A stretch of 46,582 nt of DNA from an uncultured Nitrospira sp. (GTDB lineage Bacteria; Nitrospirota; Nitrospiria; Nitrospirales; Nitrospiraceae). Under the pieces are notes generated by a model. That model had not been told where the DNA came from and did no database searches. It saw only the letters and a program-made list of their open reading frames with translations. Shown piece by piece: positions 1 to 46,582 of the stretch (its first letter is position 1; each line of letters begins with the position of its first letter). Location: assembly GCA_902500755.1 (NCBI GenBank), contig CABVRV010000023.1, positions 1 to 46,582 on the forward strand. Direction: 5' to 3'. The position numbers and the translations under genes were made by a program.

Positions 1-76
1 TGGAGCCGGCGACCCGGATTGAACGGGCGACCTGCGGTTTACGAAACCGCTGCTCTACCAACTGAGCTACGCCGGC
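1..76 (-). tRNA. tRNA-Thr (anticodon CGT)
   Basis: The minus strand folds as a complete 76-nt tRNA with an encoded 3' CCA. The acceptor stem GCCGGCG pairs with CGCCGGC, followed by discriminator T. The D-arm GCTCAGTTGGTAGAGC is standard. The anticodon stem GCGGT/ACCGC encloses the 7-nt loop TTCGTAA, which gives anticodon CGT and reads ACG (Thr). The T-arm contains GTTCAATCC. It lies downstream of, and on the same strand as, the caspase-like gene. Confidence 0.95.
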
Positions 77-174
77 ATCTTAGTAAAACAGAATGAAGTA
101 GTGACGCACCAGTGGCTGGCATGATAACGGCCACCGGCAAGCCTGTCAATGAAGTGAACCGCTGCCTCTCCATG

Positions 175-2205
175 CTATGGTCCAACAAGGATAGGACTTT
201 TAGCCGGACCGGTTGAATCAGTAGAAGGCTCTTCCCGTATGTTCTCTGTCTGAACGGGCTTTGGATTATTCCCTTTGGCGATCGGATGGATACGGATCAT
301 CGCGCCACGTCCTATGGAAGGTACGCAAAGAGGGTCTTGCTTGTTGCTGAATTGTTCACGAGCGACACGCGTCACCTGGCCTCGAGCATAGAGACACAGT
401 TCACCTGCCATGACGATCCCATCTCGATCCAGATCGGCAACCCCTTGCAGTCCTCTCAAGAGATAATAGGTAAACAAGCCGTGTTTCCCTAGGTCATAGA
501 CATTAGCCTCTTGCAAACTTCGATTTCCAACCATCCACATCTCCACATCTTTCCGTTGTTCATCCATCTCCGATGGCCAATCAGGCGACGGCATGGTTGT
601 CAGATCGGCACCTGGAGACGGATCCAGCGAAGCGTCGAACATGAAGATCGCCCTCCGAATTGGGAGCTGGGAGACCAACTTCTGCAATCTTCTAAGGGGA
701 TACAGATGCTCCGGGTCGAACAGCGTTCCGTCATAGGGGACAAGCAAGACCTCCCCGGTACTGCTATCCACGACCGCTCGGCCGGAGAAGTAGACGTACA
801 GCACGGTCTCGGCATCCGCACGCTTGCGAAGCCATTGCTTGAACGTCTCTTCGAACTCCTGTTGCGCACCTTGACGATCGAGCAGAATACGCATCCGCTC
901 ACGTGGAACGCTGCCGATGGCGTGCAAATACTCCGCCATGACCGCCGCATCGTGACTTGCATACTTCATGACCGGTACCTGTTCGTCCCGATACGCTCCC
1001 ACTCCAATCGCAATAATGACGGCCCTTGGCTGTTTCCCCGTCATCAGCGATGCCGGCATCTGGTCAACATCCGGTAACGACGCTAGATCGCCACGCTTGG
1101 GTTTGATCCCCAGGCTGAATATCTTGGGCGGCGGAACAGATGCCATTGGACTGGCGGACCGCAAATTCAATGTCAGTTCACCCGGAAGAGTCTCTTCCGT
1201 CACCGTGACTCGTTTCGTCACAGAAAGACGTTTGATTTCTCCAGGCCGAATAGAGCCCACGACGACTTCTGGCGGGAATACATGATCTAACCCCGCTTTC
1301 CCTTGGACCAGGATCACCACGTCCTTGGCTTCCACAACCCCTTCGTTCATCACCTCGAGGTGGATCGTGACTGATTCATCCGGTTCAAGCACCCGATCAC
1401 GACTTTCATCTCGTATGATGGCCCGAAAACTGAGATGGGTTGGTTCAACCCCTTGGCCCGTAGGAGCCAGTGGTTCTTCCCTCGTTTCCTGCTCCACGGG
1501 AGGAGACGATTCAACCGTCCTTTCAGACGGTGGTGTGGGATGGGAGGCCGGTGGAACCCACGCGTCCCGCTGGGCCGCGTATTCTCGAATCTTCACGGAT
1601 TGGGCCATTTGCTGAACCAGCCCCTCGGTCACTAATCCGATGGCATCCTGAACGATAGCATCCAGTCCCGTCACTTCACAGGATTGATCAACCACCTCCA
1701 CCGTTCCACGATTTGTGCCTTCGAGCTTTCCGCTGAAAAGCATGGCGCCATCCCGAGCTAAAAATACCATTTCAAGCCCGACCGTGGCGGTCGCTTGATA
1801 TGCTCCCGGTCGTTGTGTTGGAACCTCTAGATCAATCCGTCTCAGACCAACGCCCACTTCGATCACGCCGTCAGATGAGAGAAGGTCTTCAGAGTGGTTG
1901 TGTGCCGTTACACCGGTAAAAACTCGTGCCAGCTTGTTTGGGACAGAACCAAGAAGGATATCGGCCATGGGCATCGCCACCGTCTCGTGACAGGCATTCT
2001 GGTAAGAAATTTCTGCCGTCGTTCCGCTCGGTGAAAACCAGATGGTCGGCGTGAGGGAGATGGGGTCTGGATTGGTCGGCTCCTTCTCCCGATTCAACAT
2101 GGAACAGCTCGCCATCGAAAGGAGCACGAATGTGATCACCCAGCCCGAAATGAGGGAGCGACACGCTGGAAATCCACGATGTTGTTCTGCGAGTTCTCGT
2201 GTCAC
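175..2205 (-). CDS. Caspase-like (C14 fold) lipoprotein lacking the catalytic His and Cys
   Basis: About 676 aa from the GTG at 2205. A hydrophobic segment ends in a lipobox-like MASC (Cys ~34), which suggests an exported lipoprotein. A basic/Pro-rich linker leads to a CARDB-like beta domain (~250-370) and then a caspase-type domain (~392-640). The domain starts with RAVIIAIGVGAY and contains YFSG, LVPYDG and a typical C-terminal GLFTYYLLRGLQG followed by an Asp-rich segment. Where active C14 peptidases have GHG and DAC, this protein has SGR (R~476) and DAS (S~526), so both catalytic residues are replaced. I infer a non-peptidase scaffold or binding role. The start is chosen because a promoter (TTGTGA, 17 nt, TATAAC) ends 6 nt before the GTG. 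The longer open frame upstream would run into ubiA. Confidence 0.8.
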   Translation of the reverse strand: MTRELAEQHRGFPACRSLISGWVITFVLLSMASCSMLNREKEPTNPDPISLTPTIWFSPSGTTAEISYQNACHETVAMPMADILLGSVPNKLARVFTGVTAHNHSEDLLSSDGVIEVGVGLRRIDLEVPTQRPGAYQATATVGLEMVFLARDGAMLFSGKLEGTNRGTVEVVDQSCEVTGLDAIVQDAIGLVTEGLVQQMAQSVKIREYAAQRDAWVPPASHPTPPSERTVESSPPVEQETREEPLAPTGQGVEPTHLSFRAIIRDESRDRVLEPDESVTIHLEVMNEGVVEAKDVVILVQGKAGLDHVFPPEVVVGSIRPGEIKRLSVTKRVTVTEETLPGELTLNLRSASPMASVPPPKIFSLGIKPKRGDLASLPDVDQMPASLMTGKQPRAVIIAIGVGAYRDEQVPVMKYASHDAAVMAEYLHAIGSVPRERMRILLDRQGAQQEFEETFKQWLRKRADAETVLYVYFSGRAVVDSSTGEVLLVPYDGTLFDPEHLYPLRRLQKLVSQLPIRRAIFMFDASLDPSPGADLTTMPSPDWPSEMDEQRKDVEMWMVGNRSLQEANVYDLGKHGLFTYYLLRGLQGVADLDRDGIVMAGELCLYARGQVTRVAREQFSNKQDPLCVPSIGRGAMIRIHPIAKGNNPKPVQTENIREEPSTDSTGPAKSPILVGP

Positions 2206-2211
2206 GTTGTG

Positions 2212-2240
2212 GTTATACCGAATTCCCTGATACGTCACAA
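2212..2240 (-). promoter_or_regulatory. Sigma70-like promoter of the caspase-like gene, likely leaderless
   Basis: On the minus strand, TTGTGA (2240-2235), a 17-nt spacer and TATAAC (2217-2212) are followed after only 6 nt by the GTG at 2205. No Shine-Dalgarno sequence precedes the GTG. Initiation at the usual 6-7 nt after the -10 would place the mRNA start on the start codon. Confidence 0.5.
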
Positions 2241-2254
2241 CCGCTGAAGGCGCA

Positions 2255-2283
2255 TTGACAGCCCTTTTCCCCTCCGTTAAGGT
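2255..2283 (+). promoter_or_regulatory. Sigma70-like promoter of ubiA, likely leaderless
   Basis: TTGACA (2255-2260), a 17-nt C/T-rich spacer and TAAGGT (2278-2283) lie 6 nt before the ubiA ATG at 2290. The promoter is back-to-back with that of the caspase-like gene. Its pyrimidine-rich spacer resembles the elements at 36270 and 36924. Confidence 0.5.
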
Positions 2284-2289
2284 CGGGTC

Positions 2290-3183
2290 ATGTCTACTCC
2301 GGTAGATTCCTCTTCTTCTGTCACGCCAGGAATACCCTGGTCCGCACTTGCGCGGTTGATCCGCCTGCAGAATCAAACGGGCACCTACTTACTGCTACTC
2401 CCCACGCTGTGGGCCCTGATACTGGCGGCTCGCGGCGTTCCACCACTTCATCTGCTTGCCATATTTCTTGGTGGATCGTTCTTGATGAGGAGCGCTGGAG
2501 TAATCATGAACGATTTAGCAGATCAAAGATTCGATCGGCAAGTCACCAGGACGAAAACTCGGCCCTTGGCCTCAGGTGAGTTATCCCGACGCCAAGCCGT
2601 GATACTACTCAGTGCATTGCTGACATTAGCGGCGTGCCTCCTGCTTCTGCTTCCTCCCATCGTGACCGGGCTCGCTCCAATCGCGGTCTTGCTTGCAGCC
2701 CTCTACCCATACTCTAAACGGTGGATTCATATCCCACAGGCCATGCTTGGCATTGCCTTCGGCTGGGGAACCGTCATGGCCTGGGCAGCGGTACAAGGAA
2801 AGTTGGACGCACAGGTTTGGTGCCTCTTTGGAGCGACAGCCGCCTGGGCCGTCGCCTACGATACGATTTACGCGGTCCAGGATCAAGACGATGATCGACA
2901 CATCGGAGTCAAGTCCGCTGCCCTATACTTTGGGCGGTTCATACACCGAGGGGTGGGCATGGCATTTGGTGTTATGGTAGCGTTTCTGACCGCCGTAGGG
3001 TGGCTTGCTCAGTTAGGATGGCCCTATTACATCGCGCTCCTGGGTGTGGTCGCGTTCTTCATGTTCCAAGTCTATCAGCTACGTAAACCGATCACACCGG
3101 TTCAGGCATTCGATATGTTCCGCGCGCATGTATGGGTCGGGACCACTCTACTTATTGGACTTCTTGGAGGCTTGCTGATTTAA
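2290..3183 (+). CDS. ubiA: UbiA-family aromatic prenyltransferase (4-hydroxybenzoate polyprenyltransferase type)
   Basis: 297 aa, a normal length for UbiA, with about eight hydrophobic helices. It is an integral membrane enzyme that attaches a polyprenyl chain to an aromatic acid in quinone synthesis. The first Asp-rich motif is NDLADQRFDRQ followed by RTKTRPLASGE. The second is YDTIYAVQDQDDDRHIGVKS, both being the Mg/diphosphate sites. The second motif looks like 4-hydroxybenzoate transferases rather than MqnP or MenA. The stop codon overlaps the convergent cytochrome c stop by 4 nt. The gene is monocistronic by context, so the substrate cannot be settled from its neighbours. Confidence 0.85.
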   Translation: MSTPVDSSSSVTPGIPWSALARLIRLQNQTGTYLLLLPTLWALILAARGVPPLHLLAIFLGGSFLMRSAGVIMNDLADQRFDRQVTRTKTRPLASGELSRRQAVILLSALLTLAACLLLLLPPIVTGLAPIAVLLAALYPYSKRWIHIPQAMLGIAFGWGTVMAWAAVQGKLDAQVWCLFGATAAWAVAYDTIYAVQDQDDDRHIGVKSAALYFGRFIHRGVGMAFGVMVAFLTAVGWLAQLGWPYYIALLGVVAFFMFQVYQLRKPITPVQAFDMFRAHVWVGTTLLIGLLGGLLI

Positions 3184-4205
3184 GGGTTCTCAACAGGCTT
3201 CTCTTCAACTGGCTCCGTTTTCGGTGCCCGCAAGGTGGCCACGTACATCGTCACGGCCTTTGCGTCTGCATCATTCAATCCTAATGCCGGCATGCGCGTG
3301 GCTGAATCCATGGCCTGTGGATTCTTCAGCCAGCGGTAGATCCAGGTGGCGTTCAACCGAAATCCAGCTCGATCTAAGGCAGGACCAATCTTGCCACCTT
3401 CGTCGGCAAGACTATGGCAGCCGTTGCAACCGTATTTATTCTCGTACAGTCGTTTGCCGCGCTCAATCAATGCGGCGGTTTCTGCAGGTTTGACCGTTAA
3501 ATCCGGCCTTGGGATACTGACTCCTCTTCCCGGTCTGGTCGAGAAGTTATTCAGGGCAACCTGAGCCGCATCCAGCTCTTTCTTGGCTTGACCCATGGCC
3601 TCCTGTTCGGCAGCATAGGCGGATTCATCCACATCCACATCTTTATTCAGTTCCTCACTTTTCCGCTCTGCTTCGTCACTGGCCTTCTTTTCCGCCGCTT
3701 CATAGGCCTGTTTGGCTTGTTCGAACTTCGTTTGTGCGGCTTTCAGCCCTTCATCAAGGGATGTTTTGCGCGCCTCCACATTGAATTCCATCTTCATGCC
3801 GTGGAGCGTGCGCACATGGCCGACGATCGCCCAGATTTCATCCTCTGAAAGGGTATATTTGAACGTCGGCATCGTCGGAACCGCGAAGTCATCGTCTCCG
3901 ATCTCATCGCCGCCTTCTTCACTGGTGTCCAGCATCTCACGTGAAATAGTAGCGAAGAGTTCTTGGTCCGTGAACGTTCCCATCTCAGACTTATTGGACA
4001 AGTCTTTCGGCTTTGGATCAGGCATAGCCGGCCAGTTGAACCCTTGATTTTGCTTACCGCTCTCACCGTGACAATCGCTGCAGTAGTGCGTATAGAGTTC
4101 GTGACCACGCTTCTCCTGCTCACTCGCGCAACCTCCGGTGAGCGCTGCTACTACCCCTATCGCGCCAACCATCAATCCGATGAGACCCAGCCTTGCCGCC
4201 TTCAT
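3180..4205 (-). CDS. Dihaem c-type cytochrome, lipoprotein, with central coiled coil
   Basis: 341 aa. The start at 4205 (MKAARLG) gives a signal peptide ending in lipobox LTGGC (Cys26), and it begins 2 nt after the upstream stop. The first haem site CSDCH (42-46) sits in a cytochrome c domain that reaches ~125. A charged, Ala/Lys/Glu-rich coiled coil (~145-225) links to a second domain with CNGCH (260-264) and a likely Met ligand in the RMPALG segment. This is the last gene of the respiratory operon, facing the periplasm. The two domains on a rod suggest an electron shuttle reaching between partners. That role is inferred. Confidence 0.88.
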   Translation of the reverse strand: MKAARLGLIGLMVGAIGVVAALTGGCASEQEKRGHELYTHYCSDCHGESGKQNQGFNWPAMPDPKPKDLSNKSEMGTFTDQELFATISREMLDTSEEGGDEIGDDDFAVPTMPTFKYTLSEDEIWAIVGHVRTLHGMKMEFNVEARKTSLDEGLKAAQTKFEQAKQAYEAAEKKASDEAERKSEELNKDVDVDESAYAAEQEAMGQAKKELDAAQVALNNFSTRPGRGVSIPRPDLTVKPAETAALIERGKRLYENKYGCNGCHSLADEGGKIGPALDRAGFRLNATWIYRWLKNPQAMDSATRMPALGLNDADAKAVTMYVATLRAPKTEPVEEKPVENP

Positions 4206-4207
4206 GC

Positions 4208-5035
4208 TCACTGCCCTTTCTTGAGTTTTCGGATCAGGACAAATTGAAATCCTAAGGCCACTACCGCGGCTATCGCTGCGTACATGTAGCTGGAATAATC
4301 TGGCGGGGCATCGGCTCGGAAATACCACCAGGAGGAAACGGCTTTTTGAGACCCTTTTTCCACCAACTCTCCCACGGCGTCTTTTCGTCCGTCCCAGACC
4401 GCAAAAGCGATACTGATGAATTCTCCCGGGATGATTTGAACATCCTCTTCAGGATGATCAGTCGATAAGGTGCGGGAAAAGACTATTTTCCAGCCACCGT
4501 TTGCGTAGGCTCCCTTTGCCTTCACATCTTGATGCGTTTGAGGCTTCAATGTCCCGAAGCCTTTGGCGGTCATATCGACGGCCTTGTCGTCTTTATGTTT
4601 CCAAAACCAGATATTGACCGGGCCACCTTCAACCTGGAGCATTGGCTGCCCGTGAGCAAAGTGCGCCTTTTTGTCTCCTACCATAAACTCGAATGCCGCC
4701 GCGTCGTCTAGATCCTCGCTGGGATCCTTGTATTCGAGAAGAAAAGCAACCTGATTGCCGTCGTGTAATGCTCGGACAGATACGTCCTGGACCGTCACCT
4801 CTTGAATACGGTTCGGCCAATGAACTTGTGGCGACATGGGAAACGTCGCCGGCATTGCGCTGCTCCAGATCGCGGCATTGGGATCATCGACGGGCAACCC
4901 ACCGGTGACAATCGTAGCCTTTACCGCTACGCTTTCCTGCGCAAAGCTGAGGGATGCCTCTGCGATAGTCATCGCTGCGATTGCGACTACCGCGCCCCGC
5001 AGAACACGCTTCATCACGTGATTCACCCGTTTCAT
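4208..5035 (-). CDS. NxrC-like haem b protein (ethylbenzene dehydrogenase gamma-subunit family) with C-terminal membrane anchor
   Basis: 275 aa from the ATG at 5035, preceded by GAGG. A signal peptide (ending near SFAQ) leads to a beta-rich domain matching the haem b-binding gamma subunits of type II DMSO-reductase-family enzymes (EbdC, NxrC, ClrC): early VQDVSVRALHDGNQVAFLLE, then NIWFWKHK and a late ISIAFAVWDG. A single transmembrane helix (~245-268) ends in basic residues. Soluble gamma subunits lack such an anchor. No molybdopterin alpha or Fe-S beta subunit lies nearby, so it probably works with the surrounding cytochromes rather than with a DMSO-reductase-type catalytic core. Family assignment is confident. 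The haem ligands were not checked by alignment. Confidence 0.78.
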   Translation of the reverse strand: MKRVNHVMKRVLRGAVVAIAAMTIAEASLSFAQESVAVKATIVTGGLPVDDPNAAIWSSAMPATFPMSPQVHWPNRIQEVTVQDVSVRALHDGNQVAFLLEYKDPSEDLDDAAAFEFMVGDKKAHFAHGQPMLQVEGGPVNIWFWKHKDDKAVDMTAKGFGTLKPQTHQDVKAKGAYANGGWKIVFSRTLSTDHPEEDVQIIPGEFISIAFAVWDGRKDAVGELVEKGSQKAVSSWWYFRADAPPDYSSYMYAAIAAVVALGFQFVLIRKLKKGQ

Positions 5036-5091
5036 GCTGGCCTCACTCTCCGTACGCAACTAGACCTGTCCACGCCATTCTTCTGTTCCCA

Positions 5092-5808
5092 TTACTCCCA
5101 CGTCCGTGGGGATTGGTGCGCTCCATCGTATTCCCCCATGATAATCTTCCAAATCCATTCGTCCGGCAATTCCAATTCCCAACGGGGCATGGCAGACTTC
5201 CACGGCGCACCTTCGATCGGAAGACCGACGCCGCCTTTTTTGATGCGCCAGAACAGATAGCTTTCCTGCAGCATCGCAATCGTCGTGGGATCGGCAAAAT
5301 TGGCGGGTGGAGGATTGTAGCCTCGTGCAGCAGGCCCTTTGCCATCAAAATTTCCACCGTGACAAGGGGAACAAAAGGCCGCATAAAACCCTTTCCCCTG
5401 CATAATATTCTCCGGAGTCTTGGGGACAGGGTTTGACAACCCCGTGTACTCTCCTGGCGGTGCAGGATGGATCGTCCTGCTCTCCGCCGGTGGAGCATCG
5501 CTCGATGCGGTGCTGCCGTAGGTTTGCCATCCTATCAGTAGAGGAAACAGAACAAGGATTCCATAGCGAAGCGCCTGCAACCCTCCGATATTCTCTCCGG
5601 TCAGGAACCGCTGCATCGGCCCCCAAAAGGCCTCCTTCGATTCTCCGCTCAACGTTTCAAAGATCACGATACCGGCTGCCGTCAGCAGGAGATAGAGAAA
5701 TATCAGGCTGGAGGGAAGTGGCGCTGAGCCTGGGATATACGGCAGCACAAACTTCAGGAACAAATACATGGCTATCATGAGTATGATCGGCTTACCTAAC
5801 GCGCCCAT
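5092..5808 (-). CDS. Membrane-bound monohaem cytochrome c
   Basis: 238 aa from the ATG at 5808, which has a strong AGGGGGG ribosome site overlapping the upstream stop. Two or three N-terminal hydrophobic helices (residues ~5-25, 33-55 and 80-98) anchor a C-terminal cytochrome c domain with one CSPCHG haem site and a downstream KSAMPRW segment that may supply the Met ligand. It is co-transcribed with the preceding membrane cytochrome and probably receives or passes electrons on the periplasmic face of the same complex. Confidence 0.87.
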   Translation of the reverse strand: MGALGKPIILMIAMYLFLKFVLPYIPGSAPLPSSLIFLYLLLTAAGIVIFETLSGESKEAFWGPMQRFLTGENIGGLQALRYGILVLFPLLIGWQTYGSTASSDAPPAESRTIHPAPPGEYTGLSNPVPKTPENIMQGKGFYAAFCSPCHGGNFDGKGPAARGYNPPPANFADPTTIAMLQESYLFWRIKKGGVGLPIEGAPWKSAMPRWELELPDEWIWKIIMGEYDGAHQSPRTWE

Positions 5809-5818
5809 ACGTTCCCCC

Positions 5819-6442
5819 CTAGTGCGCTTGTGCAATAGCCAATGGAGCAGATTTAGCCGTTTTTACCGGGGCTGGCGGTGCCTGACCCGGTATTTCGAGC
5901 TCCGACGTGCCGACAGAGATCGGCTCACCGCTCATTTGTTGAAGAAATGCGATGACGGCCAAGATTTCATTCTTCGAAAGCCCGATCGGATCCTTGTCGA
6001 TTGCGGGCATCGTTGCCGGATATTCCTTCGGCACACCCCCATGGCGGTAATCCTGATACACGAACGCCTGAGGATCCGTCAGGCTTTCATACAGGAAATC
6101 CTTGCTCAGTTTCGCCCCAATTCCCTTTAAATCCGGACAACGGGCGGATTCGCTTGGACCGATGGAATGACACAATGCGCATTGCCCTTTGCTGAAGAAG
6201 ACAGTTTGCCCGATGGCGGCGATGTCCGTCGGGGTCTTGATACTGGCAATGTCGATCTTTTCCTCTGCCGGAGGGAGAGACGCCAACTGCGGTACGGCGA
6301 GGGACATGAGCGAGAACAGCCCCAATACGATGGCCACAAATCCCGTGACCCGGAGAAAGACAGCCTTGATGAAAAGAAGGATCAGAATCCCGATCCCGAC
6401 GATTGACAGTGCGATTAATTGTAGTTGTGCGACTTCACTCAT
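5819..6442 (-). CDS. Membrane-bound monohaem cytochrome c
   Basis: 207 aa. Two N-terminal hydrophobic helices (~8-30 and 32-55) precede a periplasmic cytochrome c domain with CALCHS and a later ATMPAIDKD segment carrying a likely Met ligand. The tail is Pro/Ala-rich. The ATG at 6442 is preceded by GGAGAG. It lies 55 nt after the bd-like gene, and its stop overlaps the next gene's ribosome site. The c-domain resembles those fused to or associated with cbb3 and bc complexes. The exact partner is unknown. Confidence 0.87.
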   Translation of the reverse strand: MSEVAQLQLIALSIVGIGILILLFIKAVFLRVTGFVAIVLGLFSLMSLAVPQLASLPPAEEKIDIASIKTPTDIAAIGQTVFFSKGQCALCHSIGPSESARCPDLKGIGAKLSKDFLYESLTDPQAFVYQDYRHGGVPKEYPATMPAIDKDPIGLSKNEILAVIAFLQQMSGEPISVGTSELEIPGQAPPAPVKTAKSAPLAIAQAH

Positions 6443-6497
6443 AGCTCTCCAACCCGTAAGTGTGTCGTTCTGTGTCTTCTTGAAGCATGACGCTCAC

Positions 6498-8357
6498 CTA
6501 TTGCTGCTGACGCTCTTCTGGAGCCCCTCCGGCCATCGCCGGAATACCGTGCGGCAGGTCTCCCTTTCCTGCTCCAGAAGCGGTCTTGTACTTATCGCCC
6601 ATGGTGGCAACCCAGAAGATAAACGCGACGAGAATGCAGAAGAAAAACGTGCAAAAGGCCATAATCAGTGACGCGCTGCCGAGAGCCGGCGAATAAGCAT
6701 ACGGCGACGTATCACGCATCACGCCATACACATGCCAATGGACGCGGGAAGAAGATCGCGCATACCCCATGAGCGTCATGAGGAGGATCACCATGACCGC
6801 ATTGAGGACGAGGGCATACCCGGCGCGCGGAGGCATGCTGCCCCAGACCATCTCCGTCGTCGTCTTGGCACTCTTGAGCAACAGCGCCGTCAACGGCGTG
6901 ATCGTGAGAATAACGAAGCCGACAATCGCCACCTGAGATGTGGAGAAATAATTAATGCGAACGATCGCCGGTACAAAATATCCCCACACTCCAAGGACAA
7001 TGACGGCAAGACTCGCCACCACCAACACCGCACCCATCACTGCTTTTCCAAACTTCGCCCACCCCGCTGTATCCTGTTTCCCCGCCCGCCAATACATCAC
7101 GAAGCTCATGAAGGTAATAAGAATCATGAGGTTCGAGACCGTCATTTTGGCCGACATGACGCCTAGGACTCCTAGTAATGGATGGTGAGCACCTCCCATT
7201 TTCTGAGCTTCTTCAATGCTGGCCACAAGTGAGTGCGGGGTCATCCACACGGCAAGGCACAGCAACAGGCTGATTAACATCATCAACATGGCTCGACGAT
7301 ACTTCGCTTCCGATCCGGGAATGCGATAGGTAATCCCCAGCCAGAAGTAATAGTTCGATCCAAGGAACAAGACCCCGATCAGCATGGCCTGGATGATGAA
7401 GAGCCAGGAGAGAAATCCTCCCATCAGTGTAATGCCCATTTGCTGGTTGTACTGATAGATTTCCCGCATGAGCCAATATCCGGCAAACGGCAGGGCCAAC
7501 AGACCGAACACGCCGATAAAGTTCCCGACATATCCCATCCAATCGTAATGCTCCCGATCTTCCTTGCTTTTGACGGATAGATACCGAACTCCGGCATAGG
7601 CTCCACAGATGTACCCGCCAAGCACGACGTTGGCGATGAGCCGATGGATGTTGATCGGCCACCACGTCGGATTCCACGTCGCAGCCCAAGCCCGCTCAAA
7701 GGCAGTCCCTTCTGAAAGCACAACCGGGCTGGATTGGAACGTGGCCCAGGCGTTGGGCACGATCATAATGAACAAAGCGAAGAAATTCAGAAGAAACCCC
7801 AGAAAGACATGCAACGTTTTTTTCCTACCATCCTGCATGGCATCCCACCCATACCAATAGAGATAGAGGGTCACCGTTTCGAGCAGGAACAACAGGCAGT
7901 AGAGTAAAAACGACGGAAAGAAGACATCCGTCAAATAATTCATTAGCTTTGGATAGAACGCCACCAATAGAAACAAGAGAATACCGCCGAACAAGGCGGT
8001 CGTGGCATAGGCTGATGTCAGAAGCTTGGTAAACTCCTTGGCGAGCTTGTCATAACGTTTTTCCCCTCCTCGCCAAGCGATGACTTCACAGAGCCACGCG
8101 AAGATCGGCACCCCTAAAACAAACCCAGCGAGCAAGAGATGCAGTTGTGCAACAATCCAAACCAGGTTCCGGCTGCCGATATAGGGAATATCGCGATATT
8201 CAGTCGGACCGGCCGCCGGGCCCTCTGCTGCGATGCCGATCGAAGGGAGCGCTAGCCAGGCCGCCGTCAACAAGAGACCTGCAACCCATCCGCCGTGGCT
8301 TTTGACGGTTCGGAAAGCTGGTTGAATCGTTTCCGTCTCTTGTCGTATGACACTCAC
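6498..8357 (-). CDS. Cytochrome bd-like oxidase subunit I (CydA-like), paralogue 1
   Basis: About 619 aa from the second of two tandem GTG codons (8357), 5 nt after GAGGTG. A signal-like N-terminus leads to a polytopic protein. QLHLLLAGF carries His73, at the position of the CydA haem b595 ligand, and INIHRLIANV carries His238, like the b558 His. The Q-loop GRQPW motif of canonical CydA is not visible, and no cydB lies anywhere in the window. Nitrospira genomes are known to encode such divergent bd-like proteins as proposed terminal oxidases. Here it sits between cytochrome c genes and the bc complex, so cytochrome c rather than quinol could be the electron donor (inference). Confidence 0.8.
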   Translation of the reverse strand: MSVIRQETETIQPAFRTVKSHGGWVAGLLLTAAWLALPSIGIAAEGPAAGPTEYRDIPYIGSRNLVWIVAQLHLLLAGFVLGVPIFAWLCEVIAWRGGEKRYDKLAKEFTKLLTSAYATTALFGGILLFLLVAFYPKLMNYLTDVFFPSFLLYCLLFLLETVTLYLYWYGWDAMQDGRKKTLHVFLGFLLNFFALFIMIVPNAWATFQSSPVVLSEGTAFERAWAATWNPTWWPINIHRLIANVVLGGYICGAYAGVRYLSVKSKEDREHYDWMGYVGNFIGVFGLLALPFAGYWLMREIYQYNQQMGITLMGGFLSWLFIIQAMLIGVLFLGSNYYFWLGITYRIPGSEAKYRRAMLMMLISLLLCLAVWMTPHSLVASIEEAQKMGGAHHPLLGVLGVMSAKMTVSNLMILITFMSFVMYWRAGKQDTAGWAKFGKAVMGAVLVVASLAVIVLGVWGYFVPAIVRINYFSTSQVAIVGFVILTITPLTALLLKSAKTTTEMVWGSMPPRAGYALVLNAVMVILLMTLMGYARSSSRVHWHVYGVMRDTSPYAYSPALGSASLIMAFCTFFFCILVAFIFWVATMGDKYKTASGAGKGDLPHGIPAMAGGAPEERQQQ

Positions 8358-8373
8358 CACATCACCTCGTAAG

Positions 8374-9375
8374 TTACGGTTTCGTCTTGGCCGTTGAATC
8401 TGCGGTCGTTCCGCCTTCGGTCTTCCCCTTGCCTTTTGCTTTTTGACCCTTTGTGGCGGCTTTTTGCTGCTCCATGGCTTCAATTTGTGCCGCAAGCGTC
8501 GCAACACGCTGGGCACTGCTGCTCAACGACTCGACCGGTTTAAATACCGGCTCGACCGGTACGTCAGGTTTTTTACAGCATTCATGCGGATGGGGAGTCG
8601 TCACTGGAAGTATCGACCAAAACATCAGAGAGAACACGACACCGACACCAGCCAACGAGGTTAAGAGCAATCCCTGATCGGTCGGTACACGCATGAGGTC
8701 CCACCGAGTAATGAGTCCTTGATAACTTTCTGAAGTCGGCCGGCAATCTTCCGATATGCGCCGAATGATTTGCCCGAGAATGGATACTCCAATCAAGGAT
8801 AACGCGATCAACACGGCTGAAGAGATCGAGCCCCAGATTGTCAATTCAAGGCCGATTCGTTCCGCCACCGGAAGACCCGTATCCGTAATATGTCTTAAAC
8901 TCTCCATTTCAGCCATCGAATGAGACGCGGTAATCGCGTTATCCGTGATGAAACTTACGATACCCCAGAGGACTGGGAGGAAGAAGGCTCCCACGAGAGC
9001 CGCTCTCCACCAAATGGCAAGTCCAAGTCCATCGGGCGGCTCTTTTCGTAGCCGTTCAAGGAAAAACGTACGACCAACCAGTCCGAGCGCCCAAATATCG
9101 ACTGGAATCGAGAGCCAGAACAGGATCTCGAGACCGATCCCTTCACCAAAGTGCGCGCCAAACACGGCCATGAGGATCGGAATCGCAAAGACGGTGACCG
9201 GACTGATCAGCAGCATAACGACGGCAAGCCCAAATCTCCCCTCAAAATGCACCAATCCCATCGTCAAGAGAAGAACGGCAAAGACCGATTTCACAACCAT
9301 ACCGGTCCAACAGGCGGACCAGAGGATGCTGAAACCTATCTTCGTCGGAGACATCGATTCGCGTTCTTCAGCCAT
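8374..9375 (-). CDS. Polytopic membrane protein of the respiratory operon, unknown function
   Basis: 333 aa, ATG at 9375. I do not recognise the family. It has about six hydrophobic segments (residues ~10-40, 45-70, 78-100, 125-150, 180-205 and 240-260). A periplasmic or cytoplasmic stretch contains HPHECCKK, followed by a Lys/Ala/Gly-rich tail with a short helical segment (AAQIEAMEQQKAA). It has no CxxCH. The HPHECCKK cluster could bind a metal or haem, but this is speculation. It lies 18 nt after cytochrome b and 16 nt before the bd-like gene, so it is very likely a structural or assembly subunit of that complex. Confidence 0.7.
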   Translation of the reverse strand: MAEERESMSPTKIGFSILWSACWTGMVVKSVFAVLLLTMGLVHFEGRFGLAVVMLLISPVTVFAIPILMAVFGAHFGEGIGLEILFWLSIPVDIWALGLVGRTFFLERLRKEPPDGLGLAIWWRAALVGAFFLPVLWGIVSFITDNAITASHSMAEMESLRHITDTGLPVAERIGLELTIWGSISSAVLIALSLIGVSILGQIIRRISEDCRPTSESYQGLITRWDLMRVPTDQGLLLTSLAGVGVVFSLMFWSILPVTTPHPHECCKKPDVPVEPVFKPVESLSSSAQRVATLAAQIEAMEQQKAATKGQKAKGKGKTEGGTTADSTAKTKP

Positions 9376-9393
9376 AACGAATGGGTACCAGCA

Positions 9394-10536
9394 TTAATCC
9401 AGGAACTCTCGGTTAATCACTGAGGCAACCGTGAACAACACAATGACCACCATGATGGCGATCCAGCTGATCAAGGCAATCGGTCGTTTAAAAATATTCC
9501 GCTCCGGATCCTTATCGAAGAACGGAAGGGCCACGAGCAATGCCATGAAGACGACCGGCAACGCAACCGCGCCAAGAAATTGCCCGAACTCGCCTGCAAA
9601 AATTTTCAACCGGAGAAGTTGGAAATAAAAAAGGAAATACCATTCCGGTTCGGGATGGTAGTCCCCAGGGTCAGGTGCGGCTTGGTCCAGTAGAACGACC
9701 GGTTCCCACAGGGCTAATGCGCAGATTCCGGCAAAGACGAAGGCCATTCCGACCATATCCTTCCAAATTTGCCGGGGGAAGAAGTAGTCGGTCTTAGCCT
9801 TGATCTCTTCCTTCGTCCCACTAAATGGTCCAGCAGGAGCCGCCACCCGAAATAAAAACAAATGGAGCCCGGCTAGCGCCATGAGGGCGGCCGGAAGAAT
9901 CATCACATGAAGGACGAAAAAGCGACTCAACGTCATCTGACCCGGAGTCGGCCCCCCTTTGAGAAACCTGGCGATAAAGTCACCGACAATAGGCGTTTTA
10001 TCCAAGATTTCAACGCCCACCGTCGTCGCCCAGAATGCCCGTTGATCCCAAGGTAAAAGGTACCCTGTAAAGCCAAAGGTGATCACAATCCCAAACAAAG
10101 CTAAACCGACAAGCCAGAGCAATTCTCTTGGTTTTTTATATGCCCCCCAGAGAAAGACTTGAGACATATGCGCCACGACACATACAACCATCGCGCTGGA
10201 TCCCCAGAAGTGGTAGCCCAGCAGAAACCAACCATAATCGACGTCATGGATAATATATTGAGTGCTGTCATACGCATGGTCGGTGGTGGGGACATAGTAA
10301 AACATCAGCAGAGTACCCGTCACCGCCTGCATCGCAAAGATGAACAAGAGGATTGAGCCGAAGACATAGGCCCAACGAGAGCCGCCTGGAATCGGTTCAT
10401 TGAGCATCTTGGCCTGCATTTCCTTGAGTCCGACCCGTTCGTCAAGGAAGGCAACGAGCTTTTCGATCGTGCTAGGCTGATGATCAGGGAGTGCTGCAGG
10501 GGACGAGTGTTTACTATCCATATCGCTAGGTTTCAA
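9394..10536 (-). CDS. Cytochrome b of a bc-type complex (b6-like haem spacing, fused C-terminal domain)
   Basis: 380 aa if the TTG at 10536 is used, or 375 aa from the ATG at 10521. Numbering here is from the ATG. The haem b ligand pairs are His104/His118 (13 residues between) and His205/His220 (14 between), the latter spacing being typical of b6 proteins. FGFTGYLLPWDQ, a PTPGQMTLSRF segment and the quinol-site PEWY (292-295) are all present. The subunit IV-like C-terminal part is fused to the N-terminal part. The TTG start overlaps the Rieske TGA as TTGA, which suggests translational coupling. The protein oxidises or reduces quinone in complex III. Confidence 0.93.
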   Translation of the reverse strand: MKPSDMDSKHSSPAALPDHQPSTIEKLVAFLDERVGLKEMQAKMLNEPIPGGSRWAYVFGSILLFIFAMQAVTGTLLMFYYVPTTDHAYDSTQYIIHDVDYGWFLLGYHFWGSSAMVVCVVAHMSQVFLWGAYKKPRELLWLVGLALFGIVITFGFTGYLLPWDQRAFWATTVGVEILDKTPIVGDFIARFLKGGPTPGQMTLSRFFVLHVMILPAALMALAGLHLFLFRVAAPAGPFSGTKEEIKAKTDYFFPRQIWKDMVGMAFVFAGICALALWEPVVLLDQAAPDPGDYHPEPEWYFLFYFQLLRLKIFAGEFGQFLGAVALPVVFMALLVALPFFDKDPERNIFKRPIALISWIAIMVVIVLFTVASVINREFLD

Positions 10537-11468
10537 ACTATCCGCACTTGTGCTTTCGTACCAGCCTTGAACTCCATGTCAATGACTTCCACCTCACCGC
10601 TCGCGGAAACCCGCACGGGCAAGGCATCAAGGCCGCGCGGGGCAGGGCCGTCCAACACGTTTCCTGCCGCATCATAGATACTCAAATGGCACGGACAAAG
10701 GAACACCGGGCCGAGGGCTTTATGGTTGCGCCACTTGTACGCGCATCCGAGATGCGGGCATTTACCGGAAAATGCGATGTACGGCATCTCTTTCTTATTG
10801 GTCCAGATGACTGTCCCCTTGGCGTCATGGAATTCTTCATCTTTTCCCTGATAGACTTTCTCGAGAAGCTCGGGAGTCGCGCGCACAACCCAGACGTTCT
10901 TCTCAACTTCGTATTCGGGCATGTACGCTTCCTTCATTTTTTTCTTGTACTCGAACTGTACCCCAACGTCCTCTTTCTTGATCTTGCTTACGTTTCCCAC
11001 GTTCAGCCATTGGTTGTCAAAATCCGCGTACATGGGCTTCATGAGGTAACGAAGAATGGGATAGGCTATGGGCAGTCCGATCAAGAACCCGATGACATGG
11101 GTGAAATTCATGAAAAACGTGCGGCGCTTGACGCTCTTTTCGAGGTCAGGCAGAGGTACCAACACCTCCCCTGGCGTGACATGGATATTGTCTTCGAGAT
11201 GCGAGATCTCCACTTCATGCGTGGTGACGTAGTCTTCCCGCTTAAACGGAGGCAACGCCAAAATATCCCGCGAGGGCGTACCTAGCTGCACAAGATCTTC
11301 GGTAACAGCCTGCACGTGGCCCATCGCAACCTGCCGCTCGCCGTTCCCGTTCATCGACACCACAATGTGACTGATCTCGTGGGAGAGCGGATCAAGCACA
11401 ACTTTCGAGACTTCGCCGATGTCGAGGTCCGTGCACCGGACTTTAGATTTCAGCTTTGGCTGCAGCAT
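10533..11468 (-). CDS. Rieske iron-sulfur protein with N-terminal PRC-barrel-like domain
   Basis: 311 aa. The C-terminal Rieske domain has CPHLGC (237-242) and CPCHLS (258-263). C237, H239, C258 and H261 bind the 2Fe-2S cluster, and C242-C260 form the usual disulfide. A single transmembrane helix lies at ~120-142. Unusually, ~60 residues at the N-terminus (LDIGEVSKVVLDPLSHEI onward) look like a PRC-barrel, placing an extra domain on the other side of the membrane. CPCHLS replaces the common CPCHGS. The start overlaps the cytochrome c stop as TAATG. It transfers electrons from quinol to cytochrome c in the bc complex. Confidence 0.92.
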   Translation of the reverse strand: MLQPKLKSKVRCTDLDIGEVSKVVLDPLSHEISHIVVSMNGNGERQVAMGHVQAVTEDLVQLGTPSRDILALPPFKREDYVTTHEVEISHLEDNIHVTPGEVLVPLPDLEKSVKRRTFFMNFTHVIGFLIGLPIAYPILRYLMKPMYADFDNQWLNVGNVSKIKKEDVGVQFEYKKKMKEAYMPEYEVEKNVWVVRATPELLEKVYQGKDEEFHDAKGTVIWTNKKEMPYIAFSGKCPHLGCAYKWRNHKALGPVFLCPCHLSIYDAAGNVLDGPAPRGLDALPVRVSASGEVEVIDMEFKAGTKAQVRIV

Positions 11469-12277
11469 TATTTCTTCTTGATAGGCTTCGGGGTATTCAC
11501 TGAGGTATTCTTGAAGGTACCCAACCAGGTGGCGAGCGCCAGCATTTCTTTGGGATCCATGAGATCCTTAAACTTGTCCGGCATCACGCCCTTCTGCCAT
11601 TCCTTATCATACCCCTCAGCCATGAAACTCTTGGGGTCTACAATTTTCTGTTGAATTTCTTCGACCGTCAGCAGCGTGCCGATGTTATCCAGTTCGGGGC
11701 CCCGTTTCTTTCCACCTTCACCCCTTAGCTTGTGGCAGTTGTAACATTCCTGTAATTGCCACTGCTCCTCCCCCACCTTCATCACATCGCCTGCGGCTCC
11801 GCCACCCCCGCCGGCTCCTGCAGGAGGCTTATCCCCAGCCGGTGGTGTCGTAGTGGCCGTTGCAACTTGACTCCCACCCAAACCCTTAAGCCGTTCTTCT
11901 AGAGCTTTTACCTGCTCATCAAGAGCCTTTGCACGAGCGATCAACTCGTCCGCCTTTCCTTGCTGCGAGGCGGCTCGCTGCTTCTCCAGTAGTTTGGAAA
12001 TTTTTTCCCGCTCATCTTCCGGATCAAACTGAGGCAACAGAGACGCACCGGCGATGCAGACGGTCACGATGAAAATCCAAAATGCGACGACCGCCAGGAA
12101 CGACTTCCCACCGCTCATCGTCGTAAGCGGTTTGGCATCGAGCAACATAAAGACCAGGGCACCGATCATCGCAAAGATTGCCCACAGCAGCTGAAAGTCA
12201 GACGGCACTTCTTGCGAATGAGCAAATGTCACGACTGCCCCACCAACCAACAACGCAATGCCAAGTTTCTTAAACAC
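11468..12277 (-). CDS. Membrane-anchored monohaem cytochrome c with coiled-coil linker
   Basis: 269 aa from the GTG at 12277, with AAGGTGG upstream. Three hydrophobic segments (residues ~5-20, 28-46 and 60-82) are followed by a coiled coil (~90-135), a Gly/Pro/Ala-rich linker and a cytochrome c domain with one CYNCHK site and a KGVMPDKF segment carrying the likely Met. It lies directly upstream of the Rieske and cytochrome b genes, where a cytochrome c1-equivalent would be expected. I infer it fills the c1 role of this bc complex. Confidence 0.88.
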   Translation of the reverse strand: MFKKLGIALLVGGAVVTFAHSQEVPSDFQLLWAIFAMIGALVFMLLDAKPLTTMSGGKSFLAVVAFWIFIVTVCIAGASLLPQFDPEDEREKISKLLEKQRAASQQGKADELIARAKALDEQVKALEERLKGLGGSQVATATTTPPAGDKPPAGAGGGGGAAGDVMKVGEEQWQLQECYNCHKLRGEGGKKRGPELDNIGTLLTVEEIQQKIVDPKSFMAEGYDKEWQKGVMPDKFKDLMDPKEMLALATWLGTFKNTSVNTPKPIKKK

Positions 12278-12329
12278 GATCCACCTTCTGAATACTGATA
12301 AAGCTTACCAACGTTGCGATGACCCCTAC

Positions 12330-14033
12330 TTACTTCACTCCGACAGGAACTGGGTTCATCTCCGGTTCACGCACTTTCGAAACGGATGGGCGGAGCGCCA
12401 CCAGCGCAGCCAGCGTGACAATGACGAGAAAGCTGACGGTAATCCCGGTAATCCACCATGCAGAATAGGAAAGCGTCGGCGTAAATGACTCCACCGTGAA
12501 GTCCGACACCAGGCTGTAGGCATGAAAGTATTTTTTGAGCAGTGACCTGACGGCTCCCATCAGCCCCATGATCCACGTGGAGATGAACGCCAAGAAAATC
12601 AGGACGAATTGCGCGACAAAATCAATTTTCCCCCACAGAATCGTCCCCTGCTTGATGGTTCTGTTGTAGAGAACATAATTGACTACGGTCACAAACACCA
12701 ACACGATAATCGCGGAGAGCTTCGCCGGCATCGACGCGAGATAATCCCATCCTTCCGGGAGCTTCAGCTCATCAGGCATATCACTGCCAGTAGCCACGAA
12801 ACCACTGGGAGTGAGCCACACCGCATCGCTGATGAGCATCACGATAAAGCCGATCTTGATGACAGTCCGTGCAGAAACGGTCACGGAAACCAATCGCCCC
12901 AATAGGAATGGTGACAAGACCAGGGGCAGCAAGAAAGCCAGTGACATCGGATCAGGAATCCAGTAGGTGTTCATCACCCACATCGTCACTGGAAGCACGG
13001 CAACCAGGACAATGGGAGCCAGGATCGTCATCCGCACCTTTTCAGCTCCCTCGATTCGCTTCACGCTGAGCCAACTATAGTAGTTGATCGCCAAGAATAG
13101 CAGCCCGATCATCATTCCCTGCACCTCGAAAAACATCGAGAGCTGATCGGCCATCATGTAAGGGCAAAACGAAAAATCGTAGTCACACATTTCGTACGCC
13201 AGCAACAGCCCCGTGAACGGCTGCAAGAGCGACCCGCCCACCGCAATCCAAATCGCGACGAAGCCCATCCAATCGTAATAGGCTCGCTCTTCTTGCGTCT
13301 TCGAGCCCATGTACATGTAGGCGGCGATCATACCGGCAATAAAGCCACCGAACGCGACATTGCCGTCGATCCTATGCAGGCTGAGAGGGAACCAGCTTTG
13401 ATTCGCAACCTTATCCCACAAGGTCGCCGCCGCGAGGAAATCCTGGGGCGAGATCCCCTCGGCCTTTGGCGGAGTGTTCATGAACGACGTGGGGCCATTG
13501 ATTACAAAGAGAATGAGCAAACAGACGAGATTCAAGACTATGCCCAGCGCGATGTGTCGCCCCTTCTTTTCACCTTTCCAGACGTCCCAGGTATAGAGAT
13601 AGGCATACATGAGGATTGTCTCTACGATGAACAGCGCCGGATAGAGGATCGCGAAGACGACGTAGAATTGATTGATGAACCAGGTTGTGAATTGAGGATA
13701 GGCTGCCAGGAGGATAAAAATGAATAAGCCTCCGGTCACAGCCGTCATACTAAAGAGGATAACCGTGACTTTGGTGATCTCTTTCGCCATGCGATCGTAG
13801 CGTGGGTCTTGCTTGCGATAGCCCAGCCACTCAGATATGACAACGAAGATCGGGGCTCCCAGAATGAAGGCGGCGAATAGAATATGAAGTTGCGCAACGA
13901 CCCAGACGGCCGTCCGATTGCCTGTATATGGAAAATCCACCGAGGACGCTCCAAGCTCCTGGGCGTAGACAGTGGGCGCAACACACACGCAAAGCACGAC
14001 AAGAGCCAGGAGACCATGCCACATTTTTTTCAC
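12330..14033 (-). CDS. Cytochrome bd-like oxidase subunit I (CydA-like), paralogue 2
   Basis: 567 aa from the GTG at 14033, which follows GAGGT. A signal peptide (cleavage near VYAQ) leads to a polytopic protein. AQLHILFAAFILGAPI carries His50 (haem b595-like) and FPLSLHRIDGNV carries His220 (b558-like). It is clearly paralogous to the protein at 6498-8357 along its whole length, with both copies in one operon. As in that protein, no GRQPW Q-loop motif is visible and no CydB partner is present. A Cys pair (MCDYDFSFCP) is peculiar to this copy. It is a possible oxygen-reducing or electron-transfer subunit. Confidence 0.8.
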   Translation of the reverse strand: MKKMWHGLLALVVLCVCVAPTVYAQELGASSVDFPYTGNRTAVWVVAQLHILFAAFILGAPIFVVISEWLGYRKQDPRYDRMAKEITKVTVILFSMTAVTGGLFIFILLAAYPQFTTWFINQFYVVFAILYPALFIVETILMYAYLYTWDVWKGEKKGRHIALGIVLNLVCLLILFVINGPTSFMNTPPKAEGISPQDFLAAATLWDKVANQSWFPLSLHRIDGNVAFGGFIAGMIAAYMYMGSKTQEERAYYDWMGFVAIWIAVGGSLLQPFTGLLLAYEMCDYDFSFCPYMMADQLSMFFEVQGMMIGLLFLAINYYSWLSVKRIEGAEKVRMTILAPIVLVAVLPVTMWVMNTYWIPDPMSLAFLLPLVLSPFLLGRLVSVTVSARTVIKIGFIVMLISDAVWLTPSGFVATGSDMPDELKLPEGWDYLASMPAKLSAIIVLVFVTVVNYVLYNRTIKQGTILWGKIDFVAQFVLIFLAFISTWIMGLMGAVRSLLKKYFHAYSLVSDFTVESFTPTLSYSAWWITGITVSFLVIVTLAALVALRPSVSKVREPEMNPVPVGVK

Positions 14034-14153
14034 GATACCTCAATGCCCCCTTGCTTGCTGAACCTCGCCAAGATTCTCAATTCGACAGGCTCACAACTCT
14101 GACGTTACATGCCTCTCGAATTGATGCAGATGGCCGCACGACCTCACTTCCGG

Positions 14154-14642
14154 TCATTTGCCACCCGCATCCATCCACTGGTTCTTTTCTTCATTCCATA
14201 TTTTCCCCGACAGTCCAAAATTCCGCTCATACAGCACGAGCTTCCATACGTCGTCCTCTGAGAGTTTGCTCTTCCAACCCTTCATCTTGGTATTGGGAAC
14301 CCCCTCAGATATGCGCCAAAACCACACGGAATCGGAATACAACTTCATGCGCTCAGGATTCCTAAAATCTGTGGCCCCTGCTTTTACAGGTTTCCCATCA
14401 CTCCCATGACAGCTGGCGCATTTTACATCTGGATTTGCCTCACCGAGGTAGAGCTTTCGGCCCTCTTCCAGTTTCCGGGCATCTTCCCACCAGTCTGGCG
14501 GCATATGCTTGTCGGCATATTCAGCCGGTGCCGGAGGTGGTGGAACGATTGGCCCCTCATCACCACCTTGAGTGCACCCTGCGAGCAGCCCGATGCTCAT
14601 GGCCGCCAATACGGGCCTTACCCATCTCCACTCTAACGACAT
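14154..14642 (-). CDS. Small monohaem cytochrome c lipoprotein
   Basis: 162 aa, the first gene of the respiratory operon. The signal peptide has lipobox LLAGC (Cys ~22), so the protein should be tethered on the periplasmic face. A Pro-rich linker leads to a cytochrome c domain with CASCHG and a NTKMKGWKS segment where the Met ligand is expected. A 120-nt gap separates it from the bd-like gene, which is the longest gap in the operon but holds no obvious terminator. No clear Shine-Dalgarno sequence precedes the ATG at 14642. Confidence 0.87.
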   Translation of the reverse strand: MSLEWRWVRPVLAAMSIGLLAGCTQGGDEGPIVPPPPAPAEYADKHMPPDWWEDARKLEEGRKLYLGEANPDVKCASCHGSDGKPVKAGATDFRNPERMKLYSDSVWFWRISEGVPNTKMKGWKSKLSEDDVWKLVLYERNFGLSGKIWNEEKNQWMDAGGK

Positions 14643-14710
14643 CGTTCGATTACCCCACTCCTGGAACGGCGACTTTCAGCGAGTACGCGACGAAAACCTC
14701 ATTGCGCAAT

Positions 14711-14757
14711 AAAAAACGCTTCTGCCGAGGTGTTTACACCCCTAACAAAAGCGTTCC
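14711..14757 (-). terminator. Rho-independent terminator between the 14855 gene and the respiratory operon
   Basis: On the minus strand, AACGCTT (14755-14749) pairs with AAGCGTT (14721-14715), enclosing an inner hairpin GGTGT/ACACC, and is followed by a run of T ending in TTTATT. It is oriented to end transcription coming from the gene at 14855-15472 before the cytochrome operon starts. Confidence 0.55.
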
Positions 14758-14854
14758 GGCTCCACCCACTTGATCACTCTGCACACCGACCCTCGCCCAC
14801 CTCTCGACCGATTCGGCGAGGCACTCCGCAGCCCCCAAGGCCCGTCATCGGCGA

Positions 14855-15472
14855 TTATGATTTACGCTTACCTTGCGATTTCCCTTTGCCCCGCTCCTGC
14901 CTCCGCTGAGAACGGACAAGCTTCATACCGATAATGGTACCAGCGGCCAGGACCATCGCGCCACTTCCCCACCACAGCCAGACAGGAGGGCTACTCGCAT
15001 CACAACCAGTTCCAAAGTTAACTTGGATCTTTCGCTCACTTTCAAGGTCCTTCGAATCGAAGGTAACTTTCAGATGTTGCTGTTCCCCCCTGACTTCTAC
15101 AAGAAGGGGATCTCCGAGATTGTCGTTGTGCAGATGAAAGATTGCCTTGTAGTACCCATCTCCATCCGTTCTCACAACCTGCCCATACGAAATTTTCGTG
15201 TCTTTAGCGAGTACGTCTACGTTCGATATCGCACTCCCGTCCGCTCCGCACACATACCCTTCAACCATGAAACGATGGTCCGCCTCATGAGTGGTGCGAG
15301 CAACTGGAGGAAACACGGCATTTGTCGCGAGACAGCAAGCTAGGACGCCTAACCCTATTCGACGTCGTCCATTACGCTGCAAACTTGATTGCCGACTCGT
15401 CGCTTGCTCCTTCGAAGACGCACACGCTCCATCACAGCGAGCGCATTCTGTTTGGGCAGGGGTTTCTAGCAC
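14855..15472 (-). CDS. Exported protein with carboxypeptidase-regulatory-like beta domain and C-terminal membrane helix, unknown function
   Basis: Up to 205 aa. The start is uncertain: the GTG at 15472 has no ribosome site, and a promoter-like TTGACA/TAGAAA pair (15491-15463) would start RNA near 15456, inside this frame. A downstream TTG near 15378 would place a signal-like sequence (RRRIGLGVLACCLATNAVF) at the N-terminus. The mature part has a transthyretin-like segment (VEGYVCGADGSAISNVDVLAKD, then DGDGYYKAIFHL), one transmembrane helix (PVWLWWGSGAMVLAAG) and a strongly basic tail. Its place between hpnH and the respiratory operon does not reveal a role. Confidence 0.55.
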   Translation of the reverse strand: MLETPAQTECARCDGACASSKEQATSRQSSLQRNGRRRIGLGVLACCLATNAVFPPVARTTHEADHRFMVEGYVCGADGSAISNVDVLAKDTKISYGQVVRTDGDGYYKAIFHLHNDNLGDPLLVEVRGEQQHLKVTFDSKDLESERKIQVNFGTGCDASSPPVWLWWGSGAMVLAAGTIIGMKLVRSQRRQERGKGKSQGKRKS

Positions 15473-15563
15473 AGAGTCAAATCTTTGTCAACGAAACAGT
15501 CGGCATGTTGGGGTAATACGGGAGTGCGTCGTCTCTTCAGAATCAGCAGTAAGGGAGAGTGGA

Positions 15564-15983
15564 TCAGAGATAGCCTTTCGTACGTGCGACTGCCTCACTT
15601 TTATCGGCTTCCGCTCGACGCTCTGACTCCTTTTTTGATACCCAGGATTCCCAAGACTTGCCGTTTGCTGTATCTTCACCCGTGAATGCAATCGTGACGA
15701 TGTCGCGGTACGGAATACACCGAGGATTCGGACGGTCCGCAGGAAATAGTTCAAGATAGGGATCACTGCCGTCGTCCTGACGATTGAAGATGTATCCAGC
15801 CACCGATTCACCGGACCGTAACATCAAGGTCACGTCGCCACGGTAATCGAACGCAAGCTCGATCGCTTCCGCAGCCTCTTGCATTGAGCCTGGCGTGAAT
15901 ACTCGTCCTTCAAGAGAGCCAGCGATACCAGCGGTATGGTTTTTGGTGTCAGTCATCTCAAGAGGCCGCTCACCACAATCCAT
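15564..15983 (-). CDS. Conserved-looking small cytoplasmic protein downstream of hpnH, unknown function
   Basis: 139 aa from the ATG at 15983, or 130 aa from the ATG at 15956. Neither start has a good ribosome site. There is no signal peptide or membrane helix. The middle (AFDYRGDVTLMLRSGESVAGYIFNRQ, then PNPRCIPYRDIVTIAFTGED) reads like a small beta-barrel with a Gly/Ser-rich turn. The C-terminus is helical and charged (SWESWVSKKESERRAEADK). It follows hpnH by 51 nt and is probably co-transcribed, so a link to hopanoid metabolism is possible but untested. Confidence 0.65.
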   Translation of the reverse strand: MDCGERPLEMTDTKNHTAGIAGSLEGRVFTPGSMQEAAEAIELAFDYRGDVTLMLRSGESVAGYIFNRQDDGSDPYLELFPADRPNPRCIPYRDIVTIAFTGEDTANGKSWESWVSKKESERRAEADKSEAVARTKGYL

Positions 15984-16034
15984 ACGTTACTAAACATATG
16001 GCCCTGGCTACGATGAACGTTGAGCGGTTAACCA

Positions 16035-17051
16035 CTAACGAGAAGTAGGCGACATGGTTAATTTAGCCGTTCGTGCAAAACCGGAGATAGTGCTAAACGT
16101 ATCCTCAACAGCCGACGCCTCATAGCCGCAATGGACCATACAATCAGCACACTTTTCATTTCGACCGGTTCCGTAATTCTCCCACTCCGTCAATTCCATC
16201 AACTCCCGAAACGTCTTCGTGTAACCTTCTTGAAGCAAATAGCAAGGCTTCTGCCATCCAAAGACGTTATAGGTCGGATTACCCCAAGGAGTGCACTGGT
16301 ATTCACGCCGGCCCATGAGGAAATCCAAAAACAATGGAGATTGATTAAACTGCCAGCCCGATTTTGGCTGAGTCAGGATCTTTGAAAATAGTTCCTGGGT
16401 TCGAGCCCGTTTCAGGAAATGCTGTTGGTCCGGGGCTTTTTGATAACTATACCCCGGTGAAATGGTCATACCTTCAACGCCCAGCGCCATCATCTCATCA
16501 AAAAACTTTCTGACCCGCTCAGGATTTGCATCGTCGAACAACGTGGTATTTGTCGTAACTCGATGGCCCCGTTTGACGGCCGCTTTGATCGCTTTCACCG
16601 CTACGTCATAGACGCCATCTCGACAGACGGCCAAATCATGTTCATCCTTGAGTCCATCCATATGGACACTGAACGTAAGATATTTTGAGGGCTTGTACTC
16701 ATCCAGCTTGCGTTCCAAGAGGATCGCATTGGTGCAGAGATAAATATATTTCTTCCGATCCACTAAGCCCTGTATGATTTGTGCGATCTCAGGATGAATG
16801 AGCGGCTCACCACCAGGGATGCTCACCATAGGGGCTCCGCATTCTTCCGCCGCCGCCCAGCATTGCTCGGGCGTTAACCGTTTATCAAGGACATGATCGG
16901 GATATTGAATCTTTCCGCAACCTGCGCAGGCTAGGTTGCAGCGAAAGAGAGGCTCAAGCATGAGCACTAAAGGATATCGCTTCACTCCCTTGAGTTTCTG
17001 GGAAAGGACATACGTGGCCACTGTATACATCTGGGAAATCGGAACAGCCAT
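16035..17051 (-). CDS. hpnH: Adenosylhopane synthase, radical SAM protein HpnH
   Basis: 338 aa, the usual length for HpnH. The radical SAM cluster motif CNLACAGC (C38, C42, C45) is followed by VSIPGGEPLIHPE, the SAM-binding GGE region. The C-terminal part has the Cys-rich CADCMVHCGYE segment seen in this family. HpnH couples the 5'-deoxyadenosyl radical to diploptene to give adenosylhopane, the first step of C35 hopanoid side-chain synthesis. The ATG at 17051 has a good AAGGAGAG site. The other hopanoid genes (hpnG, shc) lie 10 kb away on the same strand. Confidence 0.95.
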   Translation of the reverse strand: MAVPISQMYTVATYVLSQKLKGVKRYPLVLMLEPLFRCNLACAGCGKIQYPDHVLDKRLTPEQCWAAAEECGAPMVSIPGGEPLIHPEIAQIIQGLVDRKKYIYLCTNAILLERKLDEYKPSKYLTFSVHMDGLKDEHDLAVCRDGVYDVAVKAIKAAVKRGHRVTTNTTLFDDANPERVRKFFDEMMALGVEGMTISPGYSYQKAPDQQHFLKRARTQELFSKILTQPKSGWQFNQSPLFLDFLMGRREYQCTPWGNPTYNVFGWQKPCYLLQEGYTKTFRELMELTEWENYGTGRNEKCADCMVHCGYEASAVEDTFSTISGFARTAKLTMSPTSR

Positions 17052-17099
17052 TCCGCTCTCCTTACATAATGAACTTTTTGTGCGCTACTTTATTTGAAC

Positions 17100-17116
17100 G
17101 GCTGCTTAAAGCAGCC
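17100..17116 (-). promoter_or_regulatory. Leader hairpin upstream of hpnH
   Basis: GGCTGC and GCAGCC flank a 5-nt loop in the expected 5' leader of hpnH, about 50 nt before its ATG. There is no T-run after it, so it is not a terminator. It could stabilise or regulate the mRNA. Confidence 0.3.
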
Positions 17117-17142
17117 CATCTGGAAGCACAAGTTTCTTCCGG

Positions 17143-17171
17143 ATCTTAACATCATGCCTAGAGGCCGTCAA
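17143..17171 (-). promoter_or_regulatory. hpnH: Sigma70-like promoter of hpnH
   Basis: On the minus strand, TTGACG (17171-17166), a 17-nt spacer and TAAGAT (17148-17143) match the consensus at 5/6 and 4/6 positions. The expected leader is about 85 nt. The -35 overlaps the stop codon of the doubtful ORF at 17168-17386. Confidence 0.45.
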
Positions 17172-17386
17172 TTTTCTCGCTCCCACAGATTTCCCTCCAG
17201 CGCTGCGCGACATCCTTCTTGGACATCCGAGAGCACGATTCGATCAATACCGATGTGTATGGATGTAATTATCTGCTCGCTCATGCCAAAGACCATAAAC
17301 CTAGAACCAGGAAGAGCGCTCACGACATGTGGAATGAGAAAGTAGAAATACCGAAGATGTCGTCTCCCGTCGCCGAGAAGAGTCAT
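17168..17386 (-). CDS. Possible 72-aa hypothetical protein, doubtful
   Basis: An open frame starts 28 nt after the tRNA-Cys gene. The ATG at 17386 has GGAG 6 nt upstream. It encodes one hydrophobic patch (RYFYFLIPHVVSALPG) and a charged end (DVQEGCRAALEGNLWEREN). The longer frame through the tRNA gene is not meaningful. Without homologues it cannot be separated from chance. The remaining 17052-17167 stretch holds the hpnH promoter and leader. Confidence 0.3.
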   Translation of the reverse strand: MTLLGDGRRHLRYFYFLIPHVVSALPGSRFMVFGMSEQIITSIHIGIDRIVLSDVQEGCRAALEGNLWEREN

Positions 17387-17414
17387 ACCGGCTCCGGGTC
17401 GAGCACGCTCTGTT

Positions 17415-17489
17415 TGGAGGCGCCGAGCGGGTTCGAACCGCTGCATCGCAGTTTTGCAGACTGCTCCCTTACCACTTGGGTACGGCGCC
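17415..17489 (-). tRNA. tRNA-Cys (anticodon GCA)
   Basis: A complete 75-nt tRNA with encoded CCA. The acceptor stem GGCGCCG/CGGCGCC is followed by discriminator T. The anticodon stem GCAGT/ACTGC carries loop CTGCAAA, so the anticodon is GCA. The T-arm has GGTTCGAACCC. Confidence 0.95.
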
Positions 17490-17501
17490 CCAGGAGGCGG
17501 C

Positions 17502-17531
17502 ATTATAGTCGCTTCGTTTCCTTGAACACAA
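17502..17531 (-). promoter_or_regulatory. Promoter of tRNA-Cys
   Basis: A perfect TATAAT (17507-17502 on the minus strand) lies 12 nt before the tRNA 5' end. TTGTGT (17531-17526) sits 18 nt upstream as a weak -35. Confidence 0.55.
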
Positions 17532-17604
17532 CACGCAGTTGAACCCACAAGGTTCACCCCTTCTTTTACTCCGACTGCTTAACTCTCATAACACACTCGC
17601 CGTG

Positions 17605-18936
17605 CTACCCCTCGCCTGCCGTGGCTGAAGATCCGGGGTTCGTTTTCATAAAAGGCGACTGGAGCCCGTTCCGAGAACCCGCACTTGCGAGGAGAAGCCC
17701 GAATAAGATCAGTATCGCGATACCAAGATGGTGATAGCTTTTCAGCGCCTCCCATTTGGCTGAACCCACCACTTCATAGTTCAACACCATTGTGAGCACG
17801 ATATACGCTGCCAATACGACATACCCAGCGCCGGTCAACCTGCCGCTCATTCGGGCCGCAGCCGCCACGACCACGAGCGCAGCCGGTATCAGCCACACCA
17901 GGTGCTGATCCCAGGTGATCGGAGAGAACAACAGGGCAAGGATCAGGGTTCCTGCGCAATCCCGCCCCCACATGGAATCTCCCGGCCCTTGAAACGCCCG
18001 CCGGCTTGACCACGCGAAGAGTCCAAGCAGACTGAGCCCCACGATCGCGACGATTGCATTGGCAGCAAGAGAGGGCAGATCCATGACTGGTTTGTATCCC
18101 GGATCCACTTGCCGAAGCCGATGCGTCGGCGGATACGTGACCAGATACCGCAGCATAGTATGCCGAAGAGAGAGGTTGGCCTTTTGCAATTCGTTTTCTT
18201 GCCGACCTTCTGCCTGCCGATCCAAAACTGACATCACGGCATTGTGTGTCCATTCAGTGTGATGTTCCCACCAACTCGTAGGCCCCATATACAAAACGGG
18301 CAGCGCGATCCAGATAAGTGTGGCCAGCATCGTGTATGCCGCAACACGCCACTGTCTCTTCCAAAGAAACAGTAGCACGAAGAGCGCAGGGGTGATCTTG
18401 AGGACAATGCCGAGCCCGACTAAGGCGGCGCCCAGCCGTTCCCGACCAACCCATATGGAATAAATCCCTCCAGCCAGAATGCCCAGCAGTATGAGGTGCG
18501 GGCCGCCATCGTCGAGATCATTCAAGATAAATTGCAGCGTCAACGCGCCTACGCCTACGCCAAGCAGTAGTCCACCCCACCCTGTCGAGTTCTCGGAGCT
18601 GCACACCATCCGGTGGAACAGAATGATCGTGATGACCAAACAGCCGATGGCGATGGCGTAACGCAAAGCCAGGCTTGGATTTCTGTCGAGAACAAGCAAG
18701 GGGGCGAAATAGATACCGGTGGTCGGCAAATACATGTAGCAGTAATCGTTTGCGTAGAGATATTCTCCTGAGAGAAAGCGCCGTCCGATCTCGCGATGGA
18801 TATCGATGTCTCGAAAGTGAAATGATCGCCCAAAAGAGATAATGTACCCGTGCACCATCGCCGCAACGACCAGTCCAAGTTTTACCACTCGTGCAAAAAG
18901 ATCTGACCTAACGAACTCTTTAATCATATCAATCAT
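17605..18936 (-). CDS. GT87-type polyprenol-phosphate glycosyltransferase-like membrane protein (DUF2029)
   Basis: 443 aa with about ten hydrophobic helices, typical of GT-C fold transferases of family GT87 (polyprenyl-phosphate mannosyltransferase-like). An early periplasmic loop has FRDIDIHREIGRRFLSGEYLYAND with the acidic pair expected of a catalytic base, and GIVLKITPALFVLLFLWKRQW is the family's hallmark segment. A late SPITWDQHLVWLIP segment is also typical. It probably moves a sugar from a polyprenyl-phosphate carrier to a periplasmic acceptor. Sugar and acceptor are unknown. It sits between ispG and hpnH, so glycosylation of a hopanoid or lipid is a possible role. No ribosome site is visible. 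Confidence 0.72.
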   Translation of the reverse strand: MIDMIKEFVRSDLFARVVKLGLVVAAMVHGYIISFGRSFHFRDIDIHREIGRRFLSGEYLYANDYCYMYLPTTGIYFAPLLVLDRNPSLALRYAIAIGCLVITIILFHRMVCSSENSTGWGGLLLGVGVGALTLQFILNDLDDGGPHLILLGILAGGIYSIWVGRERLGAALVGLGIVLKITPALFVLLFLWKRQWRVAAYTMLATLIWIALPVLYMGPTSWWEHHTEWTHNAVMSVLDRQAEGRQENELQKANLSLRHTMLRYLVTYPPTHRLRQVDPGYKPVMDLPSLAANAIVAIVGLSLLGLFAWSSRRAFQGPGDSMWGRDCAGTLILALLFSPITWDQHLVWLIPAALVVVAAAARMSGRLTGAGYVVLAAYIVLTMVLNYEVVGSAKWEALKSYHHLGIAILILFGLLLASAGSRNGLQSPFMKTNPGSSATAGEG

Positions 18937-18973
18937 GAAGTTTTATCGCATTCGCGTAACGACACTGATTCTT

Positions 18974-18991
18974 GACGCGCGAGAGCGCGTC
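18974..18991 (-). other. Strong GC-rich hairpin between ispG and the GT87 gene
   Basis: GACGCGC and GCGCGTC form a perfect 7-bp stem around a 4-nt loop (GAGA on the plus strand, TCTC on the minus). No T-run follows on either strand, so it is not a classical terminator. It could shape processing of the ispG transcript. Confidence 0.35.
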
Positions 18992-19048
18992 GTCATACCC
19001 GTCGGGAGCTTGAATCAAGCAACAGAAGAAGCGCTGACCAGAGCGCGA

Positions 19049-20233
19049 CTACCGGTGAGGTAATACGGGGATCTCTTTTCCGAGCGTTGAGCGAGGCTCC
19101 GATTGGGGCATCAGTGATTCCCACTCGTTTGAGGGAGGAGGCACGACCGCTTCTCCACTACTTTCCGCTTCTTTTTCCTTGGCGAGCAGCTCCACTTCCT
19201 GGATCAAGGTTTCCATCAATTCTTCCATCGGAACCTTACGAACAAGCTTACCCTTCTTGAACAAGATACCTTTCCCCTCGCCGCCGGCGATCCCGATGTC
19301 CGCCTCTTTACCTTCGCCGATTCCATTCACCACACACCCGAGCACCGAGACGTTCAACGGAGTCTTGATATGGCCCAGCTTTTTCTCCAATTCGTTCGCC
19401 ATTCTGACAACATCGATCTCAACGCGCCCGCACGTCGGGCAGGCAATGACATTAATCCCCCGATGACGCAACTCGAGTGATTTTAAAATTTCAAACCCGA
19501 CTTTGACTTCGTCGACGGGATCAGCAGCCAGCGACACACGTAACGTGTCTCCGATACCCTGCGAAAGCAAGTACCCAAGGCCAATGGAAGACTTCACCGC
19601 CCCGGTCATGGCTGTCCCGGCTTCTGTAATTCCAATGTGAAGCGGATAATCCGATTGATGAGAAAAGAGCCAATACGCATCGATGGCATGATGCACGTCC
19701 GACGCTTTCAGCGATACTTTCAGGTTGGTAAAGCCCACGTCTTCCAACGCATGCACGGCATTGAGTGCCGACTCTGCCAACGCCTCCGGGGAAGGCCAAC
19801 CGTATTTTTCCAGCAGAGGACGTTCGAGTGACCCTCCGTTCACACCGACTCGAAGGGGAATGCCCCGCTCATTCACAGCCTTAATCACTTCTTCCACCTT
19901 CCACCAGGCTCCGATATTGCCGGGGTTGATACGGACACAATCGACGACTTTCGCAGCTTTTAAGGCCAAGCGATAATCGAAGTGGATATCGGCGATCATC
20001 GGCACCGTCATAGCCGCCTTAATTTGCGGAAGAACTTGTGCGGCCTCATCATCTGGAACCGCCACGCGAATGAGTTCACAGCCGGCAGCTTCAAGCTCGT
20101 GAATCTGTGCTATCGTCGCAACCACATCGCGCGTATCCGTCGAACACATGGATTGCACGGAAACGGGAGCACCGCCGCCGATTTTCACGTTTCCGACAGA
20201 GATCTGTCGAGTTTTCCGCCGTGCTATATGCAT
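19049..20233 (-). CDS. ispG: 4-hydroxy-3-methylbut-2-enyl diphosphate synthase (flavodoxin-type), IspG/GcpE
   Basis: 394 aa, the short bacterial form. It carries out the sixth step of the MEP pathway, a 4Fe-4S reductive ring opening of MEcPP to HMBPP. Cluster ligands are CPTC (C265, C268), C300 in LGCVVNG and E307 in GIGEGKEADIG. The N-terminal TIM-barrel half contains RVAVPDDEAA, PMIADIHFDYRLAL and RINPGNIG. The C-terminal ~35 residues are an extra Pro/Glu-rich tail. It follows dxs by 48 nt and is probably co-transcribed with it. Confidence 0.96.
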   Translation of the reverse strand: MHIARRKTRQISVGNVKIGGGAPVSVQSMCSTDTRDVVATIAQIHELEAAGCELIRVAVPDDEAAQVLPQIKAAMTVPMIADIHFDYRLALKAAKVVDCVRINPGNIGAWWKVEEVIKAVNERGIPLRVGVNGGSLERPLLEKYGWPSPEALAESALNAVHALEDVGFTNLKVSLKASDVHHAIDAYWLFSHQSDYPLHIGITEAGTAMTGAVKSSIGLGYLLSQGIGDTLRVSLAADPVDEVKVGFEILKSLELRHRGINVIACPTCGRVEIDVVRMANELEKKLGHIKTPLNVSVLGCVVNGIGEGKEADIGIAGGEGKGILFKKGKLVRKVPMEELMETLIQEVELLAKEKEAESSGEAVVPPPSNEWESLMPQSEPRSTLGKEIPVLPHR

Positions 20234-20281
20234 CCGGTATTGATTGCCTCTTTATACTGTGAACCAACCCACCAACCTAAC

Positions 20282-22228
20282 TCAGCTACCCTGTTCGTCG
20301 CCATGGGGAAGATGGCTGCCCTGTGTCGCGCCTGTGAACTGGGATTTTACCGCTGGCGCCTTGCCGATCAGTTCCTTCACGCTTTGGTAGATCCCTTCAG
20401 CAGTCAAACCATATCGCTCGCGCAAGAGATCTTGAGGCCCCTGTTCGATGTACCAATCGGGCAAACCTAAGACCTTGGTCTTCACATCCGTTACACCGGC
20501 ATCTGAAAGGGCTTCCAATACAGCTGAGCCAAATCCACCGATTTTGCAACCTTCCTCCACAGTTACAACATACCGCACTCGCTTGGCAACATCCGCAATC
20601 AGCTCCTGATCGAGCGGTTTGACAAATCGACCGTTCACGACAGCCGTGGAGACGCCTTCCTTGCCGAGCCGCTCCGCTGCCTCGACGGCTTGCCATACAG
20701 AAACACCAATCGCAAAGATGGCGACATCTGTTCCTGGTTTCAGGAGCTCACCTTTCCCAATCGGGAGCGCCTGAGGAGTCGGATCCATTTTCATGCCAAG
20801 GCTCACCCCGCGCGGATAGCGCACGGAAATCGGCCCGTTATAATCCAGGCAAGTTTTCACCATATGCTGCAGTTCGTTTTCATCCTTCGGAGCCATCACC
20901 ACCATATTGGGAACGTGGCGCAGGTAGGCATAGTCGAATGCGCCATGATGGGTCGTCCCATCCTCAGCGACGAGCCCGCCACGATCGATGCAGAACGTGA
21001 CCGGAAGATTCTGGGTGGCAACATCGTGCACGACCTGATCATACGCGCGCTGGAGGAACGTCGCGTACATCGCGACAACCGGCTTCATTCCCTGTGCTGC
21101 CAGCCCCGCGGCAAACGTCACGGCATGCTGCTCAGCAATGCCAACGTCGTACAACCGGTCCGGGAATTCCTTTTCAAAAGTAGTCAATCCGGTGCCTTCG
21201 CACATCGCGGCCGTTATGGCCACGACACGCTTATCCTCGCGAGCCAACTTGACCAGCGCATCCATAGCGATCGCCGTGTAGGAAGGACGTGCTGCCTTCT
21301 TCGCCGGGGCGCCCGTCTCCAGAACGAACGGCGGGCAGGCATGGAACCACACAGGGTTCTTCATCGCCGGCTCGTAGCCGAGCCCTTTTTTCGTGATGAC
21401 GTGAAGCAAGACCGGCCCCTTCATCTTCAACACATTCTCAAGCGTCGGGAGCAGATGCTCAAAGTTGTGACCGTCGATCGGACCACTGTATTGGAAGCCC
21501 AATTCCTCAAAGAGCAAACCCGGCAGAATCACGCCTTTGGCGAGTTCTTCCGCCCGACGGGCGAGTTTTTGCATGTCGGACCCAATGTGGGGAATCTTGC
21601 CCAACAGTTGTCCGGTCTCTTCCCGCATCTTTCCGTAGAACTCACCCGTAATGGTCCGACTCAGATATGCGGAAATAGCGCCGACGTTTTTCGAGATCGA
21701 CATCTGATTGTCGTTCAAGATCACGAGAAAGTCTTTCCCAAGTCCTCCCGCATGATGCAGCCCTTCGAGAGTCATCCCTGCCGTCATAGCACCGTCACCC
21801 ACGACGCAGACAACCTTGTGCTTCTGCTTCAACTGCTCTCGAGCCTCGACCATGCCGAAGGCAGCCGATACACCGGTGCCGGCATGGCCCGCGTTGAACG
21901 TATCGTACTCGCTCTCCTCCCGCTTGCAAAACCCGCTCAGCCCACCATATTGCCGCAGCGTATGAAATTGTTCCCGCCGACCAGTGAGGAGTTTATGTGT
22001 ATAAGATTGATTGCTCGTATCCCAAACGATCTTGTCGTTCGGCGTATCCAGGAGATACTGTAAGGCGACCGTGAGCTCGACGACACCCAAATTCGAGGCC
22101 AGATGTCCTCCGACATTCGAGACCGCTCCGATAATCTGTTCACGAATCTCCTGGCACAAGACCGGAAATCGGTCAGGAGATAGACGCTTCAGATCAGCTG
22201 GGCTATGGATCGTCTTAAGAATCGACAT
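20282..22228 (-). CDS. dxs: 1-deoxy-D-xylulose-5-phosphate synthase
   Basis: 648 aa from the ATG at 22228, which follows AGGAGA. A longer open frame upstream lacks support. It is the thiamine-diphosphate enzyme that joins pyruvate and glyceraldehyde-3-phosphate in the first MEP step. The ThDP motif starts GDGAMTAGM and ends at ILNDNQMSIS. HAGTGVSAA, GLGYEPA, EDGTTHHGAFD and the C-terminal transketolase domain with VEEGCKIGGFGSAV are in the usual order. It lies upstream of ispG and downstream of the Omp85-type gene, with a terminator-like hairpin and a TTGACA box in between. Confidence 0.96.
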   Translation of the reverse strand: MSILKTIHSPADLKRLSPDRFPVLCQEIREQIIGAVSNVGGHLASNLGVVELTVALQYLLDTPNDKIVWDTSNQSYTHKLLTGRREQFHTLRQYGGLSGFCKREESEYDTFNAGHAGTGVSAAFGMVEAREQLKQKHKVVCVVGDGAMTAGMTLEGLHHAGGLGKDFLVILNDNQMSISKNVGAISAYLSRTITGEFYGKMREETGQLLGKIPHIGSDMQKLARRAEELAKGVILPGLLFEELGFQYSGPIDGHNFEHLLPTLENVLKMKGPVLLHVITKKGLGYEPAMKNPVWFHACPPFVLETGAPAKKAARPSYTAIAMDALVKLAREDKRVVAITAAMCEGTGLTTFEKEFPDRLYDVGIAEQHAVTFAAGLAAQGMKPVVAMYATFLQRAYDQVVHDVATQNLPVTFCIDRGGLVAEDGTTHHGAFDYAYLRHVPNMVVMAPKDENELQHMVKTCLDYNGPISVRYPRGVSLGMKMDPTPQALPIGKGELLKPGTDVAIFAIGVSVWQAVEAAERLGKEGVSTAVVNGRFVKPLDQELIADVAKRVRYVVTVEEGCKIGGFGSAVLEALSDAGVTDVKTKVLGLPDWYIEQGPQDLLRERYGLTAEGIYQSVKELIGKAPAVKSQFTGATQGSHLPHGDEQGS

Positions 22229-22317
22229 AGATGGTCTCCTTCTTTCTTCTTCCGTCAGCACCGTATCAGTTCGATACGCTAACGGATATCCCCTGCACAG
22301 GCACTGAATTTGGGTGG

Positions 22318-22346
22318 AGTCTCACATAGGAACCACATGATGTCAA
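22318..22346 (-). promoter_or_regulatory. dxs: Possible dxs promoter
   Basis: A perfect TTGACA (22346-22341, minus strand) stands 17 nt before the poor -10 GAGACT (22323-22318), some 90 nt before the dxs start. The -35 is convincing. The -10 is weak. Confidence 0.35.
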
Positions 22347-22372
22347 GCGCTTACACAAGATCCTTACCGTTG

Positions 22373-22391
22373 AAAACGCCGCATGCGGCGC
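22373..22391 (-). terminator. Short terminator-like hairpin after the Omp85-type gene
   Basis: On the minus strand, CGCCG and CGGCG flank CATG and are followed by TTTTC. The stem is only 5 bp but GC-only. It lies 50 nt after the end of the shc-mla-omp85 gene run and before the TTGACA box of dxs. Confidence 0.4.
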
Positions 22392-22443
22392 TGAGTTTCA
22401 AGACACGAGATCGTTCGACCGGTATGCGCGCCTGCGGATGCAC

Positions 22444-23640
22444 CTAGTAAGGAAAATCAAGCCCGGCAAAGATGGCTCCGCCTTCTTTACTAAACCCGTA
22501 ATCGATTCGTCCCACCACGTTGGGTCTGATGATTCCACGAAACCCGATACCCGGCGTGATGCGGTAATCTTTGAAGCTCACATTCTTAAAGGAGTTGAAC
22601 ACCTGCCCAGTATCGATGAACGGTGCGATCTCGAAGTCCGCCATGACGCCGGCAAGGCGCGTCCGCAGGATATGAATGCGCTCCTCAACACTAAACGCAA
22701 TCAGTTGCTTATCGATGTACCGGTCCACGCCAAAGCCACGCAGATTGTTTTGTCCTCCTAACGAGCTTTGCTCATAGAACGGAACATCCGTGCCCAGCGT
22801 CGCTTGTAGTTCTCCACGCACAACCAAAATCGCTCGCTTAGACTCACTGGCGAACATCTTCTTCACCTCGAGTCCGTACCTCGAATACAGCGGCTCCGCG
22901 CCGCTCTTGAAATTATAGTTGAGCTCGGCATAGGCGGTGATCGCCGTTCCATCCGTCGGCGTGACCAAATTATTGCGCGTATCGTAATGGAAGCTGACCC
23001 GCTGACCAAGAATCGTCGCTCCTTCCCCACCGGGAGCGTCCGGGAAGAGGTCCCCTGTAAATGGAAGCGACGTGCCTCCCTGTTGAATCGCTTGCATGTG
23101 TCGCAACCGCTGGCTCACCGCAATTTGCGTAACCTCGTTCGCATAAATACCGAACCTCCAATTCAATCTCGTCTCGGAGGCCGTATAATTTGTCTCCTGT
23201 TCCTTGATCGTAGTCGGACCAAGTCCAAAAAATCGCACGGTCGCGTTCTTAAAGTGCATCGCGCTGAATCCAATGCTATATCGTCCATTACTAAAACCTG
23301 GGTCGACATAGCTGATGAGAAATTTTCGCTCAATCCGCTCCGTCCAGGAGGCAATTCCCCGAAGTTCTTTCCCCCCTGGTTCATAACGAAACAAGTTGAC
23401 TGTTCCACGAGTACCGACGATCGAGTTGTAGACCACCATCGGCGCAACCAAATATTTGAGGTCCCCGTCCGGTCCCGTGATGAGCGCCGGGACGATCATT
23501 CCGATATCATTACCGTCGTTTTTGCTCGTGCTTACGGCAGGGATAGGGAAAAGCTTCACCTCTGCATGGGCAGGATTCAGGGAAAATGGGCACAGGCTCC
23601 CAAGCAACAGGACTGTCAGACTGAGGGCAAGGCTACGCAT
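22444..23640 (-). CDS. Outer-membrane beta-barrel of the Omp85/surface antigen D15 type, no POTRA domain
   Basis: 398 aa with a signal peptide (cleavage after AHA, residue 26). The rest is alternating beta strands with aromatic belts. It includes ATILGQRVSFHYDTRNNLVTP, SSLGGQNNLRGF (the strand/loop matching the Omp85 VRGY/F motif) and a C-terminal FAGLDFPY ending in an aromatic residue. At this length it is only a barrel: canonical BamA or TamA carry several POTRA domains before it. It follows mlaC by 29 nt, at the place where an outer-membrane partner of an Mla system would be expected, and no MlaA-like lipoprotein is nearby. Confidence 0.82.
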   Translation of the reverse strand: MRSLALSLTVLLLGSLCPFSLNPAHAEVKLFPIPAVSTSKNDGNDIGMIVPALITGPDGDLKYLVAPMVVYNSIVGTRGTVNLFRYEPGGKELRGIASWTERIERKFLISYVDPGFSNGRYSIGFSAMHFKNATVRFFGLGPTTIKEQETNYTASETRLNWRFGIYANEVTQIAVSQRLRHMQAIQQGGTSLPFTGDLFPDAPGGEGATILGQRVSFHYDTRNNLVTPTDGTAITAYAELNYNFKSGAEPLYSRYGLEVKKMFASESKRAILVVRGELQATLGTDVPFYEQSSLGGQNNLRGFGVDRYIDKQLIAFSVEERIHILRTRLAGVMADFEIAPFIDTGQVFNSFKNVSFKDYRITPGIGFRGIIRPNVVGRIDYGFSKEGGAIFAGLDFPY

Positions 23641-23669
23641 ACACGTTCTCGTGGTCCCGCAAGACGACG

Positions 23670-24311
23670 TTATGGCGCTTTGAGTTTATCGGATTTCTTG
23701 CGGAGCTGATCCACGAGATCGGAGTACGATGATGCGCGAAGAATTTTCGTAAATTGTCCGCGATAATTGTTCACCAAGCTGATATTGTCCACAACGACAT
23801 CATAGACCCGCCAGTCTTCGGCTCTATTGATCAATCGATAATCGAGGGGGATCTCGGTTTTCCCAGAGAGGACTTTGGTCCGCACTTCTGCGTACTCTTT
23901 CTCCATCCGCTCGTTCAAATATTCCACCCCTTCGCCAGAATAAGTTTCAATCTTGTCCGCGTACGAATTGGTGAGCAACGTCCGAAAGAGATCGACGAAT
24001 TCTTGTTTCTGCTGATCAGTCAACTGATTCCAAGGAGCCCCGAGGGCCCGTCGAGACATTTCCGTATAGTCAAATCGAGCCGACACTATCTTTTCAAGCT
24101 GATGCCGACGTTCGTCGGCTTTGTTCTTCTGTTTCAAGTCTTGATCGCGAACAATGCGAAGCACTTCGTCGATGGTCGCTTTCATGGCTTCGGTTGGAGC
24201 GCCCGCGTATCCTGGAACGACCGCCAACCCAACGACGACGACCGCCAAGAACACAATAGCTCCCCAACGGAAAGAGGCTCGCCCGCGCCGAAGAATCCTC
24301 ATAGCCATCAT
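23670..24311 (-). CDS. mlaC: Periplasmic phospholipid-binding protein, MlaC/Ttg2D family (HpnM type)
   Basis: 213 aa. The first of three close ATGs (24311) has GGGAGA upstream. A signal peptide ends near YAGA. The mature protein has the family segments RFDYTEMSRRALG, WNQLTDQQKQEFVDLFRTLL, EIPLDYRLINRAEDWRVYDVVVDNISLVNNYRGQF and a C-terminal DLVDQLRKK. MlaC shuttles lipid between the inner-membrane MlaFED complex and the outer membrane. Homologues in hopanoid clusters are called HpnM, which matches the shc/hpnG context here. Confidence 0.92.
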   Translation of the reverse strand: MMAMRILRRGRASFRWGAIVFLAVVVVGLAVVPGYAGAPTEAMKATIDEVLRIVRDQDLKQKNKADERRHQLEKIVSARFDYTEMSRRALGAPWNQLTDQQKQEFVDLFRTLLTNSYADKIETYSGEGVEYLNERMEKEYAEVRTKVLSGKTEIPLDYRLINRAEDWRVYDVVVDNISLVNNYRGQFTKILRASSYSDLVDQLRKKSDKLKAP

Positions 24312-24370
24312 GACGCTATCTCCCTCTGCCGAACTTCCAGATCCTCGCCCACCGGCCTTACCAGATCAGC

Positions 24371-24814
24371 TTAATTGACCTTACCGTGAACGTATTGGCT
24401 CACTAACTCTTCAAGGTCTAGGCCTGCTTCTGTATCACGAATGGTATCTCCAGGCTTCAGCGGATCCCCTCCCCCACCAGGCGAGAGCGCGAGGAATTTT
24501 TCTCCAATGATCCCCCTGGTTTTGATGGAGGCGATCGTATCGGAATACAGCTTCGTTCCGTTCTGCACCGCCAACTTCACCATCGCCCTATCTTCTTTGA
24601 GACTGATGGTCTTGACGCGCCCGACTTCGACACCGGCGATTTCCACCGTCGCTCCGGGTTTCAACCCCGACGCTGAATTAAACAACGCCTCCACTTCATA
24701 GAGATCTCCGCCGATGATTTCTAACTTACCGAGCTTGATCGAGAGATACCCCAGAGAGACGATTCCTACCAATACAAACACGCCCACGACCAATTCCAGC
24801 TTGCTCTTGTCCAT
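24371..24814 (-). CDS. mlaD: MCE-domain lipid-transport subunit MlaD
   Basis: 147 aa with one N-terminal membrane helix (LVVGVFVLVGIVSLGYLSI) and a single MCE domain (LYEVEALFNSASGLKPGATVEIAGVEVGRV, then IKTRGIIGEKFLALSPG). MlaD forms a hexameric ring on the periplasmic side of MlaFE and passes lipid to MlaC. It starts 12 nt after mlaF. Confidence 0.95.
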   Translation of the reverse strand: MDKSKLELVVGVFVLVGIVSLGYLSIKLGKLEIIGGDLYEVEALFNSASGLKPGATVEIAGVEVGRVKTISLKEDRAMVKLAVQNGTKLYSDTIASIKTRGIIGEKFLALSPGGGGDPLKPGDTIRDTEAGLDLEELVSQYVHGKVN

Positions 24815-24826
24815 CCTGGGGCTCCT

Positions 24827-25585
24827 CTAACTTGCGGGGACCGTTTTGGTCAGCGACACCGTCCCACCAACCGAGATGAACTCCCTAATTTCAGGATCTG
24901 TTGTTCGTTGAAACTCACATGGCTCGGCCATCGCTGCAATCTTCCCCTGCTTCAACATTGCCACATAATCGGAAATGCCGAAGATCTCCGGAATTTCATG
25001 GCTCACCATGACGGCGGTAAACCCAAACTTTCGCTGCATACCCGTAATGAGATCATGGATCGACTTGGCCATGAGCGGATCGAGCCCGGTGGTCGGTTCG
25101 TCGAAGAGAATAATTTCCGGTTGCATCACCAATGCACGAGCCAGACCGGCACGCTTGCGCATGCCACCGCTCAGTTCAGCGGGAAACTTGTGCCCCATGC
25201 CTGCCAATCCGACCTGCTCAAGCTTTTCCTCCACTCGGTGAGTCACCTCACCGTCTTTCATGCGGAGCTTTTCTCGAAGGGGGAACGCGACATTTTCAAA
25301 GACCGTCAACGAATCGAATAACGCCGCCCCCTGAAACAGCATCGCAAACCGTTTCCGGACTTCGTTCAGGGCCTGTCCACGAAGTCGTGAAATCTCCACG
25401 CCGTCGACCCACACTTCTCCGGAATCCGGCTGAAACAGACCGATCATGTGCTTGAGCAGGACACTCTTCCCTTCTCCGCTTCGACCGATGATCGTCGTAA
25501 GTTTCCCTTTCGGAATGGCCAGATCAATCCCGCGCAAGACCGGTTGGCCACCCAACGTCTTCGTCACACCGACGAGCTTCAACAT
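24827..25585 (-). CDS. mlaF: ABC transporter ATPase MlaF
   Basis: 252 aa from the ATG at 25585, 2 nt after the mlaE stop. Walker A is GRSGEGKS (34-41), the Q-loop is FQGAALFDSLTV, the signature is LSGGMRKRAG and Walker B is IILFDEPTTGLDP, followed by MVSHEIPE (H-loop). This is the cytoplasmic ATPase of the MlaFED-type lipid transporter. No STAS protein (MlaB) is encoded next to it. Confidence 0.94.
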   Translation of the reverse strand: MLKLVGVTKTLGGQPVLRGIDLAIPKGKLTTIIGRSGEGKSVLLKHMIGLFQPDSGEVWVDGVEISRLRGQALNEVRKRFAMLFQGAALFDSLTVFENVAFPLREKLRMKDGEVTHRVEEKLEQVGLAGMGHKFPAELSGGMRKRAGLARALVMQPEIILFDEPTTGLDPLMAKSIHDLITGMQRKFGFTAVMVSHEIPEIFGISDYVAMLKQGKIAAMAEPCEFQRTTDPEIREFISVGGTVSLTKTVPAS

Positions 25586-25587
25586 GG

Positions 25588-26355
25588 TTACAAAAGAACC
25601 GACGTCAAAAAATAGTCCCACACAAGAATCACGACCGATGACAATACCACAGCCTCGGTGGTGGCCGTGCCGAGGCCCTCGGCACTCATCCTGGTGTAAA
25701 ACCCTTTATAGCAACAAACCCAGCTGATAATCAGCCCGAAACTGATGGATTTGAGGATGCCGCCATAGACATCTTTCCATTCCACCGCAGACTCGATCGA
25801 GTTCCAATACGAACCGGCGTTCACTCCGAGCAAGTCCACCCCTACCAGATGGCCGCCATAGATTCCCACCACATCGAAGATCGCAACGAGCAACGGGACC
25901 CCAATTAGGCCTGCGACCAGTTTCGGAGCGATCAGGTATTGAAGAGGGTTGATGGCCATGGTATCCAGTGCGTCGATCTGTTCTGTGATCCGCATGATCC
26001 CGATCTCCGCCGTCATAGCCGAACCGGCTCGAGCCGTCACCATGAGCGCAGCCAGCACCGGCCCCAGTTCACGAATCATACTGAGTGCTACCGCGGAACC
26101 CAGCAATCCTTCGGAGCCGAACTTCCGTAACGTGTAGTAACCCTGCAGCGCCAAAACCATTCCAGTAAAGGCCGCAGTCAGCACGACGACAAACGTCGAT
26201 TTGTATCCGATGAAGTGGAGCTGCTTGACGATCTGCGTAAGCCGAAATGGCGGACGTGCTAACCAGGCGAAGGACGAGACCACGAAGATCAGCATCCGTC
26301 CCATTTCAGTTACATATGTGAGAGCCCATCGTCCGATGGTTTTCGGAAATCTCAT
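25588..26355 (-). CDS. mlaE: ABC transporter permease MlaE
   Basis: 255 aa from the ATG at 26355, which overlaps the hpnG stop as ATGA. It has about five membrane helices. Family segments are FTGMVLALQGYYTLRKFG, SMIRELGPVLAALMVTARAGSAMTAEIGIMRITEQIDALDTM and a late CYKGFYTRMSAEGLGTATTEAVV. This is the permease of the Mla lipid transporter. The overlap with hpnG places the transporter inside the hopanoid operon. Confidence 0.94.
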   Translation of the reverse strand: MRFPKTIGRWALTYVTEMGRMLIFVVSSFAWLARPPFRLTQIVKQLHFIGYKSTFVVVLTAAFTGMVLALQGYYTLRKFGSEGLLGSAVALSMIRELGPVLAALMVTARAGSAMTAEIGIMRITEQIDALDTMAINPLQYLIAPKLVAGLIGVPLLVAIFDVVGIYGGHLVGVDLLGVNAGSYWNSIESAVEWKDVYGGILKSISFGLIISWVCCYKGFYTRMSAEGLGTATTEAVVLSSVVILVWDYFLTSVLL

Positions 26356-27185
26356 CGTGATGTCGGCGAGAGTTCTCGCTGTGGTGGATTGGTTGCCATG
26401 GCTGCGGTATAGCGCCGGAAAAATTCCGTCAAGGCTTGCGCGGCGGCGGCACTCTGCCGCCGGAGCCGACCAAGACCCCAGAGACACGATGGTGCAGCCA
26501 AGACCGTCCCAATGCCTTTGAGCCACCCAGTGGGCCTGAGAAACAGATTGAAGTCAAGCGGGAGATTTTCGTCGAGAAGGTCAGAAACGGATCGAATGAT
26601 CAAAAAAGGAACCTGCGCTCGTTGCGCTTCAGCAGCCAAGGCCGCACTCTCCATATCGAGCCCAATCGCGTTGGTGCTCTCCGCAAACTCTCGCTTGTCC
26701 CTGGCGATGCCAACCACACGATCCGTGGAAACAAACCTCCCAATGAGCCGAGGCGACACTATGGTTTCAATAAAGGCCAACGCCAGTTCCCGCTCAGCAC
26801 CCATCACAGCCATGGCCTGTGAAGATTGTAAACTGTGCCCCGTTCTCTGCACGACTTCGCGTCCTGCCAACAGCGCTCCGATGTCAGCTTCAACGAGCGC
26901 ACAGGTAAATCCCGTCGACACCATGAGATCAAAGGATTGGCTGCCAAAGAGTTGGCTGGCACAGCGCCGTGCCTTTTCCAATCCCATACCGGTTCGAGCC
27001 AACCAATATTCCCTGTTTCCTACAGAGTGTATGTGGACAGAGAGACCATCGAGACATCGTTCTATACCAGGAGGGAATGCTGACTGAACCGCATTCATTT
27101 CCCACGGGGTCGCGGCAAAAATAGCGGTTCGCTTCTCCGGTACAGTACCTGAAAAGAGCGGGGAAACAGAATCGGCGGAGGTCAA
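26352..27185 (-). CDS. hpnG: Hopanoid nucleosidase/phosphorylase HpnG
   Basis: 277 aa from a TTG at 27185 that overlaps the shc stop as TTGA. No other in-frame start lies before residue 30 and no ribosome site is seen, so translation is probably coupled. The fold is that of the nucleoside phosphorylase/MTA-SAH nucleosidase superfamily: AATPWEMNAV at the N-terminus, RTGMGLEKAR, VSTGFTCAL and the ribose-binding GLDMESAALAAEA. HpnG releases adenine from adenosylhopane to give (phospho)ribosylhopane, the step after HpnH. The last ~50 residues are Ala/Arg-rich and outside the core. Confidence 0.9.
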   Translation of the reverse strand: MTSADSVSPLFSGTVPEKRTAIFAATPWEMNAVQSAFPPGIERCLDGLSVHIHSVGNREYWLARTGMGLEKARRCASQLFGSQSFDLMVSTGFTCALVEADIGALLAGREVVQRTGHSLQSSQAMAVMGAERELALAFIETIVSPRLIGRFVSTDRVVGIARDKREFAESTNAIGLDMESAALAAEAQRAQVPFLIIRSVSDLLDENLPLDFNLFLRPTGWLKGIGTVLAAPSCLWGLGRLRRQSAAAAQALTEFFRRYTAAMATNPPQRELSPTSR

Positions 27186-29362
27186 TGCTCGGACCGGTAC
27201 GAGTCAGTTCCTTGAATGGGATGGCGAAGCTCATCGGCCCGCATCTTCCCCCGAGAACGGAGGTTCCGATACATCGCCAAGGCCCACAAGGGGAAATACT
27301 GACAATACCAGTGGTACCGAAGATAGAACACCCGAGGGAATCCGGTACCGGTATGGGCAATCTCTTCCCAGCATCCATCCTTTTTTTGGTGACGAAGAAG
27401 GAATTGCACCCCACGCGCCACGCTGAAAGAATCGATCGCTCCAGCCGACATGAGCGCCATCAATGCCCATGCGGTTTGGGAGGGCATGCTTTCCCCTTGC
27501 CCGTGATGCTCGAAATCGTTGTATGACAGGCACGCCTCACCCCAACCACCGTCTGGATTTTGTTTCGACTCCAGCCAGGATACAGCCCGTTGAATATAGG
27601 GTGCCGAAAGATCTTCCCCAATGGCCCGCAGGCCCGCCAAGACGGACCAGGTTCCATAAATATAATTGACACCCCACCGTCCATACCAGCTGCCGTCCTC
27701 TTCCTGCTCGTTCTTCAGAAACGCCAGAGCCCGCACAGCGGCAGGATGTGTCTTGTCATACCCTAACGCGCCAAGCATTTCCAAACATCGCCCGGCCAAA
27801 TCAGCGGTACTGGGATCCAACAACGCCTTGTGGTCGGCGAACGGAATATAATTAAACACCACTCGATTGTTATCTTTATCGTAGGCACCCCACCCGCCGT
27901 CCGAACCCTGCATCGCCAGCACCCATCGCACGCCACGACCAATGGATTCATCAACTTCCCGCTCGCGCTCGGGAAGTTTCAGTTTGGACAACGCCATGAT
28001 GACCACGGCCGAATCATCCACATCGGGATACAGTTCATTCTCGAACTGAAAGTACCATCCACCCGGTTCCGCATGCGGCGAAGAGATAATCCAGTCTCCC
28101 ACCGTTTTCGTTTGCCGGGACATTAAATAGCGACCGGCTTTTTGGAGTGCCGGATGATCCTGCGGAACTCCCGCCTCAACCAGGGCATTGGTCAACAACG
28201 CCGTATCCCAAACAGGAGAAAAGCAAGGCTGCAGATGAAGCGTAGGAAGCAGCTCGCCGTCAACCTTCACGGAATCGTAGACTTCCAACTCTTCGATCTC
28301 ACGAAGCGCCTTGACGACCAGTGGATCATCCGCATCGTAGCCCAAGCACTCGAGCGCCATGATGGAGTTCGCCATTGCCGGATAGATCGCACCAAGCCCA
28401 CCAGACCCCTTGAGGTGGTCCACCATCCAGGTGGCGGCTTTATGAAGCGCCTTCTCCCGCAGCACCCGCATGGGCATCCGGTCGTACAATTTCAACATCG
28501 CATCCAACGCCACAAAGACGTTATGGGGCGTGAGCCACGCCTGGTCTTTATTGAACGGAGGATATTTCCAGTACCGCACTTCTTCGCGAGGAATTGGGTA
28601 CAGCTCGTCGATGCCTTGCTGACGCGGAACCTGGCAGACCGGCCGGTGAGCGAAGACGATGAGCAACGGAATCAAGACCGCCCTGGACCAATACGAGATG
28701 GCATAGATACTGAAGTAGAATTTCTTTGGGAGCAGCATGATCTCGACAGGCATGTGGGGAACGCCTTCCCAATCGTACTGATCGAACAACGCCAGAGTGA
28801 TCTTGGTGAACACGTTCGCTTGCAGGACACCGCCCATGGCCAGGATTCGCTCTTTGGCCCGAATCATGATTGGTTCGTCCGCTGACACACCGCTCAGCTT
28901 GAGCGCAAAATAGGCCTTGACCGAAGCACTGATCTCGGCCGGCCCACCGTAATAAATCGGCCATCCCCCATCGGGTAACTGTGTCGCTTTAAGATATTGG
29001 ACGGCCTTTTGCTCCCGTTCGGGATCCACACGATCGAGAAATCGGCGAAGCATCAAATATTCTGAGGTCAGCGTCGTATCTGCTTCCAGTTCGGCAACCC
29101 AGTATCCCTCCGCATGTTGTCGACCGAAAAACCACGACTGACTCCGCCTGATTGCGTCATCCACCGCATCAGGTTGACTGACCGCATGACCAATGGGTCT
29201 TCGAACCGCCGAAGAATCCAATGACGGCAGAACGACCGGCTTATCCGACACTAACCGAAGCGAAGCAACCGGCGTAAACTCCGTCGCAGGATCAAAACGT
29301 CCCTGCGCATTGGAGAGCAAGCTATCGGAGAGGCGATTGAAAAACGCCTTGATGATGTTCAT
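27182..29362 (-). CDS. shc: Squalene-hopene cyclase
   Basis: 726 aa, slightly longer than the usual 620-680 because of an N-terminal extension of ~65 residues. The catalytic DxDD motif is DVDD at 447-450. Several QW repeats are visible (QLPDGGW, QGSDGGWGAYD, QEEDGSWYGRWG, QNPDGGWGE, QKKDGCWEE). It is a monotopic inner-membrane enzyme that cyclises squalene to hopene and diplopterol. It is the first gene of the operon shc-hpnG-mlaE-mlaF-mlaD-mlaC-omp85. The ATG at 29362 has no clear Shine-Dalgarno sequence. Confidence 0.96.
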   Translation of the reverse strand: MNIIKAFFNRLSDSLLSNAQGRFDPATEFTPVASLRLVSDKPVVLPSLDSSAVRRPIGHAVSQPDAVDDAIRRSQSWFFGRQHAEGYWVAELEADTTLTSEYLMLRRFLDRVDPEREQKAVQYLKATQLPDGGWPIYYGGPAEISASVKAYFALKLSGVSADEPIMIRAKERILAMGGVLQANVFTKITLALFDQYDWEGVPHMPVEIMLLPKKFYFSIYAISYWSRAVLIPLLIVFAHRPVCQVPRQQGIDELYPIPREEVRYWKYPPFNKDQAWLTPHNVFVALDAMLKLYDRMPMRVLREKALHKAATWMVDHLKGSGGLGAIYPAMANSIMALECLGYDADDPLVVKALREIEELEVYDSVKVDGELLPTLHLQPCFSPVWDTALLTNALVEAGVPQDHPALQKAGRYLMSRQTKTVGDWIISSPHAEPGGWYFQFENELYPDVDDSAVVIMALSKLKLPEREREVDESIGRGVRWVLAMQGSDGGWGAYDKDNNRVVFNYIPFADHKALLDPSTADLAGRCLEMLGALGYDKTHPAAVRALAFLKNEQEEDGSWYGRWGVNYIYGTWSVLAGLRAIGEDLSAPYIQRAVSWLESKQNPDGGWGEACLSYNDFEHHGQGESMPSQTAWALMALMSAGAIDSFSVARGVQFLLRHQKKDGCWEEIAHTGTGFPRVFYLRYHWYCQYFPLWALAMYRNLRSRGKMRADELRHPIQGTDSYRSEH

Positions 29363-29445
29363 GAATGGTTAGGACTCAAAAGAAATAACCGCGGCAGGTG
29401 AAAGACCGACATCTATAGCAGGTCTCCCTTAATACGTTTCCTCAT

Positions 29446-29462
29446 AACGTACACAAACGTAC
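29446..29462 (-). promoter_or_regulatory. Tandem 7-bp repeats at the shc transcription start, possible operator
   Basis: AACGTAC occurs twice (29446-29452 and 29456-29462), exactly 10 bp apart and so on the same DNA face. The repeats lie just downstream of the predicted shc transcription start, where a bound regulator would block initiation. Confidence 0.35.
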
Positions 29463-29470
29463 CGCAGCTT

Positions 29471-29499
29471 TATATAACAGACACCTAGAAATGAGTCAA
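29471..29499 (-). promoter_or_regulatory. shc: Sigma70 promoter of the shc-hpnG-mla operon
   Basis: On the minus strand, TTGACT (29499-29494), exactly 17 nt and TATATA (29476-29471) match the consensus at 5/6 positions each. The predicted start is near 29464, giving a ~100-nt leader before the shc ATG. Confidence 0.65.
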
Positions 29500-30320
29500 G
29501 CAAGGGAGATGGGAAGTGCCTGATGTACCTATATTTTTTGCGCGTGCAGAGGATCAGGGAATGCCTTTGGGTGAGACTGTAACTGGTCGTCACGACACTT
29601 CACGGCTGGATCATCACATTCATGAAAAAGGGTAAGCTCGTCGTAGAAAAATAGGCGGGATGTTACTGCCTATGATATTGTCTCCGTGAGATCGACATGG
29701 GCTGCCCCGGCTAGAACTGAGAGATCGTAAGCTCTAATTTTAGCAACAAGTACATGATGCACCAAAATACCGCATGCCTGTGATATTCGAATAGTGACAC
29801 CATCTTTTTTGAAAACAAACCAACGTCTCCGCTGAACTCACGGCCCTTTCGAGCTGTAAGTCCTTGATCAGAAATACGTTCTCCTTTTACTATTCGCTAT
29901 TGCTTTCGCAGGTATAGTTGAGCCACTCACTGAGCTAGTCTGAAACTTTTTCGAATGGCTGAAGGGAGATGTGACCTTCTGTCAGATCACTTCGTGAGCC
30001 ATTGTGAAGCAAACAGCAGGATAGGAGAATCCGCGATGCGCATGCCCCCGCCACAGTCCAAACCAAATGCCGTTTCCTCTGGACTTTTATGAGCCTAAAA
30101 TGCCATCTACACGAGACACTCGCATAAGCCACGCTGTAATGTTAGACAGGAGGTGGCATTTGAAGTCGTGTGCCTCCAGAGTCCTCTTATGCCAATCGGA
30201 GAACCTGCCGCATTTCAGATAGGGCGTACGGCTGATCCATTTTTATCCCAACAGTTCCTATGGGCATCATCGGGATGAATGTGAAACCACCTGAACGATA
30301 TCCATTACAAAAGGAGGTTC
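29500..30320 (+). other. 821-bp stretch with no recognisable gene
   Basis: No convincing reading frame, tRNA or other RNA gene is seen. The only open frames are short (a 65-codon minus frame at 29935-30132 and an 18-codon frame at ~30035 with AGGAG upstream) and lack family features. The base composition is visibly more AT-rich than in the flanking genes. The right end carries the rlpA ribosome site (AAAGGAGG) just before 30321. Confidence 0.5.
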
Positions 30321-31100
30321 ATGAAGTCCCGTCGTTCAACCGTGGAAGGGTTTTGTGAGAATCCCCGCTCGTCTCGATTTGCCCTTCCATTGCTCCTTCT
30401 CTCTACTCTTCTGACTCTCACGTCCTGTTCGGTGATTGAGACGTCCTTTTCTGCGATCAAGACAGCCTTCTCGGCGATCAAGACTAGCTATCGCGTCGTT
30501 AAAAAGACGGTCAAGGGCACGATATGGGTCGTCCGAGGGACCTATGAATTTACAAAAGGGGCCACCAAACTTGTTTATCAGATAGGGAAATTCACCTTTG
30601 AGGTCGTCCGTGCTCCATTGGAGTATCCCTTGATGAGCGACGACATTGAGACGATCGATGGGCTCCCGGTCAAGGAGGCGATTCGTCTTGGACGGGTAAA
30701 AAACGCACCCTATACCGTCAAGGGCCGTCATTATGTGCCGATGACCCTTGCCAGCGCGCAGACGTACGAAGAAACGGGTTTGGCATCGTGGTATGGAGAA
30801 GAAACCAGGCGCCAGCAAGGGGGTCACATGACGGCCAACGGCGAACTGTTCAACCCAAGAGCGCTGTCGGCAGCGCATAAATATCTACCGCTTCCCATTC
30901 ACGTCCAGGTGACGAATCTAGAGAATGGACGATCGATCGTTGTCAGAGTGAACGACCGTGGCCCCTTCCCCAGCGACCACAATCCCGATTCCGGGAAAAG
31001 GATCATCGACCTGAGCCGAAGGGCAGCCGAACAACTTGGATTTGCCGAACAAGGAGTTGCCAAAGTCCACGTGGAAACGATTCAGCTGGAAGAAGCATAA
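30321..31100 (+). CDS. rlpA: RlpA-like septal-ring lipoprotein (3D/double-psi beta-barrel)
   Basis: 259 aa with a strong AAAGGAGG ribosome site. The lipobox LTSC (Cys ~36) makes it a lipoprotein. A ~45-residue repetitive segment follows, with SAIKT occurring twice in near-heptad spacing and then VVKKTVKGTIWVV. The RlpA domain (~150-255) shows GLASWYGEE, MTANGELFNP, SAAHKYLPLP, VTNLENGRSIVVRVNDRGPF and IDLSRRAAEQLGF. RlpA proteins act on peptidoglycan glycan strands, some as lytic transglycosylases. The C-terminal SPOR domain of many homologues is absent. Confidence 0.9.
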   Translation: MKSRRSTVEGFCENPRSSRFALPLLLLSTLLTLTSCSVIETSFSAIKTAFSAIKTSYRVVKKTVKGTIWVVRGTYEFTKGATKLVYQIGKFTFEVVRAPLEYPLMSDDIETIDGLPVKEAIRLGRVKNAPYTVKGRHYVPMTLASAQTYEETGLASWYGEETRRQQGGHMTANGELFNPRALSAAHKYLPLPIHVQVTNLENGRSIVVRVNDRGPFPSDHNPDSGKRIIDLSRRAAEQLGFAEQGVAKVHVETIQLEEA

Positions 31101-31160
31101 ATGGATGTGTCAGACCCACTCAGCCTTGGCGAGTGACGATGCCGTGCGCAAGATGAATCC

Positions 31161-34100
31161 CTAGGCTGGTTGTAGCTCTCCGAGCCTCACCGACACCAGC
31201 TTGGAGACGCCCGGTTCTTCCATCGTCACGCCAAAGAGGGAATCCGCGATGCTCATCGTTCGCTTGTTATGGGTGATGACGAGGAATTGAGCATTCCGTG
31301 CCAGATCCTTCAAGACCGCCGTAAACCGCCCAATGTTTTCCTCATCGAGTGGGGCGTCGATTTCGTCCAATAGGCAGAACGGCGTCGGCCTGATGAGGAA
31401 GCTGGCAAACAACAGGGCCATGGCCGTGAGTGTTTTCTCGCCGCCAGACAGCATGGTAATACTCTTCAACCGTTTTCCAGGCGGCTGCGCGACGATCTCG
31501 ATGCCCGGCTCATCACTACCGGACGATTCGCCGTTTTCCGACGGGGTTTCCTCGACCAACTGCAACTCGGCCCGCCCGCCGGGGAAAAACTGACCGAACA
31601 CCTCGGTAAACTTCTGCTGCAACTCATCATAGGTTGTCGCGAACATTTCTTTCGTCGTCCGTTGAATCCGTTGAATGATCTCCTTGAGCGACGCGATCGA
31701 GTTCGACAAGTCTTGCTCCTGAGCCGAAAGGAATTTGTGACGCTCCTCAAGTTCCTGGTGCTCACTGATTGCGGCCAAGTTGATCGGCCCCATGCGATCA
31801 AGCCGGTCACGGAGTTTCTGCAACTGTTCCTTCAACTCGACATCGGATCGCTCAACAGTATCTTGCCCAAGAGCCGCATGGACGTCCGACGCCGGCTCAC
31901 TCGGTGCCGAAGCAATCTCGATCAGCGCCGACGGCTCCAGTTGATAGGTACCCGACAAAGTGCTTTCGACCGTGCCCAATTGCATGCGAATTTCAGCGCG
32001 ACGGACCTCTACCGTCATGCGCGCGTCACGAATCGCAGACATTCCTCGCCGTGATTCATCGAGATGACCCTCCACTGCCTGGCTGGCCGCCATGCGCTGT
32101 GCTTGTCGCTCCTGGGCGGCTACCAGGTTTTCCTTGACTTGCCCGGCGGTCACGCCAAGTTCTCGGCAAAGTGCTTCTTGGCGGGTTTGTTCAGCCTGGC
32201 TCTGCTCGATCAGACCGTTCAGACTATCGAGATGCTCGCCCAAGACACGTCGACGATCTTCCGTTTCTTGAATCTGCTGCGTCACCCTCGCTCGATTCAG
32301 CTGCTCATGCTCCCGTTTCGCGCGCAGCCCCTCGGCCGCTAACCGTGCTTCCGTGACACGATCCTGATGCGCTCGCAGATTCTGATCGAGCAACCCAAGT
32401 CCCTCACGTACCCTTGACAACAACGTGTCTTGGCCGGTTTTTTCTGCGATCCACTGACTCAATTGGGCTTGGACCGACTGTGATTCTTGTTCCAACTGTT
32501 CACGTAGAGTCAGACCTTCCTGAATCTCGGCTTCCACCGCATTGACTCTGTGGTCAAGATCGGCCAGCACATGTTGGAGCTTTTCTTGATCTTTGCGCAA
32601 CGACAGATTTTGCATTTCGGCCTCACGCAGCGAATCTCCAAGCTGGCGGTCTCGCTCGGTCAGCTCCTGGATCTGGGTATGCACAACATCTCGCTGCTGC
32701 TTATTCTGATCAAGCTCCGTGACCAGCACTTGCCGCTTGGCTTCAAGGTCAAGCACCTCTCGTCGTCGCTCGAGTAAACCCGGCGTGCCTTGCACCTGAC
32801 CACCCGTCACGATGCCGGACGCATCTACCACGTCACCGTCCAGAGTCGCCAGGATCGGACCGGTCGGAGCGCTCCATGCGTGGCGCTCCCACAGCTGGAG
32901 CGCGTGGTCCAAAGAGCGAACGATCACGACTCGATCGAATAACGAATCACGAGCAACCGTTCGGGCAGCATCGGTCTGAATCAGATCCACGGCCCGTCCA
33001 ACGACTTCCGGCTCAGTGGCGATTGCCGGCCACCAGTCCTGAACTTGTCCCCCTGTCCAACGCGGACGCTGTGGGATAAAGCTGCCCCTCCCCAACGTTT
33101 CTTCTTGCAGAAACCGGATCAATCGCCGCCCGACGGACGGTTCATCGACAAACCACCCACGAACACGTTCCCCTAACACTGCTTCGACTGCGCGCTCCAT
33201 CCCAGATGGAATCACCAGCCATTCGGCGACCGCGTCGCGCACCCCTTCACAAGACTTCAGGGCCGGACCCTGATCCGCCCCCTGCCGGCCGTACCCCATT
33301 TCCTCGCGAACCACACTTTGCAGCGCCTCCAAGCGTGATTCTAAACCAGCGAGTTCTTCAGAACGCCTCAAAATAATCTGATCCAGCGACTGTATGAGCC
33401 CGACCGCTTGAGCGACTTCCTCCTTCACGGCGCGTTGGTCCGCTTGGAGCGTCGCAACGAGGCGGTCCGCATTTCCATATTCCTCGCGCAATGTTTCGTG
33501 ATGAGCGATCGAGTATTCACGTTGATTCTGAAGCTCATTTCGCTCCGTGATCAACCTGGTTGCGCGGTTAGTGAACCCTTCCATCCGTTGCGCCAACTGC
33601 GAGATGCTCTGCTCGGTGTTGGCGACAAGCACGGCGAGTTGCAGCACATCCTTACGCCCTCGCTCCTCTTCTGCGACAGCCGCTGCGCGCTGATCAAGCA
33701 ACTGTGTCATCTCCTGATCAAGCTCCTCGAGGGCCTGATTTCGAAGCGTGACATCCTCCTCAAGCCTGACCAAGGACGACTCAATGGTCTGAAGTGTACC
33801 GGCCACCTGTTCCTGCGAACGGACAAGCTCATCCAGCTCGGCCGACTCCTGAACTTGTTGTTGGCTGAACAACTGACCGCGATTGCGCGCAACCTCCGCC
33901 GCAGTCAGCGCATGCGCCTGCTGCTGCTCCACACCCGCCAACTCCTCTCGAATCTTTCCGATGGAATCCGCCGTGGCAATCGCATCGAGGCGAGCCTGTT
34001 CAAGCTCCGTCGTGAGCCGAGCTTGTTCGGCCGCTTTCTCCGATTCTTGCTGATCCAGATTCAGAACCTCACTCTCGACCTCCTGCAACGTCTGTCGCAG

Positions 34101-34841
34101 TGTCCTGAACTCTCTCGTTAACAAGATCACTTCGATCTCACGAGCTTCACCTTGCAAGGTCTGATAGGTGCGCGCCTGGCGCGCCTGCCGCTCCAGAGAA
34201 TTGAGCTGCTTCTTGACCTCTGCCACAATGTCTCGAACGCGCAAGAGGTTTTGCTGCGTCGCTTCCAGCTTTCTCAACGCCTCGGCCTTCTGTTTCTTGT
34301 AGCGAACAATACCGGCAGTTTCCTCGATGAGCTCACGTCGATCTTGCGGAGAGGCGTTCAAGATCTGATCGATCTGCCCCTGTGCGATCACGGTATGCCC
34401 TTTGCTGCCGGCGCGCGTATCGAGCAACAGGCTACGGATATCTTTCAGCCGACAGTGAATCTTATTGATGAGATACTCGCTCTCGCCATTGCGGTACAGA
34501 CGACGGGTAATCATCAACTCCTGAACTTCCGTCAATTCACTTGGAAGCCCCGAGTTTCCATCCAGTTTCATAGCCGCCTGATCCAACCCACAGATCAGCA
34601 GCGAGACCTCCGCCATGCCCAACGGCTTTCGGACTTCGGTGCCGTTAAAAATGACGTCCTCCATCTTTTCGCTTCTGAGCGTCTTGGTGCTCTGCTCACC
34701 CAGCACCCACAGGATGGCATCGACGACATTGCTCTTCCCGCTCCCATTGGGCCCCACCACGGCAGTGACCCCTTCTGGAAATTCAATTTTGGCCTCAGCG
34801 AACGACTTGAAGCCCAACATATTCAATGATTTCAAGTGCAT
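31161..34841 (-). CDS. smc: Chromosome segregation protein SMC
   Basis: 1226 aa from the ATG at 34841, with AAGGTG 7 nt upstream. The N-terminal head has Walker A GPNGSGKSN. Two long coiled-coil arms flank a hinge (~520-660) that includes GMERAVEAVLGERVRGWFVD and DGDVVDASGIVTGG. The C-terminal head has LSGGEKTLTAMALLFA and Walker B CLLDEIDAPLDEEN. SMC is the condensin ATPase that compacts and segregates the chromosome with ScpA and ScpB, which are not in this window. It is convergent with rlpA, with 60 nt between them and no obvious terminator. Confidence 0.97.
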   Translation of the reverse strand: MHLKSLNMLGFKSFAEAKIEFPEGVTAVVGPNGSGKSNVVDAILWVLGEQSTKTLRSEKMEDVIFNGTEVRKPLGMAEVSLLICGLDQAAMKLDGNSGLPSELTEVQELMITRRLYRNGESEYLINKIHCRLKDIRSLLLDTRAGSKGHTVIAQGQIDQILNASPQDRRELIEETAGIVRYKKQKAEALRKLEATQQNLLRVRDIVAEVKKQLNSLERQARQARTYQTLQGEAREIEVILLTREFRTLRQTLQEVESEVLNLDQQESEKAAEQARLTTELEQARLDAIATADSIGKIREELAGVEQQQAHALTAAEVARNRGQLFSQQQVQESAELDELVRSQEQVAGTLQTIESSLVRLEEDVTLRNQALEELDQEMTQLLDQRAAAVAEEERGRKDVLQLAVLVANTEQSISQLAQRMEGFTNRATRLITERNELQNQREYSIAHHETLREEYGNADRLVATLQADQRAVKEEVAQAVGLIQSLDQIILRRSEELAGLESRLEALQSVVREEMGYGRQGADQGPALKSCEGVRDAVAEWLVIPSGMERAVEAVLGERVRGWFVDEPSVGRRLIRFLQEETLGRGSFIPQRPRWTGGQVQDWWPAIATEPEVVGRAVDLIQTDAARTVARDSLFDRVVIVRSLDHALQLWERHAWSAPTGPILATLDGDVVDASGIVTGGQVQGTPGLLERRREVLDLEAKRQVLVTELDQNKQQRDVVHTQIQELTERDRQLGDSLREAEMQNLSLRKDQEKLQHVLADLDHRVNAVEAEIQEGLTLREQLEQESQSVQAQLSQWIAEKTGQDTLLSRVREGLGLLDQNLRAHQDRVTEARLAAEGLRAKREHEQLNRARVTQQIQETEDRRRVLGEHLDSLNGLIEQSQAEQTRQEALCRELGVTAGQVKENLVAAQERQAQRMAASQAVEGHLDESRRGMSAIRDARMTVEVRRAEIRMQLGTVESTLSGTYQLEPSALIEIASAPSEPASDVHAALGQDTVERSDVELKEQLQKLRDRLDRMGPINLAAISEHQELEERHKFLSAQEQDLSNSIASLKEIIQRIQRTTKEMFATTYDELQQKFTEVFGQFFPGGRAELQLVEETPSENGESSGSDEPGIEIVAQPPGKRLKSITMLSGGEKTLTAMALLFASFLIRPTPFCLLDEIDAPLDEENIGRFTAVLKDLARNAQFLVITHNKRTMSIADSLFGVTMEEPGVSKLVSVRLGELQPA

Positions 34842-35054
34842 CAATTCACCTTTCCATGCACAGATAGAGCGTTCTCATCGGGAAACAAAAATTTCCGGCC
34901 CTTGTACCATAGGGGTTTCAAGAAATCAAAATAAAACACAGCCGATAGGGCCGTACGGGGTCGTGGCTACAATTTATGGGGTACTTCCAGGAAACGCTCT
35001 GACATGGCAAGGCTGCCGCACGCAAGATGCTTAAGGACGTTATCCGCGACCAAA

Positions 35055-36017
35055 CTAGCCGGCAATGCCGGCAACTGATCTCTTGGAGGATTCTATTTGA
35101 ACGAGTTCCTTCGGCAGAAGGAACTCGACGTCTTCCTCAATAACCGTCAGTTCTTCAACCTCGGATGGTTCCGACACTTTCAAGAACGCCACCACTTCGG
35201 TCACGAGAATTTCCGGCGCTGAAGCGCCGGCAGCGATCCCGACCGCCTTGGCCCCTTCTAACCATACTGGATTAATGTCCGCGGCAGAATCAATGAGATA
35301 GGATGGAATGCCGCACTGCTCCCCCAACTCCCGCAGCCGGTTGGAATTGGAACTGTTCGGCGAGCCGATGACCAGAATGACATCCACGAGGCGGGACAAC
35401 TCCTTAACCGCATTCTGTCGGTTCTGTGTCGCGTAACAGATATCTTCCTGATGTGGTCCCTTGATGTTGGGAAACCGTTGATGCAGCGCGCCGACGATGT
35501 CTCGGCACTCATCCACACTCAGCGTCGTTTGCGTGACATACGACAGATTGACCGTGCTCTCGACTTGCAGCTTTTCCACATCGTTGACAGACGACACCAG
35601 GTGAAATTTGTCGGGGACCTGGCCCAACGTTCCAATGACCTCCGGGTGGCCGGCATGCCCGATGAGGATCAGCTCATACCCCTGCGTATAATCGCGGTTC
35701 ACTTCGTTATGAACTTTGATGACCAGCGGGCAAGTCGCATCGATCACGTGCAAGCGCCGACGATTGGCTTCCTCCCAAACCGACTTGGCTACGCCATGCG
35801 CGCTGAAGATGACGACCGATCCCTCCGGAACTTCGTTTAATTCCTCCACAAAAACCGCGCCTTTTTGCCTGAGCGACTTCACGACATGACGGCTGTGGAC
35901 GATCTCATGGCGTACATAAATGGGAGCGCCATATTTCTTCAACGAAAGCTCCACGATTTCGATTGCCCGATCGACACCGGCGCAAAACCCACGGGGATTG
36001 GCGAGGTATATCTTCAT
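35055..36017 (-). CDS. ispH: 4-hydroxy-3-methylbut-2-enyl diphosphate reductase IspH (LytB)
   Basis: 320 aa. It is the last MEP-pathway enzyme, converting HMBPP to IPP and DMAPP with a 4Fe-4S cluster. The three cluster Cys are C12 (PRGFCAGV), C96 (DATCPLV) and C194 ([11 protein letters not shown]). His41 in HEIVHS and HAGHPEV (His124 and Glu126) are the conserved active-site residues. A ~30-residue acidic C-terminal extension follows the core. It is monocistronic and separated from dxs-ispG by about 15 kb. Confidence 0.97.
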
Positions 36018-36269
36018 GGTCGTACGTCGCTCCTTAGCTCAGTGCTCGAACAAAGAAGTCTTATCAGGGATGAGGGTTCACGATACGTCAGATCCATGGG
36101 GCCCGTCAACAGAATTGCCGCCATCTCCGTGGGGCCATCTTGCTCCCATTCATGGTGAGGTCATACCGGAGTGCCCAGCTACACACGTATCATTCATAAT
36201 GAGATGCATAAAGCGATGAAGATCTCAGCTGAAGTGAACTACCACCTTTCAGATCCCTTGCCCATCCAC

Positions 36270-36298
36270 TTGACTCTCTCTGCCCTCCCTCGTACGCT
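36270..36298 (+). promoter_or_regulatory. Promoter-like element upstream of the orphan small protein
   Basis: TTGACT (36270-36275), 17 nt of C/T-rich spacer and TACGCT (36293-36298). The element is strikingly like the one at 36924-36952: same -10, -35 differing in one base, and 13 of 17 spacer positions equal. The rest of the 36018-36385 gap shows nothing I can name. Confidence 0.45.
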
Positions 36299-36385
36299 CA
36301 CTGCCTGTTAAGCGCTCATTTCTATTTATGGAGACATGAAGCATTTCCCTCTGCGTTTCTAAATATCGAAAAGGAGGCCCTTCAT

Positions 36386-36793
36386 ATGGCTCAACGACCT
36401 TTTCAAACGGGCGCGGCAGTCAACCTGAGCGGCGGAGAAGACAGCAAGGAAGTTGTTGTCTATACCGTTCCGGCCATAAAGCGGTTTCATGTCAAATGTC
36501 TCGGCGTCAATGGGTTTGGGCATCCCAATCAACCTCTCTTTTACGCAGTCCACGTCACAACAGGATCGAGAACGGGCATCTATCCTGTTGCACTCAACGG
36601 CGTAGCAGAGATCGCCGAGCCTGAATTTCCAGTGCGGTATTTCGGAAGCCAGGAAATCCTTCTCTACGCAGATCCGGGCTCCGACCTCATCTTCACCGTC
36701 GCACGCAAGGATACAACGGGCAACGTCAGGGTCTTCATCGATCTCTGCGGAATTCTCGTTGACGTGGGAACGAGGAGCCGAGCAGATCGGTGA
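36386..36793 (+). CDS. Small beta-rich protein of unknown function
   Basis: 135 aa with an excellent AGGAGG ribosome site 8 nt before the ATG, so it is very likely translated well. There is no signal peptide or membrane helix. The sequence alternates short hydrophobic strands (EVVVYTVPAIKRFHVKCLGV, PLFYAVHVTTG, PVRYFGSQEILLYAD, VRVFIDLCGILVDVG), suggesting a single beta-sandwich domain. I recognise no family. Its promoter-like element nearly repeats that of the two-component regulator gene just downstream. Confidence 0.7.
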   Translation: MAQRPFQTGAAVNLSGGEDSKEVVVYTVPAIKRFHVKCLGVNGFGHPNQPLFYAVHVTTGSRTGIYPVALNGVAEIAEPEFPVRYFGSQEILLYADPGSDLIFTVARKDTTGNVRVFIDLCGILVDVGTRSRADR

Positions 36794-36923
36794 TCAGGAG
36801 AGATGAGTTCTGCTTCCAACGATTCGAAGTGATTCACCGTACAGGGCCATCGAGTGCGGCCGTGGCCTACAAATAATCTGTCGGCAGTGAGCCATCCTCA
36901 ACCTCCGCCTTACCGCCGGTTAC

Positions 36924-36952
36924 TTGACAGCCTCTCCCCTCCCCCGTACGCT
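36924..36952 (+). promoter_or_regulatory. Promoter of the two-component operon, nearly leaderless
   Basis: TTGACA (36924-36929), a 17-nt pyrimidine-rich spacer and TACGCT (36947-36952) lie only 9 nt before the ATG at 36962. The leader would be about 2-3 nt, leaving no room for a ribosome site. Confidence 0.5.
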
Positions 36953-36961
36953 GAGATCCGT

Positions 36962-37672
36962 ATGGGTAGCATTACGCACAAGAAAATCCTGATCGTCGAA
37001 GACGAGCGGGATATTCTGCACCTGGTCAAACATTACCTCGAGAAAGAAGGCTTTCGAACCGTCATCGCGATGACCGGGCTCGAAGCCCTGAAGAAAGTCA
37101 CGGAGGATAAACCCGATCTCGTGGTCCTTGATCTCATGTTGCCGGAGATGGACGGCCTGGAAGTCTGCACGCGTCTGCGTTCCGCTCCTGACACCGCGAT
37201 GCTACCGATCATCATGCTGACGGCCAAGGCCGAAGAGTCAGACACGATCGTCGGGCTGGAACTGGGCGCGGATGACTACGTGACCAAGCCGTTCAGCCCG
37301 AAAACGCTGGTCGCCCGCCTCAAAGCCCTACTACGGCGCGTCGAGCGCACACCTGAGACCGCGCCCAACCTCTACCGTTATGAGACGCTCACGATGAATC
37401 TCTCCCGCCATGAAGTCAACCTTGGTAAACATGAGGTGACCTTGACTGCCAAGGAATTCGGCTTGCTCGAGCATTTACTTCGCCATCGAGGTCGCGTGCT
37501 CACCCGCGAGGTGTTGCTCAATGCCGTGTGGGGATACGACTATTATGGAACAACGAGAACGGTCGATGTGCATATCCGTCGACTCAAACAAAAACTCCCG
37601 CTCCTTGAAGAAGCCATCGTGTCCGTCAAATCACTCGGATACAAACTGAAAGATGTAGACGAACCAGGATGA
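36962..37672 (+). CDS. OmpR/PhoB-family response regulator
   Basis: 236 aa from the ATG at 36962. The upstream part of the open frame is promoter sequence. The receiver domain has acidic residues in VEDERD, the phospho-acceptor D57 (VVLDLMLPEMDG) and K109 (TKPFSP). The winged-helix DNA-binding domain ends with LTREVLLNAVWGYDYYGTTRTVDVHIRRLKQKL. Its stop overlaps the kinase start as ATGA. Domain layout matches PhoB, but no phosphate-uptake genes are nearby, so the signal is unknown. Confidence 0.93.
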   Translation: MGSITHKKILIVEDERDILHLVKHYLEKEGFRTVIAMTGLEALKKVTEDKPDLVVLDLMLPEMDGLEVCTRLRSAPDTAMLPIIMLTAKAEESDTIVGLELGADDYVTKPFSPKTLVARLKALLRRVERTPETAPNLYRYETLTMNLSRHEVNLGKHEVTLTAKEFGLLEHLLRHRGRVLTREVLLNAVWGYDYYGTTRTVDVHIRRLKQKLPLLEEAIVSVKSLGYKLKDVDEPG

Positions 37673-39522
37673 CGTGGTCGATCCGCTGGAAGGTCATGAT
37701 CGGAACGCAGATGGCAGTGGTCTGTGGCCTGCTGATCGCCGGCGTGATGACAGTCCAAGCCCTCGAGCGACAGCGCTTGGCGCAATTGGGAGAGGTGCTG
37801 GAGGCGAAAACCAAACTCGTCGAGTATGGGTTCCAGCCTCTTCTTAACAGAGATCGTTCATCCCTCCCCCCTGCTCAACTTCGGGAAACCGCGCGCGAAC
37901 TCGGCACCCGAGCCGTGGCTCGGGTAACATTGATCGCCGCAGATGGAGTCGTGCTCGCCGATAGCGCCGTTCAAAGCGCCGAACTCACCGTCATCGAAGA
38001 TCACAACGCTCGCCCGGACATCGATCAAGCTTTTTCCACGGGACAGGGTATCCGCTCCAGTCACACCACCGGCGAACGGACGATGTATCGTGCTGTCCTC
38101 ATAAAAACTGCTCAGGAGACTTCACCACTTGTCCTACGGGTAGAGATTCCAATGGTGGTGCTTGATCGCGAACTCTCGGAGGTACGAGAGCATCTTTTTC
38201 TGGCGCTTGGCTTGGCGATCCTCGTCGCCTTCACACTCAGCGTCTGGTTGGCACACAGCATGACCAAGCCGCTTTCGGATATCGCCTTGGCTGCGCGCCA
38301 ACTGGGTACCGGTAACCACACCCTCCGTATCCGGACGACCGCACAAGATGAAGTCGGCCTGCTGGCCTCCACACTGAATCACATGACCGACCAGTTCCAG
38401 GCCAAGATCGACGAACTCTCAGAAGATCGCACTCAACTCCTGGCCGTCCTGACATCGATGGTTGAAGGCGTCATGGTCTTGGACTATCGCGGCCATGTCT
38501 TGCAGGTCAATCCGGCGCTGGAACGGATGTTCAGCATCTCCCGTATCGAAGCGCGCGGTCGTCCCTGCACCGAGTTATTTCGTCATCAGCAGCTCAACGA
38601 ATTGGTAGCCTTCATCCTTCAATCACCGGCGCATCATCAGGATGAAATTGTGCTGCCGCTTACAGGGCGGTGCCTGCAGATTGAAGCCTCCCCTGCAGGA
38701 GGAAAGCGAGAGAATGAAGCGTGTGTGGTGTTGGTCTTCCACGATATTACGGAGCTGCGGCGGTTGGAGAAGATCAGGAAAGATTTTGTGGCAAATGTCT
38801 CCCACGAACTTCGTACTCCGCTCACATCCATCAAAGGGTACGTCGAGGCTCTGCTCGACGGCGCCAAGGACGATCCCGTTGCATCTAAGAATTTTTTGGA
38901 CATCATCCTCAAACAAAGCGATCGGCTGAATCTGATCATCGAAGACCTCCTAGAATTGTCGAAGATCGAATCAGGCCGCGTCTCGTTGAAAGAAGAACCG
39001 CTTGAACTGCTGGCCTTGGTTGAGCGGACACTCTCGGTGGTGAAACCCATGGCCGACAAGAAACACCATCACCTCATCACAGCGATCATGCCGTCGCTCC
39101 CCCCTGTGGCAGGTGACGAAGGCCGGCTTGCACAAGTTTTGACCAATCTGCTCGATAACGCGATCAAGTATACGCCAGCGGGTGGAACCATTACGGTCAG
39201 CGCCGCCTTGGCTCCTTCCCCGAGAACCTCTGAGCGACCGGCCACGGCCATTGATCTGAGCGTCGCCGATACTGGGATCGGGATCCCTGAACAAGACCGA
39301 CCTCGTGTCTTCGAACGTTTTTATCGTGTCGACAAGGCGCGCTCGCGTGAATTGGGGGGAACGGGGTTGGGCTTGGCGATCGTGAAACACATCGTCGAAG
39401 GGCATGGCGGGCATGTATGGGTGGAGGCGAATTATCCCCAGGGCAATCGTTTTGTCGTTCGCCTGCCACTCGGAGGCAAAGCCCGCGGCCCCAGTTCTAT
39501 GACTGAAGCCGGCAAGATCTAG
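37669..39522 (+). CDS. PhoR-like sensor histidine kinase
   Basis: 617 aa. It has a transmembrane helix at ~10-30, a periplasmic sensor of ~145 residues, a second helix at ~178-196, HAMP (~197-250) and a PAS-like segment (~256-360). The HisKA phospho-acceptor is H379 (NVSHELRTPL). The HATPase has N-box NLLDNAIKYT (N497), DTGIGIPEQD and GGTGLGLAIVKH. Architecture and order match PhoR. It is co-translated with the regulator. Confidence 0.94.
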   Translation: MTWSIRWKVMIGTQMAVVCGLLIAGVMTVQALERQRLAQLGEVLEAKTKLVEYGFQPLLNRDRSSLPPAQLRETARELGTRAVARVTLIAADGVVLADSAVQSAELTVIEDHNARPDIDQAFSTGQGIRSSHTTGERTMYRAVLIKTAQETSPLVLRVEIPMVVLDRELSEVREHLFLALGLAILVAFTLSVWLAHSMTKPLSDIALAARQLGTGNHTLRIRTTAQDEVGLLASTLNHMTDQFQAKIDELSEDRTQLLAVLTSMVEGVMVLDYRGHVLQVNPALERMFSISRIEARGRPCTELFRHQQLNELVAFILQSPAHHQDEIVLPLTGRCLQIEASPAGGKRENEACVVLVFHDITELRRLEKIRKDFVANVSHELRTPLTSIKGYVEALLDGAKDDPVASKNFLDIILKQSDRLNLIIEDLLELSKIESGRVSLKEEPLELLALVERTLSVVKPMADKKHHHLITAIMPSLPPVAGDEGRLAQVLTNLLDNAIKYTPAGGTITVSAALAPSPRTSERPATAIDLSVADTGIGIPEQDRPRVFERFYRVDKARSRELGGTGLGLAIVKHIVEGHGGHVWVEANYPQGNRFVVRLPLGGKARGPSSMTEAGKI

Positions 39523-39631
39523 AACCAAGATGACCGCTTGGGATGAACAACGCTCGTGCGAGCTTCTCTATAATCGAGCAGGCGCCATCGCGATCTTATT
39601 GCGTACGAAGGTCTCGATTGCCTAGACCCCC

Positions 39632-40624
39632 TTACCAGCGAACAAGACTGGTGGCCCACGTCAGGCCACCGCCAAAACTACCAAAGAGCACTAGATCTCC
39701 TGGCAAGATTTTCCCACTGCGCACCGCATCATCGAGCGCAATTGGAAGCGATGCAGAGGACGTATTACCATACCGTTCGATCACCGATGCCACGCAGTCG
39801 GGCCTGACACCTAAACGGTCTGCGATTTGAGACAAGATGCGCCCGTTCGCCTGATGAAGAACCACCTGCTTAACATCCTCTGTACGAACGCCGAACTCTT
39901 TCAAGACATCCATCACCGCGCGCTCCACTCGTCGAACGGCCAACCGAAAGAGCGGTGCCCCCCGCATGCGGAGCGTATGCCCCCCCGTTTTCAAGGTCTC
40001 GGAAGACAACGGCACCCTCGATCCTCCGTTATGAACACGGATGAGTCCATGGTGCGCCCCATCGGCATATAACTTCGTGCCGAGAATCCCTCGCCGCTCA
40101 GGGTTGTGACCTTCTTCACCTCGAACGATGACGGCTCCAGCTCCGTCTCCAAACAACAGCGTCGTGGCTTCATCCTGGAGATCGAGGGATCGCGACTTTA
40201 CCTCCGACGCGATCACGAGACAAGTCTGCACGTGGTTGCTCTGGATCATGGCTTGCGCTATGGAAAGGCCGTACAAAAACCCCGAGCAGGACGCAGACAC
40301 ATCAAAGGCTCCCACCTGCCGACATCCCAAACCTCGCTGAACGGAGCACGCGGTTGAAGGAAACGCCATATCGGGAGATGTCGTGGACAAGATGATGGTA
40401 TCGATGGAGGAAGGCGAACATCCAGCAGCATCGAGGGCCCGACGCCCTGCATCAATGGCCATATCGGATGACGCTTCCTGCTCTGCAGCCCAACGACGCG
40501 TCTGAATACCGGTGAGTCGTTCAATACCAGCCGGAGAGACCCCAGTCATGCGGGCGATCTCCTCGTTGGTGACAACACGGGACGGAAGATAGCTGCCAGT
40601 TCCAATGATCCGCGGTCGAAGCAT
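39632..40624 (-). CDS. fabH: 3-oxoacyl-[acyl-carrier-protein] synthase III
   Basis: 330 aa. It condenses acetyl-CoA (or a branched primer) with malonyl-ACP to start fatty-acid synthesis. The catalytic triad is C113 (VSASCSGFLYGL), H257 (VVLHQANGRI) and N287 (YGNTSSAS). GTGSYLP at the N-terminus is typical. The AGGAG site is only 1 nt from the ATG, closer than normal. It stands alone rather than in a fab cluster, so it may be a second KASIII. It is convergent with the kinase gene. Confidence 0.93.
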   Translation of the reverse strand: MLRPRIIGTGSYLPSRVVTNEEIARMTGVSPAGIERLTGIQTRRWAAEQEASSDMAIDAGRRALDAAGCSPSSIDTIILSTTSPDMAFPSTACSVQRGLGCRQVGAFDVSASCSGFLYGLSIAQAMIQSNHVQTCLVIASEVKSRSLDLQDEATTLLFGDGAGAVIVRGEEGHNPERRGILGTKLYADGAHHGLIRVHNGGSRVPLSSETLKTGGHTLRMRGAPLFRLAVRRVERAVMDVLKEFGVRTEDVKQVVLHQANGRILSQIADRLGVRPDCVASVIERYGNTSSASLPIALDDAVRSGKILPGDLVLFGSFGGGLTWATSLVRW

Positions 40625-40688
40625 TCTCCTAAACCATTACGATTTCTGGCAAAATTGATCAGGTTGTAGAAAGCGAGTCTCCGGCTGG

Positions 40689-40717
40689 ATTATAGGGAGC
40701 ATGAGTAGACAGGTCAA
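40689..40717 (-). promoter_or_regulatory. fabH: Consensus sigma70 promoter of fabH
   Basis: On the minus strand, TTGACC (40717-40712), 17 nt and a perfect TATAAT (40694-40689). The expected start is near 40682, leaving a leader of about 58 nt. This is the best consensus promoter in the window. Confidence 0.7.
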
Positions 40718-40734
40718 CCAAACCACGCATGTGA

Positions 40735-40763
40735 TTGATTTTTACCTGTTTCCTTGCTATGTG
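40735..40763 (+). promoter_or_regulatory. Promoter of the BamD-like gene, likely leaderless
   Basis: TTGATT (40735-40740), 17 nt and TATGTG (40758-40763) lie 8 nt before the ATG at 40772. There is no ribosome site between them. It is divergent from the fabH promoter. Confidence 0.4.
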
Positions 40764-40771
40764 TGTCGCAT

Positions 40772-41761
40772 ATGAGTTCCTTCGGGTTTCGTCTCGCGGT
40801 TCATCCGCCATCCAAATTCTCACGTTTGCGACTGGCCGGGTATTTGACCCTTGGGTCACTTTTTCTAGTCTCCTGCGCCGGTGATATTTCCCCAAGCGAC
40901 GTGCGGAGCGGACTCAAAAAAGTCATCAGTGGAACGGACGAGCAAATTTTTATCGGTGATACCGTCGACAATCACTACCACCCCAACGTGATCATGAAGC
41001 GGGGGGAAGCGTATTTTGAGAAGGAAGAGTATGCGGAGGCCTTAGTGGAGTACAACCACTTCATGGACCTTCATCGCAATCACGTGCTAGCTCCCTACGC
41101 CGCATTCAGAATCGGAGAAATTCATTTCAAGATGGCCAAGACGATCGATCGGGACCCCGAACCGATGCAGAAGGCCATCACGGCATTCGAACAGATGAGA
41201 AAAGACTTCCCCGGCAGCCGCTATGATGCGCAGGCGCAACAAAAACTTGAGGAGTGTCACAATTGGATCGCTCAGATGCATCTCTTCGTGGGGCAATTTT
41301 ATTACCGACGGGGGTCCTATCTTGCCGCCGCTCATCGGTTCGGACAGGTCATCAAAACCTATCCGGATAAGCCGGTTGCCTCCGATGCATTGTATTTCCA
41401 GGCCAAGGCATACCATGAAATGGGAGCCGACGATTGGGCCAGGGACAATCTTGTCGTACTCTTGGACAAACATCCAAACAGCACAGCATCCGAAGCCGGG
41501 ACCACGTTATTGGAGAAAATCGGCGAGACACGCCCCAATACGCTTCTTGCGCAGAAGTCAGATCCGGTTTCCCTTTCAGATGCCGGCTCGGCGATCATCC
41601 TAAGCAGCCGACCGCCTACCCCCAACGGACCATCTGTTTCTTCCTCACCATCTTCGATAGGGACTCTCGGCATTCCCTCATCGTTCGACCGCCTTAGTTC
41701 TCCCACCTCGAGTGCGTTCGGAAACGCTTTCACGGTCTGCCGCCTTGGCGCCTGGTGCTGA
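40772..41761 (+). CDS. bamD: BamD-like outer-membrane assembly lipoprotein
   Basis: 329 aa from the ATG at 40772. A long basic N-terminus leads to the lipobox LVSC. Five TPR-like helical repeats follow: YFEKEEYAEALVEYNHFMDLHRNH, YAAFRIGEIHF, AITAFEQMRKDFPGSRYDAQAQQKL, YYRRGSYLAAAHRFGQVIKTYPD and ALYFQAKAYHEMGADDWARDNL. BamD links BamA to the other subunits of the beta-barrel assembly machine. The last ~70 residues are a Ser/Pro-rich disordered tail not seen in the usual ~245-aa BamD. Confidence 0.85.
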   Translation: MSSFGFRLAVHPPSKFSRLRLAGYLTLGSLFLVSCAGDISPSDVRSGLKKVISGTDEQIFIGDTVDNHYHPNVIMKRGEAYFEKEEYAEALVEYNHFMDLHRNHVLAPYAAFRIGEIHFKMAKTIDRDPEPMQKAITAFEQMRKDFPGSRYDAQAQQKLEECHNWIAQMHLFVGQFYYRRGSYLAAAHRFGQVIKTYPDKPVASDALYFQAKAYHEMGADDWARDNLVVLLDKHPNSTASEAGTTLLEKIGETRPNTLLAQKSDPVSLSDAGSAIILSSRPPTPNGPSVSSSPSSIGTLGIPSSFDRLSSPTSSAFGNAFTVCRLGAWC

Positions 41762-41842
41762 TTCAGTCATCACTGATTGGGAAGCCAAGGAAATGCCTCT
41801 GTCAACGAGGCAACGGAAGGTGAACGGTTAGGGGGTATAGGT

Positions 41843-41865
41843 TGTGCTTTCTACCTGGAAGCACA
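41843..41865. other. Hairpin in the convergent bamD-ccdA gap
   Basis: TGTGCTT and AAGCACA form a 7-bp stem around 9 nt. A second hairpin, GCCTC/GAGGC, lies just before it. Neither has a T-run, so neither is a clear intrinsic terminator. Confidence 0.25.
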
Positions 41866-41903
41866 CGAGCAAAGCTGAGAGTGGCGTTCGAGACCAGCAC
41901 TCA

Positions 41904-42650
41904 CTACTGTCCCAGGTACCACCCGATTCCATAGCGCTCCAAGAAACTCGTCACCATCGTGAGTGAGTTCGCATAAATCATCACACCGACCAGGACCAGC
42001 ATAACCCCGCTTACCGTTGAAACTCCCCACAAATAGGCTCGCACTTCTTTGAAATAGGCCAGAAATCGATCCACACCTAATGCCGTAAGGAACAACGGTA
42101 ACCCCAACCCTAGCGAGTAACATGTTAGTAGCACAACGCCGCTGAGAAGAGAGTCGGTCGTACTCGCGTAGAGAAGAATTGATCCCAGCACCGGTCCGAC
42201 GCAGGGTGTCCACCCTGCGGCAAAGGCCACTCCGATCAAGAACGATCCCAAGTACCCAGCCGGCCTGTTGCGGAATTGAAATCGATGTTCCATCTTTAGG
42301 AACTTGAGATTCAAAATCCCGAGCAGATAGAGCCCGAACACGATGATCAGGATGCCGCCGACGCGGCGAATGAGGTCCTGATGGGTGATTAAGATTTGTC
42401 CCAGAAAGCTTGCCGACGCCCCGAACGCGATAAAGACTGAGGAAAAGCCGGCGATGAACAGCAGGGAGTTCGCGACGATCGCCTTCTTGAATTTCATCCG
42501 CTCAGAGGCATCGGTAAGCTGCTCGACTGAAAGCCCCGTGATGTATGAGATATAGCTTGGCACTAACGGCAGGACGCAAGGAGACACAAATGAGAGAAGT
42601 CCTGCAGAGAAGGCGGCGATAAGGGAAATCTGTGGGATCGATTGCGTCAT
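41904..42650 (-). CDS. ccdA: Cytochrome c biogenesis protein CcdA (DsbD-type transmembrane electron carrier)
   Basis: 248 aa with six membrane helices. It moves reducing equivalents from cytoplasmic thioredoxin to periplasmic thiol-redox proteins that keep apocytochrome CxxCH cysteines reduced. The two redox-active Cys are in FVSPCVLPLVPSYISY and AAGWTPCVGPVLGSIL. It begins 2 nt after the stop of the thioredoxin-like gene and clearly works with it. Confidence 0.94.
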   Translation of the reverse strand: MTQSIPQISLIAAFSAGLLSFVSPCVLPLVPSYISYITGLSVEQLTDASERMKFKKAIVANSLLFIAGFSSVFIAFGASASFLGQILITHQDLIRRVGGILIIVFGLYLLGILNLKFLKMEHRFQFRNRPAGYLGSFLIGVAFAAGWTPCVGPVLGSILLYASTTDSLLSGVVLLTCYSLGLGLPLFLTALGVDRFLAYFKEVRAYLWGVSTVSGVMLVLVGVMIYANSLTMVTSFLERYGIGWYLGQ

Positions 42651-42652
42651 CG

Positions 42653-43207
42653 TTACGACTTCATCAGCGCATGAATCAGTTCACGGGCCTCAGGCGAAGC
42701 CCAGTCGCGAGCGCCGAAGATCTTTTGGCGCACAATCCCCTGGCGATCAAGCATGAAAGTAATCGGCAGTGTGCGAGCCCCATACACCAACCCAGTGCGA
42801 TACTCCGAATCATGGAGAATAGGAAACGTAAAGCCCATTTGCTTCTGAAATGGCCGTGTCACGGCCGCGCCCTGAGAATCCGTCGACACTGCGACAATTT
42901 CGAATTCCCGTCGGGGGAACGCTTGATAGAGCTGTTCCATGGCCGGCATCTCGACACGACACGGTCCGCACCAGGTCGCCCAGAAATTCAAAAGAACGAC
43001 TTTGCCTCTGAACTGCGACAAGCTCATCGCCTTTCCGGTGAGGTCACGCAGCGTAAAGTTCGGCGCTTCGTCACCGATTTGAACCACGCCCCGCTCAATA
43101 CCTGGTCGCTTCCCAGATTGGGCTGATTCCGTCGCAGAAAATGGTCCCACGACGATCCCACTAATGACCACAAGCGTTAAACACGGTGCAGCCAGATGTT
43201 GTCGCAT
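42653..43207 (-). CDS. TlpA/ResA-type periplasmic thioredoxin
   Basis: 184 aa with an N-terminal signal sequence or anchor (ending near ATESAQ) and a thioredoxin fold. The active site is WCGPC in NFWATWCGPCRVEMP. The cis-Pro region is RTLPITFMLDRQG. It belongs to the AhpC/TSA-Redoxin-like group that includes ResA and TlpA. Followed by ccdA, it is most likely the periplasmic reductant for haem attachment to the many c-type cytochromes of the window. Confidence 0.92.
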   Translation of the reverse strand: MRQHLAAPCLTLVVISGIVVGPFSATESAQSGKRPGIERGVVQIGDEAPNFTLRDLTGKAMSLSQFRGKVVLLNFWATWCGPCRVEMPAMEQLYQAFPRREFEIVAVSTDSQGAAVTRPFQKQMGFTFPILHDSEYRTGLVYGARTLPITFMLDRQGIVRQKIFGARDWASPEARELIHALMKS

Positions 43208-43517
43208 ATGAATAGTGTTTGATTCAGAAATAGGCGGTTTACGGCCTTATATTAATTGCGATCACTAGGCATGACTACATGCTCGGCATCGAGATGATTT
43301 CCTATAAACTCAGCCATGTTACAAGCCCGTAAAAACCTGAGTCAAGCAAACGACGAGTGACACATTTTTATGCCCCTACCAACGAAGTGATGGACAAAAC
43401 TGATCGACATCTCTAGAATTGCCAAGGTTTGTGCGTGGCTTGTCACTCGGCGCCACATCCTCATATTTACCATCGACAGATAGTGCTGCTTTCAATAAAC
43501 CTGAACCACGAGGGCAT

Positions 43518-46026
<2,509 letters not shown>

Positions 46027-46167
46027 TCGCGGGTCCTGTCGGGGAACGGCCCTGGCGTGCTCACTACACCCATCCCCCAGCGGGTCCCTTTCGTTGCGCG
46101 CGTCAGTGGAGGCGTTCCCCGCCACCCGCTAATGATGTACCTTTCCCATCTGCTCACAGAGGGTAAA

Positions 46168-46199
46168 AGAAAGGCCACCTCAATTGAGGTGGCCTTTCT
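46168..46199. terminator. Perfect 32-bp palindromic terminator after ahcY
   Basis: A flawless inverted repeat with 16-nt arms centred at 46183/46184, with A-rich sequence before and CTCTTTC after. It can act on both strands. It separates ahcY from the next gene. Confidence 0.8.
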
Positions 46200-46229
46200 C
46201 TTTCAGGTAGAGTGTGGGCAAGGAGCCCT

Positions 46230-46582
46230 GTGAAATCCTCCACATCCCAACCACTGTCGCTTACAGATTTTCAAATCTCTCCTGAACGGGGATTCCTGCC
46301 GTCTGATCCTTGTGAAACTCTGCCTGACTCTCCCGCCCTGAATCATCTTGGCCATGAGATGCCGAAGCTGTTGAGCGCACGCCAAGTCCGTCGGTTTATT
46401 GACGAACAATCGTCGTTTCTCGAGTCCGTTCCATCGGATTGGCGTGAAGAGGAACACCGAGCGGCCATGCGCATTCTTTCATTCGCGGGCCATGCCTATG
46501 TCTGGGAAACGCCGGGGCAGCCGGCCGTCACGCTCCCTTCCCAGCTCGCCCGGCCATGGCATGAGATCGCCCAAAGGCTCGG
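46230..46582 (+). CDS. Indoleamine 2,3-dioxygenase-like protein, N-terminal part (runs off the window)
   Basis: A 117-codon open frame from the GTG at 46230, with AAGGAG 6 nt upstream, that continues past the window end. The order of segments matches the small N-terminal domain of haem-dependent indoleamine 2,3-dioxygenases: RGFLPSDPCETLPDSP, a helix with LLSARQVRRFIDEQ, then AAMRILSFAGHAYVWETPG and TLPSQLARPWHEIAQRLG. The equivalent eukaryotic parts are GFxLPxPxxxLP, the xAYVWG helix and the LPxxxAxPY stretch. The haem-ligand His lies beyond the window, so activity cannot be judged. Family members open the indole ring of tryptophan, but bacterial relatives can differ in substrate. Confidence 0.7.
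   Translation, partial: MKSSTSQPLSLTDFQISPERGFLPSDPCETLPDSPALNHLGHEMPKLLSARQVRRFIDEQSSFLESVPSDWREEEHRAAMRILSFAGHAYVWETPGQPAVTLPSQLARPWHEIAQRL

Follow-up and report, generated by a model that had tools for sequence, protein, structure and literature searches.

Organization of the operon

The window, a 46,582-nt stretch of the genome of an uncultured Nitrospira (G000; 3.83 Mb in 203 contigs), contains eleven genes, g1 to g11, which run on the minus strand from 14642 to 3180 (Table 1). They encode, in this order, a cytochrome c, a CydA-like protein, a cytochrome c, a Rieske protein, a cytochrome b, a membrane protein, a second CydA-like protein (g7), two further cytochromes c, a haem b protein with an EB_dh domain and a di-haem cytochrome c (g11). 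A preliminary description of this DNA had proposed eleven co-directional genes of these kinds, and open reading frames (ORFs) are indeed found at its coordinates, all of them on the minus strand. Pfam searches of the cluster proteins recovered the cytochrome c family five times and Cyt_bd_oxida_I twice, along with EB_dh, Cytochrome_B and Rieske, leaving g6 without a family, in keeping with its earlier designation as a membrane protein of no known kind. The CydB, COX1 and molybdopterin families were unmatched by these proteins, as had also been claimed. The six CxxCH motifs attributed to the five cytochromes c were confirmed by counting, and their number per protein is constant across all orthologues (66 to 77 sequences per gene, with those of the window included).

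The spacing had been described as short gaps or overlaps after a first gap of 120 nt. The gap between g1 and g2 has this length, while two of the overlaps are long if the ORFs are taken at their full extent, reflecting upstream start codons: those of g7 make a long overlap with g6, its likely start as judged by eye being at about 8357-8360, and those of g11 produce the long g10-g11 overlap, its likely start by eye being at 4205. A twelfth conserved gene, g0, whose product has signal-like and TM-like ends by eye, is present in 63 of the 64 loci that extend at least 1000 nt past g1 (it is missing in L059), and a homologue lies directly before the Rieske gene in locus L042.

Table 1. Genes of the operon and the adjoining conserved gene, with positions in the window
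Gene	Product	Coordinates	Strand	Remarks
g0	Twelfth conserved gene	14855..15472	-	Weak CarboxypepD_reg similarity, below Pfam cut-off
g1	Mono-haem cytochrome c	14154..14642	-	Pfam match and CxxCH
g2	CydA-like, OR-N1 / bd-like_1 type	12330..14033	-	Without GRQPW; Ser at TPH-site
g3	Mono-haem cytochrome c, membrane-anchored	11468..12277	-	
g4	Rieske iron-sulfur protein	10533..11468	-	Extra N-terminal stretch of ~110 aa
g5	Unsplit cytochrome b, b6 type	9394..10536	-	14 residues between helix-D His; PEWY
g6	Membrane protein, ~6 TM, without known family	8374..9375	-	TPHPHECC-like motif after last TM
g7	CydA-like, OR-N2 / bd-like_2 type	6498..8360	-	Candidate catalytic oxidase subunit; ORF to 8516
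g8	Mono-haem cytochrome c, membrane-anchored	5819..6442	-	Homologue fused to OR-N2 in G139
g9	Membrane mono-haem cytochrome c	5092..5808	-	ORF to 5835
g10	EB_dh / DMSO reductase type II gamma-like haem b protein, alt_NxrC_1 type	4208..5035	-	ORF to 5059
g11	Di-haem cytochrome c	3180..4205	-	ORF to 4328

Conservation of the gene order

A single scan of species genomes around g7 yielded 252 confirmed stretches, the best 80 of which were fetched as named contigs. All eleven genes occur in identical order and strand in 60 of these 80, including L141 of N. moscoviensis and L120 of N. defluvii, and the remaining 20 carry uninterrupted parts of the set, cut off where the contig ends; none among the best 80 of 252 contradicts the order. 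The gene order is thus conserved far beyond chance, and the eleven-gene set is a standard conserved respiratory operon of the Nitrospirales contigs examined. Of 148 genomes from the phylum, 56 had a match to g7 in a wider search (E up to 1e-10, paralogues included). For g7, the nearest named match, at 95%, is in a Nitrospira metagenome assembly, and the N. defluvii orthologue (FP929003 877333-879324) is 77% identical; judging by its position only, the latter may be NIDE0901 (OR-N2).

Such strict order is consistent with one physical supercomplex, in which the bc complex, both CydA-like proteins (OR-N1 and OR-N2), g6, g10 and the cytochromes c would be stably bound and electrons would never leave the assembly. 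However, gene order also fits co-regulation and cannot alone show a complex. Further, related bd-like genes exist without g4-g6: homologues of these three were unseen in the 14 loci outside the Nitrospirales that carry such genes (L044-L057), many of which lie on short contigs. We regard the supercomplex as possible, while leaning somewhat against it.

The bc complex and its neighbors g6 and g10

The earlier assignment of g4 and g5 to a b6-type bc complex is borne out by the spacing of the helix-D histidines of g5, which are separated by 14 residues in the window and in 75 of the 77 loci with a g5 match, the other two not being covered at this point. The PEWY motif is found in 77 of 78 cytochrome b sequences, and 72 of 73 Rieske sequences carry CPHLGC and CPCH. 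These features (the 14-residue spacing, PEWY and the Rieske protein) are common to the cytochrome b6f and b6-type bc complexes. In contrast to b6f, b6 and subunit IV are here unsplit in a single 380-aa polypeptide, the operon has its own cytochromes c and no cytochrome f was recognized in it. Also unlike b6f, the g5 segment FIFAMQAVTG has no Cys at what we take to be the place of the haem c_n Cys, which is likewise absent from the displayed sequences.

In g6, about six helices are accompanied by a TPHPH[ED]CC-like motif. Among 81 loci, the first His of this motif is conserved in 75, the second in 79 and each Cys in 76. Of the loci fetched, solely those from the Nitrospirales showed g6. Pfam matches were weak and sporadic, involving no more than 3 of 44 g6 members (best E 0.014) and not that of the window; there was no NCBIfam match, and PDB sequence matches had E values of 0.44 or worse. 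The possibility that g6 is a hidden CydB was rejected, with a profile comparison probability of 0.8%.

The g10 protein matches EB_dh, and DMSO_red_II_gam under the cut-off of that family, and has two hydrophobic stretches, one N-terminal and one C-terminal, which agrees with its prior description as a membrane-anchored protein resembling the ethylbenzene dehydrogenase gamma subunit. With its EB_dh domain and these two end stretches, the N-terminal one a putative signal peptide and the C-terminal one a putative TM segment, it qualifies by sequence as a protein of the NXR gamma (NxrC-like) type. It resembles alt_nxrC_1 (NITMOv2_0740) of N. moscoviensis, for which PMC6606698 gives 1 SP, 1 TMH and 30.5 kDa. 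The G000 genome encodes four EB_dh proteins, namely g10, one on contig C113, one on C88 and the di-haem one of C56. A PF00384 search of the same genome returned six matches, among which the NXR alpha subunit was not assigned; hence, the link to NXR is taken from the literature.

Divergence of the two CydA-like proteins

The Cyt_bd_oxida_I matches of g2 (OR-N1) and g7 (OR-N2) cover only about the first 240 of the 418 profile positions. The two are paralogous, as earlier described, but the view of them as full-length subunit I proteins needs correction: their likeness to CydA is confined to the N-terminal half. The GRQPW motif is absent from both, as previously noted. In a tree of 40 rows (39 from the g7 profile, one of them canonical, and a second canonical CydA), one clade (100/100) holds g2 with its orthologues, another (100/99) brings g7 and its orthologues together with the fusion proteins of G139 described below, and the two canonical CydA rows from the Nitrospira genome itself are split from the other 38 (100/100). 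This tree has several long branches and unsure deep forks, and the program warned of false joins between the g2 clade and other long rows. By these sequence criteria, g2 and g7 are CydA homologues outside the canonical clade. They share with canonical CydAB the N-terminal half with its H19- and H186-like histidines, but differ in the C-terminal half, and the operon's pair has neither a CydB partner nor GRQPW.

Conserved residues were read from tblastn alignments of rows that were not selected by motif, covering 84 loci with OR-N2 (L042, L043, L058, L059, L062-L141), of which 69 have OR-N1; we use H19, H186 and M393 as what we take to be E. coli-style CydA residue names. In OR-N2 the H19-like, H186-like and TPH-site positions and both C-terminal HWH positions are His in all 84 loci, and at the M393-like position 82 loci have Met and two, both of them G139 copies, have Val. 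In OR-N1, the H19-like His is kept in 69/69 loci, the H186-like in 68/69 (one not covered) and the second HWH His in 69/69, while Met is found at the M393-like position in only 8/69; in other relatives this position is Val, Ile or Thr. The TPH-site of OR-N1 is His in 31 of the 69 loci; the other 38 have Ala, Asn, Gly or Ser there, and the window's protein has Ser. The distribution was mapped on an OR-N1 tree of 67 rows (28 with His), built from the window's protein together with 66 of the 85 ORFs matched by g2; those without an NRT[AG]VW start (many from contigs that end before g2, so that g7 was matched instead) and loci outside L058-L141 were excluded. The pattern needs at least two changes, one of them on the branch to the window's group. 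As the TPH-site His is variable in OR-N1 and invariant in OR-N2, the constraint on OR-N1 appears weaker, and this unequal loss suggests that OR-N2 is the catalytic subunit.

This asymmetry also bears on whether OR-N1 and OR-N2 might be two separate oxidases, each a homodimer, that merely share an operon. The retention of the H19- and H186-like His in both would be compatible with such independence, as would the genome G139, which has OR-N2 with no OR-N1 found. Conversely, all 60 complete contigs (of the best 80 of 252) encode the two together in this operon, and the fact that only OR-N1 has lost the TPH-site His suggests unequal roles within one enzyme. We judge separate oxidases to be decidedly improbable.

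Alignment with CydA, the check proposed earlier for locating the haem ligands, left those of the C-terminal half unmapped. By eye, the WMTPH of OR-N2 could be equated with the canonical WMTAE, whose E445 we take to be the b595 ligand; the TPH-site His as its counterpart looked plausible in this sense, but was unsupported by hhalign comparisons of the C-terminal segments. Against four canonical CydA sequences picked by GRQPW, these gave probabilities of 0.2% for 10 OR-N2 rows, 0.2% for the same 10 with 7 other bd-like rows, and 5.6% for 8 OR-N1 rows. Whole-length global alignment with canonical CydA gave 97% for OR-N1, convincing in the N-terminal half only, and a single aligned column for OR-N2.

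The pair appears to correspond to the OR-N CydAA' oxidase named in PMC12342949 and PMC10839748: both consist of two CydA-like proteins, lack CydB and a quinol motif, and have cytochrome c as the predicted donor. The window's lineage differs in that its OR-N1 has lost the TPH-site His, a loss that goes unmentioned in the available parts of these two papers.

A fusion of OR-N2 with cytochrome c

The genome G139 belongs to the same class but to another family. Each of its two OR-N2 copies continues in frame into a domain of the cytochrome c type that is 46% identical to g8 (ORFs of 836 aa in L042 and 784 aa in L043). No OR-N1 orthologue was found in this genome, the best g2 match being at 39% to an OR-N2 fusion; G012 and G054, of other families, have OR-N1-like genes at 46% and 54%. 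The fusion makes the g8-like cytochrome c a natural candidate for the donor of OR-N2. Together with published opinion that cytochrome c is the expected donor of the OR-N oxidase (PMC10839748, PMC12324825), it favors the earlier proposal that cytochrome c rather than quinol is the likely donor. In locus L134, moreover, a single ORF spans g6, g7 and g8. Both fusions could be counted in favor of a supercomplex; nevertheless, the OR-N2-cytochrome c fusion joins only two of its parts, and the g6-g7 join in L134 may be a frame error of the assembly and is given little weight.

Other oxygen reductases in the host and its relatives

A separate CydB partner encoded elsewhere would have refuted the earlier interpretation. 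In G000 there are two CydB genes, each adjoining its own canonical CydA, so that none is free. This genome also has two further CydA-like genes beside ACIII-like genes, and its sole PF00115 match is a sub-threshold one to an orphan COX1-like ORF. These contents are not decisive as to which enzyme is the terminal oxidase. Across genomes, the PF00115 search matched 7 of 12 and the PF02322 search 2 of 7. G065, from the same taxonomic order, and G139, from the same class, are each listed with 99% completeness; neither gave a match to PF00115, PF02322 or canonical CydA, and all their PF01654 matches are of the OR-N type, which makes OR-N-type proteins the sole oxygen-reductase candidates seen in these two genomes. 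Similarly, G119 and G131 lack PF00115 and PF02322 matches, but carry other bd-like types rather than proteins of the g7 clade; accordingly, missing matches to other oxidases are no proof of O2 respiration.

The latter pair of genomes, with bd-like proteins and no COX1 or CydB match, is in line with the alternative that the CydA-like proteins are electron-transfer or quinone-reducing partners of NXR and the bc complex, acting in reverse electron transport, and not oxidases. A non-oxidase role was raised for a related bd-like protein of Nitrospina gracilis in its 2013 genome paper (PMC3578206), in which the Q-loop is described as replaced by helices and the quinol residues as missing; this related type is also reported to be conserved in anammox bacteria (PMC6606698, PMC3578206). 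However, these statements concern bd-like_3, and the bd-like_3 rows of the Nitrospira genome itself fall outside the g2 and g7 clades of the 40-row tree. The absence of GRQPW, and that of any other oxidase match in G065 and G139, also argue against this alternative, which we consider unlikely.

Relationship to published systems

For N. moscoviensis, Mundinger et al. 2019 (PMC6606698) described CIII_1, bd-like_1, bd-like_2, alt_nxrC_1 and cytochromes c together, reported high transcription of the region and proposed a III-IV supercomplex with a link to NXR; this proposal and the high expression lend the supercomplex further support. The L141 locus, with all eleven genes in the same order, is equated with that region by gene content: the kinds of genes are the same, and only the species differs as far as seen in the part of the paper available. 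The divergent bd-like oxidases that the preliminary description mentioned from Nitrospira are likewise on record as bd-like_1 and bd-like_2 (PMC6606698) and as OR-N CydAA' (PMC12342949, PMC10839748). Hence, the gene arrangement and the idea of a joint complex are already in print, and the preliminary description is a rediscovery. According to PMC10839748, experimental confirmation of the composition and function of the OR-N oxidase is lacking. Our literature search found no printed OR-N2-cytochrome c fusion, although Murali et al. 2021 may contain one. What is added here is this fusion, the relatives without another oxidase match and the observation that the TPH-site His is lost in many OR-N1 but in no OR-N2 sequences.

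Proposed function

Taken together, the best reading, and in our estimate a probable one, is that the operon encodes a terminal oxidase with a bd fold that is fed by cytochrome c, alongside a b6-type bc complex. The operon would then provide the principal high-potential end of respiration in Nitrospira. OR-N1 and OR-N2 would pair as a CydB-less oxygen reductase of the bd fold, with OR-N2 as its catalytic subunit, and would draw electrons from the membrane cytochromes c of the operon, g8 first, rather than from quinol. Nitrite oxidoreductase would deliver its electrons by way of g10, the haem b protein, and the cytochromes c. No quinones other than methyl-plastoquinones were detected in two Nitrospira species, and in the published model complex III works in reverse during nitrite oxidation (PMC12324825). 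On that model, the bc complex would work backwards on the same cytochromes, reducing methyl-plastoquinone for CO2 fixation, or alternatively forwards with low-potential donors.

A bolder version, which we regard as doubtful, is that OR-N2 alone reduces O2, fed directly by g8, with OR-N1 decaying to a CydB-like structural partner and the whole forming a supercomplex with the bc complex and g6; if true, this supercomplex would take the place of a haem-copper oxidase altogether. The three additions speak for an OR-N2 oxidase fed by cytochrome c, whether or not it forms part of a supercomplex. Nitrospira, which include comammox bacteria, are regarded as the most widespread nitrite oxidizers. For these organisms, the additions turn a cytochrome c-fed bd oxidase with OR-N2 as the catalytic subunit into a testable claim, and the operon would be the place to look for the Nitrospira terminal oxidase.

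Features of the operon proteins

The C-terminal RVHWH motif of the OR-N2-type CydA-like protein g7 contains two histidines, each of which is invariant (84/84 loci), and the second is also found in OR-N1 at 69 of the 69 loci. Both are possible metal or haem ligands. The Rieske protein g4 carries about 110 additional residues N-terminal to its TM helix, which look PRC-barrel-like by eye and have no match in Pfam. At locus L134 a single open frame of 1083 aa spans g6, g7 and g8, representing either an assembly frame error or a fusion.

Genomic neighbourhood and related loci

The ends of g11 and the convergent UbiA-type prenyltransferase gene overlap by 4 bases, and the latter is present in 66 of the 80 named contigs (the best 80 of 252 stretches around g7); it could be part of the methyl-plastoquinone pathway.

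Features of the window and related loci
Feature	Location	Strand	Remarks
Protein with a weak caspase-domain match	window 175-2376	-	Peptidase_C14, slightly under Pfam cut-off
UbiA-type prenyltransferase	window 2290-3183	+	
g7	window 6498-8360	-	
g4	window 10533-11468	-	
g6-g7-g8 frame	L134:7104-10355		
Alternative complex III-like genes	L061, G000:C31:8000-27000		by eye MoCo/FeS, NrfD-like, penta-haem
bd-like_3/bd-like_4 type cluster	L060, G000:C56:8000-23490		also di-haem EB_dh protein, cytochromes c
Orphan membrane protein	L011, G000:C53:4873-5322		480 aa; sub-threshold COX1 similarity
Two NuoL/NuoM-type antiporter subunits (by eye)	L042:5781-7330, 7563-9110 (G139)		516 aa each

Elsewhere in the window's own genome (G000), the Alternative complex III-like genes are accompanied by two short CydA-like proteins (ORFs of 471 and 427 aa), resembling the published ACIII and OR-N5 arrangement. 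The bd-like_3/bd-like_4 type cluster in the same genome matches the description for N. moscoviensis. The orphan membrane protein is possibly a distant haem-copper relative. In G139, from another family of the same class, both NuoL/NuoM-like ORFs directly precede the OR-N2-cytochrome c fusion gene of L042; this pair may form an ion-pumping module adjoining the oxidase.
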